Below are positions 1-64,000 of a DNA stretch of 64,000 nucleotides, piece by piece (within the stretch, counting starts at the first letter, position 1; each line of letters starts with the position of its first letter). Source of the DNA: Robiginitomaculum sp. (lineage in GTDB: Bacteria > Pseudomonadota > Alphaproteobacteria > Caulobacterales > Maricaulaceae); assembly GCA_002733805.1 (NCBI GenBank), contig NVXG01000031.1, forward strand, positions 1 through 64,000, read 5' to 3'. Position numbers and translations under genes: made by a program. A model generated the notes under the pieces. That model was not told the origin of the DNA and ran no database searches. It worked only from the letters and a program-made list of their open reading frames with translations.

Positions 1-1
1 C

Positions 2-286
2 GACAAAACATTGTCTGACGAAGAACAGGTTCAAGCCTATTACCTCATCTACAAGCTAATGAGCATATATGAAAAAGCCTACAGGCTGCATTGCCGAAAC
101 CTGATCGAGACGGAAACCTATGTCGGGCTAACCCGCATTTTACCCACCTGGGACGGGCCAAAATTTCGCCGATGGTGGGAACGCAACAAAGTAATTTATG
201 GGCCGACCTTTATCGCCGAAATAGATCGACTGTTGGCTGAACACTCGCCTGACCCGCTGTCCAATTCACAAGGCAATCCATCATGA
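2..286 (+). CDS. Hypothetical protein, C-terminal part (5' end outside window)
   Basis: The frame is open to the left window edge, so this is probably the end of a longer gene; a TTG at 11 could be a start but has no clear ribosome binding site. About 94 residues are visible. The tail resembles the C-terminal part of the next gene: LHCRNLIETETY here against LHRRGLIEEATY there, followed in both by a tryptophan-rich stretch (RRWWERN / RIWWRQY) and then IAEIDRLL / IALIDRMV. The two are therefore tandem paralogues. The stop codon overlaps the next ATG (ATGA), which indicates translational coupling. I do not recognise a function; the better-preserved neighbour has an N-terminal membrane anchor. 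Confidence 0.6.
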   Translation, partial: DKTLSDEEQVQAYYLIYKLMSIYEKAYRLHCRNLIETETYVGLTRILPTWDGPKFRRWWERNKVIYGPTFIAEIDRLLAEHSPDPLSNSQGNPS

Positions 287-837
287 CCCTTGAGAGCATT
301 TACTATATTGGCCAGACCGTTGCGGTGGTCGCGATCCTAGCCTCGCTTGCCGCCGTGTTTATTCAAATGCGCCAAATCAGCAAGCAAACACGGCAGGCGA
401 ACCGGTTGGCACGAGCCGACTTGACCCTTAATGTCTGGATGCAGACTGGCGCGACAAATTTATCAATGGCGGATACTCCAGAAAAGGCTGATTTTTTATA
501 CCGGGCGCTGATTGAAAATGAGCCGTTGAGCGGACCCGAAAGGTTGCGGTTCCGCTATGTCATGGCTATTTCGCTTGGCAGCCACGAAGCCGGTTTTAAC
601 CTGCATAGACGTGGGCTGATCGAAGAAGCAACCTATTTCCAGATGGAGGCACTTACATCGAGCTACATGCAAAACCCAGCGGCCCGAATATGGTGGCGGC
701 AGTACCGCGTGAAGAGGAGCGACCCGGCATATATTGCGCTTATTGATCGCATGGTCAGCGAGGCCGAGGCACGCGCAGACAAAACGCCCGGCCCAAAGCC
801 AGCCGCACCGGATGAGCCAGAGGAACCAAGAGTATGA
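283..837 (+). CDS. Single-span membrane protein of unknown function, tandem paralogue
   Basis: 184 residues. The N-terminus (residues about 5-30) is one hydrophobic span, followed by a basic segment rich in Q, R and K that suggests a membrane anchor with a cytoplasmic or coiled continuation. The body is soluble and helical, with a tryptophan-rich motif near residue 135, and ends in a Pro/Glu/Lys tail. The pattern of one N-terminal span, a Q/R-rich linker and about 120 helical residues resembles small uncharacterised membrane proteins common in marine alphaproteobacteria; no enzymatic motif is visible. It starts on an ATGA overlap with the preceding paralogue and ends on an ATGA overlap with a truncated third copy, so the array arose by tandem duplication. 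Function unknown. Confidence 0.7.
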   Translation: MTLESIYYIGQTVAVVAILASLAAVFIQMRQISKQTRQANRLARADLTLNVWMQTGATNLSMADTPEKADFLYRALIENEPLSGPERLRFRYVMAISLGSHEAGFNLHRRGLIEEATYFQMEALTSSYMQNPAARIWWRQYRVKRSDPAYIALIDRMVSEAEARADKTPGPKPAAPDEPEEPRV

Positions 838-887
838 CCCTGGAAAGCATCTACTATATCGGTCAGGCGGTAATAGCGATGTTTTAG
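834..887 (+). pseudogene. Truncated third copy of the membrane-protein paralogue
   Basis: The ATG at 834 overlaps the stop of the preceding gene and opens 17 codons reading MTLESIYYIGQAVIAMF before TAG. The first 11 residues equal the start of the intact gene at 283 (MTLESIYYIGQTV), including the ATGA junction, and the nucleotides also match closely. After codon 13 the similarity stops and a TAG follows, with REP-like palindromes just downstream. This looks like a duplicated copy cut off after its first 40-50 bases, by deletion or by insertion of the palindromic element. It could still be translated as a 17-residue peptide, but I see no reason to assign it a role. Confidence 0.7.
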
Positions 888-913
888 CACGGCTGATCTG
901 CAAGCCGATCTGG

Positions 914-944
914 ACCCTCCGGCCCACCGATCAAGTCGGAGGGT
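914..944. repeat. REP-like inverted repeat, copy 1
   Basis: ACCCTCCG (914-921) is repeated inverted as CGGAGGGT (937-944) with a 15-base loop, followed by a further half-site ACCGGAGGG around 946-954. It shares the core CCTCCG/CGGAGG with the hairpin at 994-1014, so the two belong to one intergenic palindrome family. Confidence 0.5.
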
Positions 945-993
945 GACCGGAGGGAAACACATGGGTGGGATGGTTCGCTTCCCATCACCGCCT

Positions 994-1014
994 CCCTCCG
1001 GCTTGACCGGAGGG
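994..1014. repeat. REP-like perfect hairpin, copy 2
   Basis: CCCTCCGG (994-1001) and CCGGAGGG (1007-1014) form a perfect 8-bp stem with the 5-base loop CTTGA. There is no T-run on either side, so a rho-independent terminator is unlikely. Together with 914-944 it looks like a short extragenic palindromic element between the truncated paralogue and the next gene. Confidence 0.55.
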
Positions 1015-1126
1015 TCGATTTGGTTTCTGCCCGCGCAAACGTGATCAAGTGTGTTTCGCGTACCTTTCCCGCAATGGTTAGTTTGCGGATGTCCGATGTG
1101 TGACAGAGCAGCAAGAGCAATACGTG

Positions 1127-3238
1127 ATGAGTTCCTGGCTTCGATCTTTGAATATGGCCAGCAAGAATGTTTCGCTGGTTTTAGGTCCCATTCTTGGGCT
1201 AACCGCCCGGTTGTGGCTGGCCCAGATATTCCTTCTGGCGGCGGCTCTGCAATTTGCCGCACCGGGTGAAGCTCCTCCATCTAATTTGTATGCTTGTTTT
1301 GAAGGATGGTTAGCCTCTGAATCGCCAGCCAAAATGTCACTGGTTTGGTTGTCCATGTTGTTTGCAGCTTTGTTGGCCGGGGGCTTGGCGACGCGATTGG
1401 CAGCCGGTGTGCTGGCCGGGATTGCTCTGGCTTCTTTTCTTTTCGAAGTGGGGCAGGAGCAAAACTTGTTATGGGCGTTGATGTTGGGATTTATTGCGCT
1501 GTTTGGTGCTGGACCGCTCTCGCTGGATAGTTTGTTGCGCCGGGGCGAGCCGAACAACGCCACCGGCAGGTTTTTGAAATGTATACAACCTGCTTTTTTG
1601 TTGTTCATGCGTATGTGGTTGGTCGCGGTAATTCTGGTCGGGGTTTGGGGACCGTCCGGTATTGGCGACACACTGGCTCTGTTGGCGCCGCGCTCGATGG
1701 TGTTCGGGTATTATGAGCACTTCATCCATATTGGCCTGGCCGGATTGGCAATTTTGTTCCTGGCACCCGGCTTTTTAGTTCGCCCGGCAGCCGGAATTGC
1801 TGCGCCGATCTTGGCCATTACCGCCTTGAACACGGGTGGGGCCGAGACAATGTATCTGGCGGTACTTGTCGGATTTATGGCCAGTTATGGCCCCGGCGCT
1901 TGGGCATTGGAACACTGGTTCAAGTTGGACCGCTGGCCATCTGCCGATTTGAAAAATGAGGACGAGGTGCCACATATCGTGGTCGTGGGTGCAGGCTTTG
2001 GTGGCTTGGCTGCGGTCAGCCGCTTGGCGCGGGAAAAATGCCGGATCACCCTGATTGATCGGCGCAATCACCATTTGTTTCAGCCCTTATTGTATCAGGT
2101 GGCCAGTGCAGCCCTCAATCCGAGCGATATTGCCTTGCCGATCCGCGCCCTGTTTCGCCGACAAAAAAATGTACAGGTTTTGTTGGGCGATGTGATTGCA
2201 ACAGATCGCGAAAAACGAGAGGTGTTATTGGCCAATCAGCGCATTTCCTATGATCATTTGATTGTCGCAACGGGGTCCAGACCCAGTTATCACGGCATGG
2301 AACAATGGGCTGACCTGGCTCCCGGTTTGAAACAGATCGAAGATGCAACCCTTATTCGTTCGCGTTTGCTATCGGCTTTTGAACATGCCGAGGACGCTTT
2401 GGATACGGCGGAGCAAAAAAACTGGATGACATTTGTCATCATCGGAGCCGGACCGACCGGGATTGAAATGGCCGGGGCGATGGCCGAATTGGCCCATCAC
2501 GGATTAACCGGCGAGTTTCGAAACATCGATCCGACCCATGCCCGCATTATCGTGCTAGATCGAGGCAAAAGATGCCTGAGCAGTTTTCCACAAAGTTGTT
2601 CGAAACGGGTCGAGCGAATGTTGGTCGGACTTGGGGTGGAGGTGCGCCATGACGCAGCATTGGCCAGTATGGATACGGCCGGTGTCACCTTGGAGGATGG
2701 GACCAGAATTGCGGCACGCACCATTTTGTGGACGGCTGGTGTGCAGGCTTCAAATGCTCATCAATGGCTGGGCGTCAAACCCGGTCCGGGCGGGCGTATA
2801 CCCGTCACCAAGAGGTTGCGTCTAGCGGATGATCCCCGGGTGTTTGTGGTGGGCGATACAGCCGCCATTGTCTCGCCTGACGGATCAATGGTGCCGGGAT
2901 TGGCTCCAGCCGCCAAACAAGCTGGCTTGTATGCGGCCCGGGTCATTATTGCCAAGATGAATGATAAAACAGTGCCCGCACCGTTTTCGTATCGACATCA
3001 AGGATCATTGGCCACCATTGGGCGCTCATCGGCCATTGCTGACTTTGGATGGATCCGGTTGACCGGGGCACCGGCCTGGTGGTTATGGGGGATGGTTCAT
3101 GTGGGGTTTTTGACTGGAGTCAGGAACAAGATCGCCGTGGCATTTCAATGGATTTGGGCTTATTTGACCTATGATCGATCGACCCGGTTGATCACTGGAC
3201 CGGGCGCAAAGATCAATTCTGATCTTCCTGCGCCTTGA
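1127..3238 (+). CDS. Fusion of DoxX-like membrane domain and type II NADH dehydrogenase-like flavoprotein
   Basis: About 703 residues. The first 270 residues are a polytopic membrane region with two DoxX-like halves (residues about 15-125 and 145-265). The rest is a pyridine-nucleotide:disulphide-type oxidoreductase resembling NDH-2: FAD-binding GAGFGGLAA near residue 285, NRRNHHLFQPLLYQVASAAL-type quinone-reductase region (seen as DRRNHHLFQPLLYQVA), NADH-binding GAGPTGIEMAGAMAEL near 438, and the second FAD contact VFVVGDTAA near 572. NDH-2 enzymes pass electrons from NADH to quinone at the cytoplasmic membrane face; here the membrane anchor is fused at the N-terminus. The frame also opens at GTG 1100; ATG 1127 is chosen, but neither has a strong ribosome binding site and ATG 1154 is possible. 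Substrate specificity is not proven. Confidence 0.8.
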   Translation: MSSWLRSLNMASKNVSLVLGPILGLTARLWLAQIFLLAAALQFAAPGEAPPSNLYACFEGWLASESPAKMSLVWLSMLFAALLAGGLATRLAAGVLAGIALASFLFEVGQEQNLLWALMLGFIALFGAGPLSLDSLLRRGEPNNATGRFLKCIQPAFLLFMRMWLVAVILVGVWGPSGIGDTLALLAPRSMVFGYYEHFIHIGLAGLAILFLAPGFLVRPAAGIAAPILAITALNTGGAETMYLAVLVGFMASYGPGAWALEHWFKLDRWPSADLKNEDEVPHIVVVGAGFGGLAAVSRLAREKCRITLIDRRNHHLFQPLLYQVASAALNPSDIALPIRALFRRQKNVQVLLGDVIATDREKREVLLANQRISYDHLIVATGSRPSYHGMEQWADLAPGLKQIEDATLIRSRLLSAFEHAEDALDTAEQKNWMTFVIIGAGPTGIEMAGAMAELAHHGLTGEFRNIDPTHARIIVLDRGKRCLSSFPQSCSKRVERMLVGLGVEVRHDAALASMDTAGVTLEDGTRIAARTILWTAGVQASNAHQWLGVKPGPGGRIPVTKRLRLADDPRVFVVGDTAAIVSPDGSMVPGLAPAAKQAGLYAARVIIAKMNDKTVPAPFSYRHQGSLATIGRSSAIADFGWIRLTGAPAWWLWGMVHVGFLTGVRNKIAVAFQWIWAYLTYDRSTRLITGPGAKINSDLPAP

Positions 3239-3251
3239 TGGTGCTGCCCGC

Positions 3252-4262
3252 CTAAAGGCTCTGCATGAAATCCAGCAAACCTTGCATATCTGGCGGCATT
3301 GGAACTTCGAAATGCAATTTCTCATGGGTCACCGGGTGAATGAAACCCAGTTGATAGGCGTGTAGCGCCTGACGGTGGATGGTTGGTGCCGTTTCGTCAT
3401 CGGCCCGGCGTAGTTTGCGATAGCCCCGATGCTTGCCATAGACCGGATCATCCAGCACCGGACAACCAATATGGGCCAAATGCACCCGGATCTGATGGGT
3501 GCGTCCGGTTTCTAGACGACATTCGATCATGGCCGCAGCCGGTGTGCCGACCGGTTGGCCCTTTTGTTGGCCAAATGCGGACAGGCATTTGTAATTGGTA
3601 ATGGCGTGACGACCCAACATGCTTTCAGGATTGCGAACCACAGCTTGTTTCTTGCGATCATGGGGTGAGCGGGCGATCCGTGTATCAATGGTGCCTTCGC
3701 GCGGCAACGGACCTCCTCGGGTTAAGGCCAAATAGGCTCGCTCTACTGTGTGTGCGCTAAACTGTTTGGACAAGCCTTGGTGGGCTGCATTGGACTTGGC
3801 TACGACCATAACCCCGGACGTGCCTTTGTCGAGCCGATGCACAATGCCGGGGCGTTCAACGCCGCCAATGCCGGAAAGTGACCCGGCGCAATGGTGCAAC
3901 AGCGCGTTGACCAAGGTGCCGGTCCAATTACCAGCCGCCGGATGAACCGTCAGGCCAGCCGGTTTGATCAACACAATCAGATCATCATCCTCGAACAAAA
4001 TCTCCAGAGGAATATCTTCGGGTTGCGGGATCGCTTCAACCGGTGCCGGGATTTGCAAGGCAATGCAGCTTCTGACTTGTACTTTGCGCTTGGAACTGGT
4101 TTCGATTTTGTCGTCGACCCGCAATTGCCCGTCGGCCAGTAAGGCCTGAATTCGAGCCCGCGACAGATCAGGCCACAGCCTAGCCATGTACCGATCTATG
4201 CGTTCGCCTGCTGCAACTTGCAGTGCGCTAACAATACGCGTCTCTTGCTTTCCATTTGCCAT
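3252..4262 (-). CDS. rluD: 23S rRNA pseudouridine synthase, RluD type
   Basis: 336 residues. An N-terminal S4 RNA-binding domain (RIDRYMARLWPDLSRARIQAL, shown here only in part) is followed by the RluA/RluD catalytic domain with GIVHRLDKGTSGVMVVAK, where the Asp of HRLDKGTSG is the catalytic nucleophile, and the C-terminal motif ETGRTHQIRVHLAHIGCPV. RluD converts uridines of helix 69 in 23S rRNA to pseudouridine. The frame continues 65 codons upstream, but ATG 4262 gives the usual start close to the S4 domain and leaves a 77-bp divergent gap to the phosphatase gene. It converges on the oxidoreductase gene with a 13-bp gap. Other RluA-family members are possible, but length and the S4 domain favour RluD. 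Confidence 0.88.
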   Translation of the reverse strand: MANGKQETRIVSALQVAAGERIDRYMARLWPDLSRARIQALLADGQLRVDDKIETSSKRKVQVRSCIALQIPAPVEAIPQPEDIPLEILFEDDDLIVLIKPAGLTVHPAAGNWTGTLVNALLHHCAGSLSGIGGVERPGIVHRLDKGTSGVMVVAKSNAAHQGLSKQFSAHTVERAYLALTRGGPLPREGTIDTRIARSPHDRKKQAVVRNPESMLGRHAITNYKCLSAFGQQKGQPVGTPAAAMIECRLETGRTHQIRVHLAHIGCPVLDDPVYGKHRGYRKLRRADDETAPTIHRQALHAYQLGFIHPVTHEKLHFEVPMPPDMQGLLDFMQSL

Positions 4263-4339
4263 AAAACTGGCATAAGCTGCGTACCGTACAAGTGCAATGC
4301 CTTTAGGCTTGCGCGCATTAGAAAAAGGGAAGTGTCCAA

Positions 4340-6028
4340 ATGAGTGAAGGTGAACAAACAGGTTGGACACGAAGAGCCGCCTTAGGGGCCGGTGGGCTTG
4401 GACTTCTGGGCACCGCCGCCTGTGCAGCAAAGCCAACGCCGCGTGATGAGCAGGCAAAAGACGGACCGTTTCAGCACGGCATCGCGTCAGGCGATCCGTT
4501 GCAAACCAGAGTGATCTTGTGGACTTGTATTTCTGGTCCGGGCGGCGGGTATGTCGGTTGGGAGATATCCAAAGACCGTAATTTTGGTGAACTGGCTGGC
4601 TCTGGCCAGCAATTGGTTGGCCAAAACGGCCCGACCCCGGTCAAGATGGACGTCGGCGGGTTACTGCCCGGAACCGAATACTTTTACCGTTTTACCCGTA
4701 ATGATGTAGTTTCCGCGACCGGGCGAACCAAAACCCTGCCTCAAGGGCGTGTCGACGAAATAGCCTTAGCGGTGGTTTCTTGCTCCAATTACCCAGCCGG
4801 GTATTTTCATTCCTATGCTCACTTGGCGACTTCTGAACCGGTGGATGCCGTTCTGGCGCTAGGCGATTATATTTATGAATACGGATTGGGTGGTTATGCC
4901 ACCGAGGATGCCGAAGTTCTGGGGCGCGTGCCGGAACCAGTACATGAATGTCTGAGCTATGCCGATTATGCCATGCGCTATGCCCAGTATCATCGCGACC
5001 CTGATTTGCAGGCGGCGCACGCCATTGCGCCATGGATACTGACCTGGGATGACCATGAAACCGCCAATGACAGCTGGAAAGACGGCGCACAAAATCATAG
5101 TGCCGACGAAGGAGATTGGGCCACACGCGAAGCGGCCAGCCTAAAAGCATTTTACGATTGGACCCCAACTCGCGAGCCAGCCTCTGACCAACCGCGTTCC
5201 GCATTTTGGCGGCGGTTTGATTTTGGTGATCTGGCCAGTCTGACCATGATCGAGACCCGGTTGTCCGGGCGATCCAAGCAAATTACCTTTGATGAGTTTC
5301 CGGTTCCGGTTGATGCCGACCCGGACGATCCAGAAGTACAGGCCAAGATCGCGCATTTTGAAAAAGAGGTCATTGGCCGGGTGGATCGACGGATGCTGGG
5401 CGATGCACAAGCTGCCTTTGTGGCCGAGACCTTACAAAGCTCTGTAGCATCGGGTCAGGCTTGGCAAATTATTGGCAACCAAACCCTGTTTACCGAAACT
5501 CGCTCGCCCGATTTTATGGCCAGCTTGCCCGGTTGGCTAAAATGGATGGTCAAACGAAGCAGTGATTTGTTCTATGGATATTTTCAGCGTTCGCGCTTTC
5601 ATCCCTTGCTCAATCTTGATTCGTGGGATGGCTATCCAGCAGCGCGCGAGCGGTTTTATGACAGGGTAAAAGCGAGTGGTGCCAATATGCTGGTGGTGAC
5701 CGGCGATACCCATGATTTTACAGCGGCTCGTTTGCGCGATGCTGCGGGCACCAAGGTCGGGGCTGAGTTGGGGACATCCGGCGTTTCCAGTCCGGGGAAT
5801 TATTCCAGCATTAAAGCGCCGGGGGTAAATTTTGGCAAACTGACCGAGGCGCAAAACCCGGACCTGCTGCTGCATGATACGTCCTATACTGGCTATATTC
5901 GTATGAAAGTGACCCGTGAAAACGTGTTGGCCGATTACATCGCGACTTCCAGTGTAAAAGTCCCGAAATGGACCGCCGAAACCGAATATCAGTTCAAAGT
6001 CACCAAGGCAGATATTGAACGGCTTTAG
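4340..6028 (+). CDS. phoD: Tat-exported PhoD-family alkaline phosphatase/phosphodiesterase
   Basis: 562 residues. The N-terminus carries a twin-arginine signal (TRRAALGAGGLGLLG) followed by an Ala/Cys-rich stretch that might be a lipobox (TAACA, weak). The PhoD N-terminal domain begins at FQHGIASGDP; the metallophosphatase core shows AVVSCSNYPAG near residue 147, ALGDYIYEYG near 174, WDDHETANDSW near 236, GNQTLF near 379 and VVTGDTHDFTAARL near 453, which supply the metal-binding Asp, Asn and His residues of the family. PhoD enzymes hydrolyse phosphate mono- and diesters outside the cytoplasmic membrane, using calcium and iron. Divergent from rluD; its stop overlaps that of the convergent symporter gene by 4 bp. 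No convincing Pho box was seen in the 77-bp upstream gap. Confidence 0.85.
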   Translation: MSEGEQTGWTRRAALGAGGLGLLGTAACAAKPTPRDEQAKDGPFQHGIASGDPLQTRVILWTCISGPGGGYVGWEISKDRNFGELAGSGQQLVGQNGPTPVKMDVGGLLPGTEYFYRFTRNDVVSATGRTKTLPQGRVDEIALAVVSCSNYPAGYFHSYAHLATSEPVDAVLALGDYIYEYGLGGYATEDAEVLGRVPEPVHECLSYADYAMRYAQYHRDPDLQAAHAIAPWILTWDDHETANDSWKDGAQNHSADEGDWATREAASLKAFYDWTPTREPASDQPRSAFWRRFDFGDLASLTMIETRLSGRSKQITFDEFPVPVDADPDDPEVQAKIAHFEKEVIGRVDRRMLGDAQAAFVAETLQSSVASGQAWQIIGNQTLFTETRSPDFMASLPGWLKWMVKRSSDLFYGYFQRSRFHPLLNLDSWDGYPAARERFYDRVKASGANMLVVTGDTHDFTAARLRDAAGTKVGAELGTSGVSSPGNYSSIKAPGVNFGKLTEAQNPDLLLHDTSYTGYIRMKVTRENVLADYIATSSVKVPKWTAETEYQFKVTKADIERL

Positions 6029-7413
6029 TGCTTTTGCCGCATCACCAGCGCAATGACCATCGCGCAGGTAAACGGCACCACGCGCTCCAATACATCGCCC
6101 GGTGCATTGGGCAACAGATAAAACCAGATGGTCAGGACAAACCCGACGATCATCGAGATCAACACGCCTTGGGCCGAGGGTGGTCTGCCAAAAGCGCGCA
6201 ACAGGACGATCGGCCCGAACGCTGCGCCCATGGCTGACCAAGCAAACAATACCCGCGAGAAGATCGACGCGGGCAGGGCCAAGGTTAGTGCTATGGCAAT
6301 GGCGCTTAAGGCCAGTGTCACTAAGCGAGAGATCAACAGCTCTTTGCCGACAAATCGTTTGGCCAACCCCAGATCATGGGCCGCTGCGGATCCTGCTGCC
6401 AGTAATAAACTATCTGCGGTTGACATGATTGCCGATAAAACGGCGGCCAATACCATGCCGGCCAGGGCGGCTGGCAACAGCGTGTTGCTGATCTCGAAAA
6501 ATACGTTTTCTGCTTCGGTACCGACCGGCAATAGAGCGCGGGCCGACAGGCCCAAAATCGCCATGGCGGAAAACACAATGACCGACCATGAAATGGCAAT
6601 GAAAAATCCGGTCTTGATGTCATCGTTAGATCGAATGGCCATCAGGCGGGTCAGCAATTGCGGCTGTCCCACCGGCCCAATGCCGATACCCAGACAGCCG
6701 ATTACAAATCCGGCGGTGGCAATCCCGGCGGCGGGCAAGGCGGGAGCATTGGTTGCGGTTGCGGATAATATGGCTTGCGGGCTGCCAACTTGCGCCAAGG
6801 CCAGACCGGCCAACAATACGGCCGCTGCCAACATCAAGATTGATTGCAACGCATCGGTGACGCTCACCGCCCAGAACCCACCGACCCAAGTATAAAGTAC
6901 AACAATTGCCGCGCCGATCAGCACGCTTGCCGTCATGGGTAGATCGAACGCGCCGGCAAAGGCCTGTCCGGCACCCTGAAACTGACTGGCCACATAAAGG
7001 GAAAAACAAAACAAGATCAGCCCGCCAGCCAGAGTGGTGATTGTACGGCGCATTTTTCCGTTGATCCCGATCACCAGATAATCGGTCAGGGTAATCAAAT
7101 CATGCTGTTCGGCGGCGCGGCGTAGTGCTGGACCAATACCGAGCCATACCACGGTATATCCCAGCCATACGCCGGGCAGGATCCAAAGAGCCATCGGCCC
7201 GGTCGCATAGAAAAACCCGGAGAGGCCGAGCAAAACCCAAGCCGATGAGGAGGATGCTGCATAAGATAACGCGCTGACCCATGGCCCCAATGTGCGTCCG
7301 CCGAGAAAGAAATCACGAACGGTATGGGTGCGTGACTTGGCCCAAAATCCGATCCCTAACAGCAAAATCTGATAGAGAACCAAGGTCAGAAGGGTGATCG
7401 TATTTGCGGACAT
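6025..7413 (-). CDS. Sodium:solute symporter (SSS family, PutP-like)
   Basis: 462 residues, almost entirely membrane spans (about 12-13). The N-terminus fits the family (DFFLGGRTLGPWVSALSYAA), as do the glycine-rich WVGGFWAVSVTDALQ region and SAIMSTADSLLLAAGS near residue 330, whose Ser/Thr pair corresponds to the sodium site of PutP. The superfamily imports proline, pantothenate, sugars, monocarboxylates or, in animals, iodide, driven by sodium. The substrate cannot be read from the sequence. The gene lies 11 bp downstream of an iodotyrosine-deiodinase-like gene on the same strand, so the two are probably cotranscribed, suggesting uptake or release of a substrate or product of that enzyme (inference). 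Its 3' end overlaps the convergent phosphatase gene by 4 bp. Confidence 0.85.
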   Translation of the reverse strand: MSANTITLLTLVLYQILLLGIGFWAKSRTHTVRDFFLGGRTLGPWVSALSYAASSSSAWVLLGLSGFFYATGPMALWILPGVWLGYTVVWLGIGPALRRAAEQHDLITLTDYLVIGINGKMRRTITTLAGGLILFCFSLYVASQFQGAGQAFAGAFDLPMTASVLIGAAIVVLYTWVGGFWAVSVTDALQSILMLAAAVLLAGLALAQVGSPQAILSATATNAPALPAAGIATAGFVIGCLGIGIGPVGQPQLLTRLMAIRSNDDIKTGFFIAISWSVIVFSAMAILGLSARALLPVGTEAENVFFEISNTLLPAALAGMVLAAVLSAIMSTADSLLLAAGSAAAHDLGLAKRFVGKELLISRLVTLALSAIAIALTLALPASIFSRVLFAWSAMGAAFGPIVLLRAFGRPPSAQGVLISMIVGFVLTIWFYLLPNAPGDVLERVVPFTCAMVIALVMRQKH

Positions 7414-7424
7414 TTGTAAGGTTC

Positions 7425-8120
7425 CTATTCAATAAACTCGGATATTTCTTCAATAAACTCGGATATTTCACCTAAAGTCTTGCGAGAAATATCCGGGATC
7501 ATGGCATCTGCTGCCGGATAGCCAGCTACCACAATCATCACGGCGCGCTCTGATTTGGGCCGACCCAGCAAGTCGCGCAAAAACCCCATGGGGGAGGGCG
7601 TGTGGGTTAAGGTGGTCAGGCCAGCCAGATGTAAGGCGGCGATCAATAGCCCGCTGGCCAACCCCACACTTTCCTGAATGTAATAGTGCTTGGACCGTTC
7701 GCCAGTTTCTTCATCAAGGCCATAGTTTTGCTGAAAAACCACGATCAACCATGGCGCGGTTTCCAGAAATGGTTTGTGCTCATCCGTACCCAAATGAGCT
7801 AGATCATTGAGCCATTGTTTGCCAGCTTTGCCCGCATAAAAAATGGCCTCTTCCTTTTCTGCTGCTTCGCGAATTTTGGTTTTGATCTGTGAATTGCTGA
7901 TCGCCACAAAGGTCCATGGTTGTTTATTGGCTCCCGATGGCGCGCTACCTGCGGCGCGAATGGCCCACTCAATAGTCTCTTTGGGCACCGGAATATCGGC
8001 AAAATCCCGGACTGTCCGACGGCTGGAAATTTCCTTAAAAAAGGTTTTGGCCTGCTGAATGGTTTGTTCGGGTGGCACCTTTGGTCGTGCCCGAAAAGGT
8101 ACCAGCTTCAGTGTTGTCAT
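7425..8120 (-). CDS. Nitroreductase-fold flavoprotein resembling iodotyrosine deiodinase
   Basis: 231 residues with the FMN-dependent nitroreductase fold: phosphate-binding SSRRTVRDFAD near residue 33, AAGSAPSGANKQPWTFV near 57-74, and LLGRPKSERAVMIVVAGYP near the C-terminus. Beyond the general fold it matches animal and bacterial iodotyrosine deiodinases over the active-site lid: KIREAAEKEEAIFYAGKAGKQWLNDL (seen in pieces; the Glu, Tyr and a following Lys correspond to residues that bind the amino-acid zwitterion of the substrate), the ETAPWLIVVFQQ strand, and TTLTHTP near the flavin N5 position. Known relatives reductively dehalogenate iodo- or bromotyrosine. The protein ends in two copies of EISEFIE from a perfect 21-bp duplication. 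It is probably cotranscribed with the symporter gene 11 bp downstream. A general nitroreductase is the alternative. Confidence 0.75.
   Translation of the reverse strand: MTTLKLVPFRARPKVPPEQTIQQAKTFFKEISSRRTVRDFADIPVPKETIEWAIRAAGSAPSGANKQPWTFVAISNSQIKTKIREAAEKEEAIFYAGKAGKQWLNDLAHLGTDEHKPFLETAPWLIVVFQQNYGLDEETGERSKHYYIQESVGLASGLLIAALHLAGLTTLTHTPSPMGFLRDLLGRPKSERAVMIVVAGYPAADAMIPDISRKTLGEISEFIEEISEFIE
7428..7469 (-). repeat. Perfect 21-bp tandem duplication inside coding sequence
   Basis: Bases 7428-7448 and 7449-7469 are identical 21-mers beginning TTCAATAAACTCGGATATTT on the + strand. Read on the minus strand they encode the doubled heptapeptide EISEFIE-EISEFIE directly before the stop codon. 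The duplication keeps the frame and only lengthens the C-terminal tail. Confidence 0.9.
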
Positions 8121-8179
8121 TGTGTCCCCGTCAATTGGTTAATCAAATTTACCTGATCTTAACCTGAATAGATGTTTTG

Positions 8180-8204
8180 TTAACCTCGATTAACGTGGTG
8201 TTAC
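8180..8204. promoter_or_regulatory. Candidate CtrA box(es) upstream of podJ
   Basis: TTAA (8190-8193), seven bases, then TTAC (8201-8204) matches the CtrA pattern TTAA-N7-TTAA with one mismatch. A further TTAA lies at 8180-8183, six bases upstream. A GANTC site, the CcrM methylation target, lies at 8314-8318 just before the podJ start. In Caulobacter podJ is controlled by the cell-cycle regulators DnaA, GcrA and CtrA, so the position makes sense; binding is inferred. Confidence 0.35.
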
Positions 8205-8320
8205 CGCCCGACCAGTAGTAGGATCGGTAATACCACCTACATCTAGTAGTTGATGACTTGTGTTTACACCATATGTGTTGGTGCTAATGTGACGTGAATA
8301 TCGTCAGGGGAGTGATTCGA

Positions 8321-11300
8321 ATGGCCGGAAACGGTCCTTGGAGTGTTAAGGGAATTGACCCGAAAGCCCGTGCTGCAGCCAAAGAAGCGGCGCAGCGCAA
8401 TGGCATGACTTTGGGTGAATGGCTGAGCAATAAAATGCTGGAGCCGGAAAACCTGAGTCATACCCGTAATGAACCGAGTACGACCCGCAATGAGTATGCT
8501 GGCTCTTCGCGTCGCGGTGGACATGAAGTCGCGTCCGCGCCGGTGCGTGGTGATCATCGTCAGCCCGGTGATGACTGGATTTTTTCTGAAATTGAAGGTT
8601 TGGCTCGGCGGTTGGAAGCAACTGAGCAACGCTCGACCTTGGCTATTACTGGCATTGATCAATCGGTGTTGGGTATGTTGTCCCGGGTCGAACGGGTCGA
8701 GACAGTCCAGACCGAAGTAAATGACCGGTTGGCGCAATCATTGGACACACTAGATGTTCGTCTGGCCCAGATGGACCAGTCCATGGACGAACATTCGGTC
8801 CGCTATTCTCGCCAGCTTGATGATGCAGCGCGCCGCATTGATACCATTGGCGAACAGGGCGACACCACGAACAGCGCCTTGCGCCATGAAGTTGGCAAGG
8901 ATGTTGAGCTGATCAATACTCGCTCTGATGAAATCAGCCAGCGCCTGGCCCAAGCCGAAAAACAAACCGACAATGCGATCCGCACGCTGGAAGCCAGTTT
9001 TGTTAATCTGGATGAGCGGCTAAGGGGCACAGAGAATTCGATTGATCAGAACTCTGATTCTGGTCTCTCGGAAAAGTTTGATCGTCAGTTTTCCCAGATT
9101 AGCAATGAGCTGGTCAAAGTGGTTGCCGAAACCCGGGGTCAGTTAGCAGCCCAGATCGAGGCCCATGCAGCCAATCCGAAATTGGGGCAGGTGGAGGACG
9201 GGCTGGCCCATGTCCGCCGCAAATTTGCGTCCACTGAAAATCGCCACGCCAACACGTTGGAACAAATTGCACTTGCGGTGTCCAAGCTGGGCAGTGCCGT
9301 TGAAAACCGCCTGCGCGAATCAGAGCAGCGCAGTGATACGCGGCTGGATACTTTACGGCAGGATCAAGCGACGGCGCTGGACAAAGTTGGACAGTCAATG
9401 GCCGAAGTTGTCGAGCGGTTAGAGGCCAGATTTGATCAGGCTGAGGAAAGCAAGACGGCGGAAAATGATCTGGAAAGCCGGTTGCGCGAGTCCGAACATC
9501 GCACCGGGCAGTTGGTCGAAGAGGCGCTGCAACGCGTACACCAACGGTTGGATGAAACGCAAAGTGAAGAAACGGATTCAGATTCGCCCGTGCAACGGGC
9601 GCTGGAAAATCTGACCGAACGACTGGCCGCCATTGAGGATCGTTCCACGCCCCCTTTTGCTGATCCGAACAATGATCAGAGTCGAGCTGCGTCTACTCAT
9701 GCTACCCCGGATAATTTTGAAAATGATCCAGCAGCCAGTGAATTGGTTGCGCCGCCAGCACCAGAAAACACGCATCATTACGCGCAAAACCCGGAACCGT
9801 TTGATCAACCCGGTTTGCCATCATTGGGGGATGGCGGTGACTTTGGCGCACCGATAGATTATGTGCCGGAGGAATTGCCGGAACTGTATGCCGAGCACTA
9901 TCAAAACAACGCGGTCAATCCTGACCAGCCGGTTGGCGCGACAGCCAACCAGGCATTTATGGATGCGGCTCGACGTTCTGTATTAGAAAGCGCGCAAGCT
10001 GCTGCTCGCGCTCCGGCCTATCCGGCCGGTTCCCCGGTACCGGGCCTGTCAGCACAATCAAACCCGGAAAATAAAAAAGACAATCGTAAAATGCTGGTTG
10101 CAGCCAGCGTATTTGCACTTGTTGCCATCGGCGCAGCGGCGACCGTAACCCTATTGGATTTGGGGGGGAACAATGCGTCTGGGCCACCAATGGCGCAGCA
10201 GGAAATGGATGGCGGGACGGGCAATGACCAGTTCTTGTACGGGTCCAATCAATCCGGTGGTGCGGCAACAGAAACTGATAGTGCAGCGCAAGATCAACCA
10301 ATGGCCCCGCCGATTGATCAAAATGAACCAGAGCCAGTTCGGGTCGCGGCGATCACGCCTTTGCCCGGAGTCAAGGATCCAGTTGTCACTCAAAAACCAG
10401 TAATTTCCAAACCAGCCCGCACGACACCCCGACCGCAAGCTCAGGTTCCCGTGACGCGGGTTGCCACCGTAACACCACGACCAAGTTCACGGCCCGTGCA
10501 GCAAGCCAGCATCGCGCCAACCATCTCGCAAGATCCGAATGAACCAATATCTTTGGGTCATACTGCGCCCAAGACCAATGAGCGACCCAGCATGGAACAG
10601 GCGGCTGCGGCTGGCGACCCTGTGGCGCAATACCAATATGCCGGTTCTCTGTTGGATGCAGGACAAGAAGTGCGCGCGGCCAAGGTCATGCAGCAAGCTG
10701 CGGAAAAAGGCCTGCCCGCCGCGCAATATCAGTTGGCCAAGTATTTTGAAAACGGCACTGGCCTGCCGATTGACGAACGTGCAGCACGCCGCTGGACCGA
10801 GCGCGCGGCCAATGGTGGCAATCGCCGGGCCATGCACAATCTGGCCATGTATTATGCCGAAGGACGCGGAACAACCCAAAGTTATGAAAATGCGGCAAAA
10901 TGGTTTGAAGAGGCGGCTCTGCTTGGCTTGACCAATTCACAATTTAATCTGGCTCTGCTGTATGAACAAGGATTGGGTCTGCCCAAAAGCCTTCCCGATG
11001 CCTACGCATGGTATTCGATCGCCTCCAAAGCTGGAGATCGTGGCGCAGGTGGAAAACTGCTTGAATTGAAAAAACAGCTCCCGGCTGACGCCATTTCAGA
11101 GGCAGGAATAATCACCGCACGTTTTCGCCCTCGCCCGCTGGATCTGGCCGCGCAAGGTACGTTTCGCAACATAAATTGGGCGCGAAATCAACTGGATAAC
11201 CCGGCGACCATCAGTCGCTCGCAAATTTTACTGGCTCGCCTCGGCTACCAACCCGGTCCCGCCGATGGCAGCGTTGGTGAAAAAACCCGTTTAGCGGTGA

Positions 11301-11389
11301 TTGCCTATGAACGGGATAATGGTTTGGCACAAACCGGCCGCATTGACGGTGCTTTGTTGAGCAAGTTAGAGCGAGCAACCGTGAACTAG
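8321..11389 (+). CDS. podJ: PodJ-like polar organelle development protein
   Basis: 1022 residues. The N-terminus PWSVKGIDPKARAAAKEAA...GMTLGEWL is characteristic of PodJ proteins. Residues about 75-440 are a long charged coiled coil rich in Glu, Gln and Arg. A Pro/Ala/Asn-rich linker (about 450-585) leads to one membrane span near residues 590-612. A second Pro-rich periplasmic linker precedes three to four Sel1-type repeats (about 757-930, e.g. AAEKGLPAAQYQLAKYFENG) and a C-terminal peptidoglycan-binding domain (about 960-1020). In Caulobacter PodJ localises polar pili, the PleC kinase and holdfast/flagellar functions at the new pole. ATG 8321 is preferred over the upstream GTG at 8294 because AGGGGAG lies at proper distance before it. 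Monocistronic, with a 200-bp regulatory region upstream. Confidence 0.88.
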   Translation: MAGNGPWSVKGIDPKARAAAKEAAQRNGMTLGEWLSNKMLEPENLSHTRNEPSTTRNEYAGSSRRGGHEVASAPVRGDHRQPGDDWIFSEIEGLARRLEATEQRSTLAITGIDQSVLGMLSRVERVETVQTEVNDRLAQSLDTLDVRLAQMDQSMDEHSVRYSRQLDDAARRIDTIGEQGDTTNSALRHEVGKDVELINTRSDEISQRLAQAEKQTDNAIRTLEASFVNLDERLRGTENSIDQNSDSGLSEKFDRQFSQISNELVKVVAETRGQLAAQIEAHAANPKLGQVEDGLAHVRRKFASTENRHANTLEQIALAVSKLGSAVENRLRESEQRSDTRLDTLRQDQATALDKVGQSMAEVVERLEARFDQAEESKTAENDLESRLRESEHRTGQLVEEALQRVHQRLDETQSEETDSDSPVQRALENLTERLAAIEDRSTPPFADPNNDQSRAASTHATPDNFENDPAASELVAPPAPENTHHYAQNPEPFDQPGLPSLGDGGDFGAPIDYVPEELPELYAEHYQNNAVNPDQPVGATANQAFMDAARRSVLESAQAAARAPAYPAGSPVPGLSAQSNPENKKDNRKMLVAASVFALVAIGAAATVTLLDLGGNNASGPPMAQQEMDGGTGNDQFLYGSNQSGGAATETDSAAQDQPMAPPIDQNEPEPVRVAAITPLPGVKDPVVTQKPVISKPARTTPRPQAQVPVTRVATVTPRPSSRPVQQASIAPTISQDPNEPISLGHTAPKTNERPSMEQAAAAGDPVAQYQYAGSLLDAGQEVRAAKVMQQAAEKGLPAAQYQLAKYFENGTGLPIDERAARRWTERAANGGNRRAMHNLAMYYAEGRGTTQSYENAAKWFEEAALLGLTNSQFNLALLYEQGLGLPKSLPDAYAWYSIASKAGDRGAGGKLLELKKQLPADAISEAGIITARFRPRPLDLAAQGTFRNINWARNQLDNPATISRSQILLARLGYQPGPADGSVGEKTRLAVIAYERDNGLAQTGRIDGALLSKLERATVN

Positions 11390-11420
11390 GGTTCAAACCT
11401 TTATCTGGAGCACATCAACA

Positions 11421-11846
11421 ATGCAGACTCACGAAACAACTTTATTTGTCACGTTTGGCCGAATTTTATTGGCTTTGTATTTTTTGCTGCCGGGGTTTGC
11501 TAAATTGGCCGCACCTGATGTGCAACTTGAGCTTATGCAGCACCACGGCATAGCCTATGCGGCAATTTTGTTGCCGATTGCTGGTTTGGCCCAAATGCTG
11601 GGGGCGTTTGCCCTGTTGAGCAATCGTCATGTGCGTCTGACCTGCTTGGGCTTTGTGCTCTATATTTTGATTATCAATTACACATTACATGATTTCTGGC
11701 ATTTCACCGGACCAGAAGCGGCTCATGAATTGCAGAACTTTATTAAAAACCTAGGGATTTTAGCCGGACTGTTGGTGCTGGCCGGAATTAGTCCTGTCCG
11801 CAGGATCAAAATTTCCGAATTGCTACGCTCGGACCGTGCCAAATAA
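11421..11846 (+). CDS. DoxX-family membrane protein
   Basis: 141 residues with four predicted spans. The family signature is seen in the first span and loop (FGRILLALYFLLPGFAKLAAP), followed by a GLAQMLGAFALL span and a histidine-rich loop NYTLHDFWHFTGPEAAHELQNF before the last span. DoxX proteins are small quinone- or redox-associated membrane proteins of mostly unclear role. It starts 31 bp after podJ on the same strand with GGAG upstream (tctGGAGcacatcaacaATG) and could be cotranscribed with it. It is related in fold to the N-terminal region of the fusion protein at 1127-3238. Function not determined. Confidence 0.75.
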   Translation: MQTHETTLFVTFGRILLALYFLLPGFAKLAAPDVQLELMQHHGIAYAAILLPIAGLAQMLGAFALLSNRHVRLTCLGFVLYILIINYTLHDFWHFTGPEAAHELQNFIKNLGILAGLLVLAGISPVRRIKISELLRSDRAK

Positions 11847-11864
11847 GGCAGACAGACCTGCGGA

Positions 11865-12203
11865 TCACTTTTTCTTCGACAAAGCATATTCCATGGCTCT
11901 ACGTGCCCAAATAACGGCCTCATGCGGATCATCCATGGCACTTTCCGGGATGGTCCAATAGGCCATTGGTTTGGGTTCCTTGCCCTTGCCAAAATCAACC
12001 ATGAACGGGCCGCATCCCAATGGTGCCAAGTCGGCCATCATGGCCTCATTGGCTTTTACATACAGCATATCATCAGCCAGCAGGGCAAACATCACCCCTT
12101 GGACATACACTCCAGCACCCACAAACATATTGCGGGTGCTGATCTCGCCCAGCGCCGACAAATGATCGCAGACGAAGGCTTTAAATTCGGTTGTGACGGC
12201 CAT
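11865..12203 (-). CDS. TfoX N-terminal domain protein
   Basis: 112 residues, matching the length and pattern of stand-alone TfoX/Sxy N-terminal domains: an early helix (FKAFVCDHLSALG), the strand motif STRNMFVGAGVYVQGVMFALL, ADDMLYVKANE, and a conserved PMAYWTIPESAMDDPHEAVIWARRAM end. In gammaproteobacteria TfoX/Sxy promotes competence gene expression with CRP, but alphaproteobacterial single-domain homologues have no established role. It converges on the DoxX gene and diverges from the methyltransferase gene; the 108-bp gap to the latter must hold both promoters. Confidence 0.75.
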   Translation of the reverse strand: MAVTTEFKAFVCDHLSALGEISTRNMFVGAGVYVQGVMFALLADDMLYVKANEAMMADLAPLGCGPFMVDFGKGKEPKPMAYWTIPESAMDDPHEAVIWARRAMEYALSKKK

Positions 12204-12311
12204 AATTTGCTCGCTTCAGGCATGTGTGGTAATTCGTTGCGTACCGGTTTTGGAAGGAAATTCCATCGCCGATCAAACAGACTTTATCATTTATATCCGG
12301 GGGGAACAAAA

Positions 12312-13376
12312 ATGAGTTCACAGCAAATGAACGAAGAAAAATTCAACGAGCTATTCGGCAAGGTATTGGGTGATGTCGGCGGCGCGATTGGGTTGTTAAT
12401 GGCCTTTATGGGGGACAAAGCCGGGGTCTATCAGGCGCTGGAAGAAGCTGGCCCCTCGACGCATCAGGAACTGGCAGCAAAGATCGAAATTGATCCTAGG
12501 TATTTGCTTGAATGGCTGTCGTCAAATGCTGCTGCCGGCTATGTGAACTATGATGCAGACAATGACAAATTTTCCCTCTCACCAGAGCAGGCAGCGATTT
12601 TTGCCCATGAAGGTGAACCTACCTGCATGCAAGGTTTTTTCCAAGCAGTGGTTGCACAGTATGAGTCCCATGAAACCGCAGTTGATGTATTCAAGACGGG
12701 TCGTCCTCGTCCATGGTCCGAACATACTGCTTGCTGTTTTTGTGGCACTGACCGCTTTTTTCGTCCGGGATATGCGGCCAATTTAGTGCAAAACTGGATC
12801 CCGGCACTGGATGGTGTCGCCGCCAAGTTGGAAGCTGGTGCTAAAATTGGCGATATCGGTTGCGGGCTGGGTTCATCGACGATTTTACTGGCTGAAACCT
12901 ACCCAAACTCGAAAGTGTTTGGTTTTGATTTTCATGAACCGTCGATCACCAAAGCCAAGGAAAAGGCCAAACTGGCTGGTCTGACCAATGTGGAATTTCA
13001 CACGGTCACCGCCAAGGATTTTCCCGGTAATGATTTCGACTTTATGTGTATTTTTGATGCCTTGCATGACATGGGCGACCCGGTCGGGGCCGCCGCTCAT
13101 ATCAAAGACAGCCTAAAACCGGATGGCACCTTTATGGTGGTTGAGCCTTTGGCTGCTGATAATCTGGGTGACAATCTCAACCTGCTGGCTGCAATTTTTT
13201 ACGGGTTTTCCACCACTATTTGCGTGCCGACATCCAAGGCACAAGAGGTCGGCTTGGCGCTGGGCGCACAGGCTGGTCAGAAGCGCCTGACTGCGGTGTT
13301 GAATGAGGCTGGGTTTACCTCAGTTCATCGCGCTACCGAAACACCAACCAATATGGTGTTGGAAGCGCGACCCTAA
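12312..13376 (+). CDS. Class I SAM-dependent methyltransferase with N-terminal winged-helix domain
   Basis: 354 residues. Residues about 15-95 form a winged-helix-like dimerisation domain (STHQELAAKIEIDPRYLLEWL, in part), as in small-molecule methyltransferases of the Rv2258c type. The Rossmann part carries the SAM motif KIGDIGCGLGSSTILLA near residue 180, an acidic residue after strand 2 (VFGFDF), and FDFMCIFDALHDMGDP as the post-III motif. The substrate is unknown. The open frame runs on upstream to 11922, but ATG 12312 is the start: it follows GGGGGGAAC at good distance, and the upstream extension is antisense to the tfoX-like gene. No operon partner; the thiolase gene converges 14 bp downstream. 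Confidence 0.8.
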   Translation: MSSQQMNEEKFNELFGKVLGDVGGAIGLLMAFMGDKAGVYQALEEAGPSTHQELAAKIEIDPRYLLEWLSSNAAAGYVNYDADNDKFSLSPEQAAIFAHEGEPTCMQGFFQAVVAQYESHETAVDVFKTGRPRPWSEHTACCFCGTDRFFRPGYAANLVQNWIPALDGVAAKLEAGAKIGDIGCGLGSSTILLAETYPNSKVFGFDFHEPSITKAKEKAKLAGLTNVEFHTVTAKDFPGNDFDFMCIFDALHDMGDPVGAAAHIKDSLKPDGTFMVVEPLAADNLGDNLNLLAAIFYGFSTTICVPTSKAQEVGLALGAQAGQKRLTAVLNEAGFTSVHRATETPTNMVLEARP

Positions 13377-13390
13377 GGGCTGATCCTCCC

Positions 13391-14593
13391 CTAGCACACT
13401 TCAAACAAGCCAGCCGCGCCCATGCCGCCGCCAACGCACATGGTGCAAACCACGTATTTTACGCCGCGTCTTTTGCCTTCAATCAGCGCGTGGCCGACCA
13501 TTCTTGCGCCCGACATGCCATAGGGATGGCCAATGGATATTGCCCCGCCATTGACGTTCAATTTGTCATTGTCGATGCCCAATTTGTCGCGGCAATATAG
13601 AACTTGAACGGCAAACGCCTCATTCAGTTCCCATAGGCCAATATCGTCCATGCTCAAGCCATTGGCTTTCAACAGTTTTGGCACAGCAAAAACCGGACCG
13701 ATGCCCATTTCATCCGGGCTAAGACCGGCCACGGCAATGCCGCGATAAATGCCCAGCGGTGAAAGCCCGCGACGGCTGGCTTCGGCGGCTTCCATCAGCA
13801 CGCTGGCCGAACTGCCATCGGATAATTGTGAGGCATTCCCGGCAGTAATAAACTGTCCTTCGCTGACCTGTTGGCCACCTTTGAAAACGGTCTTGAGAGA
13901 TTGCAACCCTTCCAAGGTTGTGGAGGGGCGGTTTCCCTCATCCTTGGTCAGTGTGACTTGCTTGTCGGATATTTCTCCGGTTTCACGGTCCATTACTTTC
14001 ATGGATGTTGGCAGCGGGACGATCTCATCATCAAACTTACCAGTTTCTTGGGCAGCGGCAGTGCGTTGTTGGGATTGCAAGGCATATTCGTCTTGTGCAT
14101 CACGGTTGATGCCATATCGGGTCGCGACAATTTCTGCAGTTTCCAACATGGACATATAAAGTTCCGGCTTGTTGGCTTTAATCCATGGATCACCGGCCCG
14201 AAACAAATTCATTTTGTCATTTTGTACCAAAGAAACGCTCTCAGTGCCGCCGCCAACACAGATATCCATGCCATCACAAATGATCTGTTTTGCCGCGATC
14301 GAAATCGCCATCATGCCGGAAGCACACTGTCGATCGACGCTCATCCCGGCCACGCTGTCAGGCAATCCAGCCCGGATCAGCGATTGGCGCGCCGAATTTT
14401 GTGCGGCCGAGCCTTGTTGCATGGCCGTCCCCATGACCACGTCATCAACCTCTTCGCCAGCCAGTCCCGCCCGGCTGACCGCATTGCTGATCGAATGTCC
14501 GCCCAGCGCCTGATGTTGGGTATCATTAAAGGCACCGCGATAGGCTTTTCCGATCGGGGTGCGGGCTGTGGAGACAATAACGGCTTCGCGCAT
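13391..14593 (-). CDS. Acetyl-CoA C-acyltransferase (thiolase)
   Basis: 400 residues, standard thiolase length. The nucleophilic Cys lies in [12 protein letters not shown] near residue 90, NEAFAVQ and the His of [16 protein letters not shown] near 350-360 follow, and the second catalytic Cys lies in [13 protein letters not shown] near 385. It cleaves 3-ketoacyl-CoA or condenses acetyl-CoA. It stands apart from the beta-oxidation operon at 31-38 kb, which carries its own thiolase; the two sequences differ in the nucleophile context (RQCASG here, NRFCASA there) and are distinct subfamilies. It diverges from the TPR protein gene with a 127-bp gap. Whether it acts in degradation, ketone-body or PHB metabolism cannot be decided. 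Confidence 0.85.
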
Positions 14594-14720
14594 GGGGTTT
14601 TTCCTTAAAGCTTCAACTTTTCCATTGGTTTTTTGGCTTGCGAGCCAAATCCTTTACGCAAGATTAATCCTTGCGGCCAATACCAGTAGCAGCCCATTCG
14701 TTCGGATCAAAGAAAAACCA

Positions 14721-15722
14721 ATGCAAAATCGACTTTTATTCCTGCCCGCCCTGTTTTTGGCGTTGGCCTTGACCAACACCGCACAGGCAGAGGTACGTGA
14801 TGTACGCTTTTCCGCACAACAGGAGACGGCACAGGTTTTGTTCCAGTTTGACGCGCAACCCAGCGCGGTCAAAGTGTTCATCACCCAAAATGGCCTGGAT
14901 GTTGATGTTTTGGGTGTTGAGGTTACCGCCGCCAAATTCGCGCCGGGTAATGCCAATTTGATCCAGAATATTCAGCAAATTGTCGCGCCAGGTGGCGCTC
15001 GTTTGCGATTGAAGTTAAGCGAACTGCCTTTGGGTGCTAAAGCAGAAATTTACCGCAATTCAATATTGGTTACGGCTACATTTTCCCATGTGATCCATCG
15101 TGCCAATGATGCACTGGCCTTTACCAAACCAGATCAAGGGTCGGTCACAAAGCCAGCCGCCGCGCATGTTATTGCGGCCAAAACACCGGCCAAAGTCCAC
15201 ACAGAATCATCGGCAAAACCAGAGGCACATACGGTTGCGGCCTCGGCCAAGACTGAACACACGACGCAAGCTGACGAACCGATGGAGCCTGTTTCTGATG
15301 TGCAGCAACCTGGGCATGATGGCCAGGCACCGCCGAAACGCATTGAGCTGCCGAACAAGCCCGTTGGCCACGGCATGATCCGCGAGGCTTCCTTGCGCGC
15401 CGCCGGTAAGCTTAACAAGGAACAATGCGTCGCGTCCGAGCAAGCGGTCAGGGATGATCCTTGGGCGCTGGACAATCTGGCCCGCTTTGGAGCTTGTCTG
15501 TCGATCGAAGGCAAGACGACAGAAGCGCAAGAAGTATTTGAACGGTTGTTGACGTTTGATCCTGAAACCTTTGCGGCCTATGTCGGTCTTGGCGCAATGG
15601 CGCAAGATGCCGGACATACAGAAAAGGCACGGGAGTATTACGAAGAAGCGCTGGCGCTGGGCGGTACAGATGAGCAAGCCGCACAGGCTCGTGATCTCAT
15701 GCGGTCCCTCGAAGACGGATAA
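14721..15722 (+). CDS. Exported protein with AMIN-like N-terminal domain and TPR repeats
   Basis: 333 residues. A clear Sec signal peptide (MQNRLLFLPALFLALALTN, cleavage after AQA near residue 22) is followed by a beta-rich domain of about 95 residues (RDVRFSAQQETAQVLFQFD, KVFITQNGLDVDVLG) that resembles AMIN domains. A Pro/Ala/Lys/His-rich linker spans about 125-225, and the C-terminus holds two to three TPR-like repeats (NLARFGACLSIEGKTTEAQE, YVGLGAMAQDAGHTEKAREY). Such proteins act in the periplasm, often as scaffolds for envelope machines. ATG 14721 is chosen because the signal peptide begins there; the frame opens further upstream over the divergent promoter region. Specific role unknown. 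Confidence 0.7.
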   Translation: MQNRLLFLPALFLALALTNTAQAEVRDVRFSAQQETAQVLFQFDAQPSAVKVFITQNGLDVDVLGVEVTAAKFAPGNANLIQNIQQIVAPGGARLRLKLSELPLGAKAEIYRNSILVTATFSHVIHRANDALAFTKPDQGSVTKPAAAHVIAAKTPAKVHTESSAKPEAHTVAASAKTEHTTQADEPMEPVSDVQQPGHDGQAPPKRIELPNKPVGHGMIREASLRAAGKLNKEQCVASEQAVRDDPWALDNLARFGACLSIEGKTTEAQEVFERLLTFDPETFAAYVGLGAMAQDAGHTEKAREYYEEALALGGTDEQAAQARDLMRSLEDG

Positions 15723-15734
15723 GGGTCGTGGGCG

Positions 15735-16190
15735 TTAGGCCTGACTGGCCAACCCAACCCATCCCAAAGCATCAGTCGAAGCTGATTTACGTTGTAGGGC
15801 GCTGCGAAATGTCTGACGTAGATCATCACCAAGTGCGCTCAATCCAGCTTGGGACGGGCAAAATTGGATGTCGCTACTTTTGTTGTTCAGGGCCGTAAAA
15901 CCAGCTGGATCACTCAGGCACAAAATGGTTAGGTCCGGCGTGCTGGCCAATTCATTGCAATGAATACTCTGGACCAGATCGCAAATAGCTTCTGGGGCCA
16001 AACCATCGGCTAGAATAATTAGATCAAAACTATTGAAGCAAAGTTGGTCCAGCGCGCTTTCCGTATTGATAACTTGGGTGATCCGGTCAAATTCGAAACT
16101 TTCCATTGCGACCTGCAACAAATCCGGGCCGTTGCTTTCTGGTCGGACCAACAGAACTCTCAAATCAATAAACTTGCTGTGGTATCCCAT
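15735..16190 (-). CDS. Degenerate receiver-like (pseudo-receiver) protein
   Basis: 151 residues that follow the length and strand/helix rhythm of a CheY-like receiver: LRVLLVRPESN in place of the usual strand 1 with two acidic residues, FDLIILADGLAP where strand 3 should carry the phosphorylated Asp, LTILCLSDP for strand 4 with its Ser/Thr, and IQFCPSQA where the conserved Lys-Pro of strand 5 should be. The acidic pair and the Lys are absent and the Asp is shifted by one residue, so phosphorylation is unlikely. Start ATG 16190 is preferred because GGGGA precedes it by five bases; ATG 16202 is an alternative. The assignment rests on pattern only. Confidence 0.5.
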   Translation of the reverse strand: MGYHSKFIDLRVLLVRPESNGPDLLQVAMESFEFDRITQVINTESALDQLCFNSFDLIILADGLAPEAICDLVQSIHCNELASTPDLTILCLSDPAGFTALNNKSSDIQFCPSQAGLSALGDDLRQTFRSALQRKSASTDALGWVGLASQA

Positions 16191-16207
16191 GTAATTCCCC
16201 ATGCTTG

Positions 16208-16225
16208 GGTCGGTTTTTCCCGACC
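16208..16225 (-). other. Hairpin upstream of the pseudo-receiver gene
   Basis: GGTCGG (16208-16213) and CCGACC (16220-16225) form a perfect 6-bp stem with a loop TTTTTC on the + strand. It lies 18 bases upstream of the preferred start at 16190, so it would fall in the leader of the minus-strand transcript. Regulatory meaning is unknown. Confidence 0.35.
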
Positions 16226-16421
16226 TTCTTGGGAGTATGAATACCAAGTTCAGCTAAAAACGCCGTAAAACAAGTATGCCGCATTTTATGAAATTCAGTT
16301 GTTGTTTGGTGACCATGCGAGGCACATATTATAACAAGTTATGTTGATGGGTGTTGGCATAGGCGGTTTGATCAGCTATGACGCGCCCGCATTATTCTTT
16401 TTCAGGTTCAGGGGAACCATT

Positions 16422-17225
16422 ATGGCAGAAGTAACCGAAGTCGAACTACCAACCATCACTGGCAATATGCTGTTCTACAAAAAGCCTGAACTGCTGAACG
16501 TGCAGGCGCATGGGAAACTGGGTATTACCCCGTTAACCGAACAGCCCTTTGCATTTTTGCGAGATACGCAGGTTGTGCCGATCAACGTATCCGAATTTAA
16601 TCATGTTGCGTTGAACTATCCGATTATCTTTGCAGGTGAGGAAAAAACGCCAGCTGCTGTGATGGGGTTAAAAACCGATCAAAATGCCTTTGTCGATGAA
16701 GATGGAAAAATAGCGCCGGGTGTTTATCTACCAGCCTATATTCGTCGGTATCCTTTTGCTTCGGCAAAAAATACTGATGATGCAAACTCTTTGATGATCT
16801 GTATTGATCGCTCATCGCCGCTGGTTACCGAGAATGCTGACTCGCCATTTTTTGAAGGGCAAGAACTGGCAGAAGTGACCAAGCAAGCTGTGGAGTTTGT
16901 CAAAATCTATGAAACGGAAATTCAGGGCACCGTCAATTTTGTAAAAATGTTGAAGGATTATGATCTGTTTGAGACCATTGATGTTCTGGTGGCTGGCCCA
17001 CCTGATGCCCAAAGCCAACCTACTCAACAGAAAATGGGAACCTATGAAGGGATCTCCGAAGAAAAGATTGCCGGCCTTTCTGATGAGAGACTGATCGAGT
17101 TGCGTAATAATGGTGGCCTTGCCGCGATTTATGCACATCGCCTGTCACAAGCCAATTGGCAGCGTTTGCTGAACATGGAAATGAGTCAGGAATTAAAAAA
17201 AGTAAATTCAGCAGGTAAAACTTGA
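16422..17225 (+). CDS. SapC family protein
   Basis: 267 residues matching the SapC family: early LFYKKPELLNVQAHGKLG, FAFLRDTQVVPINVSEFNHVALNYPIIF, PGVYLPAYIRRYPFA, and the C-terminal GISEEKIAGLSDERLIELRNN followed by LAAIYAHRLSQANWQRL (each in part). The family name comes from an S-layer-associated Campylobacter protein, but in alphaproteobacteria SapC often sits near TonB receptors or flavin halogenases and has no defined function. ATG 16422 is chosen because AGGGG lies 9 bases upstream, in the loop of a small 5-bp hairpin (GGTTC 16405-16409 / GAACC 16414-16418); the frame opens earlier at ATG 16341. A strong terminator follows 28 bp after the stop. No signal peptide is visible. Confidence 0.8.
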   Translation: MAEVTEVELPTITGNMLFYKKPELLNVQAHGKLGITPLTEQPFAFLRDTQVVPINVSEFNHVALNYPIIFAGEEKTPAAVMGLKTDQNAFVDEDGKIAPGVYLPAYIRRYPFASAKNTDDANSLMICIDRSSPLVTENADSPFFEGQELAEVTKQAVEFVKIYETEIQGTVNFVKMLKDYDLFETIDVLVAGPPDAQSQPTQQKMGTYEGISEEKIAGLSDERLIELRNNGGLAAIYAHRLSQANWQRLLNMEMSQELKKVNSAGKT

Positions 17226-17252
17226 TCTGAACCGAAATTGATGCAAAATTGA

Positions 17253-17287
17253 GACGACGCCCGTAGGTTACGGGCGTCGTCTTTTTT
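17253..17287 (+). terminator. Rho-independent terminator after sapC-like gene
   Basis: GACGACGCCCG (17253-17263), loop TAGGTTA, CGGGCGTCGTC (17271-17281) form a perfect 11-bp stem followed directly by TTTTTT. It ends the sapC-like transcript and lies 13 bp before the end of the convergent operon. Confidence 0.9.
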
Positions 17288-17299
17288 GTGTTGGGTCAA

Positions 17300-19345
17300 T
17301 TAGCCGGAACGGCCTTCGCGGATCCACATCCCGGCGATCAGCAACAAAATAATAATCAGTGCCATCCAAGGAGCAAACAATGGTTGCCTTGTGCTTTGGG
17401 TTTGTAAGCTAAAACGGTTTTTTTGCAGACCTAACCAGTTGCGCCCCTTTTGCCGGTCATCGGGGCGAGTTCGCCGCACGTCAAAATTGGTTGAGAGCTT
17501 GGTCAGGTGAAACACCGCACCAGCCTGTTGCTTCACCAAAGAGGCCAATGGTTCAGCTTGGAGTTGTAAATTGGTCAATTCTGGCAGGTTTAATTGCCCC
17601 TGTGCCGCCACGGCCAGCAAATCACCAGACTTCAAAGTCAGCAGCCCGCCATTTGGGGCCACGGGCATTTCTGCAGTAAATATCCCCGGCGACACGGCTT
17701 GCAACGCCAAATGGGTGATTTGCCCATCCGGGGTCTCTACTTCAACCGAAGGCGGTGCGTCGGATAAGGTTTGCAGGGTGACGTGCAATTTGTCGTCGCG
17801 AATGAACCCGGAAAGAGCTTCTTCTTCCAGTTCAGGTTCTTTCATCAGCCAGTGCGCCAAGCGCCGGTACATTTCATATTGTGGTCCGCCACCTTCAAAG
17901 CCGCGCGACCAAAGCCAAGCCTGATCTGATAACAGCAGCGCGACCCGTCCGGCACCGACCCGATCCAGCACCAACAGTGGCTGGTCATCAGCCGCCGAAA
18001 GCACCACATCGCCTGTCACACCGGTGACCCCGATCGAGCGGCCCCAACGACCCCAGTTTTCCTGTTGCTCGTGCAGCACAGAGGTGACCGGGTGTTTGAT
18101 CCCGGTTTCAGTCAACCTTGGTGAATAGGGGACCGTGTTGATTTTTCCGTCCGGCCGGGCTGGCAGAATTCCAGCCAAAAATGTTTTGGACAAAGATGCC
18201 TCACCAGCAAAAGGCGGGCCTGCCGCCACCATCAGAGCGCCACCTTTTTCGACATATCTAACCACGTTTTCCAGATACAATAGGGGCAACACACCACGGC
18301 GGGTATATCGGTCAAAAATGACCAGATCGAAGCTGTCCAGTTTATTGACGAACAATTCGCGGGTCGGAAAAGCGATCAATGCCATTTCGTTCAAGGGAGT
18401 GGCATCGCGCTTGGTCGGGGGGCGCAAAATGGTGAAATGAACCAGATCTACCGCCGGGTCAGATTTTAACAGATTGCGCCATGCGCGCACCCCGGCATAG
18501 GGCTCTCCCGAAACCAGCAAAACCCGTAACCGTTCGCGGACCCCGGTTACATCAATGGCCACCCGGTTATTAATCAGGGTCAATTCCTCGCCGGCTGGTT
18601 CCACCCGGATTTCGACCAGATTGGTCCCCCGGCTTTGTAAGGGAAGCCCAACTGTTACATTTTTGCCTGTTTGCACTCTGGCCGATTGGGCCGGTTCACC
18701 GGCAACCTGCAAGGTCACCAGAGCTGCGGTTGGTGTCGATTGACCGAACTCATCGACCCGGATGGTGAACTGGACACGTTCGCCGACAATGCCAAACCGT
18801 GGGGCTTCGATAATTTTTAATGTGCGGTCTCCCAATTGCGGGTCGCCACTGAGCAAGGCGTGTATCGGCGCATCTAGATCAAATTCAGCCAAGCGATCAT
18901 GGATAATACCGTCGGTCACCACGACCGCCCCGGCCAGACGTTCCGCCGGGATCTGCCCAAGCCCGGATTGTAAGGCATCAAACAATCGCGTTCCTTCAGG
19001 CGCATCGGATACTTTGATCTCCAACACATCGAGCATCGGGTCTTCTTTGGCTGCTTCGCGGATTTGTTCGGCGGCTTGTTTTGCTATTTCGGCGCGCCCA
19101 CCCAGTTGCATGCTGTGCGTGTCATCGACCAATAACAGGGCAATATCGCTTAAATATTCATGCTCGGTTTTTATCTTTTGCGGCCCCATGGCCAAGAAAA
19201 CCAATGCGCCGATCAACACCAGCCGCAAAGCCAGCCATATGGGGCGATGCCATCCGGCCCAGATCGAAAAGCCGAGACCAAGGGCGGATATCAGGGCCAA
19301 CCATATCACCGGAACAAGCGGCGCAAAGATCAAGGAATTTGTCAT
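17300..19345 (-). CDS. Membrane-anchored vWA-like protein of the MoxR operon
   Basis: 681 residues. Two spans at the N-terminus (residues about 8-55) and one at the C-terminus (about 655-675) bracket a large domain. The start of this domain looks like a von Willebrand A fold: IALLLVDDTHSMQLGGR replaces the usual DxSxS metal site by D-T-H-S, and GAVVVTDGIIHD supplies the later acidic position. The middle contains a glutamine-amidotransferase-like fold (LRVLLVSGEPYAGVRAWRNLL, FDLVIFDRY, GGALMVAAGPPFAG). It is the last gene of the four-gene unit moxR-DUF58-BatA/DUF4159-this, joined to its predecessor by an ATGA overlap. MoxR/vWA systems are thought to act as chaperones or maturation machines at the membrane; the client here is unknown. 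Confidence 0.78.
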   Translation of the reverse strand: MTNSLIFAPLVPVIWLALISALGLGFSIWAGWHRPIWLALRLVLIGALVFLAMGPQKIKTEHEYLSDIALLLVDDTHSMQLGGRAEIAKQAAEQIREAAKEDPMLDVLEIKVSDAPEGTRLFDALQSGLGQIPAERLAGAVVVTDGIIHDRLAEFDLDAPIHALLSGDPQLGDRTLKIIEAPRFGIVGERVQFTIRVDEFGQSTPTAALVTLQVAGEPAQSARVQTGKNVTVGLPLQSRGTNLVEIRVEPAGEELTLINNRVAIDVTGVRERLRVLLVSGEPYAGVRAWRNLLKSDPAVDLVHFTILRPPTKRDATPLNEMALIAFPTRELFVNKLDSFDLVIFDRYTRRGVLPLLYLENVVRYVEKGGALMVAAGPPFAGEASLSKTFLAGILPARPDGKINTVPYSPRLTETGIKHPVTSVLHEQQENWGRWGRSIGVTGVTGDVVLSAADDQPLLVLDRVGAGRVALLLSDQAWLWSRGFEGGGPQYEMYRRLAHWLMKEPELEEEALSGFIRDDKLHVTLQTLSDAPPSVEVETPDGQITHLALQAVSPGIFTAEMPVAPNGGLLTLKSGDLLAVAAQGQLNLPELTNLQLQAEPLASLVKQQAGAVFHLTKLSTNFDVRRTRPDDRQKGRNWLGLQKNRFSLQTQSTRQPLFAPWMALIIILLLIAGMWIREGRSG

Positions 19346-22074
19346 TGGCCCAGCCGCTCCAGCAATGCTGGGATATGGACCTGATCGGCTTTATAATTGC
19401 CGGACAGCACGTACATCACAAGATTGATCCCGAACCGCCTGGACATTTCGCGTTGCCGTTCTATTTCGCCGCTAAGACCAGCCATTGGTTTTCCGTTGGC
19501 ATCAATGGCCCACGCCGCTGCCCAATCGTTCGATCCAATGATCAGCGAAGAAACGCCGTCGAGATTGGAGCCTCGGCTGTCGGCCTCAACCCAAACCGGG
19601 GAACCGGCATAGCGCCCGGGGAACTTCGAGATTAAATAATAGGCGCGAGTCAAAACGTGATCGTTCGGAATTTCGGTCAAACCGGGAATGTCAATTTTGG
19701 CAAACAGACTGGCCAATGCCGGGTCGATGCCGCCAGCCGTATCGGCGCGCAGGCCGCCATCTTGCGTATCCAGTATGAGCATGCCGCCGTTTTTCAAATA
19801 CACATTCAGCTTGTCAGCGGCCTGTTCTGAAATGTCGACATTGCCTAAAACTGGCCAATACAAAAAGGATACCAGATTTATCTCTGCAGTTTCCAGATCA
19901 ATGGCCAAGGGTTCACCCGGCTCGACCGTGGTTCGCATATTCAACTCGTGCGACAAGCCAGCCAGACCTGCTTTGCTTAAGGTATCCACGGCGTGATTAT
20001 GGGTCACCACATAGGCCAAGCGAGTTTGCTCGATGGCCTCAAAAACATTGCTTTGCTGGGCTTGGACTGAAGAGGCATTGGTCAAAACCCCAATCGGGAC
20101 GCTCAGTAAAAGTCCCCAAAACAACAAGAGGCTGATCTGACGACGGCCGGGTAGTTTTCCGCCCATCCACAAAATAGCCAGACTATCAATGACCAACAGG
20201 CCAAGCGCGATGAGCAGGAGGCTCCCGGCCATCAAAATGGGTTGGCCACCGGATAACTCGCCTTTGCTTACATTTGGGGGAAGTGTTGGAAAATCCGATA
20301 TCGGCAGATGGTCCAGCACATTGCGCGCCAATGTAATTTTTGAGTTTCCCCACAACCCTGCGGGATGCTGTTTTGAAACAGGTTCTACATCTTCGGCCAA
20401 TTGCAAAACCTGATGCCCGGTACCGGGTACAGCAAATTGCCCCTTGGCCGTAATGATCATGCGCAATTGTACCGTGCTGGTGCTCGCCTGCTCGGCGCTT
20501 AAGGTTGAATTGGGCCGAGCGGCCAAAGGCAATATCCGTTTCAGCATATCGACAAAAACTCCGGACAAAGGAAGCTGCGACCAAGCGGGTGATGCGGTTA
20601 CATGGAACAGCACAATGCGCCCCTGTCCTCGTGCCGCAGACGTAACCAAGGGCGTGCCATCGGTTAATCTGGCCCAGACATGAGCCGACAATCCGGGCAC
20701 ACTTTGTGCCAATACCTGGCGGGTGACATTGATCGGGCGGGAATGGTCCAGCCCGAAAAATGGACTGGTATCGGCAAAGGGAGCCATTTGTTGCGGTTTG
20801 TCCCAGCCCAGTGCGCTGCCGAGTAATCGTCCGCCAGATCGCAATGTGACCGGGATCAAATCGTCCTGATGTGCGGCCAGTCGTGGACCGGCAAACCGGA
20901 TCAAAAACCCACCTTGCTCCACAAAGTCGGTAAGCCGGGCATGAGCTTGATTGGATAGTTTTCCGGTATCCAACAGGACGACAATAGGCGGTAGTTCCTG
21001 CCCCGGTTTGGAAAGGTCAATCCGGGTTGTTTCACCAAATGGCTGTAAGGCTTTTTCCAGATAAAAGTGTTCTGACAACAGCGGTTGATCGCCATTTCTG
21101 GACCCACCGCCCACAATCCCGATGCGTGGCCGCGCCCATGAGGCATCCAACACTCGAACCGCCCCGGCCGAAGCAATGCCTTCGATACGAGCCGTACCCA
21201 TTCGATTGCGCAGGGCCAAGGGCAAGGAAAGTTTGATGTCTCCAAGGCGCGCGCCGGCTTTCAAGGTAAAGGCTTGCCGCGCCAGCACTTTACCGGCGCG
21301 GTCTTCGGCCAAAATCGCCCCGGAATACTCAAGTTTGGAAGATTGCCTGGCAATCGAAAATACCATGCCATCGGGCTTAGTTCGAAGTGCAGTTAACCGG
21401 ATCGGGTCATGCGCCGGGTCGGTTAGCAGTTGAACCTGACCCATCTTCCCCAATTGTTCCAATAATTGCGCCGCGCCCCCATAATCCAGCCCATCACTGA
21501 GCCAGTAAATCCGTAAGGGCGAGGGTAGAGTGCCGAGCTCTTGGGACGTTATCAAGCGCCGGGCCAGTGCCGGATGATCCGGGGCCAATGCAGATGTTTC
21601 ATGGGTGCGTATTTCCGTGCGAATTTCAGCCAGCGTCTGATAGGTGACTGGTCCATTTTCGGTATGGATTGGTGTCGTGAATACCAGTGCCACTTTTTGA
21701 TCGGCAAAATCAGCCGTGCTGGCCAGTGCCCGGGCGCTATCGGTAATTTTGGACCATACGGGTGTATTGGCCCAGCCATCGTCAATCACGATTAAAATTG
21801 GCCGATCTGCCTCTTGTTCGGACGGAGGAAGCAATACCGGCCCAGCCAGCGCAAGTATGGCGCAGGCCAGCAAAACCAATCGCATCAGGCGCAACCAAAG
21901 TGGAATTTTTTGCGGGATCGCTGTCTCATCCCGAAGCCCGCGCAAAAAGCGCATGGGCGGGAATTGTCGCAAGATCGGCTCAGGCGGCAGGGCTGATAAA
22001 ATCAACCAGAAGACCGGGAGCAAGAGCAAACCAGTCAATATCAAGGGATGCAAGAACGACAAGGAATAGCTCAT
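19342..22074 (-). CDS. BatA-like N-terminal domain / DUF4159 membrane protein
   Basis: 910 residues. The N-terminus (LSFLHPLILTGLLLLPVFWL and IPLWLRLMRLVLLACAILALA, in part) is the double-span 'aerotolerance regulator N-terminal' module. It is followed by a degenerate vWA-like region (PILIVIDDGWANTPVW) without a DxSxS site. Two more spans near residues 610-670 lead into a C-terminal DUF4159 domain (LAYVVTHNHAVDTLSKAGLAG; VSFLYWPVLGN; GGMLILDTQDGG). Both ends overlap neighbours by ATGA (22071-22074 and 19342-19345), so it is translated in step with DUF58 and the vWA-like protein. This order is conserved in many alphaproteobacteria; its process is not established. Confidence 0.82.
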   Translation of the reverse strand: MSYSLSFLHPLILTGLLLLPVFWLILSALPPEPILRQFPPMRFLRGLRDETAIPQKIPLWLRLMRLVLLACAILALAGPVLLPPSEQEADRPILIVIDDGWANTPVWSKITDSARALASTADFADQKVALVFTTPIHTENGPVTYQTLAEIRTEIRTHETSALAPDHPALARRLITSQELGTLPSPLRIYWLSDGLDYGGAAQLLEQLGKMGQVQLLTDPAHDPIRLTALRTKPDGMVFSIARQSSKLEYSGAILAEDRAGKVLARQAFTLKAGARLGDIKLSLPLALRNRMGTARIEGIASAGAVRVLDASWARPRIGIVGGGSRNGDQPLLSEHFYLEKALQPFGETTRIDLSKPGQELPPIVVLLDTGKLSNQAHARLTDFVEQGGFLIRFAGPRLAAHQDDLIPVTLRSGGRLLGSALGWDKPQQMAPFADTSPFFGLDHSRPINVTRQVLAQSVPGLSAHVWARLTDGTPLVTSAARGQGRIVLFHVTASPAWSQLPLSGVFVDMLKRILPLAARPNSTLSAEQASTSTVQLRMIITAKGQFAVPGTGHQVLQLAEDVEPVSKQHPAGLWGNSKITLARNVLDHLPISDFPTLPPNVSKGELSGGQPILMAGSLLLIALGLLVIDSLAILWMGGKLPGRRQISLLLFWGLLLSVPIGVLTNASSVQAQQSNVFEAIEQTRLAYVVTHNHAVDTLSKAGLAGLSHELNMRTTVEPGEPLAIDLETAEINLVSFLYWPVLGNVDISEQAADKLNVYLKNGGMLILDTQDGGLRADTAGGIDPALASLFAKIDIPGLTEIPNDHVLTRAYYLISKFPGRYAGSPVWVEADSRGSNLDGVSSLIIGSNDWAAAWAIDANGKPMAGLSGEIERQREMSRRFGINLVMYVLSGNYKADQVHIPALLERLGQ

Positions 22075-22964
22075 GGCGCGTGGCCGTTGGAGATGCCTTG
22101 AAACAGGCTGAGGAAAACTTCAGCCGGATATTGGTCGGTGCGGTGACTAAAAAACAACCAATTATTGCGCCGGGCCAGTTGGCGGATTTCTTCACGACCG
22201 GCCGCAAATCGCTCCCGGTATTTGGGGCCGACCAATTGCGCGCGGCCCAGATCAATTTGATCCGCACTGCCCGGCTCGGCAAACAAGATATGTCCGGTAT
22301 AGGGAAATTCTTCCTCAGCCGGATCGGCGATGTGCAGCAAAATCACTGAAATGCCCATTCGTTGTATGGGTAGCAACCGGGTTTTCCAGACCTCGGCCCC
22401 TTCCAGAAAATCTGAAGCCAATACCATGTGCGCTTGCGAGCGAAGATCGGTGCTGACCAATTGATCGGCCACACTAGTGCCGGTCAGGATGTCGTGGCAA
22501 ATTCGGTTGGTCGCGCCGATCCCGGACCCAGGCTTTTCCGACACGCCGGGGACCGCGCATCGTTCTCCGCCTTTGAGCAGGGCAATGCCCAAGGCGGCCA
22601 ACAACACGCCGGCTCGGTCTTGCTTGCTGGGTAGGTCAGGGTTTGAACGCCAATCCATGCCGTCAGCACTATCGCGCCACAAAAAGATGGTATTGGCCGC
22701 TTCCCATTCGGTTTCGCGAACAAACAGCGCATCGGAACGCGCCGAACGGCGCCAATCAATCGTGTGGGCCGGGTCTTCGTCGCGGGCGTGCCGAAATTCC
22801 CAAAACGTTTCGCCGCTGCCACGTCTGCGTCGCCCGTGCGCGCCATGTATGACATTGGCGCTAATGCGCCGCGCTTCCGATAACAACGCACCATAGCGCA
22901 ACGCGAGGTCTTCAGCCTCTCGTCGTTCCTGCTCGCTTGTTGTACTGGACTTTGGCCGAATCAC
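22071..22964 (-). CDS. DUF58 domain protein
   Basis: 297 residues without membrane spans. The DUF58 signature is in FWEFRHARDEDPAHTIDWRR (near residues 54-73) followed by SARSDALFVRETEWEAANTIFLWRD, and the C-terminal half shows MVLASDFLEGAEVW and VILLHIADPAEEEFPY, typical of a vWA-like fold. DUF58 proteins nearly always accompany MoxR ATPases and are thought to link the ATPase to membrane vWA partners. It overlaps moxR and the BatA-like gene by 4 bp each. Confidence 0.85.
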   Translation of the reverse strand: MIRPKSSTTSEQERREAEDLALRYGALLSEARRISANVIHGAHGRRRRGSGETFWEFRHARDEDPAHTIDWRRSARSDALFVRETEWEAANTIFLWRDSADGMDWRSNPDLPSKQDRAGVLLAALGIALLKGGERCAVPGVSEKPGSGIGATNRICHDILTGTSVADQLVSTDLRSQAHMVLASDFLEGAEVWKTRLLPIQRMGISVILLHIADPAEEEFPYTGHILFAEPGSADQIDLGRAQLVGPKYRERFAAGREEIRQLARRNNWLFFSHRTDQYPAEVFLSLFQGISNGHAP

Positions 22965-23956
22965 GCGATTTCCTGCACCAGATACTTGATAAATGTTTCC
23001 ATGGTTTCGCCCTCAGCCCGCGCACCAAATCCCAAGGCCATCCGGTGTTTGAGCACAGCTGGTGCCAAGGCAATCACATCTTCGAGGCGCGGCGCAAACT
23101 GGCCATGCAACAAAGCGCGAGCCCGGCAACCCAGCATCAAAGCCTGACCGGCCCGGGGGCCCGGACCCCAAACCACATGATCGCGAACTCGCTGCGAACT
23201 GGTCTCATCGGGTCGGGCCATGCGAACTAGTTTCAGGATTGCATCAATGACCTTCTTGCCGACCGGCATGGTTCGTACCAGATTTTGCAATTCAATCAGG
23301 CTGGCTCCATCCAACAGGGCTTTTGGTTTGTGGCTTTTGGTACCTGTCGTGGCGATCAGAATATCCCGTTCGGCCGCTTCGTCCGGGTAGGGGATATCAA
23401 TCTGCAACAAGAACCGATCCAGTTGCGCCTCGGGCAACGGATAGGTGCCTTCTTGTTCAATTGGGTTCTGGGTGGCCAACACATGAAACGGCGTGGGCAG
23501 TTTGCGCGGTTTGCCGGCAATGGTCACTTCGTGTTCTTGCATGGCTTGCAGTAGGGCCGATTGGGTGCGCGGGCTGGCTCGGTTGATCTCGTCGGCCATC
23601 AATAGTTGGCAAAAAATCGGGCCCTTGATAAAGCGAAAGGCTCGTTGGCCTTTAGCATCTGTTTCCAATACTTCTGATCCCAGAATATCGGCTGGCATCA
23701 GGTCCGGCGTAAACTGCACCCGTTTTTCTGACAATCCGGTGACGGTGGCCAGTGTTTCCACCAACAAGGTCTTGGCCAGCCCCGGCGCGCCGACCAACAG
23801 GCCATGTCCGCCTGCCAACAAAGCGATTAGGGATAAATCGATCACATCGGATTGTCCGATAATCACTTTGGCAATTTCGCTGCGTACTTGCTGCAACAGG
23901 GCGCAAGCACTGGTAACTTGGTCAATGATCGGATCATTTTCGAGGATTTCTGACAT
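22961..23956 (-). CDS. moxR: MoxR family AAA+ ATPase
   Basis: 331 residues. Walker A is LLVGAPGLAKTLLVETLA near residues 55-72, Walker B LLMADEINRASPRTQSALLQ near 118-137, followed by MQEHEVTIAGKPRKLPTPF, sensor 1 VLATQNPIEQEGTYPLPEAQ and the C-terminal lid with GPGPRAGQALMLGCRARAL (sensor 2 region). MoxR proteins are AAA+ chaperones that work with vWA proteins. First gene of the leftward four-gene operon; it diverges from the DUF1285 gene with about 90 bp between starts. Confidence 0.92.
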   Translation of the reverse strand: MSEILENDPIIDQVTSACALLQQVRSEIAKVIIGQSDVIDLSLIALLAGGHGLLVGAPGLAKTLLVETLATVTGLSEKRVQFTPDLMPADILGSEVLETDAKGQRAFRFIKGPIFCQLLMADEINRASPRTQSALLQAMQEHEVTIAGKPRKLPTPFHVLATQNPIEQEGTYPLPEAQLDRFLLQIDIPYPDEAAERDILIATTGTKSHKPKALLDGASLIELQNLVRTMPVGKKVIDAILKLVRMARPDETSSQRVRDHVVWGPGPRAGQALMLGCRARALLHGQFAPRLEDVIALAPAVLKHRMALGFGARAEGETMETFIKYLVQEIA

Positions 23957-24047
23957 AAGGGAAGTTTTCCTGAACTTGCGGACGATTGGAAATTTAGCTT
24001 AAAAGATGAAACGAGTAGCGCGCTTTGTCCATGGGAGAAAAATTACA

Positions 24048-24611
24048 ATGAGTTTGGAAACCCTTTTACAGGCAGCGCGGAAGGGCGCGGAAGGTAAAGG
24101 TTTACCACCCGTTGAAAACTGGCACCCAGAAAACTGCGCCAATACCCACATGCAAATTTTGCAAAATGGAACCTGGCTACATGAAGGACAGCCCATCACC
24201 CGTCCCTCCATGGTCAAATTGTTCTCTACCATATTGCGAAAAGACGAGACCGGCGAAACCTGGTTGGTTACGCCGGTTGAAAAAGTAGAAGTACAGGTCG
24301 ATGTGGCGCCGTTTGTTGCCGGGCTGGTTGATCGGCATATCACCGATGGCGGCCCGGATTTGTATTTCACCACCAATGTCGGTGATGTCGTTCGGGCTGA
24401 CGCGGCACATCCTTTGCGAATTGAGACCGATCCCGAAACCTTGGAGCCGCAGCCATTTGTTCTGGTGCGAGGACGTCTGGAAGCCTTATTAGGCCGGGCA
24501 GTGTTTTATCAATTGGTTGAGTGGGCCGAAGAGCGAAACGGACAATTGGGTATTGTCAGTCATGGGCAGTTTTTCCCACTGGGACCCATGGGAGCGCACG
24601 TCATTGAATAA
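24048..24611 (+). CDS. DUF1285 domain protein
   Basis: 187 residues. Family features are GLPPVENWHPENCANTHMQI near residue 19, DGTWxHEGxPI-like NGTWLHEGQPITRP near 42, LFSTILRKDETGETWLVTPVEK, and near the C-terminus ALLGRAVFYQLVEWA and QLGIVSHGQFFPLGP. DUF1285 proteins are small soluble proteins with no established activity. ATG 24048 is preferred because GGGAG lies upstream; ATG 24006 would add 14 basic residues. First gene of the rightward set DUF1285-nudL-DUF6111-cca, divergent from moxR, an arrangement common in alphaproteobacteria. Confidence 0.82.
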   Translation: MSLETLLQAARKGAEGKGLPPVENWHPENCANTHMQILQNGTWLHEGQPITRPSMVKLFSTILRKDETGETWLVTPVEKVEVQVDVAPFVAGLVDRHITDGGPDLYFTTNVGDVVRADAAHPLRIETDPETLEPQPFVLVRGRLEALLGRAVFYQLVEWAEERNGQLGIVSHGQFFPLGPMGAHVIE

Positions 24612-25242
24612 GGATATTCCCGCCGGATTGCTGGACAAATTGGACCCGGTAACCGGGCCTGACAATGGACAGATGTATTCAGACTTTGATCTGAACTCGG
24701 CAGAAAAAGCCAGCCAAACCCGCGCTAATGCCCGCGCCGCTGCCGTATTGGTCCCTTTGATCCAACGGCCGCAAGGGTGGCAGGTGCTGCTTACTTTGCG
24801 AACCAATGAGATGCCGACCCATGCGGGCCAGATCAGCTTTCCCGGGGGTGGCCAGCGCGGTGAAGACCTCGGCTTAGATCAAACGGCTTTGCGTGAATTT
24901 GAGGAAGAAACCGGCGTGCCACAATCCCAAGTTCAACTGCTTGGCAAGTTTGATCGGTATCGCACGGTTACCAATTACCAGATCACCCCGTTTGTCGGTG
25001 TGGTTTCTGGCCAAATCAATTTACAACCTGATCCCAGAGAAGTGGCCGAAGCTTTTGAGGTACCGTTCTCATTCTTGGGCGATTTGGCAAATTTCAAACG
25101 CGAATCAAGAATATGGCAGGGGCGCGAGCGTTTTTTCTATTCGATTCCTTGGCAGGACCGGTATATCTGGGGGGCAACGGCGGGTATGCTTCGGGCGCTA
25201 GCTCTGCGCTTGGTGGCTCAAAATACAGGAACCAACCCATGA
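24604..25242 (+). CDS. nudL: NUDIX hydrolase, CoA pyrophosphatase (NudL) type
   Basis: About 212 residues if translation starts at TTG 24604, which overlaps the DUF1285 stop and has GGGAG upstream; the frame opens earlier at ATG 24517, and ATG 24673 is another option. The UPF0035 signature is present as LLTLRTNEMPTHAGQISFPGG, followed by the NUDIX helix ALREFEEETGVP, YQITPFVGVV, and the late YSIPWQDRYIWGATAGMLRAL seen in CoA pyrophosphatases (in parts). Such enzymes split CoA and its oxidised forms into 3',5'-ADP and phosphopantetheine. The next gene begins on an ATGA overlap at its stop. Confidence 0.85.
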   Translation: MNKDIPAGLLDKLDPVTGPDNGQMYSDFDLNSAEKASQTRANARAAAVLVPLIQRPQGWQVLLTLRTNEMPTHAGQISFPGGGQRGEDLGLDQTALREFEEETGVPQSQVQLLGKFDRYRTVTNYQITPFVGVVSGQINLQPDPREVAEAFEVPFSFLGDLANFKRESRIWQGRERFFYSIPWQDRYIWGATAGMLRALALRLVAQNTGTNP

Positions 25243-25520
25243 TCAAAATGACAATCATCGAGCTGTTCTTTCTAGGGCTGCCGTTTGCAATCTTTATTGC
25301 ATACCGAACTTTTTTGGTCCGTCATAAAAAAATGGATGGAGATGGATATTCTCCGGTGCCGTATCACAAGCTATTTGTGATTGGCGGATTGTTGTCTTTA
25401 CTGGTGTTTGTATTTCTTGCGTTTAGCAACGAAAAAATAACCGACCAAAAGTATGTTCCGGCTCATATGGAAAGTGGTGAGCTAATCCCCGGTGGATTTG
25501 TTGACCGAGAGCCAAATTAA
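25239..25520 (+). CDS. Small membrane protein, DUF6111 type
   Basis: 93 residues with two spans (about 5-22 and 45-65) and a polar C-terminus ending in LIPGGFVDREPN. ATG 25239 overlaps the stop of the nudL-like gene (ATGA). Its position between a CoA pyrophosphatase and the CCA-adding enzyme gene, its length and the tail match the DUF6111 proteins found at this place in alphaproteobacteria. No function is known; no catalytic motif is visible. Confidence 0.7.
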   Translation: MIKMTIIELFFLGLPFAIFIAYRTFLVRHKKMDGDGYSPVPYHKLFVIGGLLSLLVFVFLAFSNEKITDQKYVPAHMESGELIPGGFVDREPN

Positions 25521-25552
25521 ATCACCCAAATACGCTGCAAGGAATGCCAGAT

Positions 25553-26809
25553 ATGAGTTTGCCCAAACGTCTTGATCCGGAACAACATAAATGGTTGCAG
25601 CCCGGTCCAGCGCTGATCTTGCTTGATCTGCTGAACAAGGTTCGACCATTAAGCACCCGCTTTGTGGGCGGTTGTATCCGTAACTCGCTGATGGGGCAGC
25701 CGGTAGCCGATATTGATCTGGCCACAATGCATCTTCCGGCTGACGTGCAAAAAATTGCAGAAGCAGCGGGTCACAAAGTGGTGCCGACCGGTATCGAATA
25801 TGGAACGGTAACGGTAATCATCGCCGGACAAGCCTTTGAAGTCACTACGTTGCGCAAAGATGTGGAAACCGATGGTCGGCGAGCGGTCACCGCGTTTTCA
25901 ACCGATTGGCGCGAAGACAGCCAGCGCCGGGATTTTCGGTTTAATGCCATATATTGCGATGGCTCAGGTAGTTTGTACGATCCGCAAGGCGGAATCGCCG
26001 ACGCGCTCAGCCGCGAAGTGGTTTTTATCGGCAAAGCAGACGAGCGGATTACCGAAGATTATTTACGGATTTTGCGCTATTTCCGGTTTTTCGCGTGGTA
26101 CGGTGATGGTCGGCCCAATCGCGAAGCCATAACCGCCTGTGCCCGTTTGAAAGACGGGATTGAAAAACTTTCGGCAGAACGGGTTTGGAAAGAGCTGAAA
26201 AACCTGTTGGGTGCGCCGGATCCAGTCAAATCTATGCGCTGGATGCGAACTGCCGAGGTGTTGCAACAATGCTTTCCCGGCAGCCGCGATGTCGATCAGT
26301 TGGCGCAATTGATTGCCAGCGAACAAGGGTTGGACTGGCCGGTTGATCCTTTGTTGCGGTTTATGGCCTTGCTTGATCCAAACAAAGCACGCGCCGCCAG
26401 CAAAAAACTGAAAATGTCCAACGCTGAAAATACCCGCATCATGGCTTTTGCCAATAATGGCCCGGTGGTTCCGGGTGAAGACTTTATGGATGTTTCACGG
26501 CGCTTATACCGCAAAGTGGTATCGGGCTATGTCGATGCAGCCAAAATTGCCTTGGGCAAATATGAGGGCCGCGAGCGCCGTGATATTGATGACATGCTTG
26601 ATTTTGCTAGTGAATGGGAGCGGCCAGTGTTTCCGGTAACCGCCAAACATTTGATGGATGCGGGCTATGAGCAAGGAAAGAAGTTGGGCGATTTATTGTG
26701 GAGCCTCGAAGATGAGTGGATCACCTCTGGCTTTGCGCTGTCCACGGACGAGTTACGGGCAAAAATTGGTAATTTGGGCACCGGTGGCAAATCAGGCGGG
26801 CAGGGCTAG
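25553..26809 (+). CDS. cca: CCA tRNA nucleotidyltransferase
   Basis: 418 residues. The class II nucleotidyltransferase head carries RFVGGCIRNSLMG near residue 36, the catalytic DxD as PVADIDLATMHLP near 52, the template region EDSQRRDFRFNAIYCD near 125, and ERITEDYLRILRYFRFFAWYG near 165. It adds or repairs the 3'-CCA end of tRNAs. AAGGA at 25539-25543 directly abuts the ATG at 25544 and cannot serve it, while it lies nine bases before ATG 25553, so the latter is chosen. Fourth gene of the DUF1285-nudL-DUF6111-cca set; the hemF gene converges 18 bp downstream. Confidence 0.92.
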   Translation: MSLPKRLDPEQHKWLQPGPALILLDLLNKVRPLSTRFVGGCIRNSLMGQPVADIDLATMHLPADVQKIAEAAGHKVVPTGIEYGTVTVIIAGQAFEVTTLRKDVETDGRRAVTAFSTDWREDSQRRDFRFNAIYCDGSGSLYDPQGGIADALSREVVFIGKADERITEDYLRILRYFRFFAWYGDGRPNREAITACARLKDGIEKLSAERVWKELKNLLGAPDPVKSMRWMRTAEVLQQCFPGSRDVDQLAQLIASEQGLDWPVDPLLRFMALLDPNKARAASKKLKMSNAENTRIMAFANNGPVVPGEDFMDVSRRLYRKVVSGYVDAAKIALGKYEGRERRDIDDMLDFASEWERPVFPVTAKHLMDAGYEQGKKLGDLLWSLEDEWITSGFALSTDELRAKIGNLGTGGKSGGQG

Positions 26810-26827
26810 TCACGCATGTTCAGTTTT

Positions 26828-27694
26828 TCAAGGCCATTTAACCAAGGGTGGCATTGACGAGAGAATCGTCTCCACATTCCCACCGGTTTTCAGGCCAAAT
26901 GTGGTGCCTTTATCATAGAGCAAATTAAATTCCACATAGCGCCCGCGCCGGATCAATTGTTCTTCACGCTCGGCTTCACTCCAAGGTTCCTGCATGCGCC
27001 TTGCAACAATTTCAGGATAGACCCCTAAAAAGGCTTCGCCGACCTCCCGGGTAAAGGCAAAGTCAGCTTCAAAATCACCGGTGTTTAGGCGGTCATAAAA
27101 AATGCCGCCTGTGCCGCGTGGCTCGTCGCGGTGCGGCAGATAAAAATATCGGTCGCACCAATCCCGGAATTTTTGATAATATTCTGGATCATGGGCCGCG
27201 CAGGCGGTTTCCATGGCTTTATGAAATAACACCGTGTCCGACGCGTCATTTTTGCGCTGTTCATCCAGCAATGGGGTAAGGTCTGCCCCGCCGCCAAACC
27301 AGTCCTTTGTGGTGACAATGTATCTTGTGTTCATATGCACTGCCGGTATGCGCGGGTTATGAAGGTGGGCAATCAGCGAAATACCTGCGGCCCAAAATCT
27401 CGGGTCTTGATCTGCGCCGGGTATCTGGCCCCGGAACTCTTCGGAAAATTCACCATAAACCTCCGAGACGTGTACGCCGACTTTCTCGAACAATCGCCCG
27501 CGCATCAGGGCAGCTGTGCCGCCGCCCTTTTTTTTGCCTCTTTGCCACGGGGTTTTGGTAAACGTACCCGCCACGCCGGGATACAGTTTGGTTGGCGCTG
27601 CTTTTTCCAAGTCCTCAAAGGATTGGCAAACTCGCTGTTGCAATTGTGAGAACCATTGGCTGGTTTGTCGTTTTCGTTCATCAAAATCAGACAT
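26828..27694 (-). CDS. hemF: Oxygen-dependent coproporphyrinogen III oxidase
   Basis: 288 residues with the complete HemF pattern: [15 protein letters not shown] near 69, [22 protein letters not shown] near 120-140, [21 protein letters not shown] near 170-190, GGIFYDRL near 197, and the C-terminal [25 protein letters not shown]. It converts coproporphyrinogen III to protoporphyrinogen IX in haem synthesis, using oxygen. It lies next to the divergent cytochrome bc1 operon, a haem-protein consumer. A run of eight A residues (minus strand) near codon 55 encodes KKK and could be a sequencing risk; the frame is intact. Confidence 0.93.
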
Positions 27695-28084
27695 GGGCAG
27701 TCCTACAAATATTCATGGCAGGCGAAATAAATTGCCCACAATATTCTCAACCTTCGACCAGTTCGATTCGTTTTGGTCAACTGATAATCGTGCTCCGGTT
27801 ACCGGCCCGGTGAGCGATCACCGGTAGAAACCGTGTTTTTCCACTGAATTCACGAAAAAACATCATTTTGAGCGGTTTAAGGTTGAATAAATGTGGCGGG
27901 CATTTTATCCCTTTTGCGACTGATCAGGAATGGGGCGGCTGGATCATGATTTGGCCAATGCTGCATGCTTGTGTGTGGGGGTTTCCCCAACGACAATTTA
28001 AGTGACGCGATTGGCAGTGCCACGCCAGCAGTTTCGCGTTTTCTCAATGTCTTGGCACGACAAGGGTAAAGAGGCTCGAACCAT
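27695..28084. other. 390-bp divergent intergenic region hemF/petA with hairpin
   Basis: No gene is supported here; the reading frames are short or antisense. It must hold the promoters of hemF and petA. A perfect 7-bp stem CCGGTGA (27807-27813), loop GCGA, TCACCGG (27818-27824) lies mid-region, with a second short stem TGGGG (27976-27980) / CCCCA (27985-27989) nearer petA. The first is followed on the + strand by a T-run only after 11 bases, so it is not a typical terminator. I saw no FnrL-type TTGAT-N4-ATCAA site. Confidence 0.5.
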
Positions 28085-28648
28085 TTGGCCGATACAACCG
28101 AACCAACTCGCAGGGATTTTATTCACATCGCATCTGGGGCCGCCAGCGTTGTTGGTGTTGGCTTTTTTGCCTGGCCGCTGATCGATCAAATGAACCCTTC
28201 TGCGGATACAATGGCGCTCGCAACCATCGAGCTGGACATTTCAAATATCGAAGAAGGGCAACAGGTCGTTGCCAAATGGCAGGGCAAGCCGGTTTTTATA
28301 CGCTATCGTACACCGGCCGAGATTGCCGCCGCCGATGCCGTTGATGTAGCCAGTCTTCGAGACAAGCAAACCGATGATGAGCGATTGATTCCCGGCCCTG
28401 ATGGAAAACTGAAGCCACAATATTTGGTCGCTATTGGCGTTTGCACCCATTTGGGTTGCGTGCCGTTGTTTGATCCAAATGACGAAAAAGGTGGCGAGTA
28501 TCGCGGCTGGTTCTGCCCATGCCATGGTTCGCACTATGATAATTCTGGCCGTATTCGCAAAGGCCCGGCTCCGAAGAATTTGGAAATTCCACCGTATTGG
28601 TACATCACCGATACTGTGCTCGAGATTGGCAAGGAGGCAGTGGTATGA
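28085..28648 (+). CDS. petA: Ubiquinol-cytochrome c reductase iron-sulfur (Rieske) subunit
   Basis: 187 residues. The N-terminus has a Tat-type signal anchor ([20 protein letters not shown]). The 2Fe-2S site is complete: CTHLGCVPL near residue 121 and [13 protein letters not shown] near 141. The start must be TTG 28085: an in-frame stop lies six codons upstream, AAAGAGG (28068-28074) sits at good distance, and no ATG precedes the signal. In complex III it moves electrons from quinol to cytochrome c1. The gene overlaps petB (ATGA). Confidence 0.93.
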
Positions 28649-29931
28649 GTGGTCACTCAAGATACGATCCGAAAACCGGCATTGAAAAATGGCTGGACGC
28701 TCGGCTGCCGATTATCCGGCTTGGCGTTGACACACTGATTTTCCCATCCCCCAGAAACCTGAATTACTGGTGGACGTTTGGGGCGATTTTGGCCGTGATG
28801 TTGGTTAGCCAATTGATCACCGGCATTATTTTGGCCATGCATTATGTGCCGCATCCGGATCACGCATTTGATGCGATCCAGCATATTAACCGGGATGTAA
28901 ATTACGGTTGGCTATTGCAACCCATGCACGCGGTTGGCGCATCTATGATGTTCCTCGCTGCCTATATCCATATGTTTCGCGGGATTTATTATGGCTCTGC
29001 CAAAAACCCACGGGAAATGATTTGGATTGTTGGCATGGTGATCTATCTGCTGATGATGGCAGCTGGTTTCATGGGCTATGTATTGCCTTGGGGTCAGATG
29101 TCGATCTGGGGCGCCATTGTGATCACCAATTTGTTTAGCGCTATTCCACCAGAAGCGGCTGGAACCAGTGTTACCCAATGGTTGTGGGGTGGTTTTTCAG
29201 TAGATGGACCAACATTGAATCGGTTCTTCTCCTTGCATTATTTGCTGCCATTTCTGATCGTGGCCATGGTCATGCTGCACGTCTGGGCGCTGCATATTCC
29301 GTCGAATAACAACCCGACCGGCATCTCGATCAAAACCAAGGCGGATACCCTTGATTTTCATCCCTATTATACGGTGAAAGATGCGTTCGCGATTGTGGTC
29401 TTTTTGATGATCTTTTCGTGGTTTCTGTTCTTCATGCCGGACAGCATGGGGCATCCGGATAATTTGATCCCGGCCAACCCGCTGTCGACTCCGGCCCACA
29501 TCGTGCCTGAATGGTATTATCTGCCATTCTACGCCATGTTGCGGGCGGTGCCTGACAAGCTGCTGGGCGTACTGACCATGTTTGGCGCGATTGCCATCTT
29601 GTTTGTCCTGCCTTGGCTGGACACCTCCAAGGTGCGCTCCATGCGCTACCGGCCGTTGGCAAAATTGTTTTTCTTCATTTTTGTTCTGGCTTGCTTAGGG
29701 CTGGGCTGGTGTGGGGCTAAATTACCGTCTGATCTGGTGTTTGCCACCGGGGTCGACGAAGCCGGAAATGCTGTTGGTTTTTCCTTCGTTTGGTTGTCAC
29801 GCATTTTGACGGTTTACTATTTCGCCTTTTTCTTCCCTATCTTGCCTATTCTGGGCTGGGTTGAAAAACCAAAACCACGACCGGCCAGTATCGAGGCTTC
29901 GGTGTTAGCTCACGCCAAGGGAGATGACTGA
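28645..29931 (+). CDS. petB: Cytochrome b of the bc1 complex
   Basis: 428 residues, eight spans. Haem ligands are in [22 protein letters not shown] (near 90-110) and [22 protein letters not shown] (near 195-215; shown in part). The quinol-oxidation site is marked by [10 protein letters not shown] and [14 protein letters not shown]. It starts inside the petA stop (ATGA) with AAGGAGG upstream, the strongest ribosome binding site in the operon. The protein carries out quinol oxidation and quinone reduction of the Q cycle in the cytoplasmic membrane. Alphaproteobacterial bc1 type with full-length cytochrome b, not the split b6f form. Confidence 0.95.
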
Positions 29932-29932
29932 T

Positions 29933-30733
29933 ATGTTGAAATGGTTTGCAAGTCTGGCCGTTTTGGCTGTGTTTAGCGCAAGTGGCGCGATGGCCTCTGG
30001 TGGCGGTGAGCATAAGCTGAAACACGAACATTGGCATTTCGATGGCGTGTTCGGCACCTATGACAAGGCGGCTGCCCAGCGCGGTTTCCAGATATATCAG
30101 GAAGTATGTTCAGCCTGTCATGGTCTGAAATATGTTGCTTTTTATAATCTGGCTGATGAGGGAGCACCGTTTTACGATCCGGAATTTCCCAATTCAAATG
30201 AGAGCCCGGTGGTGAAAGCCTTAGCCAAACAGTTCACCATCACCGATGGTCCAGATGATAGCGGCGACATGTTTGATCGTCCGGGTCTGACCTCTGACAA
30301 ACTGCCTTCGCCATTTGCCAATGATATGGCCGCCAAAGCCTCAAACGGTGGCGCTCTGCCGCCGGATTTGTCACTGATTACGCGGGCGCGCCATGATGGT
30401 TCAAACTATGTGTATTCCTTGCTGACCGGTTATATTGACACACCGCATGGTATGGAAATCGCCGCAGGCATGAATTACAACCCGATGTTTGCCGGTGGGG
30501 ATCAAATCGCCATGGCCCAACCGCTTTATGAGGGTAGTGTCGAATATACCGATGGTACCGAAGCCAGTGTCGAGCAAATGGCCAAGGACGTGACCGAGTT
30601 TCTGACTTGGGCGGCTGATCCAAAAATGGAACAGCGTAAGCGCACCGGATGGATGGTTATGATCTATCTGTTCTTGTTGTCCTTGCTGCTTTACGGCTCA
30701 TACCGTGCGGTTTGGCGGGATGTCGAGCATTAG
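29933..30733 (+). CDS. petC: Cytochrome c1
   Basis: 266 residues. An N-terminal signal peptide (MLKWFASLAVLAVFSASGAMA) is followed by the c-type haem site VCSACHGLKYVAFYNLAD near residue 58 and the Met-ligand region around GMNYNPMFAGGDQIAMAQPL near 180. A C-terminal span (MVMIYLFLLSLLLYGSYRAVW) anchors it to the membrane. ATG 29933 is favoured over ATG 29924 because AAGGGAG (29917-29923) sits at the proper distance only from the former. Last gene of petABC; a terminator follows. Confidence 0.93.
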   Translation: MLKWFASLAVLAVFSASGAMASGGGEHKLKHEHWHFDGVFGTYDKAAAQRGFQIYQEVCSACHGLKYVAFYNLADEGAPFYDPEFPNSNESPVVKALAKQFTITDGPDDSGDMFDRPGLTSDKLPSPFANDMAAKASNGGALPPDLSLITRARHDGSNYVYSLLTGYIDTPHGMEIAAGMNYNPMFAGGDQIAMAQPLYEGSVEYTDGTEASVEQMAKDVTEFLTWAADPKMEQRKRTGWMVMIYLFLLSLLLYGSYRAVWRDVEH

Positions 30734-30759
30734 AAAAGTTGCGATATATTGTTGAGAAG

Positions 30760-30792
30760 AAAGGGCGGCCAAATTGGTTCGCCCTTTTTTTT
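30760..30792 (+). terminator. Rho-independent terminator of petABC
   Basis: AAAGGGCG (30760-30767) and CGCCCTTT (30780-30787) form an 8-bp stem with a 12-base loop, and the T-run continues to 30792 (eight T in all). It lies 27 bp after petC and isolates the bc1 operon from the MerR gene. Confidence 0.85.
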
Positions 30793-30829
30793 CGCATGCA
30801 GGCTCTACATTTGTGCAGGGGATAATGCC

Positions 30830-30858
30830 TTGACGTTTACGTAAGCGATAGGTAGCGT
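30830..30858 (+). promoter_or_regulatory. Promoter with LiuR-like palindrome before the MerR gene
   Basis: TTGACG (30830-30835) is a good -35 element, and TAGCGT (30853-30858) lies 17 bases on as a possible -10. Between them sits the near-perfect palindrome CGTTTACGTAAGCG (30834-30847), whose arms read CG-x-TTACGTAA-x-CG. Sites with TTTACGTAA cores bind MerR-type regulators of branched-chain and fatty acid degradation (LiuR). The start codon at 30865 is only about seven bases from this -10, so the transcript may be leaderless. Confidence 0.5.
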
Positions 30859-30864
30859 CAACTC

Positions 30865-31326
30865 ATGGAGCGCTTGAAATCTTCGGTATTGGAGTATTCA
30901 ATCAGCCAGTTGGCCACCGAGTTCGGGGTCACGGCGCGCACTTTGCGATTCTATGAAGACAAAGGATTGCTGCGACCCACCCGTTCCGGGCAATCTCGAA
31001 TTTACTCAGCGGCCGACCGGGCGCGATTGCGACTTATCCTGCGCGGTAAGCGCGTTGGATTTACGCTCGATGAAATTCGCGAGATGATGGATTTGGAAAC
31101 GCTGGATTCAGGTGGGTTCATTCATTTGAACACGTCATTGAAGCGGTTTCGCGCCCGTATTGTCGCATTGCAACAACAACGTTCTGACATTGACCTGTCG
31201 ATTGCCGAGCTGGAGGCCGGGTGCGCTTGGCTGGATGCACGGCTGGTTGACCGAGAACCATCAGAAGAAATTAAACAAAACGCTAGGGCATTTGAGGCGT
31301 TGGCACTGGCAAGATTGGAAAGTTAA
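30865..31326 (+). CDS. MerR family regulator of fatty-acid/branched-chain degradation genes
   Basis: 153 residues. The N-terminal MerR helix-turn-helix with wing is YSISQLATEFGVTARTLRFYEDKGLLRPTR (in part, residues 11-40), followed by YSAADRARLRLILRGKRVGFTLDEI and a C-terminal coiled coil for dimerisation. There is no cysteine cluster of metal sensors; the single Cys near residue 118 is in the coiled coil. Members of this subgroup regulate acyl-CoA degradation genes, which fits the operon beginning 63 bp downstream. A palindrome in its own promoter suggests autoregulation. The ATG at 30865 has no obvious Shine-Dalgarno sequence. Confidence 0.82.
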   Translation: MERLKSSVLEYSISQLATEFGVTARTLRFYEDKGLLRPTRSGQSRIYSAADRARLRLILRGKRVGFTLDEIREMMDLETLDSGGFIHLNTSLKRFRARIVALQQQRSDIDLSIAELEAGCAWLDARLVDREPSEEIKQNARAFEALALARLES

Positions 31327-31389
31327 CGCACATCCCAGCTTGAAATACCGAATTGGGCAATTGTGTTACAAACAAAAGGGGAGGCAGAC

Positions 31390-33174
31390 ATGCCAATATA
31401 TTCACCACCCGTACGGGACATGAAATTTTTACTGAACGAAGTTCTGGATATTTCGCAATATGGTCACTTGCCTCGTTTTGAGGAAGCGCCGCGAGATCTG
31501 GCCGATGCCATTTTGGAAGAAGCTGCCAAATTCGCCGAAGGCGTTTTGCAACCGATTAATCTATCTGGCGACGAAGAAGGCTGTACCCGCAATGATGACG
31601 GCTCAGTGACCACGCCAAGTGGATTTAAGGATGCATTCGATCAGTTTGTGGAAAATGGCTGGCCGTTGATGGGGGCCGAGGAACAATACGGCGGTCAGAA
31701 CCTGCCGCAGGTTTTGGGTATCGCAGTTTCGGAGATGTTTTCTTCGGCCAACCAATCCTTTGCGATGTATCCCGGCCTGACCCGTGGCGCTGTCGAGGCG
31801 ATTACCGCTGGCGGTACGCCAGAACAAAAGGCTAAATATTTACCAAAAATGTCGTCCTGCGAGTGGGGTGGCACCATGAATTTGACCGAATCCCATTGCG
31901 GCACCGATTTGGGAATGTTGAAATCCAAAGCCGTTCCACAATCAGATGGTTCATATAAAATCACCGGTGAGAAAATCTTTATCTCGTCTGGTGAGCACGA
32001 CCTGACCGATAATATCATCCACATGGTATTGGCTCGGATCGAAGGCGCACCGGCAGGCACCAAGGGTATTTCCCTGTTCATCGTGCCCAAAGTGATGGTC
32101 AATGATGATGGTTCATTGGGTGAGCGCAATTCGATGATTTGCAGTTCGATCGAGCACAAAATGGGTATCCATGGCAATTCGACCTGTACCCTAAACTTTG
32201 ATGAAGCGACCGGTTATTTGATTGGTGAAGAAAACAAGGGCTTGCGCCTGATGTTCATCATGATGAATGCGGCACGTTTGGGTACCGGCATGCAAGGTCT
32301 GTGTCAGGCCGAGGCGGCGTATCAGAATGCCAGTGCCTACGCCAAGGACCGCATTCAGGGGCGTTCGTTGACCGGCCCCAAAAACCCTGATGGTCCGGCT
32401 GATCCGATTATTGTGCATCCCGATGTGCGCCGCATGTTGCTGGAACAAAAAGCCTTTGCTGAAGGCGCGCGGGCCTTTTTGTACTGGTTGTCCCTGCACA
32501 ATACGCTGGAAGACGTTTCAGATGATGACGCGGTCAAGGAAAAAGCTGGGGATTACATGGCGTTGCTGACCCCAGTGGCCAAGGCTTATGTCACCGATGG
32601 CGGGTATAAATCTGCAACCAATGCCCAACAGGTATTTGGTGGTCATGGCTATATCGAAGAAACTGGTGCGTCTCAGTTTGTGCGTGATGCCCGCATTGCC
32701 ATGATCTATGAAGGTGCTAACGGGGTGCAAGCGCTTGACTTGGTCGGGCGAAAATTGGCCATGCATGGCGGTCGTCCTCTGTTCTCGTTCATTGCGGAAT
32801 TGGATGCATTTATTGCTGACAATGGTGGCAATGCCGAGCTGGATCCGTTTCTGGATGGGTTGAAGGGCGCACGCGAGGCGTTGAACGAAAGCACCACATG
32901 GTTGATGGAAAATGGCCTGACTAATTTTGACAATGCCGGGGCTGGTTCCCATGACTTCCTGCAATTGCTGGGTCTGACCTGCATGTCTTATATGTGGGCG
33001 AAAATGGCCAAAGTTGCCTTGGCGCAAGGGGGCAGCGATGACCCATTTTATGCCAACAAATTGCACACTGGCCGGTTCTTTTTGGCTCGTATGTTGCCAG
33101 ATATCAGCTCGCACTTGGCCAAAATCAAATCTGGTGCTGAACCGTTGATGGCCATGGCCGAGGATGGATTTTGA
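31390..33174 (+). CDS. Acyl-CoA dehydrogenase, long (about 600-residue) type
   Basis: 594 residues, longer than the usual 380-400. The flavin/substrate regions are seen in MNLTESHCGTDLGMLKSKA near 158, GEKIFISSGEHDLTDNIIHMVLAR near 190-212, and the C-terminal catalytic region RIAMIYEGANGVQALDLVGRKLA near 436, where the Glu of YEGANG is the expected base. The last 130 residues are the additional helical domain of this subfamily, which includes 3-methylmercaptopropionyl-CoA dehydrogenase (DmdC) and FadE-like enzymes. GGGGAGG lies before ATG 31390, which decides the start over the earlier 31363. First enzyme of the operon; which chain length or substrate it prefers is not readable. Confidence 0.88.
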   Translation: MPIYSPPVRDMKFLLNEVLDISQYGHLPRFEEAPRDLADAILEEAAKFAEGVLQPINLSGDEEGCTRNDDGSVTTPSGFKDAFDQFVENGWPLMGAEEQYGGQNLPQVLGIAVSEMFSSANQSFAMYPGLTRGAVEAITAGGTPEQKAKYLPKMSSCEWGGTMNLTESHCGTDLGMLKSKAVPQSDGSYKITGEKIFISSGEHDLTDNIIHMVLARIEGAPAGTKGISLFIVPKVMVNDDGSLGERNSMICSSIEHKMGIHGNSTCTLNFDEATGYLIGEENKGLRLMFIMMNAARLGTGMQGLCQAEAAYQNASAYAKDRIQGRSLTGPKNPDGPADPIIVHPDVRRMLLEQKAFAEGARAFLYWLSLHNTLEDVSDDDAVKEKAGDYMALLTPVAKAYVTDGGYKSATNAQQVFGGHGYIEETGASQFVRDARIAMIYEGANGVQALDLVGRKLAMHGGRPLFSFIAELDAFIADNGGNAELDPFLDGLKGAREALNESTTWLMENGLTNFDNAGAGSHDFLQLLGLTCMSYMWAKMAKVALAQGGSDDPFYANKLHTGRFFLARMLPDISSHLAKIKSGAEPLMAMAEDGF

Positions 33175-33176
33175 GC

Positions 33177-34340
33177 ATGGAACAAGCGCTTGATTTCAAG
33201 AACCCGGACTGGTTCGCCGAAGAAGACATCAATATCTTTCGCGATGCGGCGTTTGAATTTTATTCTCGCGAATGTGCGCCCCATGCGGAGCGTTGGCGTG
33301 AGCAGGGAATCGTTGATCGCGAAACTTGGAATGTGGCTGGTAAAATGGGCATGTTGTGTACTTCCATGCCCGAAGAATATGGTGGTGGCGGTGGTGATTA
33401 CCGTCATGAAATGATCGTGATGGAAGAAATGATCCGGGCCAAGGTAGATGGCTTTGGTATCTCCCTGCACAATGCGATTGTTGCGCCTTATATCCAGCAC
33501 TATGGCACCGAAGAGCAAAAGCGAAACTGGTTGCCACGGCTGGCCACTGGCGAGTTGGTCGGTGCCATTGCCATGACAGAGCCGGGTACGGGCTCCGATT
33601 TGCAAGCCATCAAAACCCGGGCCAGAAAATCTGGAAACGGGTATGTCCTAAATGGTTCCAAAACCTTTATCACCAACGGCGGTACGGCAAACCTGATTAT
33701 TGTGGTTTCCAAGACCGGAGAAGAAGAGGGTGCCAAAGGCGTCTCTTTGATGGTGGTGGAAACCGATGGGGCCGAAGGGTTCAAGCGCGGCCGCAATCTC
33801 GATAAAATCGGCGGACACGCCCAAGATACTTCCGAGCTGTTCTTTGAAGATGTGCAATTGCCAGCGGAAAGCCTGCTCGGTACCGAAGAGGGGCAGGGCT
33901 TCATCCAATTGATGCAGCAATTGCCGCAGGAACGGCTGAACATTGCGGTGCAGGGCGTGGCGACCATGGAATACGCCTTGCGGGAGACCATTGCCTACGT
34001 CAAAGATCGCAATGCCTTCGGCAAACCATTGATTGCCTTTCAAAATACCCAGTTCAAATTGGCTGAGTGCAAGACAAAAACAACAATTGCCAAGGTGTTT
34101 ACCTATGATTGCGCCGCCAAATTGATGAAGGGTGAGCTGGATGTTGCGACGGCCAGTATGGCCAAATATTGGGTGTCCGAGGTCGAAAATGAAATGATCG
34201 ACGAGTGCCTGCAATTGTTTGGCGGGTATGGCTATATGAACGAATACCCCATCGCCCGCATGTGGACTGATGCTCGGGTACAGCGCATTTATGGCGGCAC
34301 CAACGAGATCATGAAACTGCTGATCGCGCGGACGTTGTAA
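33177..34340 (+). CDS. Acyl-CoA dehydrogenase, long-chain/isovaleryl-type active site
   Basis: 387 residues, standard length. AMTEPGTGSDLQAIKTRA near 128 and NGSKTFITNGGTANLIIVV near 151 bind flavin and substrate. At the usual C-terminal Glu position it reads RIYGGTNEIMKLLIAR with Gly, while LPQERLNIAVQGVA near 243 carries a Glu in the alternative helix-G position. This is the arrangement known from long-chain and isovaleryl-CoA dehydrogenases, so the enzyme should be active. ATG 33177 is two bases after the preceding stop; TTG 33171, overlapping that stop, is possible. Cotranscribed with the first dehydrogenase. Confidence 0.88.
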   Translation: MEQALDFKNPDWFAEEDINIFRDAAFEFYSRECAPHAERWREQGIVDRETWNVAGKMGMLCTSMPEEYGGGGGDYRHEMIVMEEMIRAKVDGFGISLHNAIVAPYIQHYGTEEQKRNWLPRLATGELVGAIAMTEPGTGSDLQAIKTRARKSGNGYVLNGSKTFITNGGTANLIIVVSKTGEEEGAKGVSLMVVETDGAEGFKRGRNLDKIGGHAQDTSELFFEDVQLPAESLLGTEEGQGFIQLMQQLPQERLNIAVQGVATMEYALRETIAYVKDRNAFGKPLIAFQNTQFKLAECKTKTTIAKVFTYDCAAKLMKGELDVATASMAKYWVSEVENEMIDECLQLFGGYGYMNEYPIARMWTDARVQRIYGGTNEIMKLLIARTL

Positions 34341-34434
34341 CCAGATGTATGCGCCCAAACCATACCAGATTGATCAGGCCAGCAACTTGCTAGGCCAAAC
34401 CCCATTTATCTCAACTTAATCGGAGAACTCCCCA

Positions 34435-35640
34435 ATGACTGAAGCCTATATTTATGACGCGGTACGAACCCCGCGCGGCAAGAAAAAAAATGGGTCTTTG
34501 AACGAGATTACCGCCCTGTCGCTGGCCCAACAGCAATTAGAAGCCATCCGCGATCGCAATGATCTGGATACTTCCATGGTTGATGATGTGATCATGGGCT
34601 GTGTAACTCCGGTCGGTGAAGAAGGCTCCAATATTGCCCGCACCGCAGTGATCACCGCAGGTTATGCCGAAACTACCGCCGGATACCAGATTAACCGGTT
34701 TTGCGCTTCGGCCCTTGAGGCGTGTAATGTCGCAGCGGCCAAAGTCATGTGCGGCGAAGCCGACATGGCCATTGGTGGCGGCGTTGAAAGCATGAGCCGG
34801 GTGCCGATGGGCTCGGACGGCGGTGCCATGGGCGTTGATCCGGTTATCTCATTCGATCACATGATCGTCCCGCAAGGGATCGGTGCTGATTTGATCGCGA
34901 CCATTTATGGCTTTTCGCGCGATGATGTCGATGCCTATGCGGTGGAGAGCCAACGCCGTTCAGCTGAAAGCTGGAAGACCGGAAAATTTTCCAAATCCAT
35001 TGTGCCGGTCAAAGACCAATTGGGCCTGACCATTTTGGATCATGACGAACACATGCGTCCCGGCACGGACATGCAAAGCCTGGGCGGGTTGAACTCGGCC
35101 TTTAAGGGCTTGTCAGATTTTGTCGGTCTGGAAAACGTTGCCTTGCAAAAATATCCAGAAGTAGAAGCGATCAATTTCGTACACACCGGCGGCAATTCAT
35201 CCGGCATTGTTGATGGTGCCGCGATGGTGTTGATCGGCTCCAAAGAAGCCGGAGAACGGGCTGGTTTGAAACCACGGGCCCGAATTCGGGCCATGGCCAG
35301 CATCGGCTCGGAGCCAACGATCATGTTGACTGGCCCGGTAGCCGTTACTGAGAAAGTCTTGAAAAAGGCCGGGATGAGCGTCGATGATATTGATCTTTAT
35401 GAGCTGAATGAGGCCTTTGCCTCGGTGGTTCTGCGCCACATGCAGGCATTTGGTATTGATCATTCCAAAATGAATGTTTGCGGCGGGGCCATCGCCATGG
35501 GTCACCCATTGGGTGCAACCGGCGCGATGATCTTGGGTACCGTGCTGGATGAGCTGGAACGTACCGGCAAGGGTACTGCCTTGGCCACCTTGTGCGTTGG
35601 CGGTGGCATGGGAACTGCCACGATCATTGAGCGGGTCTAG
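34435..35640 (+). CDS. Acetyl-CoA C-acyltransferase (FadA-like thiolase)
   Basis: 401 residues. The nucleophile is in [17 protein letters not shown] near residue 87, then [18 protein letters not shown] [17 protein letters not shown], the [10 protein letters not shown] helix near 321, the His of [16 protein letters not shown] near 346, and the second Cys of [16 protein letters not shown] near 385. It cleaves 3-ketoacyl-CoA in the last step of beta-oxidation. CGGAGAA lies upstream of the ATG. It is separated from the second dehydrogenase gene by 94 bp without an evident terminator, so the operon probably continues. Confidence 0.9.
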
Positions 35641-35644
35641 CCAA

Positions 35645-35881
35645 ATGAGCGATAGCACCCAAAAATCGAAATCTAATAATACAATGGCAATTGCGCTGTC
35701 GGTTGGTGTCGCATTGGGCGTGTCACTGGGTGTGGCCTTTGGTCTGGCTATCGACAATCTGGGCGTGGGCCTGGGGGCCGGTATTGCCATTGGCTGCGGC
35801 TTGGCCCCGGTTTTTGGACTAGCGCTTTCCAACAAGAACAAATCAAATTCTACAAATAAAACCTCCGAAGAGGACAAATAA
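35645..35881 (+). CDS. Small glycine-rich membrane protein in the beta-oxidation operon
   Basis: 78 residues. A polar N-terminus (MSDSTQKSKSNNT) precedes a stretch of about 45 hydrophobic residues with regularly spaced glycines (ALSVGVALGVSLGVAFGLAI and LGVGLGAGIAIGCGLAPVFG), enough for two packed spans of glycine-zipper type, then a Lys/Asn/Ser-rich tail. It lies 4 bp after the thiolase gene and 1 bp before the FadB-like gene, so it is inside the operon. I do not recognise a characterised family; it might anchor or organise the pathway at the membrane (speculative). Confidence 0.65.
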   Translation: MSDSTQKSKSNNTMAIALSVGVALGVSLGVAFGLAIDNLGVGLGAGIAIGCGLAPVFGLALSNKNKSNSTNKTSEEDK

Positions 35882-35882
35882 G

Positions 35883-38072
35883 ATGAAACATTTCAAAATT
35901 GAAACCGACAAAGACGGTATTGCGCTGGTCACGTTTGACAGCCCCGATGTGACCATGAACCTGTTATCGCGTGACGCGTTGACCGAAATCGGTGAATGGA
36001 CCGATATGATCGTCAATGATGATGCCATCAAAGGCGTGGTGGTTACTGGCAAGCCAAATGCGTTTTGTGCCGGGGCTGATCTTTCCGGTTTGGGCGAGAT
36101 ATTTGGTGAGGCACAAAAACTGCCTGAAGATGAACGCAAAGCCTTGTTGTTTGAAGAATTTTCAGGTCTGCATAAAGTTTTCCGTAAGCTGGAAACTTGT
36201 GGCAAGCCAGTGGCGGCGGCCATTAATGGCTTGGCGCTGGGTGGCGGATTTGAGATCACTTTGGCCTGTCATTATCGGATTGCCAGCAATGACAATCCAA
36301 AGATCAAACTTGGCCTGCCTGAAGCCATGGTTGGCGTTTTGCCCGGCGGTGGCGGCACCCAGCGTATGCCGCGCCTGATCGGGGCGATGAACGCTTTTGA
36401 TCTGATGCTGCAAGGCAAAATGATCAAGGTTGATAAGGCCTTGGCATTGGGCTTGCTGCACGATGCTTGTCCGGCTGATGAGTTGATCGGCAAGGCCAAA
36501 GCTTGGGTCAAGGCCAACCCGGATGCCAAACAACCATGGGATCAGGAAAACTTCAAAATCCCCGGTGGTGGTCCATACCATCCAGCCGGGTATCAGACCT
36601 TTGCGGCGGCCTCTCCGATGCTGCGTAAAAATACCATGGGGAACTATCCCTCACAGCGCTACATTCTGGCTTGCGTCTATGAAGGATTGCAGGTTGATTT
36701 TGATGCGGGTATTCGCATTGAAACCCGCTATTTCACCCGGTTGATGATGCGCCCTGAAAGCCGCAACATGATCCGCTCGATCTTTTTGTCAAAACAAGAC
36801 CTCGACAAGGGCGGCGCTCGACCAGCCGGTCAGGAAAAAGGCAAAATTACCAAAATCGCCGTCATTGGCGCTGGCTTTATGGGGGCGGGCATTGCCTATG
36901 TATCGGCCATGGCCGGGGTAAAGGTCGCGCTGATTGATGTAGATCAGGCTGGCGCGGACAAGGGTAAGGCCTTTGCCGAAAAAGAGCTGAGCAAACGAGT
37001 ATCGCGCAAGCGGATGGATCAGGAAAAGGCCGACCGGATTTTGGAGCGGATCACGGCCACCACTGATTACGGCGTGATGAAAGACGTTGATCTAGTTGTT
37101 GAAGCGGTTTTCGAAAGCCGTGAGTTAAAAGCCAAGATCACCAAAATGGCCGAGGAAATCTTACCAGAAAATGCAATTTTTGGCTCCAACACCTCAACCC
37201 TGCCAATAACGGGTCTGGCCGAGGCTAGCAAAAGACCTGAAAACTATATTGGTATTCACTTCTTCTCTCCAGTGCACAAAATGATGCTGGTCGAGTTGAT
37301 TGTTGGAGAAAAAACTTCGGACTATGCGATTAGCCGGGCACTTGATTTTGTGACCCGTATTCGTAAAACGCCAATTGTGGTGTCTGACACAAGGGGCTTT
37401 TACGCCAATCGCTGCGTGATGCGCTATATTGAACAAGGCATGGGGCTTCTGTCCGAAGGTGTAAAGCCAGCTTTGATCGAAAATGCCTCGCGCATGGCTG
37501 GCATGCCAGTCGGGCCGCTTTCCCTGCAAGACGAGGTGGCGATTGATCTGGGCTATAAAATCCTAAAACAAACCGAAACCGATCTGGGACCGGAAGCGGT
37601 GAAGGGGCCAACTGCGCCGATTATCCGTTCGATGATTGAAAACCATGACCGTAAAGGTCGTAAAAACAGCAAGGGTTTTTACGACTATAACGGTAAGGAA
37701 AAACGCTTGTGGCCTGGCTTGTCAGAATTTGCACCCAAATCCGGATTGCAAGACCCGCAACCTTCCCCCTCCTATATCAAGGACCGTATTTTGATTGCCA
37801 TCGCGCTGGAAGCAGCACGTTGCATGGAAGAGGGCATTGTGACCGATCCACGTGAGGCCGATGTGGGTTCGATTTTGGGTTGGGGTTTTGCACCTTATAC
37901 CGGCGGGGTTCTGTCCTACATTGATACCATGGGTGCCGCCGCCTTTGTGGCGCGGGCCGATGAATTGTCCAAGGACATGGACAGCTCTTATGACGTGCCG
38001 GACTTGTTGCGCGAAATGGCCAAAAACGGTGAAACGTTTTACGGTCGTTTTGGCAAAAGCAAAGCGGCGTAA
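35883..38072 (+). CDS. fadB: Trifunctional-type enoyl-CoA hydratase / 3-hydroxyacyl-CoA dehydrogenase
   Basis: 729 residues. The crotonase half has AFCAGADLSGLGE near 60 (oxyanion hole), AAINGLALGGGFEITLACHY near 112 and GLPEAMVGVLPGGGGTQRMP near 142, giving the hydratase/isomerase activity. The dehydrogenase half begins with IAVIGAGFMGAGIAYVSAMA (NAD binding, near 325-345) and contains GSNTSTLPIT and IHFFSPVHKMMLVELI, with the His and Glu of the catalytic pair near 455-465, plus a second C-terminal dehydrogenase fold (RILIAIALEAARCMEEGI). It catalyses the two middle steps of beta-oxidation. GAGGA lies within the end of the small membrane-protein gene. FadJ-like naming is equally possible. 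Confidence 0.9.
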   Translation: MKHFKIETDKDGIALVTFDSPDVTMNLLSRDALTEIGEWTDMIVNDDAIKGVVVTGKPNAFCAGADLSGLGEIFGEAQKLPEDERKALLFEEFSGLHKVFRKLETCGKPVAAAINGLALGGGFEITLACHYRIASNDNPKIKLGLPEAMVGVLPGGGGTQRMPRLIGAMNAFDLMLQGKMIKVDKALALGLLHDACPADELIGKAKAWVKANPDAKQPWDQENFKIPGGGPYHPAGYQTFAAASPMLRKNTMGNYPSQRYILACVYEGLQVDFDAGIRIETRYFTRLMMRPESRNMIRSIFLSKQDLDKGGARPAGQEKGKITKIAVIGAGFMGAGIAYVSAMAGVKVALIDVDQAGADKGKAFAEKELSKRVSRKRMDQEKADRILERITATTDYGVMKDVDLVVEAVFESRELKAKITKMAEEILPENAIFGSNTSTLPITGLAEASKRPENYIGIHFFSPVHKMMLVELIVGEKTSDYAISRALDFVTRIRKTPIVVSDTRGFYANRCVMRYIEQGMGLLSEGVKPALIENASRMAGMPVGPLSLQDEVAIDLGYKILKQTETDLGPEAVKGPTAPIIRSMIENHDRKGRKNSKGFYDYNGKEKRLWPGLSEFAPKSGLQDPQPSPSYIKDRILIAIALEAARCMEEGIVTDPREADVGSILGWGFAPYTGGVLSYIDTMGAAAFVARADELSKDMDSSYDVPDLLREMAKNGETFYGRFGKSKAA

Positions 38073-38077
38073 GGGCG

Positions 38078-39166
38078 ATGTCCTATCAACTGATCGCCGC
38101 GCCTTTGTCTTTGTATTCCGGCAAAGCGCGGGGCTATCTGCGCTGGAAAAACGTGGGCTTCACCGAGGTGCTTTCTAATGCCGAAGTGTACAAAGATGTG
38201 ATCCTGCCACGGGTCGGTTGGCCAGTAATTCCGGTGTTGATCACCCCGGATGACCAGACGGTGCAAGACACCTCTGACATCATTGATTATGTGGAAAAGT
38301 GTGAGCCGGGGCCATCGGTTTATCCAGATGGTCCCGTGCAAAAGCTGGCGGCGTTGATCCTAGAATTGTTCGGAGACGAATGGTTGCTCATCTCGGCCAT
38401 GCACTATCGCTGGACCTATAATGAGGACTTTGCCTATCAGGAATTTGGCAATACTGCCTTTCCTGATCTGCCCAAGGAAGAACGCTATAAACAAGGCAAA
38501 GCGCGGGCCGAACGGTTCAAAGGTAGTCTGCCATTTTTGGGAATTACCCCCAAAACTGCGCCAGCCATTGAAGCAAGTTATGAAGCCTTTTTGCGGGCCT
38601 TTGATGCCCATCTGGCCAAGCATGATTTCCTGTTAGGTTCGCGCCCGTCCATCGGTGACTTTGGCTTGTTGGGGCCGCTGTATGCCCACAATTACCGCGA
38701 CCCGGCCTCTGGTGACAAAATGGAAAAAATTGCACCTCGGGTGGCGGATTGGTGTCGGCGGGCGCATGCGCCGCAACACGCCTTGGCTGGTGAATTTGTG
38801 GCTGATGATCAGATACCGGATACCCTTGTGCCGATCTTAAAAATGTTCGCGCAGGAGCAATTGCCGATCTTGAAAGACAGCTTGGCCGATTTGCAAAAAT
38901 GGGTGGATGATAATCCGGATACAAAAGAGCTACCGCGACTGACCGGCTTTCATAAATACACCATTGGCGGTGTCGAAGAAGACCGGGCCGTGTTCCCGTT
39001 TTGCCTGTGGATGTTGCAGCGGGTGCTGGACCATCTGCAATCCTTGACCGGCGAGGATCAAACCAAGGCCCATAAGCTGTTGCGAGAAATTGGAGCAGAA
39101 GACTTGATCAATATGAAAGTGGAGCCTCGCTTGAAACGTGAGAATTTCAAACTGGTGCTGGCCTGA
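38078..39166 (+). CDS. Glutathione S-transferase family protein
   Basis: 362 residues, longer than typical GSTs (about 210). The N-terminal thioredoxin-like fold shows YQLIAAPLSLYSGKARGYLRW and the cis-proline region WPVIPVLITPDDQTVQDTSDII. The helical C-terminal domain includes LLGSRPSIGDFGLLGPLYAH near 186, equivalent to the conserved capping motif (S/T-x-x-D) of GSTs. About 140 extra residues follow. It begins 5 bp after the FadB-like gene and is probably cotranscribed with the beta-oxidation genes. Substrate unknown. Confidence 0.78.
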   Translation: MSYQLIAAPLSLYSGKARGYLRWKNVGFTEVLSNAEVYKDVILPRVGWPVIPVLITPDDQTVQDTSDIIDYVEKCEPGPSVYPDGPVQKLAALILELFGDEWLLISAMHYRWTYNEDFAYQEFGNTAFPDLPKEERYKQGKARAERFKGSLPFLGITPKTAPAIEASYEAFLRAFDAHLAKHDFLLGSRPSIGDFGLLGPLYAHNYRDPASGDKMEKIAPRVADWCRRAHAPQHALAGEFVADDQIPDTLVPILKMFAQEQLPILKDSLADLQKWVDDNPDTKELPRLTGFHKYTIGGVEEDRAVFPFCLWMLQRVLDHLQSLTGEDQTKAHKLLREIGAEDLINMKVEPRLKRENFKLVLA

Positions 39167-39184
39167 TTTGCCCTCGATAACTTC

Positions 39185-40054
39185 ATGAATTCATTGCCAA
39201 AAATCATCAATGGCTTGTCGGAAATAGCCGATCAGTATGATGCGATTTTGTGTGACGTGTGGGGTGTCATCCACAATGGGCATGAGCCATTCTCATCCAG
39301 CGTTGATGCGCTTGTACGATTTCGCAAAGAGCGTGGCCCAGTGATTTTGATCACCAATTCGCCGCGCCCGGCTTCGGAAATTCCGGCGCAATTGAGCCAT
39401 ATCGGGGTCAGCCATGATTGTTATGATGCCATTCTAACCTCGGGCGATGCCACCCGGGCTGCGTTGGCGGCTCGCGCACCGGGTCCGGTTTATATTCTAG
39501 GCCCGGCCAAGGATTTACCTCTGTATGAAGGGTTGCAGCTCAAGGCAGTAAAACTGGACGAGGCGGCATTTATTTCCTGCACCGGACTGGTGGATGATCT
39601 GACGGAAACACCGGACGATTATACGGAGTTACTGAGCCGGGCTCGGGAGTTAGATTTGCCAATGGTTTGTGCCAATCCCGATATTGTCGTGTTAATTGGC
39701 AATCGACGTATCTGGTGCGGCGGCGCTTTGGCCGAGCGCTATGCTGGGATGGGCGGTCAGGTGATCTATGCGGGTAAGCCGCATTTGCCAATTTATGATT
39801 TGTGTTTTGAAGCGCTAGGCCAATTGCAAGCCAAACCGATCAATCGAGGTCGCGTGCTGGCCATTGGTGATGGGCCGGGCACTGATGTCAAAGGCGCGCA
39901 AAATGCTGGACTGGATTGCTTGTTTGTGGCGACCGGTATCCATGAAAGTACGTTGACCGATGATGGGCAATTGGACCCGCAACAATTAGCAAATGATTTG
40001 GGGCAAGAAAAAACCCGGGCACGCTATGGCGCACCCAGGTTAATTTGGAACTGA
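39185..40054 (+). CDS. HAD-superfamily class IIA hydrolase (TIGR01459 type)
   Basis: 289 residues. HAD motif I is ILCDVWGVIHNG near residue 21 (Asp nucleophile and the second Asp position replaced by Trp-Gly-Val as usual in this subgroup), motif II VILITNSPRPA near 53, the Lys of YAGKPHLPIYDLCFEAL near 197, and motif IV RVLAIGDGPGTDVKGAQNAGL near 222. Class IIA members dephosphorylate small phosphate esters; the TIGR01459 subgroup has no proven substrate and is common in alphaproteobacteria near ribF. It follows the GST gene by 18 bp and converges on cheZ. Confidence 0.82.
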   Translation: MNSLPKIINGLSEIADQYDAILCDVWGVIHNGHEPFSSSVDALVRFRKERGPVILITNSPRPASEIPAQLSHIGVSHDCYDAILTSGDATRAALAARAPGPVYILGPAKDLPLYEGLQLKAVKLDEAAFISCTGLVDDLTETPDDYTELLSRARELDLPMVCANPDIVVLIGNRRIWCGGALAERYAGMGGQVIYAGKPHLPIYDLCFEALGQLQAKPINRGRVLAIGDGPGTDVKGAQNAGLDCLFVATGIHESTLTDDGQLDPQQLANDLGQEKTRARYGAPRLIWN

Positions 40055-40081
40055 TTTTATCGGGCGTGAAGCCGGTAAGAT

Positions 40082-40765
40082 TTAGTCAAATAAATTGTCA
40101 ATATCGTCCTGACCTAAGGCCGCTTCGCTGGTTTCACCGTCAAACAAGGCATCAATTGCTTCCTGCCCGGTGGCTGGACCATCAAGCTGCGGGCCATTCA
40201 GCAGATTTTCATTCTGCCATTTTTCCTTGTCCGTTTCTTCGCTTTCGGCATCCAGCACGCCCATAACTTCAGCAAATCTGGAAACGCGCTCTTCAATGTG
40301 AGACAGGGTTGCCACTACTTTTGATACCCGTTGACCGGTAATGTCCTGAAACGAGCAGGCTTCGATCATCTGCATCATCGCGTTGTCGACTTTTTCTTTA
40401 TAAGCTACAGGATCACTGGCGTCGGCCGCCATAATATCCTCGGCCAAGGTCATTATGTTTTCGGTGGCGCGCTCGGTATCACCGACAACGGCTTCCAGTT
40501 CGGCACCGGCTGTCGGGATGCGTGAACCATGGATGTCGTTGGGACGCAACGCGGCAATTTCCTCGCGCGTTCGATTGATATATTGGGCGATATGCTGGAA
40601 CTCATCTATGACCGAATGATCTATCGAACCGAAAAATATTTTCATGGTCTCGACTAGATTTTCGGCCAGGCTCAATACTTCCATCAAGCGTGGATCGTCT
40701 AGATCCGCCGCCTTGATATCGTCAAGCGCATCTCGAATTCGGTTGGCTACGTCAAATGCTGGCAT
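40082..40765 (-). CDS. cheZ: CheZ-like CheY-phosphate phosphatase
   Basis: 227 residues, mainly a long four-helix hairpin. The catalytic region reads IEACSFQDITGQRVSKVVAT near residues 133-152; the Gln of QDITGQR and the preceding Asp/Gln pair match the CheZ signature that completes the CheY active site. The acidic C-terminal tail has two related short motifs, TGQEAIDALFDG (near 199) and LGQDDIDNLFD (end), like the C-terminal CheY-binding helix of CheZ but present twice. It lies 25 bp downstream of a CheY gene on the same strand. It would terminate CheY-phosphate signals to the flagellar motor. Confidence 0.82.
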   Translation of the reverse strand: MPAFDVANRIRDALDDIKAADLDDPRLMEVLSLAENLVETMKIFFGSIDHSVIDEFQHIAQYINRTREEIAALRPNDIHGSRIPTAGAELEAVVGDTERATENIMTLAEDIMAADASDPVAYKEKVDNAMMQMIEACSFQDITGQRVSKVVATLSHIEERVSRFAEVMGVLDAESEETDKEKWQNENLLNGPQLDGPATGQEAIDALFDGETSEAALGQDDIDNLFD

Positions 40766-40790
40766 GGTCTATCTCCAGATACAATTACAA

Positions 40791-41180
40791 TCAAAAACTA
40801 CCAAGCACGGAAGACATTTTAGCCTTCAAAGTAGCTGCATTAAACGGTTTTACGATATAATTATTTACGCCGGCCCGTTTCGCCGCGATCACATTTTCCG
40901 TTTTGGATTCGGCGGTGATCATGATGAACGGTGTGCCTTTTAGTTTTTCGTCGCTGCGAACTTGCTTCAGCAATTCGTAGCCGGTCATTGGTTCCATGTT
41001 CCAGTCAGAAATGACCAGTCCAAAATCTTTACCGCTTTGCATTTTTTGCAAGGCTTCCGCCCCGTCTGCTGCTTCGTCTACATTGGAAAATCCAAGTTGT
41101 TTCAGCAGGTTCCGCATAATGCGGCACATGGTTTTGTAGTCATCGACCACAAGAACCGGCATATTCATATCGACAGCCAT
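40791..41180 (-). CDS. cheY: CheY-type single-domain response regulator
   Basis: 129 residues and very close to classical CheY: LVVDDYKTMCRIMRNLLKQLGF (in part) with the acidic pair, the phospho-acceptor Asp in FGLVISDWNMEPMTGYELLK, Thr in FIMITAESKTENVI, and Lys in NNYIVKPFNAATLK. All five conserved residues are present. ATG 41180 is preferred over the upstream 41201 because GGAG lies seven to eight bases before it. It precedes cheZ by 25 bp and probably shares its transcript; its output is the flagellar motor switch encoded further along this window. Confidence 0.9.
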   Translation of the reverse strand: MAVDMNMPVLVVDDYKTMCRIMRNLLKQLGFSNVDEAADGAEALQKMQSGKDFGLVISDWNMEPMTGYELLKQVRSDEKLKGTPFIMITAESKTENVIAAKRAGVNNYIVKPFNAATLKAKMSSVLGSF

Positions 41181-41319
41181 TAGAAAACTCCATCCATTCA
41201 CGCCCGTTTGTTCGGGTCTGTTGCTTCTTCAGGCTATTTCGCCCTGAATTACCCTGTTGTACCTAAATCCAGTGAAAACTCTGTTAAGGTTAAGGACGGT
41301 TTGTTGTTTTTTTGGAAAA

Positions 41320-42204
41320 TCAGGCTTGGCGCAAGTTTTGGAGGTTGTTGGTCACCGATTGCCGCAAATTCTGGAGCATCTCTTCGCTGACATCTCGGCT
41401 CACTGCACCGGGGAAACTCAGCGCAGCAATACATTCCAGATGGTCTCGAAGCAGTGACGGTAGCAGGTCTCCATTTAATCCCATGGCAGTAATGTAGGAT
41501 TCCAAGGATGAAATCGCTTTGGCTACCGATGGATTATTGGATGTAACGGCGAGGTTTTTGAGCCGGGCGATATTTTCCAGCAAATGGTGCAAGCTGTCTT
41601 TGCATTTTGGGTCAAATTCAGCCACCGATTCAACCAAAGACAAAACCACAGTACGAATGCCTTCGTTGGCCAGTTTGGCTTCTTTGCTTGTTTCTTCGAT
41701 CTCCATCGGGTCACAAGCTCTTCGAAGCTCACCTTTATACTTCGGGTCTTTTTTGCGTCGCCGATCCGGGCCAACATAGCTGTCTGATCTGACAAAGCCC
41801 CGAGGGGCAGTTAAAATTGCATGTAGTCGCGCCAATACCTGTTTTGGAATAACCGGCTTGATGATCAATTCGGAAACGCCGCAATCTCTGGCACCATAGA
41901 TGGTCTTTAAATCTGACTCACCGGTCAGCATGACAATGGGAACTTCCGGGTTGCGACTGTCGGGATGCCTGCGGACCCACTTAGTCAATTCGAACCCGTT
42001 AACCGGCTCCATGTTCAGATCCGTAAAAATGATGTCAGGGTTAAGTGTTGCCAACATTTCAATTGCCTCGGCACCATTTTTGGCCGTGTGGGAATCATAC
42101 GCCCCAAAACCGCGCAATAAATCGGCTAATACGCCACACAAAAAGTCCTGATCGTCGACAATCAGGAACGTACTTTGCCTAATTTTTTTTTCAAACTGAC
42201 TCAA
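41320..42204 (-). CDS. Receiver protein with GPDRRR motif and helical C-terminal domain
   Basis: 294 residues. The receiver domain (1-125) is complete: LIVDDQDF, the Asp of PDIIFTDLNMEPVNGFEL, Thr in IVMLTGESD, Lys in ELIIKPVIPK. It is followed by SYVGPDRRRKKDPKYKGELRR near 142-162 and a helical C-terminal domain without DNA-binding motif. The same architecture recurs in the next gene. The start must be TTG 42204: an in-frame stop lies five codons upstream and no ATG precedes the receiver. A run of nine T (42183-42191, A9 in the message) falls in codons 5-7, a slippage-prone tract. Role unknown; CheY, CheZ and flagellar neighbours suggest motility or taxis. Confidence 0.75.
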   Translation of the reverse strand: MSQFEKKIRQSTFLIVDDQDFLCGVLADLLRGFGAYDSHTAKNGAEAIEMLATLNPDIIFTDLNMEPVNGFELTKWVRRHPDSRNPEVPIVMLTGESDLKTIYGARDCGVSELIIKPVIPKQVLARLHAILTAPRGFVRSDSYVGPDRRRKKDPKYKGELRRACDPMEIEETSKEAKLANEGIRTVVLSLVESVAEFDPKCKDSLHHLLENIARLKNLAVTSNNPSVAKAISSLESYITAMGLNGDLLPSLLRDHLECIAALSFPGAVSRDVSEEMLQNLRQSVTNNLQNLRQA

Positions 42205-42303
42205 AACGAAATACTCTTATTCTGGCATGATTTATTTGTGGAAATCCCCAAGGTGAAGCTCATAAGGCATGGATATGAAATCTCGGTTAATTGCCTCAAC
42301 ATC

Positions 42304-43170
42304 TTATGCGGCTTGCGAATTTGAAACTTGATCGGCCACATGTTTTTTCAACTCATTCAGCATGGAAGAGGGATCGGTATTTCCCTGTTCAATCAGGTCT
42401 TTTAGCTGGTGAATTGCATCAATATGTTTAGCAATTACTTTGATCTCGAGTTTGCCAGACGCTCCCATGGCCTGCACATATCCAATTAGGGATTTGGCAA
42501 TTTCCTCAAGGTGATTGTCTTCGTGTTCTGCTGCGTCCTCCCACAAAGTCTGCGAGGCACGATAAAGGGTCATGACAGCACCACGATCGTTGACGTTCAT
42601 CTCTTTCAATAGGGATTGAATTTGATCAGCCTGGGCCAGAAAGGCCGCATCAATAGACGTTGCAACATTTTCTGATGCGTCTTTTAGTCGGCGCTTTGAT
42701 CCTTTGTAATTGCCATTTTGGCGACGGCGGCGATCCGGCCCAATAAAGCTGTGGCTGCTGACAAAGTCTCTCTTGGCCATAAATAATAGTTTCACCCTCG
42801 AGATAACCGCTTTGGGGACAACGGGTTTGACGATGATCTCGTCAATGCCGCAATCTCGGGCTTCAAGAATTTTTTCATGGGCAGTATCGCCGGTCACGAT
42901 GACAATCGGCAATTCCAAGTTGGGACTGTTGTTGCCGGTCCGGATCCAGTTGGCTAGCTTTACGCCAGTGCCGCCTTTTAAGTTCCAATCCATGATGATC
43001 GCATCGGGCAGCCAAGTTCTGATCTGGGTCACAGCTTCAGTACAGGAGCCTGCCGTATGAATTTTGGTGATCCCGATATTGCGTAAGATATCAACGATAA
43101 TTGAGCGCAAAAATGGCTGAGTTTCTGCCACAAGTATAGTTTTGGCTGATAGCGTCGTAATCCCGGTCAT
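42304..43170 (-). CDS. Receiver protein with GPDRRR motif, paralogue with altered acidic pocket
   Basis: 288 residues, paralogous to the preceding downstream gene. The phospho-acceptor Asp (PDAIIMDWNLKGGTG), Thr (IVIVTGDTA) and Lys (DEIIVKPVVPK) are kept, but the acidic pair at strand 1 reads LVAETQPF, with Ala-Glu instead of Asp-Asp, so magnesium binding may be weakened. SFIGPDRRRRQNGNYKGSKRR follows near 140-160, then a helical domain. GGGGAAAG precedes ATG 43170. About 99 bp separate it from the paralogue. The proteins may work as a pair, one phosphorylated and one less so (inference). Confidence 0.75.
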   Translation of the reverse strand: MTGITTLSAKTILVAETQPFLRSIIVDILRNIGITKIHTAGSCTEAVTQIRTWLPDAIIMDWNLKGGTGVKLANWIRTGNNSPNLELPIVIVTGDTAHEKILEARDCGIDEIIVKPVVPKAVISRVKLLFMAKRDFVSSHSFIGPDRRRRQNGNYKGSKRRLKDASENVATSIDAAFLAQADQIQSLLKEMNVNDRGAVMTLYRASQTLWEDAAEHEDNHLEEIAKSLIGYVQAMGASGKLEIKVIAKHIDAIHQLKDLIEQGNTDPSSMLNELKKHVADQVSNSQAA

Positions 43171-43354
43171 GCTTTCCCCACCAGTTTCACCGATCTGTTG
43201 GGGGTAAACTAGTTCAGATCTATAAATTTTTTCTTGATGGAATGTCGTTTTTTGGAGAAACTTTGTATCAGATGAAATTCATTGCAGCTTCGTGGTTGCA
43301 AGTGTCTGAATTTCCGGCGAAAATATAAGCCAGCCGGAATAAAACCGGCACCAC

Positions 43355-43807
43355 ATGGATACGCCTTCACTGATGACAAAAAAAGTTGAACACGGATTTT
43401 ATATTGAAGATCTGGAAATTGGTATGATGCGCGAGGTTTCGCACACCGTATCAGAGCAGGACGTGGCAGACTTCGCCCGCATTTCAGGGGATTACAATCC
43501 GCTGCATATGGATGAGGAATATGCCAAAACCACGCCGTTTGGTGGGCGGATTGCTCATGGCGCGTTAACGGCATCCTATATCTCTGCCATCCTGGGCAAT
43601 GATTTACCTGGGCCGGGCGCAGTCTTTACGACCCTTGAGTTGAAATTCCGGGCACCAGTACGGATCGGGGATACGGTATTGGCGCGGGCTACGGTTGAGG
43701 ACATAAATGTGCGCCGTCGCCAGGTGACGCTTGATGTGCGATGTCTGGTTGGTGAGACGGTGATCGCCAAAGGAAAAGCCGGCGTGATGGTGGATGCCCG
43801 TCCGTAA
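43355..43807 (+). CDS. MaoC-like (R)-specific enoyl-CoA hydratase
   Basis: 150 residues with a single hot-dog fold. The hydratase motif is DVADFARISGDYNPLHMDEE near residues 37-56, where Asp and His are the catalytic pair, then FGGRIAHGALTASYISAILG and the C-terminal strands. Such enzymes hydrate trans-2-enoyl-CoA to (R)-3-hydroxyacyl-CoA, or act as dehydratases in related paths. ATG 43355 lacks a good ribosome binding site; ATG 43373 is an alternative. It directly precedes ribF. Distinct from the beta-oxidation operon. Confidence 0.82.
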   Translation: MDTPSLMTKKVEHGFYIEDLEIGMMREVSHTVSEQDVADFARISGDYNPLHMDEEYAKTTPFGGRIAHGALTASYISAILGNDLPGPGAVFTTLELKFRAPVRIGDTVLARATVEDINVRRRQVTLDVRCLVGETVIAKGKAGVMVDARP

Positions 43808-43831
43808 ATGATTTGGCCAAGAGTAAAATCA

Positions 43832-44788
43832 ATGCAAATTCTGGATCAATATAAAAAACTGGGCGCTAATCAGCGCGGGGCTGCCATTGCGCTGGGTAAT
43901 TTTGATGGCGTACACAAGGGGCATCGAGAGGTGATTGCTTCGGCGGCTCGGGCGGCCAATCAATTGTCGTGTCCGTTGGGTGTTGCGGTGTTTCATCCGC
44001 ACCCGAAGCAGTTTTTCATGCCCTCCGCTCCGCCATCCCGATTGCAAAGCGATGCGGCGCGAGCTGAATCTCTGCAAGGCCTGGGCGCGCAATTGCTCTA
44101 CATGCTGCCGTTTGATCGGGCGATGAGTTTGATGACGGACCGTGAATTTGCCCGTGATGTGTTGCGTGATGGATTGGGTATTCTTCATGTTAGTGTTGGT
44201 GAAAACTATCATTTTGGTAAAGATCGCATGGGTACAATCAACTCTTTACGCGCACTGGGTGAAGAGTTCGGGTTTGGGGTCGATGCGGTAAAACTGGCCG
44301 GCGCTGAAAACAGGTTTTCCTCCACCCGAATTCGTGAAGCCTTGCAGGACGGAAATTGCGATGCGGCCAGCGCCATTTTAGGCCGGCTGTGGACACTCGA
44401 AGGCCGGGTTGAGTTTGGCCAGCAGCGCGGACGAACCATTGGCGTACCAACTGCCAATTTGTCGCTTGCTGATTATATACGGCCCAGGTTCGGTGTTTAC
44501 GCCGCATTTGCACAGATCGAAGGCGAGGGGCCGCTCTTGCCCGGCGTGGTCAATATCGGTGTGCGGCCGACTATGGAAGGCAAGGACGAGCGGCTGGAAA
44601 TCCACCTGTTTGATTTTACCGGGGATTTGTATGGGCGGGTGCTCAAAGTTTCTTTGCTTGAATTTATTCGAGACGAGAAAAAGTTTGATGGGCTTGCTGC
44701 CCTGCAAACCCAAATCGGGCTGGATATAGATACTGCCATTGCCGCCACAACCCGCTATTTGCAGGTGGACCGAGCCGGTTCGACCTGA
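43832..44788 (+). CDS. ribF: Bifunctional riboflavin kinase / FMN adenylyltransferase
   Basis: 318 residues. The adenylyltransferase part has AIALGNFDGVHKGHREVI near 23, VAVFHPHPKQFF near 57, VGENYHFGKDRMG near 125 and FSSTRIREAL near 160; the kinase part shows GRTIGVPTANLSLAD near 202, the YAAFAQIEGEG strand, PGVVNIGVRPTM and LEIHLFDFTGDLYGR. It makes FMN and FAD from riboflavin. ATG 43832 is preferred because AAGAG lies upstream and the distance to GNFDG is typical; ATG 43808, directly after the maoC stop, is also possible. Flavin cofactor supply would serve the acyl-CoA dehydrogenases nearby. Confidence 0.92.
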   Translation: MQILDQYKKLGANQRGAAIALGNFDGVHKGHREVIASAARAANQLSCPLGVAVFHPHPKQFFMPSAPPSRLQSDAARAESLQGLGAQLLYMLPFDRAMSLMTDREFARDVLRDGLGILHVSVGENYHFGKDRMGTINSLRALGEEFGFGVDAVKLAGAENRFSSTRIREALQDGNCDAASAILGRLWTLEGRVEFGQQRGRTIGVPTANLSLADYIRPRFGVYAAFAQIEGEGPLLPGVVNIGVRPTMEGKDERLEIHLFDFTGDLYGRVLKVSLLEFIRDEKKFDGLAALQTQIGLDIDTAIAATTRYLQVDRAGST

Positions 44789-44921
44789 TAGGCAGTTTGC
44801 ATGTTTGGGGTTCAAAAAAATTCAGGGGTTCGAATTATCATCCCGGCTTGATCAACTCGATCAGGACCGGACCAATCCCGTACCTCGATACCTTTTTTCC
44901 TGCAAGATTAGACTGGTTCCC

Positions 44922-47900
44922 ATGAACAACAAAACCAACGCTCCAACCGGCGGGCGCGATTATCGCGAAACGCTCGTTTTGCCCAAAACAGATTTTCCAA
45001 TGCGGGCCGGACTGCCCAAACGCGAACCCGAATGGATCGCCCGTTGGCAGAAACTAGATATCTATGGGGAAATCCGCAAAAATTCTAAAGGCAGAGAGAA
45101 ATTTTCCTATCATGATGGCCCTCCTTACGCGAACGGCCACGTGCATTTGGGTACTGCGTTGAACAAGATTTTGAAGGACTTTGTGGTCCGCTCGCACCAA
45201 ATGATGGGGTATGATGCCTCATTCGTTCCGGGGTGGGATTGCCACGGTCTGCCGATTGAATGGAAAGTCGAAGAGGGCTATCGCAACAAGGGCAAAGCTA
45301 AAGACGATGTTCCCATTGATGAATTTCGGGCTGAATGTCGTTCTTACGCCGGGCACTGGTTGGATATTCAACGAGAAGAATTCAAGCGGTTGGGCGTGTT
45401 TGCCGATTGGGATAACCCGTACACCACCATGGCCTATTCTTCCGAGGCGCGTATTGCGTCCGAGTTTTTGAAATTTGCTGAAGCTGGCAAGCTGTATCGC
45501 GGTTCAAAACCGGTGATGTGGTCGCCGGTCGAGCAAACCGCCTTGGCCGAGGCCGAAGTGGAATATGCTGATCATGTCAGCACGACAATTTGGGTCAAAT
45601 TTAAAGTTATAGAACACGATATTACGAATCTTGTGAGAATCGCTGCTGGTTTAGCTCAAAATAATAATACGGATTTTGATGAAAGGGCTTTCAGAGAGAC
45701 ACACGATTTGAAGGGCGCGAATGTAGTTATTTGGACAACTACTCCTTGGACTATTCCTGCAAACCGGGCGATTGCTTACAACCCAAATATTGCTGAGCAG
45801 GTTATTGGCGAACCCGCTAGTTTTGTTGGCGGAGAACCGATTCCGGAGAGTCATTCCGAGTTCGGGTATGGTGTTTATGAAGTTGAAAAACTTGAACAAT
45901 CCGAATTTGAACCTTGGGCCAAGGTTGGCGAGAGATATATAGTCGCTAATTCGCTTGCAGAATCTGTAAAACAGGCCGGTAAAATCTCAAGATGGAAATA
46001 TGTATGCAATGCGAAAAAATTGGATACCGTGGTTTGTGCGCATCCATTTGCCGAACTTGACCCGTATTATAAATTTGAAACGACGTATGAAGGTATAACA
46101 TATTCGGGTGTGCATCTTTTCCCCGCTGCGCACGTCACAGATGAGTCTGGTACTGGTTTTGTTCATACAGCTCCAGGGCATGGTGCAGATGATTACGACG
46201 TTTGGTTAGATCAGCCTGTATTTCAGAGGCAGATTCCTAAAATTCCAGAAACCGTCGGGCCAGACGGGGTTTATTACGACCATGTGCCGCTGTTTGCTGG
46301 GCTAAATGTGATCCGCACCACGGGTAAGAAAACCGGGCAGGACGGCAAAGCCAATGCGGAGGTTCTGGCCAAATTGACCGAAACCGGGGCGCTGTTGGCG
46401 CGCGGTCGCATCACTCATTCCTATCCGCATTCATGGCGCTCCAAAGCACCGGTGATCTATCGCAATACGCCGCAATGGTTCATCCCGATGGAAGATGACA
46501 AGGGGGCGGAAGGCTTGCGGGCCAAAGCGCTGGCCGCCTTAGGCGACACTGAATTTTTCCCACCACGCGGGGCAAACCGCATCGGTGCTATGGTGGCGGA
46601 TCGACCAGATTGGCTGATTTCGCGCCAACGCGCTTGGGGTGTGCCGTTGACCTTGTTCGTGCGCGAAGGTACGGGCGAGTATTTGCAAAATGCGCAAGTA
46701 AATGCCCGAATTATTGCGGCGATTGAAGCGGAAGGTGCCGATGCGTGGGTGGCTGAAAACGCGAAGGAACGGTTTTTGAAGGGGCTGGTCGAAGACTGGG
46801 AAGGTTACGAGAAAATCACCGATATTTTGGACGTGTGGTTTGATAGTGGTTGCTCTCATGCCTTCACCTTGGAGGATCGTGAAGATCAACAATGGCCGGC
46901 CGATGTCTATCTGGAAGGCTCAGACCAGCACCGGGGTTGGTTCCAAAGTTCCTTGCTGGAAAGCTGTGGAACGCGCGGTCGTGCGCCCTATAACAAAGTG
47001 GTCACCCATGGTTTTATCATGGCAGAAGACGGCCGCAAAATGTCCAAATCGCTGGGCAATACCATGGCGCCAGATGATGTGGCGCGCCAATATGGTATCG
47101 AGATTTTGCGGTTGTGGACCGCATCATCTGACTATCAGGAAGATTTGCGGATTGGCGACGAAATCCTGAAAACCTCGGCAGATAGTTACCGCAAGATCAG
47201 AAATACCCTGCGTTACCTTTTAGGTGCGCTGACCGGATATGAAGCCAGCGAAGAGCTGGACGTGGCCAGCTTACCAAGTCTGGAGCGCTTGATCCTGCAC
47301 CGCTTGGTGGAGCTGGATGAGCAAGTAAAAACCGGATACCGCAATTTTGATTATAAAGGCGTATTCGGAGCCATTTTCACGTTTTGCAATGCCGATCTTT
47401 CGCAACTGTTTTTCGACATCCGAAAAGACTCGCTGTATTGTGATCCACTGGATAAACCGCGTCGAAAAGCTGCGCTTTATGTGATGGATAAGGTCTTTCA
47501 TTCGGTCGTGCGTTGGCTGGCGCCGATCCTGCCATTTACTACCGAAGAAACTTGGCTCAACCGGTTTCCATCAGAAACAGATTCAGTGCATTTGCATGAT
47601 TTTGCCAAGGTGGATGCGAATTGGAATGATCTGGAATTGGCCGGACATTGGGCGGCCATTCGAAAAGTACGTAAAGTAGTGCTGGGCGCTCTGGAAGTAG
47701 AGCGACGTGAAAAACGAATGGGATCATCCCTGCAAGGTGCGCCAATTGTATCACTGGAAAATTCTGATGATCTGGCCTCGATTGCAAAAATGGCGGAAGG
47801 CGATGTGGAACAGTTCTTTGGTGATGTTTGCATCACCAGTGGTATGACTTTGCGGTCCGGCCCCGGAAATGCAGATGAGTTTTCGCTGGATGATGTGCCG

Positions 47901-48050
47901 GGCGTATCTGTTGCTTCGGTCACGGCAGAGGGCGTTAAATGCGCCCGCTCATGGAAGTATTTTGATCCCAAAACTGCTGATCCAGCCTTCCCGGATATTA
48001 CGCCTCGTGATGCCCTCGCCGTCGCGCAATGGGATGCAGCCAATGGATAA
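44922..48050 (+). CDS. ileS: Isoleucyl-tRNA synthetase with compositionally distinct editing domain
   Basis: 1042 residues, somewhat long. The class I signatures are PYANGHVHLGTALNKILKDF near 67 (HIGH equivalent HVHLG) and DGRKMSKSLGNTMAPDD near 703 (KMSKS). The CP1 editing domain keeps VVIWTTTPWTIPANRAIAYN near 270 and GTGFVHTAPGHGADDYDVW near 408, so proofreading of valine should work. Between about 45601 and 46260, covering this domain, base composition and codon choice differ sharply from the rest of the gene; see the separate entry. ATG 44922 is chosen because the frame upstream lies within the ribF end. lspA overlaps the 3' end. Confidence 0.93.
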   Translation: MNNKTNAPTGGRDYRETLVLPKTDFPMRAGLPKREPEWIARWQKLDIYGEIRKNSKGREKFSYHDGPPYANGHVHLGTALNKILKDFVVRSHQMMGYDASFVPGWDCHGLPIEWKVEEGYRNKGKAKDDVPIDEFRAECRSYAGHWLDIQREEFKRLGVFADWDNPYTTMAYSSEARIASEFLKFAEAGKLYRGSKPVMWSPVEQTALAEAEVEYADHVSTTIWVKFKVIEHDITNLVRIAAGLAQNNNTDFDERAFRETHDLKGANVVIWTTTPWTIPANRAIAYNPNIAEQVIGEPASFVGGEPIPESHSEFGYGVYEVEKLEQSEFEPWAKVGERYIVANSLAESVKQAGKISRWKYVCNAKKLDTVVCAHPFAELDPYYKFETTYEGITYSGVHLFPAAHVTDESGTGFVHTAPGHGADDYDVWLDQPVFQRQIPKIPETVGPDGVYYDHVPLFAGLNVIRTTGKKTGQDGKANAEVLAKLTETGALLARGRITHSYPHSWRSKAPVIYRNTPQWFIPMEDDKGAEGLRAKALAALGDTEFFPPRGANRIGAMVADRPDWLISRQRAWGVPLTLFVREGTGEYLQNAQVNARIIAAIEAEGADAWVAENAKERFLKGLVEDWEGYEKITDILDVWFDSGCSHAFTLEDREDQQWPADVYLEGSDQHRGWFQSSLLESCGTRGRAPYNKVVTHGFIMAEDGRKMSKSLGNTMAPDDVARQYGIEILRLWTASSDYQEDLRIGDEILKTSADSYRKIRNTLRYLLGALTGYEASEELDVASLPSLERLILHRLVELDEQVKTGYRNFDYKGVFGAIFTFCNADLSQLFFDIRKDSLYCDPLDKPRRKAALYVMDKVFHSVVRWLAPILPFTTEETWLNRFPSETDSVHLHDFAKVDANWNDLELAGHWAAIRKVRKVVLGALEVERREKRMGSSLQGAPIVSLENSDDLASIAKMAEGDVEQFFGDVCITSGMTLRSGPGNADEFSLDDVPGVSVASVTAEGVKCARSWKYFDPKTADPAFPDITPRDALAVAQWDAANG
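45601..46260 (+). other. AT-rich mosaic segment covering the IleRS editing domain
   Basis: By hand count this 660-bp segment has about 43-44% G+C (287 of 660), against about 56% in 300 bp of immediately flanking gene sequence (45481-45600 and 46261-46440). It uses AGA/AGG for arginine (AGA at least four times, AGG twice), ATA for isoleucine and AT-ending codons far more than the flanks. The reading frame is continuous and editing motifs are intact. It also holds extra residues before VVIWTTTPWT (Asn-rich AGLAQNNNTDFDERAF). The boundaries coincide with the CP1 insertion, so replacement by recombination from an AT-rich donor is plausible. Confidence 0.6.
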
Positions 48051-48540
48051 TTCTAATCGGTATGGCCTGATCGGGTTTTCCTTGGCGGCTCTGGTTGTAT
48101 TACTGGATCAGGCATCCAAGATCTGGATTTTGAGCGGGTTGAAGCTGCATAATCTTCCGGGTGGACATCTGGAATTGTCGCCAATTATGGATTTCACTTT
48201 CGTGTGGAATCGCGGTGTCAGCTTTGGTTTGTTTCAAGCTGATTCAGATCTGGGCCGCATTGTATTGTCCGGATTTGCGCTGGGAATTGTGGTGCTGATG
48301 ACGGTATGGCTGGCGCGAGCCGATAACAAAACACTGGCTGCGGCATTGGGCCTGATCATTGGCGGCGCGCTCGGTAATTTGATTGACCGTATCCGGTTTG
48401 GCAAAGTGATCGATTTTATCAATTTCAGTGATATACATTTTATCTGGGTGTTTAATATCGCCGATGCAGCAATCAATATCGGAGTTTTTCTGATCTTGCT
48501 TGAAGCATTTTTTCTTGAGCCACGGCGAAAACGTGTATGA
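48043..48540 (+). CDS. lspA: Lipoprotein signal peptidase
   Basis: 165 residues, four spans. The two catalytic aspartates are in GALGNLIDRIRFGKVIDFIN near 115 and FNIADAAINIGV near 140, and VWNRGVSFGLF near 56 is the third conserved box. It cleaves prolipoproteins after lipidation, in the cytoplasmic membrane. ATG 48043 overlaps the ileS stop and has GGGA nine bases upstream; ATG 48034 is an alternative. ileS-lspA coupling is common in proteobacteria. A lipoprotein gene follows directly. Confidence 0.93.
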   Translation: MDNSNRYGLIGFSLAALVVLLDQASKIWILSGLKLHNLPGGHLELSPIMDFTFVWNRGVSFGLFQADSDLGRIVLSGFALGIVVLMTVWLARADNKTLAAALGLIIGGALGNLIDRIRFGKVIDFINFSDIHFIWVFNIADAAINIGVFLILLEAFFLEPRRKRV

Positions 48541-48604
48541 TGGTGCTGGGCGCAGGGCGAGCGCCGGGTATGCATCCCGGTCCAACCGCAGGAGTAAATT
48601 CCCG

Positions 48605-49144
48605 ATGAAACAATTTTCCCGATCCATCATGTTTGTGGTGGTTGTAAGCTTGGCCGCCAGTGCCTGTAGCTCTAACCGTTCGGGCCGGGGAAATGGACCC
48701 GATGAATTTCGGGTGCTGACCAAGGCACCTTTGTCCATTCCGCCTGAGTATAACCTGATCCCGCCACGACCCGGCGACCCACGCCCGCAAGATTTGCAAG
48801 CCTCGCAAGCGGCCCGTATTGCTTTGTTGGGTGGCGATGGTAGCGCCGCTGCATCCGTGGGTGAGCAGGTTTTGGTGGCGGCGGCCAAGGGTGATTTAAC
48901 CAGCAGTTCAATCCGGGCGAAATTGGATTCAGAAACCAATCGACAGGTGAACAAGCCGTTGGGTTTTGCCAACCGGATTTTGTTCTGGCGCGATGGGGAT
49001 ACCTATATTGAAGATGGAACCATGTTAGATGCTGATGCCGAAGCTGAACGCTTGCGCCGCAAGAATGTTGGTTTGAACGCAACAGGTGGCAACGATGTGG
49101 TCATTCGTAAAGACGGCAACCGGATTAAATTACCAGGGCTCTAG
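48605..49144 (+). CDS. bamF: Outer-membrane lipoprotein, BamF (DUF3035) type
   Basis: 179 residues. A lipoprotein signal peptide ends in SLAASAC, placing the lipid-modified Cys near residue 21. The family signature follows: GPDEFRVLTKAPLSIPPEYN and LIPPRPGDPRPQDL (residues about 31-63), then a helical body and IVIRKDGN-like VVIRKDGNRIKLPGL at the end. In Caulobacter this family is a subunit of the BAM complex for outer-membrane protein assembly. It lies 64 bp after lspA, whose product would process it. No clear terminator follows in the 97-bp gap to flgL, which converges. Confidence 0.82.
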   Translation: MKQFSRSIMFVVVVSLAASACSSNRSGRGNGPDEFRVLTKAPLSIPPEYNLIPPRPGDPRPQDLQASQAARIALLGGDGSAAASVGEQVLVAAAKGDLTSSSIRAKLDSETNRQVNKPLGFANRILFWRDGDTYIEDGTMLDADAEAERLRRKNVGLNATGGNDVVIRKDGNRIKLPGL

Positions 49145-49241
49145 TCCAAATATTTCCACGTTTGTTCGCAACTCTGCTTGCCATTAGTATTCTGCGACCT
49201 TGGCAGCTTAGCCTACGGTCCTAGCAATAGCAGACCGGTTT

Positions 49242-50168
49242 CTAACGTATGAAGTTGAGTAGGCTTACATTGCTTAAAATATTGAACGTGCGGGCCGATG
49301 CTTCAACCGCAGTCTGGGCTTGTTGTAACCGGCTGGCTGCTTCGGCCAAGTCCGCATCTTCAAGGTCACCGACAACGCCGGTTAGCAATATCTGACGATC
49401 CTCTTCGCGGGCCTGTGTGGTTTCAAGTTGTTTCTGTAACAAACCATTTTTACCCTGCACTTGATTGAGTGCATCCAGTACCGGAGCAATCGCCGCAAGT
49501 TGCGTCTCGATAAAAGCCCGCTGTGTGGCATCAATGGTATCCGTAAACGGCCCACCAGCGCCGTCGTTGAAATCCTTGATGGCTTTAATGATGGTCATGA
49601 TATCGGTAGCCACATCATCGGCCAGAAACCCGGTTTCCACTGTTAAACCATCGTCAATCCGGCTGACCGGTTTGACCGAAGAGTTTTGGAACAAGTCACT
49701 GACTGCCGCTGCCGATCCTACATCATCCAGTGTTTGGGCAGTAAAGGGTTCTGCATCGACCTTGGTCCCGCCAAATATCGACCTGCCATTAAACTTTTGG
49801 TTTAAGGCACCGGTTATCTGGCCAAAAGCCGAATCCAGTTCCTGCATCAAGTTCAAGCCATCATCCAGCCCGATACTACCGATCAGGCTTTGGCGGATTT
49901 GATCGGCGGCACTGGATATTTGTCCCAGTGCTGCATCTTGTATGCTTAATCTGGGTTCCAGCTCCTTGATCCGCTCTACGGCGCTTATCGACCGGCTAAT
50001 GACAGCCCGTGCTGCATTGATGGTTCCCAATTCCTTGACCAAACCTTTTAGGTCAGTGGCTTTTTTGCCAGATGCAACCTGGCTTTGTGCCTCCACCAAG
50101 TCGGTTTGGTTACGCAGTAAATGGTTGAGCGCAGAAAGATTGGCTTGGGTGGTGGAAATACGGGTCAT
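49242..50168 (-). CDS. flgL: Flagellar hook-filament junction protein FlgL
   Basis: 308 residues, flagellin-like. The N-terminus MTRISTTQANLSALNHLLRN with QSQVASGKKATDL and the C-terminus AEAASRLQQAQTAVEASARTFNILSNVSLLNFIR (in part) form the terminal coiled coils typical of FlgL; the central part (FNGRSIFGGTKVDAEPF) is the variable domain. It forms the junction between hook and filament with FlgK. It starts 10 bp after flgK on the same strand, so flgK-flgL is one transcript, likely driven by the sigma-54 type promoter at 52488-52502. Confidence 0.9.
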   Translation of the reverse strand: MTRISTTQANLSALNHLLRNQTDLVEAQSQVASGKKATDLKGLVKELGTINAARAVISRSISAVERIKELEPRLSIQDAALGQISSAADQIRQSLIGSIGLDDGLNLMQELDSAFGQITGALNQKFNGRSIFGGTKVDAEPFTAQTLDDVGSAAAVSDLFQNSSVKPVSRIDDGLTVETGFLADDVATDIMTIIKAIKDFNDGAGGPFTDTIDATQRAFIETQLAAIAPVLDALNQVQGKNGLLQKQLETTQAREEDRQILLTGVVGDLEDADLAEAASRLQQAQTAVEASARTFNILSNVSLLNFIR

Positions 50169-50178
50169 CTATCTTGGC

Positions 50179-52308
50179 CTATATAATACTTAAAAGTGTG
50201 TCGTTGAGTTCTCGCGCTGCCTGAATTAAACGAGCCGCTGCGTTATAGGATTGTTGGAACAAGGTCATATTGGCCAATTCCTCATCAATATTGACCCCTT
50301 CAACATTGGCGCGCCGCAGATCAGCCTCGGCGCTCAAGGAAAGGGCCGCCGTTGCCTCACGTTCGGCGTTGGCGGCGCGTGTGCCGGTGGTTACTGCAAA
50401 GCGCCCGGAAAAATCAGTCAAGGTTGACGATGCAGCAGACAGCGAGCCAGCACTTTGAAATTGCCGGGCCGTTTCCAGCGCACGCTGAATGGCAAATCCG
50501 CCTCGACCATCGCCTTTACCGGCAACGAAATCCCCGGCAACTGTAGCGGCGGCAATTTCCAACCTGCCCAGCGCCAGCAGGTCTGGATTACGTAAAATAT
50601 CACTGCGAAGAGAAAATCCGGAAGCACGACCGGCTTTGGCGCCTTCACCCAATCCAAACAATTGCGAGAACGAAACATTTGAGCCGACCCGCTGTGTGGT
50701 GTCGGTGGCCAGATCAACTGAGTAACCTTCTGTACCAATAACCGGTGTGGATGACAGTCGGCCATCGCTGTCCAAACTAAAGGTCACAAACCTGCCTAAG
50801 CCCGTGGCTGGATCATTTAATGCGGTCAATATGTCATTGAAACTGGCCCCGGCAATATTCACTGAAATATCAGCGGCGGCTCGACCATCGGATGCAGTGA
50901 CCTTGAATTGCAAAGTTTCTCCAGCAGTAAATCCGTGGGCATCAGTGCCGGAAATTCCGGTAGCAAAAAATGCCGGGTTCCCACTACTGACCAGCTCATT
51001 CGTCCCAAAAAACGAGGAAAAAGAACGCCCAGCCCGGTCTGATGGTGTTGCCGCGTCCTGTAAAAATCCGATCCCATTACTCCCGGCTGCATCAAATGAC
51101 AGGGAGCCACCTGAAAAAGTCACGGCGGCAGTGGCGCCAAATGCATTGTCTAAGGCAGTGGTCAAACTGTTTATGGTTCCGCCAAGTGCTTGTGCAGGGC
51201 CGCTATCGACCGACAATGTCCCGGCGGTAAAATCCACATCAACTCGGCGCACCAACAAACCATCGGGATCGGTCAGTGCAATCGTGGTTTTTCCAGTAAA
51301 ATTGCTAGCGTCTGTACCGAGCAATCCGGTATTGCGGCCGGTGATCAGGCCCGGAGCCGGTACGGAAATGGCTTCTGCATGGGCCTGGTTCAAGGCATCG
51401 GCAGCCCCGGCGGCAAATTCCGCCAGTTCCAAGGCCATTTCTGATAATTCGGTGTCCCGCAGCGCAAGCAAGCCATGCAAAGAGCCACCGCTCAAATGGT
51501 CCTGCAAGTCGATGCTGGCGCCGGTCGGTGTGGTCGCTAGAATTCTTGAATAATTAACCCCGGGTGCGCCGCTGGAACCAGTGGAATATTGTAAGGTGAG
51601 GGCAGTCGCGCCCAATAGGAGCACGCCGTCCTGAGTTCGGATCGAGGCACTCCCCAAGTCATTACGATCAATTCGCACATCAATCAGTTCGCTTAAATCA
51701 TTGATTAAGGCCGCTTGGCGGTTTTCTGCCCCAGTTGAATCGCCAGAAATTCGGCCTCGTGTAATATCACTATTCAGGGTTTGGATTTCTTTGATCAATT
51801 GATTGATTTGATCGACACTACCGTTGATTTGTTGCTGCACCTCGGATCGGGAAATACGGATTTCGCGATCGAGCCGGCCAAATTCCTCGAATAATTCCCG
51901 AACCGAATTGACTGCTTCCAAGCGACGAACTCCGGATGCCGGGTCTTGTGCGGCAGTGCCAATATCTGCAAATGCTTGGTTGAGGCGGGAAAATACAGAC
52001 CCTGGATTATCCAGCGTACCAAATTGCGACTGAATCCGATCCAAAACTGACGATCTGGCTTGCCATGAGGATGCGTCTGAGCTGGCGCTCAAACTGGCAC
52101 CCAACAAAAAGCGGTCGGTGATCCGCTGCACTTCAGATTGGGTAACGCCAAGACTTTGTCCAGCCACATTACGGGTAATGATGGGTACTTGGGTTCTCGC
52201 ATAGCCTTGCGTATTGATATTTGCGATATTATTGGAGGTTTGACGCAAACCGGCCTGACTGGCGTTTAATCCTGATAATGCAGAGCCTAAAATTGAATTG
52301 ATCGACAT
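50179..52308 (-). CDS. flgK: Flagellar hook-associated protein FlgK
   Basis: 709 residues. The N-terminal flagellar rod/hook signature is ALSGLNASQAGLRQTSNNIANINTQGYARTQV (in part, residues 9-40), followed by RITDRFLLGASLSASSDASS and a coiled region; the C-terminus FGVNIDEELANM-like VEGVNIDEELANMTLFQQSYNAAARLIQAA is the partner helix. The middle is a beta-rich, Gly/Ser-rich variable domain. FlgK caps the hook before filament assembly. It leads the leftward flgKL transcript and diverges from fliK across a 429-bp control region. Confidence 0.92.
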   Translation of the reverse strand: MSINSILGSALSGLNASQAGLRQTSNNIANINTQGYARTQVPIITRNVAGQSLGVTQSEVQRITDRFLLGASLSASSDASSWQARSSVLDRIQSQFGTLDNPGSVFSRLNQAFADIGTAAQDPASGVRRLEAVNSVRELFEEFGRLDREIRISRSEVQQQINGSVDQINQLIKEIQTLNSDITRGRISGDSTGAENRQAALINDLSELIDVRIDRNDLGSASIRTQDGVLLLGATALTLQYSTGSSGAPGVNYSRILATTPTGASIDLQDHLSGGSLHGLLALRDTELSEMALELAEFAAGAADALNQAHAEAISVPAPGLITGRNTGLLGTDASNFTGKTTIALTDPDGLLVRRVDVDFTAGTLSVDSGPAQALGGTINSLTTALDNAFGATAAVTFSGGSLSFDAAGSNGIGFLQDAATPSDRAGRSFSSFFGTNELVSSGNPAFFATGISGTDAHGFTAGETLQFKVTASDGRAAADISVNIAGASFNDILTALNDPATGLGRFVTFSLDSDGRLSSTPVIGTEGYSVDLATDTTQRVGSNVSFSQLFGLGEGAKAGRASGFSLRSDILRNPDLLALGRLEIAAATVAGDFVAGKGDGRGGFAIQRALETARQFQSAGSLSAASSTLTDFSGRFAVTTGTRAANAEREATAALSLSAEADLRRANVEGVNIDEELANMTLFQQSYNAAARLIQAARELNDTLLSII

Positions 52309-52487
52309 ATATCTTTTCCCTGCATGAGGCAGAAACTGCCCGCTACCAAGATGTTTCTACCGGGCAAACCTTGGCTTTTCCGGTCGGTGGCTTTTCCTGT
52401 TATTTGCTAACCATCTAAAATAAAAGCATTTTTTTATAAGCGCTTTAGATAAGCCAAAACAAGAAACTGATTCACCTCTATAGGTAC

Positions 52488-52502
52488 GCAAGCGCTGGGC
52501 CA
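52488..52502 (-). promoter_or_regulatory. Sigma-54 type promoter for flgKL
   Basis: On the minus strand the sequence reads TGGCCCAGCGCTTGC: TGGCCC at -24 and TTGC at -12 with exactly ten bases between the GG and GC pairs. The consensus is TGGCAC-N5-TTGC. Transcription would begin near 52476, about 170 bases before flgK. Confidence 0.65.
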
Positions 52503-52559
52503 GCATGGTTAATGGACGCGAAAACGTGTCTGTGGCACGGCCTGATGTACTGAGAGGAA

Positions 52560-52604
52560 CACCCGGCAGAATCGCCGCAAAGAGGCAAAAATCACCCGGC
52601 AGAA
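52560..52604. promoter_or_regulatory. Paired direct repeats, candidate FlbD enhancer
   Basis: CACCCGGCAGAA occurs twice, at 52560-52571 and 52593-52604, 33 bp apart, i.e. about three helical turns and so on the same DNA face. The first continues as a dyad CGGC-AGAATC-GCCG. The pair lies 58-116 bp from the leftward promoter and 69-130 bp from the rightward one, the usual enhancer distance for a sigma-54 activator such as FlbD. Confidence 0.5.
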
Positions 52605-52672
52605 AGCAACAAACCAAAAAGTAAAATTCAGTAAAAACAAGTAAAAACAATATGTTATACTCTTTCAGAGGA

Positions 52673-52690
52673 TTGGCCTGAGGTTTGCTT
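52673..52690 (+). promoter_or_regulatory. Sigma-54 type promoter for fliK-flgD-flgE
   Basis: TTGGCCTGAGGTTTGCTT: TGGCCT at -24 and TTGCT at -12, with exactly ten bases between GG (52675-52676) and GC (52687-52688). The start point would be near 52700, about 38 bases before the fliK start. Confidence 0.65.
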
Positions 52691-52737
52691 TGTTTATGTG
52701 AAAACGCACGAAATGATGCGTGAACTTGGGTAGTAAA

Positions 52738-54423
52738 ATGAGTTTTCCAGAATTTATAGGAGCCGGCGCACCCCGGAACCCCATCCAGCCCGCGAAATCT
52801 GTGGGTACGGATCAGGCGCGTCCAAACGAAAACACCTCATCCGAAAATACCGGGACCCGCAAAAATTTTGCGGAGCTTGTTTCTGTTGAACAAGAGGCAA
52901 GCCCGGCGACCCAATCACCGGCGGCCCATTCAGCACCCAAAAAAACGGAACCAACCCAACCACAGCAGAAGTTCATCGGACAACCCAAACCGGTCATTGA
53001 TCCAAAAACATTGGTAGAAGCAGCACCCGTTCCTGAGCTTCAGATTTTAGCGCAAACTCCACCTGTAACCACAGGTGATATTGCTGTAGCAATTGCCATT
53101 CCAACGAATATTCCAAGCATCAATGTCGCAACATTGTCGGCCAGCGTGGGTCTTGATCCAGTGCAAACCAGCAATTCATCCATCATTACAAATCCAACCG
53201 GTGTTCAAGCCATTCTAGATACTGAAATACTGGTTCCTTCAGCCAAGGTCGTTCCAACGGTTGCAAGCCCGCAAAATACTAAAGGGGCTGCCATTCCTTC
53301 CGAACTTGCCTCTCATTTGGTTTTGAACCAACCCAAGATCAATTCCGGTTCACAGAACCTTGCCGCGAACGCCAGTCCTGTCCAAAATAACATTGGTCAA
53401 ATTCTGACCAGTTCAACCGGAATTGTCAGTGCCGGAGCCGCTTCAACAACCGAGCCAGGCACCAATTCGGCGGGCACTATAGTTGCCGGCCTTGAGGCGA
53501 CCGTTTCTGGTACCCAACCATCAGCCATTGCAGGCGCAAATTCAGTCGATCCGACATTGTATTCGTTCCAGTTCGGGCCGGATACATCTATAGAGACTGG
53601 ATTAGCCACCACGCAGCCACAAGCACCGGCTGTAGCATCTGTTGCCAATCTAACGGAACAGGCCAAACCATCCGGTCCGACAAAACCGGGGAATGTAGCG
53701 CCGACGGGTGGAGCGGCAGGACAGTCAGCCAACCCGGTTAATCCCGCTTCAATAAGCATCACAACACCACAGATTTCACTAATCAGTGAGAACTTGGATC
53801 GTGCACAAATCTCCCTGTTGGATACTGTGAAACTAGAACCTGCAAGTTTTGAGCTCGAACTGGAAACAGAATTAAACTTGGACCGCAATGCTGGGCAAAC
53901 CGCAAGCCAGCCAAACCGAGCCGCCAATGGATTGGCCACGCAAACTGGTTTGGTAGCGAGTCAACTCGCAGCATCTAAAATCGGATCAGAAGCTGTTGGG
54001 CAATTTGCGGCACGTCTGGCCGGTCGGGTGGCAAATGGTTCCAGCAAATTCGAAATGCGGCTTGACCCGCCACAAATGGGTCGGATTGAGGTGAAGCTGG
54101 AAGTTACGTCTGACAACCGTGTGCACGCCACTTTGACGGCCGAGCGCCCTGAAGTATTGCAAGATTTGCAAAGAGGTGCGGATGCATTACGCCGTGCCTT
54201 GATCAGCGAAGGGTTGGATCTGGGTTCGAATGATCTGTCGTTTCAATTGGAACAACAGGGAGAAGGCGCAGGGCAATATCAACAATTCGAGCGAACAGCC
54301 GAAGCGCAGACCACAATGCTGGATACGTTGATGGAAGAAGCACTGGTCCAGACCCAGACAGAAATTGATACGGGACTTGGCTATTTGCTGGTGCCCGAAA
54401 CCCGCATTGATATTCAGGCATAA
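52738..54423 (+). CDS. fliK: Flagellar hook-length control protein FliK
   Basis: 561 residues. The first 400 residues are low-complexity, rich in Pro, Thr, Ser, Ala, Gln and Asn, as expected for the extended ruler part. The C-terminal hook domain is clear: SKFEMRLDPPQMGRIEVKLE near residue 438, then VHATLTAERPEVLQDLQRGADALRRAL and LDLGSNDLSFQLEQQ. FliK sets hook length and switches export specificity. ATG 52738 is used; GTG 52720 is in frame, and neither has a strong ribosome binding site. First of fliK-flgD-flgE. Confidence 0.82.
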   Translation: MSFPEFIGAGAPRNPIQPAKSVGTDQARPNENTSSENTGTRKNFAELVSVEQEASPATQSPAAHSAPKKTEPTQPQQKFIGQPKPVIDPKTLVEAAPVPELQILAQTPPVTTGDIAVAIAIPTNIPSINVATLSASVGLDPVQTSNSSIITNPTGVQAILDTEILVPSAKVVPTVASPQNTKGAAIPSELASHLVLNQPKINSGSQNLAANASPVQNNIGQILTSSTGIVSAGAASTTEPGTNSAGTIVAGLEATVSGTQPSAIAGANSVDPTLYSFQFGPDTSIETGLATTQPQAPAVASVANLTEQAKPSGPTKPGNVAPTGGAAGQSANPVNPASISITTPQISLISENLDRAQISLLDTVKLEPASFELELETELNLDRNAGQTASQPNRAANGLATQTGLVASQLAASKIGSEAVGQFAARLAGRVANGSSKFEMRLDPPQMGRIEVKLEVTSDNRVHATLTAERPEVLQDLQRGADALRRALISEGLDLGSNDLSFQLEQQGEGAGQYQQFERTAEAQTTMLDTLMEEALVQTQTEIDTGLGYLLVPETRIDIQA

Positions 54424-54434
54424 GGGAGTAGAAA

Positions 54435-55103
54435 ATGCCAGGCATTGAGTCCATTGGACAAAACACGGTCACTTCAAACCTACAACAGTCCACCACCGGA
54501 CTGGCTGACAATTTTGATACCTTTTTGACCCTGTTGACCCAGCAATTGCAAAATCAGGACCCGTTAAGTCCGGTAGATTCGACCCAGTTCGTCTCGCAAT
54601 TGGTACAGTTTTCTAGCGTTGAGCAACAAATCGCTCAAAACAAAAACCTCGAAACCCTGGTCAATTCCAGTGCTGTTTCTTCGTCAACTGCGGCTGTTTC
54701 GTTTATCGGCAAGCAAACCGTGTTGTCCAGTAATACGGCACCGTTGCAAAATGGTACGGCCAAGTGGTCTTACGCATTTGATCGGGCTGCGGCGGATACC
54801 ACAATCACAATTTCAGATAGCGCCGGCAAGGTCGTGTTCAGCGGCACTGGTGAAACCCGTGCAGGTTTGCATGAGTTCAATTGGGATGGCCGAGACAATA
54901 CCGGTCAGCAATTGCCCGATGGTGCCTATACCATTCAGGTGAGCGCCACCGACGATACCGGCGAAAGCATCAACGCCAGTACATCCATTACCGGCATTGT
55001 GACCGGGGTAGATTTTGCCAATGGCGAGCCAGCCTTGTTGCTGGGTAATATTCGCGCATCATTTGCCGACATTTTGTCGGTGCGACAAGCCACGACCAGT
55101 TAA
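54435..55103 (+). CDS. flgD: Hook assembly scaffold FlgD
   Basis: 222 residues. The N-terminal export/cap part shows FDTFLTLLTQQLQNQDPLSPVDSTQFVSQLVQFSSVEQQI (in part, near 29-68), the FlgD signature. The remainder is the Ig-like/Tudor cap domain with AGLHEFNWDGRDNTGQQLPDG near 140. The protein caps the growing hook. AAGGGAG lies before ATG 54435, 11 bp after fliK. Standard length. Confidence 0.93.
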   Translation: MPGIESIGQNTVTSNLQQSTTGLADNFDTFLTLLTQQLQNQDPLSPVDSTQFVSQLVQFSSVEQQIAQNKNLETLVNSSAVSSSTAAVSFIGKQTVLSSNTAPLQNGTAKWSYAFDRAAADTTITISDSAGKVVFSGTGETRAGLHEFNWDGRDNTGQQLPDGAYTIQVSATDDTGESINASTSITGIVTGVDFANGEPALLLGNIRASFADILSVRQATTS

Positions 55104-55202
55104 CAACACCATATTTACCGGGCGCAGAAACGAAACGCCACGGAATTTGAAAAGCAGAAGCTCCTCAAAAAAACAAGCGTCAATCAATAAGGGAGCGCAC
55201 AA

Positions 55203-56588
55203 ATGTCACTTTATTCAGCCTTAAGCATCGGGGTTCAGGGTCTTCGGTCAAATTCGACAGCCCTTGGGGGAATCTCCAACAACATCGCCAATATCAACAC
55301 CATTGGATATAAACGTACCCGGTCGGATTTTTCATCTCTGGTCACTTCAGAAACTCCGGTTGTGTTAACGGGCGGAGGTGGCGTAACCGTCAAAGGTAGC
55401 CGGTTGGTCTCTCAACAAGGGCTGATCCAGCCTTCGGCCTCCAATACCGACCTAGCAATTTCTGGAAAAGGATTTTTTGCAGTAACTTCCGACACCATCC
55501 CATCGGGGGTGACACCGGATTTGCAATTTACCCGGGCTGGATCATTTTCTCCAGATTCGGAAGGGAATTTGAGAAATACATCTGGTTTATACCTGCAAGG
55601 TTGGCGCGCTCAGACTGATGGCACTTTCGTCACCAACCCGACCGATACGGTTGCCCTAACAACCGTAAATATCGGATCAATATCTGGCGCGGCTGTTGCC
55701 ACAAACAATATCGCAATGAACGGCAATCTGCGGGCAGGGCAAGCTATTTCCACGGCTGCAGCTACCTATGTACCCACCGCCAGTGCAACCAATATGGCTT
55801 CTGGCGCGGTCGCTGCTGATTTTGAGCGCATTGGTCAAGTATTTGACTCTCAAGGCAATGTTCGCAGTTTGAATATGGCTTTCTTGAAAGACGCCACAGC
55901 GCCCAACACTTGGAATGTTGAACTATATGCCTCGCCGGTAACCGATGTAGATCTAGGTGCCGGTTTGGTTGATGGACAGTTGGCCACAGGGCAAATCGTG
56001 TTTAATGCAGACGGCACGTTGGATACGGTCAACTCAACCTTCCCATCCAGCATTTCTATTTTGGCTTCTGATTCTGGTGTGCCAGCTGCCGGTGCCATAA
56101 AGTGGGCAACTGCCGAGGGTATTGCTGCACAGACGTTGAATTTTAACCTGGCTGGCGTCAATGGCATTGGTGGCCTGACCCAATTTGAAGCACCTTCCAT
56201 TTTGGAAACTGCCAGCGTCGACGGCTCACCATATGGCGAGTTGATCGGCGTGACGGTTGACGACAAAGGCTTTCTATCTGCCAATTTCAACAATGGCATT
56301 TCCCGAAAGATTTATCAGATCCCGCTGGCTACCTTTATCAATCCAAATGGTTTGATCGCCGCAAATGGTGACGCATACAGGGCAACCTCCGTAGCCGGTT
56401 CCTTAAACTTGCGCGAAGCAGGCATTGCTGCCGGTACATTATCGGCGCAAGCCTTGGAAGGCTCCAATGTTGATTTGGCCCAGGAGTTTACCGACCTGAT
56501 CGCGGTGCAACGAGCCTATTCAGCTTCGTCAAAAATCATCACCACAGCCGATGAGATGCTCGATGAGCTGATCCGGATCAAACGATAA
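55203..56588 (+). CDS. flgE: Flagellar hook protein FlgE
   Basis: 461 residues. Start region MSLYSALSIGVQGLRSNSTA with ISNNIANINTIGYKRTRSDF is the hook/rod N-terminal motif; SNTDLAISGKGFFAV near 82 and the C-terminal ALEGSNVDLAQEFTDLIAVQ with RAYSASSKIITTADEMLDEL complete it. The middle is the D1/D2 outer-surface region. AAGGGAG precedes ATG 55203. A 99-bp gap separates it from flgD without a terminator, so it belongs to the same transcript; a terminator follows. The length fits a hook protein rather than FlgF/G (about 260). Confidence 0.93.
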   Translation: MSLYSALSIGVQGLRSNSTALGGISNNIANINTIGYKRTRSDFSSLVTSETPVVLTGGGGVTVKGSRLVSQQGLIQPSASNTDLAISGKGFFAVTSDTIPSGVTPDLQFTRAGSFSPDSEGNLRNTSGLYLQGWRAQTDGTFVTNPTDTVALTTVNIGSISGAAVATNNIAMNGNLRAGQAISTAAATYVPTASATNMASGAVAADFERIGQVFDSQGNVRSLNMAFLKDATAPNTWNVELYASPVTDVDLGAGLVDGQLATGQIVFNADGTLDTVNSTFPSSISILASDSGVPAAGAIKWATAEGIAAQTLNFNLAGVNGIGGLTQFEAPSILETASVDGSPYGELIGVTVDDKGFLSANFNNGISRKIYQIPLATFINPNGLIAANGDAYRATSVAGSLNLREAGIAAGTLSAQALEGSNVDLAQEFTDLIAVQRAYSASSKIITTADEMLDELIRIKR

Positions 56589-56608
56589 TCTAGGGGGTTA
56601 GGATAGCG

Positions 56609-56643
56609 CGCCCGGATTTGTTGTGAAATCCGGGCGGCATTTT
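56609..56643 (+). terminator. Terminator after flgE
   Basis: CGCCCGGATTT (56609-56619), loop GTTGTG, AAATCCGGGCG (56626-56636) form a perfect 11-bp stem, followed by GCA and TTTT (56640-56643). The T-run is short, but the stem is strong. Confidence 0.75.
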
Positions 56644-56776
56644 CCTAAAAATTGATTGATGATGTTACAGGCAATTTTACCAGCTTCCTTCGTCAGATGT
56701 TCAAACCTTGCAAGTAAGGTTCATCTACCTAAGGGGCTTTGCCCGAATAATAAAAACAATAAAAGGGATGGGTGAT

Positions 56777-57049
56777 ATGGGATACGCACGCAAAGAGCGC
56801 GAAACGATGGTTTTGGGGCCAGATGGCGCGCCACTGACATTGGCAGATCTTCCCAAACCAACCACGCGGCGCTGGGTGATCCGGCGCAAGGCCGAAGTTG
56901 TTGCTGCGGTCCGTGGCGGATTGCTGACCCTGGATGATGCTTGCGAACGGTATCGATTGACGGTCGAGGAATTTATGGGCTGGCAACAATCGATTGATCG
57001 GTATGGTTTGGCTGGATTGCGCGCCACGCGTGTGCAGGAATATCGATAA
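56777..57049 (+). CDS. sciP: SciP, small CtrA inhibitory protein (DUF1153)
   Basis: 90 residues. The DUF1153 core is plain: VLGPDGAPLTLADLPKPTTR, RWVIRRKAEVVAAVRGGLLT and LDDACERYRLTVEEFMGWQQ, with a helix-turn-helix near residues 45-70. In Caulobacter SciP binds CtrA and prevents transcription of CtrA target genes in swarmer cells. Several ATGs exist (56708 onwards); 56777 is chosen because it gives the known family length and start (MGYARKERETMVLGPDG) with GGGATGGGTG upstream. It sits between the hook genes and the fliF operon, as part of the flagellar/cell-cycle region. Confidence 0.92.
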   Translation: MGYARKERETMVLGPDGAPLTLADLPKPTTRRWVIRRKAEVVAAVRGGLLTLDDACERYRLTVEEFMGWQQSIDRYGLAGLRATRVQEYR

Positions 57050-57111
57050 ACCAATTCGGCTCACTTGCAGTCGGTTCAAATTCTTTCAAAAATTATTCAT
57101 GATTGAGCGTG

Positions 57112-57139
57112 CACAAGTTGTTTGAACGAACAACTTGTG
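57112..57139 (+). promoter_or_regulatory. Perfect 11-bp stem-loop abutting the RBS of the FkbM gene
   Basis: CACAAGTTGTT (57112-57122), loop TGAACG, AACAACTTGTG (57129-57139). The last stem base is the first G of GGAG (57139-57142), the ribosome binding site for ATG 57151. In RNA the stem could hinder or control translation initiation; in DNA it could be a dimeric operator. No T-run follows. Confidence 0.65.
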
Positions 57140-57150
57140 GAGCTTATCCA

Positions 57151-57969
57151 ATGGAATTGTCGATTTTTCTGGTTCAAAGAGAACAGGAACGGGATTGGCA
57201 TTTTGCCAACGGGTTCGGCAATGGTGATCCAACTACCAATGGCGAATACCTGTGCGTTGATTATTTCTTGAACAGTGACTTGTCCCTGTTTCTGGATGTC
57301 GGAGCCAATCGGGGCATGTTTTCAGAACGTGCCTTGCGGTTCAATCCTGACCTGCCGCTTCAGGCGTTTGAGCCCAATCCTCAAATCATTCCTGAATTAC
57401 AATCCTGCCTGAGCGCCGGGTCAAATACTTGTCTGCATCAATTGGCGCTGGATGAAACCGGAGCCGGGGAAGTTTCATTTTATGTACACCCGGTGCATCA
57501 TGAGACCTCATCGCTTTCGCCTCGACGTTTAATGACCAGCCGGTTTCAGGCCGCCATGCAGGAAGTTACCGTGCCATTGCGTAATCTGGATGCAATGGTT
57601 GATCCCAAGACTGTTACTGTCCGAAATGTTTTTTTGAAAATTGATACTGAAGGTCACGAAGCGGGCGTGATGCGCGGCGGTCGGCAATTGCTCCACAATA
57701 GCCAACAATGTGCCATTTTATTCGAGTACTCATTTGCTTGGATTGAAAGTGGCGAAACGATTGAGGACGCTTTTCAGTTTCTGGATGAGCTGGGGTTTGA
57801 CTTTTACCGGGTCTTGCCGGTCGGTCTTGAACATTTGCGTTTTATCACGCGCGATATGGCCAATGTCCAATATTGCAATTATCTGGCGATAAAGGGTCAT
57901 GATCTGCAAGGCCAAAAGCAGGTTGATCTGGCCAGCCCATTAGGAAGCAATCGACTAATCTTGCTCTAG
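57151..57969 (+). CDS. FkbM family SAM-dependent methyltransferase
   Basis: 272 residues. The SAM-binding motif is LSLFLDVGANRGMFSERALR near residue 48, with the acidic residue of LQAFEPNPQIIPEL, then VRNVFLKIDTEGHEAGVMRG near 158-177, the family's characteristic DTEGHE motif, and CAILFEYSFAWIE. FkbM enzymes O-methylate sugars or natural products; surface-glycan or flagellin modification is possible because the gene lies between sciP and fliF. GGAG before ATG 57151 decides the start over TTG 57103 and GTG 57109; the stem-loop lies immediately upstream. Target unknown. Confidence 0.82.
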   Translation: MELSIFLVQREQERDWHFANGFGNGDPTTNGEYLCVDYFLNSDLSLFLDVGANRGMFSERALRFNPDLPLQAFEPNPQIIPELQSCLSAGSNTCLHQLALDETGAGEVSFYVHPVHHETSSLSPRRLMTSRFQAAMQEVTVPLRNLDAMVDPKTVTVRNVFLKIDTEGHEAGVMRGGRQLLHNSQQCAILFEYSFAWIESGETIEDAFQFLDELGFDFYRVLPVGLEHLRFITRDMANVQYCNYLAIKGHDLQGQKQVDLASPLGSNRLILL

Positions 57970-58079
57970 CGTCACCACCCAAAAGCATGCCCCACCGGTT
58001 TCCAAATCGTTAATGCAAAACCCCCTGTTTACCTTTCAGTCACTTTTCACTGTAATTTCATGGGCCTGAACCGCTTTTC

Positions 58080-58094
58080 TTAAGCTCTCGTTTA
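58080..58094 (+). promoter_or_regulatory. Candidate CtrA box before fliF
   Basis: TTAA-GCTCTCG-TTTA: TTAA (58080-58083), seven bases, TTTA (58091-58094), one mismatch from TTAA-N7-TTAA. It lies 67 bases before the fliF start. In Caulobacter the fliF operon is CtrA-activated. Weak by sequence alone. Confidence 0.4.
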
Positions 58095-58160
58095 CGACGA
58101 AGTGGGAAAAAGCTGCCTAGTAGGTCAACTCTGCCGGTTGGCGATGGGTGGGAATTCCAA

Positions 58161-59843
58161 GTGGAAACATTTTTACAAACATTATCGCGGTTGGGACCCA
58201 TGCGCCTTGTGGCCATATTGGGCATAACAGCCGGTGTTACCATTGCATTGATCTTGATGGCATCAGGAATGGGCCGGGCTGAAAAAGCACTGCTCTATAC
58301 CGAGTTGAGCCTAAAAGAAGCTGGCGAGATCTCTGCACGGCTTGAGCAGATGAATGTTAAATATGAATTGCGAAGTGGCGGGACAGCCATTTTTGTCGAG
58401 CGAGATAAAATCCAGAACGCCAAAATGACCTTGGCGGCGGATAACCTGCCTAGCTCTGCAAGTATTGGCTATGATATTTTCGACCAAGCTGGCTCGATGG
58501 GCCAGACGACATTTACCCAGAACATAAACAAGCTACGCGCCTTGCAGGGTGAGCTGGAGCGCACGATTACCACATTGGACGGGGTTGAGGCCGCGCGGGT
58601 ATTATTGGTTTTGCCGGTTCGGCAATTGTTTCAAACTAAAACGGAAAAAGCCAAAGCCTCGGTGACGATTAAGCTCAGCGCAAATTCAATCGGCCACCGG
58701 CAGACCACCGCCATTCAACACCTTGTGGCCTCAGCCGTACCTGGCCTGATCACGGGCAGTGTGACCATTATTGATGATACCGGGCGGGTGCTTTCGGATG
58801 GCAATGCCGATGCTCTAAATGGCAATGCATCTTCTGGTCGGCGGGCTGACATTGAAGAAGCCTTACGCAGTAAAATCCAGCAAGTTCTGACCTCGATCAC
58901 TGGCCAAGCCGGGGTGGAGGTGCAGGTCAATGTTGAGTTGGACCGGGACCGGATCACCGAAAAATCAACGGTTTTTGATCCAGACGGCCAAGTGGTTATT
59001 TCGAGTAGCACTTCAGAGCAAAATTCAGATGACAAAGACCGGGCGCAAAATGGCGCAGTCACCGTGGGGGGGAATGTACCAAGCTCTTCCAGTGCCGAAG
59101 ACACGGAGCCGGGTTCTTCTTCGGTAACATCTTCCACTACGGAAACCATCAATTATGGCGTGTCAAAGACTGAAACTACTCGGGTTTTTCAATCTGGAGT
59201 GATCAAGCGTCTTTCCATTGCGGTCAATGTTGATGGCGTGGCAGGCGTTGATGCCGAAGGTAATTCGACTTGGGTCCCCAGGACCGCTGAGGAAATGATT
59301 CAGATTGAAAACCTGGTAAAATCCGCTGTCGGGTTTGATTTATCGCGCAAAGACCAGGTTCAGGTAACCAATATACGTTTTTCAAAACCAACACCGCTGG
59401 TGATTGACGATACGGCTAGCAAGCCCGGGTTTGATAAAAACGATATTATGCGGATGATCGAGCTGGCGATCCTGGCAATTGTATCCATTGTCATGATGCT
59501 CTTTTTAGGTCGACCACTGATTATGGCTTTGTTCTCTGGCGGTGGCGCATTGGTTGGTGGTTCAGGTGGACTGGCAATTGCTGGTGCCGGCGGCGGTGTT
59601 GTCGCGGCTGGAATTGGCAATAATGGTGCCATGCCACAATTGCCCGGTGCCAGTGGCGTAAACCCGGGGCAAGCCGCTTTACCTGCACCAGATGCCGCTG
59701 GCGGGTTTGAAGAGCCGGGTCTGGATGTCAGTCAGATTGAGGGTCAAGTCAAAGCTTCTTCAGTCAAAAAAGTTGCCGGAATTGTTGAATCACATCCGGA
59801 AGAGTCGATGTCGATCCTGCGAACCTGGCTGCACGAGGCATAA
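58161..59843 (+). CDS. fliF: Flagellar MS-ring protein FliF
   Basis: 560 residues. Two spans flank a large periplasmic part: residues about 12-35 (LVAILGITAGVTIALILMAS) and about 430-455 (MIELAILAIVSIVMMLFLGR). Family blocks are ALLYTELSLKEAGEISARLE, FDQAGSMGQTTFTQNINKLRALQGELERTI (in part) and VEAARVLLVLPVRQLFQTKT. The C-terminal tail (VKASSVKKVAGIVESHPEES) binds FliG. Start is GTG 58161, with GGGTGGGA upstream. First gene of fliF-fliG-fliH-fliN-flbD, the Caulobacter order. A Gly/Ala-rich stretch after the second span is unusually long but in frame. Confidence 0.93.
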   Translation: METFLQTLSRLGPMRLVAILGITAGVTIALILMASGMGRAEKALLYTELSLKEAGEISARLEQMNVKYELRSGGTAIFVERDKIQNAKMTLAADNLPSSASIGYDIFDQAGSMGQTTFTQNINKLRALQGELERTITTLDGVEAARVLLVLPVRQLFQTKTEKAKASVTIKLSANSIGHRQTTAIQHLVASAVPGLITGSVTIIDDTGRVLSDGNADALNGNASSGRRADIEEALRSKIQQVLTSITGQAGVEVQVNVELDRDRITEKSTVFDPDGQVVISSSTSEQNSDDKDRAQNGAVTVGGNVPSSSSAEDTEPGSSSVTSSTTETINYGVSKTETTRVFQSGVIKRLSIAVNVDGVAGVDAEGNSTWVPRTAEEMIQIENLVKSAVGFDLSRKDQVQVTNIRFSKPTPLVIDDTASKPGFDKNDIMRMIELAILAIVSIVMMLFLGRPLIMALFSGGGALVGGSGGLAIAGAGGGVVAAGIGNNGAMPQLPGASGVNPGQAALPAPDAAGGFEEPGLDVSQIEGQVKASSVKKVAGIVESHPEESMSILRTWLHEA

Positions 59844-59846
59844 GAC

Positions 59847-60878
59847 ATGGCAAAAGCAGCAAAAAAACCCGCAATAGATGATGTCACGCAACTCGCTGGA
59901 GCCGAAAAGGCGGCGATCATCCTGCTGGCGTTGGGTGAGGAAAATCATAAACTTTGGGAACTGATGGATGATGAAGAGATCAAGGAGGTCTCACAAGCCA
60001 TGTCGAACCTTGGTTCGATCACCGCGTCAGCCGTTGAGAAACTGATCGTAAGTTTCGTCAGCCAGATGTCTTCAACCGGCTCATTACTGGGATCATTCGA
60101 TGCCACGCAAAGATTGCTCAATTCGTTTCTTAGCGATGATAAAGTCGATAGTGTCATGGAAGAAATCCGTGGCCCGGCCGGTCGGACCATTTGGGATAAA
60201 TTGGGTAATGTGAACGAAGGCGTATTGGCCAACTACTTAAAAAACGAGTACCCGCAAACCGTGGCCGTGGTGCTGTCCAAGGTCAAATCAGATCATGCTG
60301 CCCGGGTTTTGAGCGCTCTGCCCGAAGAATTTTCATTGGAAGTGGTGATGCGGATGCTACGCATGGAGCCGGTACAACGCGAAATTCTGGCTGAGATTGA
60401 GGGTACCTTGCGCCGTGAATTTATGTCCAATCTGGCGCGTACCAATAAACGAGACAGCCATGAAATTATGGCGGATATTTTTAACAATTTTGACCGGCAG
60501 ACTGAAAATCGATTTTTGGCTTCGTTGGAAGAAAGAAACCGAGATGCATCAGAACGCATCCGCTCTCTCATGTTTGTATTTGAGGATTTGCAAAAATTGG
60601 ATCCGGGCGGCGCGCAAACCCTGTTGCGGGCGGTTGATAAGGACAAATTGGGTTTGGGCCTTAAAGGTGCTTCCGAAGGTTTGCGTGATCTTTTCTTTTC
60701 CAACATGTCAGAGCGGGCCGCCAAAATTTTACGTGATGATATGGAAGCTATGGGACCTGTTCGTCTGAAAGACGTGGAAGCAGCACAGCAATTAATGGTC
60801 AACACCGCCAAGGATTTATCTGCCAAGGGCGAGATTATGTTGGCCGATGGTGGCTCGGACGATGAGTTGATTTATTGA
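59847..60878 (+). CDS. fliG: Flagellar motor switch protein FliG
   Basis: 343 residues. [21 protein letters not shown] near 13 is the FliF-binding N-terminus; the middle has [41 protein letters not shown] (in part) with the EHPQT-type motif as [10 protein letters not shown]; the C-terminal torque domain shows [20 protein letters not shown] and [25 protein letters not shown]. It transmits stator torque to the MS ring. It starts 3 bp after fliF and ends on a TGATG overlap with fliH. Confidence 0.94.
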
Positions 60879-61552
60879 TGATGACTCAGGAGCCAACCCA
60901 AAAATTCAATTTCGACACTGAGTTTGATGCCAATGGGAACATCATTGCCAATGCGGATTCATGGCGTAAAACTGTGTCACACGACGAAGTTGAGAAACAG
61001 GTTGCGGCAGCATTTGATCGTGGAAAAGAAGATGAATTGGTCAAAGTCGAAGAAACGACCAATGCGCAACTCAAAGAAATTGGAGCCCAGCTTCGTGAGA
61101 TATTAAGCACCACTCAGGCCATTACCGACAAATGTCAACAGGATGCGGTTGATCTGACCATTGTGATCGCCCGAAAAATTGCGGGTGTCGCATTGGACAA
61201 GTTTGAGTTTGATCAGGTCGAGAATGTTGTTCGAAAAACTCTGAAAGGTTTGCGTGGAAATCCCCGCATTACTTTACGTGTACCGCAGGGACTGGCCGAG
61301 AAACTTGAGAGCGAAATTGAAGGTATTTCCGATGATGTCGAGTTTTCAGGAAGTGTCCGCGTTGAGGGTGAAGCTGATCTTGTAGCCGGTTCTGTCGTGC
61401 TGGAATGGTGCGATGGCGAGATCAGGTCTGATCCAGAAGAAATTGCCAACCGGATCGAAACCGAAATCACAAACTGGTCCGTCTCAACCGGGTCGGTGTC
61501 GCCCCCCGCGCCAGAGACCAAAAATATCACGCAAGGAGACAGCAATGTCTGA
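60878..61552 (+). CDS. fliH: Flagellar assembly protein FliH (FlbE)
   Basis: 224 residues. An acidic N-terminal half with coiled coil (VEKQVAAAFDRGKEDELVKVEE) is followed by the FliH/HrpE-like C-terminal domain: AVDLTIVIARKIAGVALDKF near 97, NVVRKTLKGLRGNPRITLRV and VEGEADLVAGSVVLEWCDGEI. In Caulobacter the gene at this place is called flbE; it acts in export and in flagellar-gene regulation. ATG 60878 overlaps the fliG stop; TTG 60875 and ATG 60881 are alternatives. It overlaps fliN by 8 bp. Confidence 0.82.
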   Translation: MMTQEPTQKFNFDTEFDANGNIIANADSWRKTVSHDEVEKQVAAAFDRGKEDELVKVEETTNAQLKEIGAQLREILSTTQAITDKCQQDAVDLTIVIARKIAGVALDKFEFDQVENVVRKTLKGLRGNPRITLRVPQGLAEKLESEIEGISDDVEFSGSVRVEGEADLVAGSVVLEWCDGEIRSDPEEIANRIETEITNWSVSTGSVSPPAPETKNITQGDSNV

Positions 61553-61931
61553 CGAAGAAACCAAGCTGGACCTTCCCGAATTTGACGGTGCAGACGCGGC
61601 GCAAGAAACGCCAGACCCGGCAGCAGGCGCTTCGCCAGAGGCACCGCCAGCTGCTGCAATGGCTGAAGATGAAACTAAAATTGCCGCAGATCTGGCACCG
61701 GTATTTGATGTTCCAGTCAATATCTCGGCAGTGCTTGGGAAAACCAAGTTGGACGTCAATCAATTATTGCAATTGTCGGCTGGGTCGGTCCTCGAACTGG
61801 ATCGGAAAGTTGGCGAAGCAATCGATATTTATGTGAACAGCCGTCTGGTGGCGCGCGGCGAGGTCGTCGTGATCGACGAACGTCTGGGCGTAACCATGAC
61901 TGAGATCATCAAAGCAGATGATGCCGGTTAA
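61545..61931 (+). CDS. fliN: Flagellar motor switch protein FliN
   Basis: 128 residues. An Ala/Pro/Glu-rich acidic N-terminal 50 residues precede the SpoA domain: VFDVPVNISAVLGKTKLDVNQLLQLSAGSVLELDRKVGEAIDIYVNSRLVARGEVVVID (seen in parts, residues about 53-115), ending with ERLGVTMTEIIKADDAG. AAGGAG precedes ATG 61545, which overlaps the fliH stop. Part of the C-ring, responding to CheY-phosphate. Confidence 0.93.
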   Translation: MSDEETKLDLPEFDGADAAQETPDPAAGASPEAPPAAAMAEDETKIAADLAPVFDVPVNISAVLGKTKLDVNQLLQLSAGSVLELDRKVGEAIDIYVNSRLVARGEVVVIDERLGVTMTEIIKADDAG

Positions 61932-61967
61932 TTCAGACAAGCGAACCAAGCGAACAAGGAGAAGATC

Positions 61968-63341
61968 ATGCGCGTATTGATAATCGGAGGCTTAAGCGGT
62001 CAACTTTCCGAAGCGACCAAAATCGCTATGGATCGCGGGGCCAAAGTGGTTCAGGTGGACCATGCCGAAGCGGCGCTCAAGGCGTTGCGGGCCGGGCAGG
62101 GTGCAGACATGTTACTTGTCGATATCGTGGTCGACATCGCGCAACTGATCCGGTCTCTCCAAGATGAGCGAATTCACATTCCAATTGTTGCATGCGGTAT
62201 TTCGGCCTCGCCGGATGAAGCAGCTTCGGCCATTCGCGCCGGAGCGCGCGAGTATATACCTCTTCCACCAGATGCTGAACTGATCGCGGCTGTTCTAGCT
62301 TCGGTCGCTGAGGATGATAATTCCATGCTGGCCCGTGACCCGGCCATGCGGGCTGTGGTTGCATTTGCCGAACAAATTGCACCAGCCAATGCTTCGATCC
62401 TGATCACCGGTGAGTCCGGTTCCGGTAAAGAAGTGATGGCGCGCCACGTTCATGCCAAGTCAAAACGCGCCAACAAACCATTTATTTCGATCAATTGTGC
62501 GGCGATTCCAGAAAACTTGCTGGAATCAGAGCTGTTCGGCCATGAAAAAGGTGCGTTTACGGGCGCGATTGCCCGCCGGATCGGAAAGTTCGAAGAAGCC
62601 GATGGCGGCACCTTGCTGCTCGACGAGATTTCAGAAATGGATTCGAGGTTGCAAGCTAAATTGCTGCGGGCCATTCAGGAACGTGAAATTGATCGGGTGG
62701 GCGGAACCAAGCCGGTCAAGGTCGATATTCGAATTCTCGCCACCTCCAACCGGGATTTGACCAAAGCTGTACAGGATGGGTCTTTTCGTGAAGATTTGTT
62801 GTTTCGCCTGAATGTCGTTAATTTGAAACTGCCACCTCTTCGGGACCGTCCAGCCGATATGATCCCGCTGGCCGAGCATTTCATCAATAAATACTCTGCA
62901 GCCAATGGCGTGCCGGTCAAACCTTTAACTGAGGCGGCGCGACATTCGATCTTGAATCGTGAATGGCCGGGTAACGTGCGGGAGCTGGAAAATGCCATGC
63001 ACCGTGCGGTCTTGCTGGCTCCCGAAGACGTGATCGATGCTGGCGCAATGCGCGCCCCAGATGGTTCTAAATTCTCGGATGCCCCTCAGGGAGGAATGGG
63101 CGGTGGTTTGATTCCTCCTGCCATGATCAGCGATGCGATTTCGCATGTGGGGCAAACTGTTGCCACGGTCGAGCAGGGGTTAATTCTGGATACGTTGGAG
63201 CATTGCATGGGCAATCGCACACATGCGGCCAATATTTTGGGCATATCCATCCGCACCTTGCGGAACAAGTTGAAGCTGTATTCGCAAAGCGGTGTGGAGG
63301 TTCCCTTGCCGGGCGACCACCGGCATTTGGGCGTCGCCTGA
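61968..63341 (+). CDS. flbD: FlbD, sigma-54 dependent flagellar activator with degenerate receiver
   Basis: 457 residues. The N-terminal 115 residues fold like a receiver but lack the acidic pair (VLIIGGLSG) and the Lys (EYIPLPPDA), as in Caulobacter FlbD, which does not rely on ordinary phosphorylation. The AAA+ domain is complete: Walker A ITGESGSGKEVMARHVH near 146, the sigma-54-contacting GAFTGA loop near 197, Walker B GGTLLLDEISEMDSRLQ near 213, and the arginine-rich sensor region EDLLFRLNVV. The C-terminal Fis-type helix-turn-helix is NRTHAANILGISIRTLRNKL near 418. AAGGAGA precedes ATG 61968. It should act on the sigma-54 promoters between flgK and fliK. Confidence 0.93.
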   Translation: MRVLIIGGLSGQLSEATKIAMDRGAKVVQVDHAEAALKALRAGQGADMLLVDIVVDIAQLIRSLQDERIHIPIVACGISASPDEAASAIRAGAREYIPLPPDAELIAAVLASVAEDDNSMLARDPAMRAVVAFAEQIAPANASILITGESGSGKEVMARHVHAKSKRANKPFISINCAAIPENLLESELFGHEKGAFTGAIARRIGKFEEADGGTLLLDEISEMDSRLQAKLLRAIQEREIDRVGGTKPVKVDIRILATSNRDLTKAVQDGSFREDLLFRLNVVNLKLPPLRDRPADMIPLAEHFINKYSAANGVPVKPLTEAARHSILNREWPGNVRELENAMHRAVLLAPEDVIDAGAMRAPDGSKFSDAPQGGMGGGLIPPAMISDAISHVGQTVATVEQGLILDTLEHCMGNRTHAANILGISIRTLRNKLKLYSQSGVEVPLPGDHRHLGVA

Positions 63342-63374
63342 TTGAACTTGATCCGACCAGGAGAGCATTGATCA

Positions 63375-64000
63375 ATGGCTGATGCAGTCAAAAACAACAC
63401 GTTGAAGACCGGCGGCAGTTCTGGCTTGACTTGGCGCTCGGCATTTCGCGGTGATGTAGCGTTTGCCTTGGGCATTATCTCCATCTTGATGATGTTGATC
63501 CTGCCCATGCCCAAATGGTTGTTGGATGTGGCGTTGGCTATTTCAATTTCGTTTTCAATTCTGGTGCTGATGACCGCGCTTTTCATCAAGAAGCCACTGG
63601 AATTCAGTGCATTTCCCACGGTCTTGTTGATTGCAACCATGTTGCGGCTTGGCCTGAACATGGCTTCGACCCGGCTTATTCTGTCGGATGGAGCCGAGGG
63701 AGTTGGGGCAGCCGGGGAGATTATTCAGGCGTTCGGTGCGCTGATTACCCAAGGCAATTATGTAATTGGCATTATCGTTTTTATCATTCTGGTGATTGTC
63801 AACTTTGTGGTGATTACCAAAGGTTCTGGCCGGATCGCCGAGGTTGCGGCTCGGTTCTCTCTGGATGCCATGCCCGGCAAACAAATGGCCATTGATGCCG
63901 ATCTTTCAGCCGGCTTGATGAATGAAGACCAGGCTCGCAAGAAACGAGCTGATCTGGAAGCCGAATCCAATTTCTTCGGGGCTATGGACGGTGCCTCAAA
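63375..64000 (+). CDS. flhA: Flagellar export gate protein FlhA, N-terminal part (3' end outside window)
   Basis: The frame is open from ATG 63375 to the window end, 208 codons. The FHIPEP family is clear from [59 protein letters not shown] followed by [11 protein letters not shown], and the cytoplasmic motif [20 protein letters not shown] with [20 protein letters not shown]. Four or more spans are visible. FlhA is the membrane gate of the flagellar type III export apparatus. It begins 33 bp after flbD; GGAGAG lies upstream. Confidence 0.93.

Follow-up and report, generated by a model that had tools for sequence, protein, structure and literature searches.

Lateral transfer below the level of the gene, with breakpoints inside genes, is established (Chan et al., 2009; PMC2639706), and the part of that study drawn on here reports that recombination interrupts genes and that the regions encoding domains do not act as modules in transfer. 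For isoleucyl-tRNA synthetase (IleRS), the part drawn on of Cvetesic et al. (2016; PMC4861432) describes whole genes of the eukaryote-like, mupirocin-tolerant type (ileS2) that move horizontally, some alphaproteobacteria included, and an alignment of 334 IleRS whose conserved editing-domain regions carry no relevant changes. An exchange of the IleRS editing core alone was not found in the literature searched, whose coverage was incomplete and partial for individual sources.

The ileS gene described here lies in a window of 64,000 nucleotides (the whole stretch of DNA that was analysed) from a Robiginitomaculum sp. assembly. As in the cases of Chan et al. (2009), recombination after transfer between lineages appears to have replaced part of a gene; the difference from the cases in the part of that study drawn on is that the replaced part would be the single catalytic core of an essential tRNA synthetase, with saturated silent sites. 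One edge of the segment is at the entry of a domain and the other is inside it, which agrees with the conclusion on domains in the consulted part of that study. With ileS2 transfer (Cvetesic et al., 2016) the locus shares the horizontal movement of IleRS sequence, but there, in the part of the paper drawn on, the whole gene moves, whereas here the type 1 body is kept and the editing core alone appears changed. Type 1 bacterial IleRS (1qu2, 8c9e) belong to the same sequence family and have the same fold and editing motifs; the present enzyme differs from them in its apparent mosaic origin and in a core stretch of 220 amino acids with extra inserts, the corresponding stretch of its nearest relative (G012) having 149.

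The ileS gene and its product

The features discussed below are listed by position in the window, with strand, description and basis.

44922-48050, + strand: ileS, type 1 bacterial isoleucyl-tRNA synthetase, 1042 amino acids (P0001; TIGR00392)
45588-45597, + strand: left breakpoint, codons ~223-226, after ..VSTT and at IWVK, in the strand entering CP1 (fit, base-level alignment, model)
45596-46241, + strand: putatively foreign segment, core of the CP1 editing domain, residues ~223-442, with low GC3 (two-breakpoint fit, silent sites, codon use, lengths)
45609-45722, + strand: insert 1, about residues 230-267, mostly missing from the relatives G012, G016 and G015 (alignment)
45726-45764, + strand: editing motif VIWTTTPWTIPAN, residues 269-281, intact (translation, 40-row alignment)
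45795-45866, + strand: insert 2, residues 292-315, EQVIGEPASFVGGEPIPESHSEFG (alignment)
46053-46109, + strand: loop ELDPYYKFETTYEGITYSG (alignment)
46149-46196, + strand: editing motif GTGFVHTAPGHGADDY, residues 410-425, intact (translation, 40-row alignment)
46239-46253, + strand: right breakpoint, codons ~440-444, at IPETVGPDG, inside CP1 (fit, base-level alignment)

In a profile search the enzyme scored 766.1 bits against TIGR00392 (cut-off 621.4), a model that type 2 enzymes pass too, and the 3.7-Mb assembly holds a single ileS over this family cut-off. It is nearer to type 1 than to type 2 structures, both by sequence (653 bits to the type 1 enzyme 8c9e vs. 239 bits to the type 2 enzyme 8c8u) and by structural Z score (33.9 vs. 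27.6). A domain swap from ValRS or LeuRS as the source of the segment was dropped on the basis of the IleRS profile scores and the structure comparison. So was selection by mupirocin, a link raised in the first-pass annotation: the MupA and MupB models gave 252.7 and 244.7 bits, far under the cut-off of 1900, which the type 2-like enzymes of neighbouring genera also miss at 645-663 bits.

Those type 2-like enzymes are an observation in their own right. The best IleRS matches in G031, G023 and G021 (L064, L065 and L066; genera g15, g7 and g5 of the same family) are only 27-29% identical to the present enzyme, and their MupA/MupB scores mark them as type 2 or eukaryote-like. L064 scores 802 bits to cytoplasmic IleRS vs. 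373 to the type 1 8c9e. This looks like whole-gene replacement of ileS in neighbouring genera.

The reading frame is open through the segment and both editing motifs are present, as had been claimed from the letters alone. Residues W271-T277 (WTTTPWT), P279, N281, H415, H420 and D424 show no variation across an alignment of 40 IleRS, and we take WTTTPWT, N281, H415, H420 and D424 to be catalytic editing residues. The AlphaFold2 model has a mean pLDDT of 83.2, with low confidence in the inserts (<50 at residues 233-250 and 255-260 of insert 1 and at 295-306 of insert 2), and aligns with S. aureus IleRS (1qu2_A) over 898 residues (Z 35.7, rmsd 4.7). Insert 2 is missing in 12 relatives of one alignment and in 4 of another, and at the ELDPYYKFETTYEGITYSG loop the 12 relatives in the genus whose CP1 is readable carry a short GxGYDF form that the present enzyme does not have. 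Because the editing motifs and the modelled fold are intact, the segment is probably a working editing core, with editing activity predicted.

Divergence and composition along the gene

A search with the full-length protein gave a match in each of 61 genomes, in some only to related synthetases or to a type 2 enzyme. Among the 56 loci with an IleRS open reading frame, 49 relatives were aligned; those omitted were partial, duplicate or broken (L028, L029, L059, L060) or of type 2 (L064, L065, L066), and the fragments L061, L062 and L073 of G004 and G019 are also not in the alignment. One of the omitted loci, L059 (G013:C3:125695-128743), is the ileS of a genus member split over frames with an in-frame TAG, through either sequencing error or decay.

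The nearest relative is G012, a sister species in the same genus. Amino acid identity to it is 97% over residues 1-225, 94% over both 446-560 and 561-800 and 87% over 801-1042, and falls to 54% over residues 226-445, where 220 residues face 149. Taking residues 1-222 plus 447-900 as the body, the pair is 95% identical in amino acids and 89% in nucleotides, and in the CP1 core 54% and 56%. Across all 49 relatives, close and distant ones alike, identity to the segment is 37-58%. The same segment was looked for in the genus, where 14 of 18 genomes have a CP1 match, and the 13 others besides the present genome are 50-57% identical in its main stretch; no relative with the same segment was found among them, and close relatives with it at normal composition had been named by the first-pass annotation as one observation that would count against its proposal.

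The choice between replacement and accelerated change turns on the silent sites. At four-fold degenerate sites the present gene and that of G012 agree at 201 of 302 positions in the body and at 4 of 40 in the core (Fisher 4e-12), and a pairwise alignment gave 5 matches in 45 core sites, where 9.5 are expected by chance from base composition. This drop is the most extreme among 50 close pairs (body identity at least 85% in amino acids and at least 75% in nucleotides), the next having p 4e-5. The CP1 identity of the pair lies 5.8 sd under the body-to-CP1 trend, for which all pairs among the remaining 79 members of an 80-sequence set were used (slope 0.80, residual sd 5.1 points), and its body-minus-CP1 gap is 41.0 points, the maximum in other pairs being 22.6. 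The 24-kb G012 contig gave 41 matched rows of open reading frames, with silent identities of 0.52-0.73 in the first 21 (whole ileS, 0.59) and of 0.59-1.00 in the remaining rows, which are partly spurious overlapping frames; the lowest 40-site silent window has 10 of 40 matches outside the ileS frame and 4 of 40 inside it.

Two further loci show uneven silent divergence. The lowest window outside ileS sits in a mosaic-looking gene at 35823-38069 (+ strand, 749 codons), which we take from its sequence to be a FadJ-like fatty-acid oxidation gene. Its four-fold sites match those of G012 at 66/164 for residues 41-480 and at 83/126 beyond 481. GC does not change along it, and this mosaic is probably due to recombination within the genus. 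In family f3, the CP1 of G523 (L129) has 39/76 silent matches with that of G614 (L135), against 243/321 (p 4e-5), and 30/62 with that of G552 (L122), against 236/316 (p 6e-5). These drops are smaller than that between the present gene and G012, and a second CP1 exchange, within a genus, is a possible explanation.

The edges of the segment are sharp. A two-breakpoint model fitted to 2,898 compared bases of the present gene and that of G012 gained 100 log-likelihood units (maximum of 11.9 in 100 permutations), with identities of 0.567 within the segment and 0.877 outside it, and the breakpoint positions listed above are its 2-log-unit ranges. It moves the position first proposed, 45601-46260, to about 45596-46241. 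In the base-level alignment near-identity continues up to ..GTCAGCACGACAAT and returns at ATTCC. The suggestion that the edges coincide with those of the domain holds on the left, where the breakpoint lies within strand 213-232 of the AlphaFold2 model, at the entry to CP1, but not on the right, where it falls within CP1, 3' of the editing motif GHGADDY and ahead of model strand 491-504. Since we take CP1 to extend to about that strand, the replaced part would be the catalytic core and not the whole of CP1.

Composition changes in the same place. Windowed composition and codon counts, along the lines proposed as a check, confirmed a dip in GC and GC3 and a shift in Arg codons. Within 45600-46299, 300-base windows have a GC of 0.42-0.46, compared with 0.49-0.52 to the left (starts 44800-45300) and 0.52-0.60 to the right (starts 46200-47000), so that the low G+C reported inside stands and the "56% next to it" applies to the right side only. 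Codons 223-442 have a GC of 0.427 and a GC3 of 0.332, with GC3 elsewhere in ileS being 0.57 (residues 1-222) and 0.54 (443-1042). The genome reference, built from 123 stop-to-stop open reading frames of this genome (about 200 kb sampled) with ileS left out, has a GC3 of 0.550 (sd 0.058; 546 overlapping 220-codon windows); windows as low as the segment number 3 of 546 for GC3 and 7 of 546 for GC. The reported excess of AGA/AGG and ATA was borne out: AGA and AGG make up 6 of 7 Arg codons inside the segment and 2 of 56 in the remaining ileS (Fisher 2.8e-6), and Ile is encoded by ATA at 3 of 15 positions within it and at none of 34 beyond it (p 0.025). Taken together, AGA, AGG, ATA, TTA and CTA number 11 in the segment, a count that 48 of the 546 windows reach and that is hence only moderately high.

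Finally, the present enzyme keeps 8 of 9 genus-specific residues in the body and 1 of 4 in the CP1 core, while in a leave-one-out comparison of 12 relatives ten keep 4 of 4 core residues and two keep 4 of 5. The lost residues and the missing GxGYDF loop are small marks against vertical descent; S327 and the VGE and KIS stretches of the segment appear genus-like.

Trees and the origin of the segment

Separate phylogenies of body and CP1, which had been proposed as a check, gave a clear answer for the body but not for CP1. In the body tree the present gene and that of G012 are sisters with bootstrap/SH-aLRT support of 100/100 (89% DNA identity, 2007 columns). The CP1 trees do not pair the two, yet enforcing the pair is not rejected (p-AU 0.264 for protein, 0.107 for DNA), and they place the present sequence on a very long branch of 1.0 (protein) to 1.3 (DNA) changes per column. 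In a quick CP1 tree, in which long rows may be wrongly shut out, the 12 other genus members group without it (SH-aLRT 99); a 16-row CP1 DNA tree separates it and the 12 genus members from three rows of other genera (98/97); and FastTree puts it next to f1_G033 with a support of 0.53. Constraining it to the genus in the CP1 protein tree raised the score above that of the free tree by 3.7 log units (p-AU 0.622). With so long a branch, the CP1 trees say little either way on the donor.

That the CP1 trees are compatible with a placement in the genus is what would be seen if the native CP1 had diverged in place, through relaxed selection, insertions or local hypermutation, and the several inserts of low model confidence and the few genus-like residues fit such a history as well. 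Against it, silent sites are saturated inside the segment and 67% identical outside, the edges are defined to within about 15 bases with GC3 and Arg codon use shifting along with them, the motifs and fold are retained, and CP1 identity follows body identity in the pairs that exclude the present sequence. The present data speak strongly against divergence in place, which we regard as barely credible. Because the silent sites are saturated, the segment would have been replaced and is not a product of relaxed codon use or of accelerated protein change, and the alternative first offered, relaxed codon use in an insertion-rich segment, is contradicted by the same divergence.

With a body sister to that of G012, and a core agreeing with it at 4 of 40 silent sites between sharp edges, the comparison supports the original proposal that a native gene carries a foreign insert. 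As assembled, ileS is demonstrably a mosaic: both junctions are sharp, in frame and homologous, codon use in the segment is foreign, and silent divergence is saturated there and only there. Considering the silent sites, the edges, the composition and the loss of features specific to the genus, we consider it very probable that about 645 bases of ileS, encoding the catalytic core of CP1, were replaced by the homologous stretch from the ileS of another bacterium.

No close relative of the CP1 protein was found in genomes of the genus (18), class (385), order (299) and family (137), nor in those of the phylum (398) and of families f5 (62) and f3 (249); these sets overlap, those for class, order, phylum and f3 being samples of larger groups, and E-value limits for the matches listed were 1e-25 (family), 1e-20 (phylum) and 1e-32 (f5 and f3). 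The closest CP1 core, from G552 (family f3, probably Caulobacteraceae, same order), is 59% identical at 124 bits, against a self score of 510-520 bits, followed in the same order by G1108 (59%, 117 bits) and G033 (45%, 111 bits). Above-threshold matches in the phylum sample came from 21 genomes, namely the present one, 15 more from its order and 5 from its class. A motif-pattern scan of genome contigs gave 10 pattern matches and no relative of the segment, and in a second scan (594 stretches) the top segment identity among the best 80 of 587 relatives was 48%. A first scan of viral contigs gave nothing and a second gave 12 loci at 28-42%, apart from one 23-residue match at 70%; the 26 plasmid and 7 phage records were all <60% identical to the segment and held no donor. 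The simplest guess for the donor is an unsampled, AT-richer, fast-evolving relative.

The mosaic structure is well supported by sequence, and its biological reality depends on correct assembly at two places. An assembler could have joined the ileS genes of two organisms, in which case the mosaic is absent from any cell; this is a draft of 115 contigs, 94.67% complete with 4.6% estimated contamination, and no donor was found in the searched genomes. For such a chimera the assembler would, however, have had to make two independent joins within one contig of 105,461 bases (C15), separated by 645 bases and each of them keeping the frame and linking homologous positions. Long exact words shared at both joins are unlikely given that the segment is 56% identical to the G012 version, and the assembly has neither a second copy of this CP1 nor another ileS above the cut-off. 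We consider an assembly chimera very unlikely.

Gene conversion could also have brought in the segment from an old ileS paralog within this lineage, the paralog being lost afterwards. Some bacteria carry a second IleRS gene, according to the part drawn on of Cvetesic et al. (2016), and type 2 enzymes occur in the neighbouring genera. The genus member G007 has two ileS genes (G007:C50 and G007:C58; L029 and L067), which may be contamination. This history has to be set against the single ileS above the cut-off in the present assembly, the lack of a similar copy in any of the 13 further genomes of the genus that have a CP1 match, and a foreign codon use that favours another genome as the source, and we give it very little weight.

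Mechanism and significance

Replacement from another bacterium, the reading we prefer, would have begun with the uptake of foreign DNA by the cell, followed by homologous, gene-conversion-like recombination at conserved anchors flanking the segment. The donor may have been an AT-richer, unsampled alphaproteobacterium, probably related to the Caulobacterales. The swap was presumably tolerated because the core folds as a unit that a few strands tether to the catalytic body, and the swapped core would still edit mischarged Val-tRNAIle and similar products.

A broader reading, which we put forward as speculation and think rather unlikely, is that the editing core is an exchangeable cassette across bacterial families, such that a native essential synthetase could accept a divergent core with extra inserts in one step, possibly altering proofreading (e.g., of norvaline or other non-cognate amino acids) with aminoacylation untouched.

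An exchange of the editing core alone, at about 55% identity, would reveal how far the proofreading module is independent of the rest of an essential enzyme. Nature would also have supplied a ready-made chimera with which to ask whether the specificity of editing can change by itself, and such a mosaic would be a warning for IleRS phylogenies built from whole sequences.
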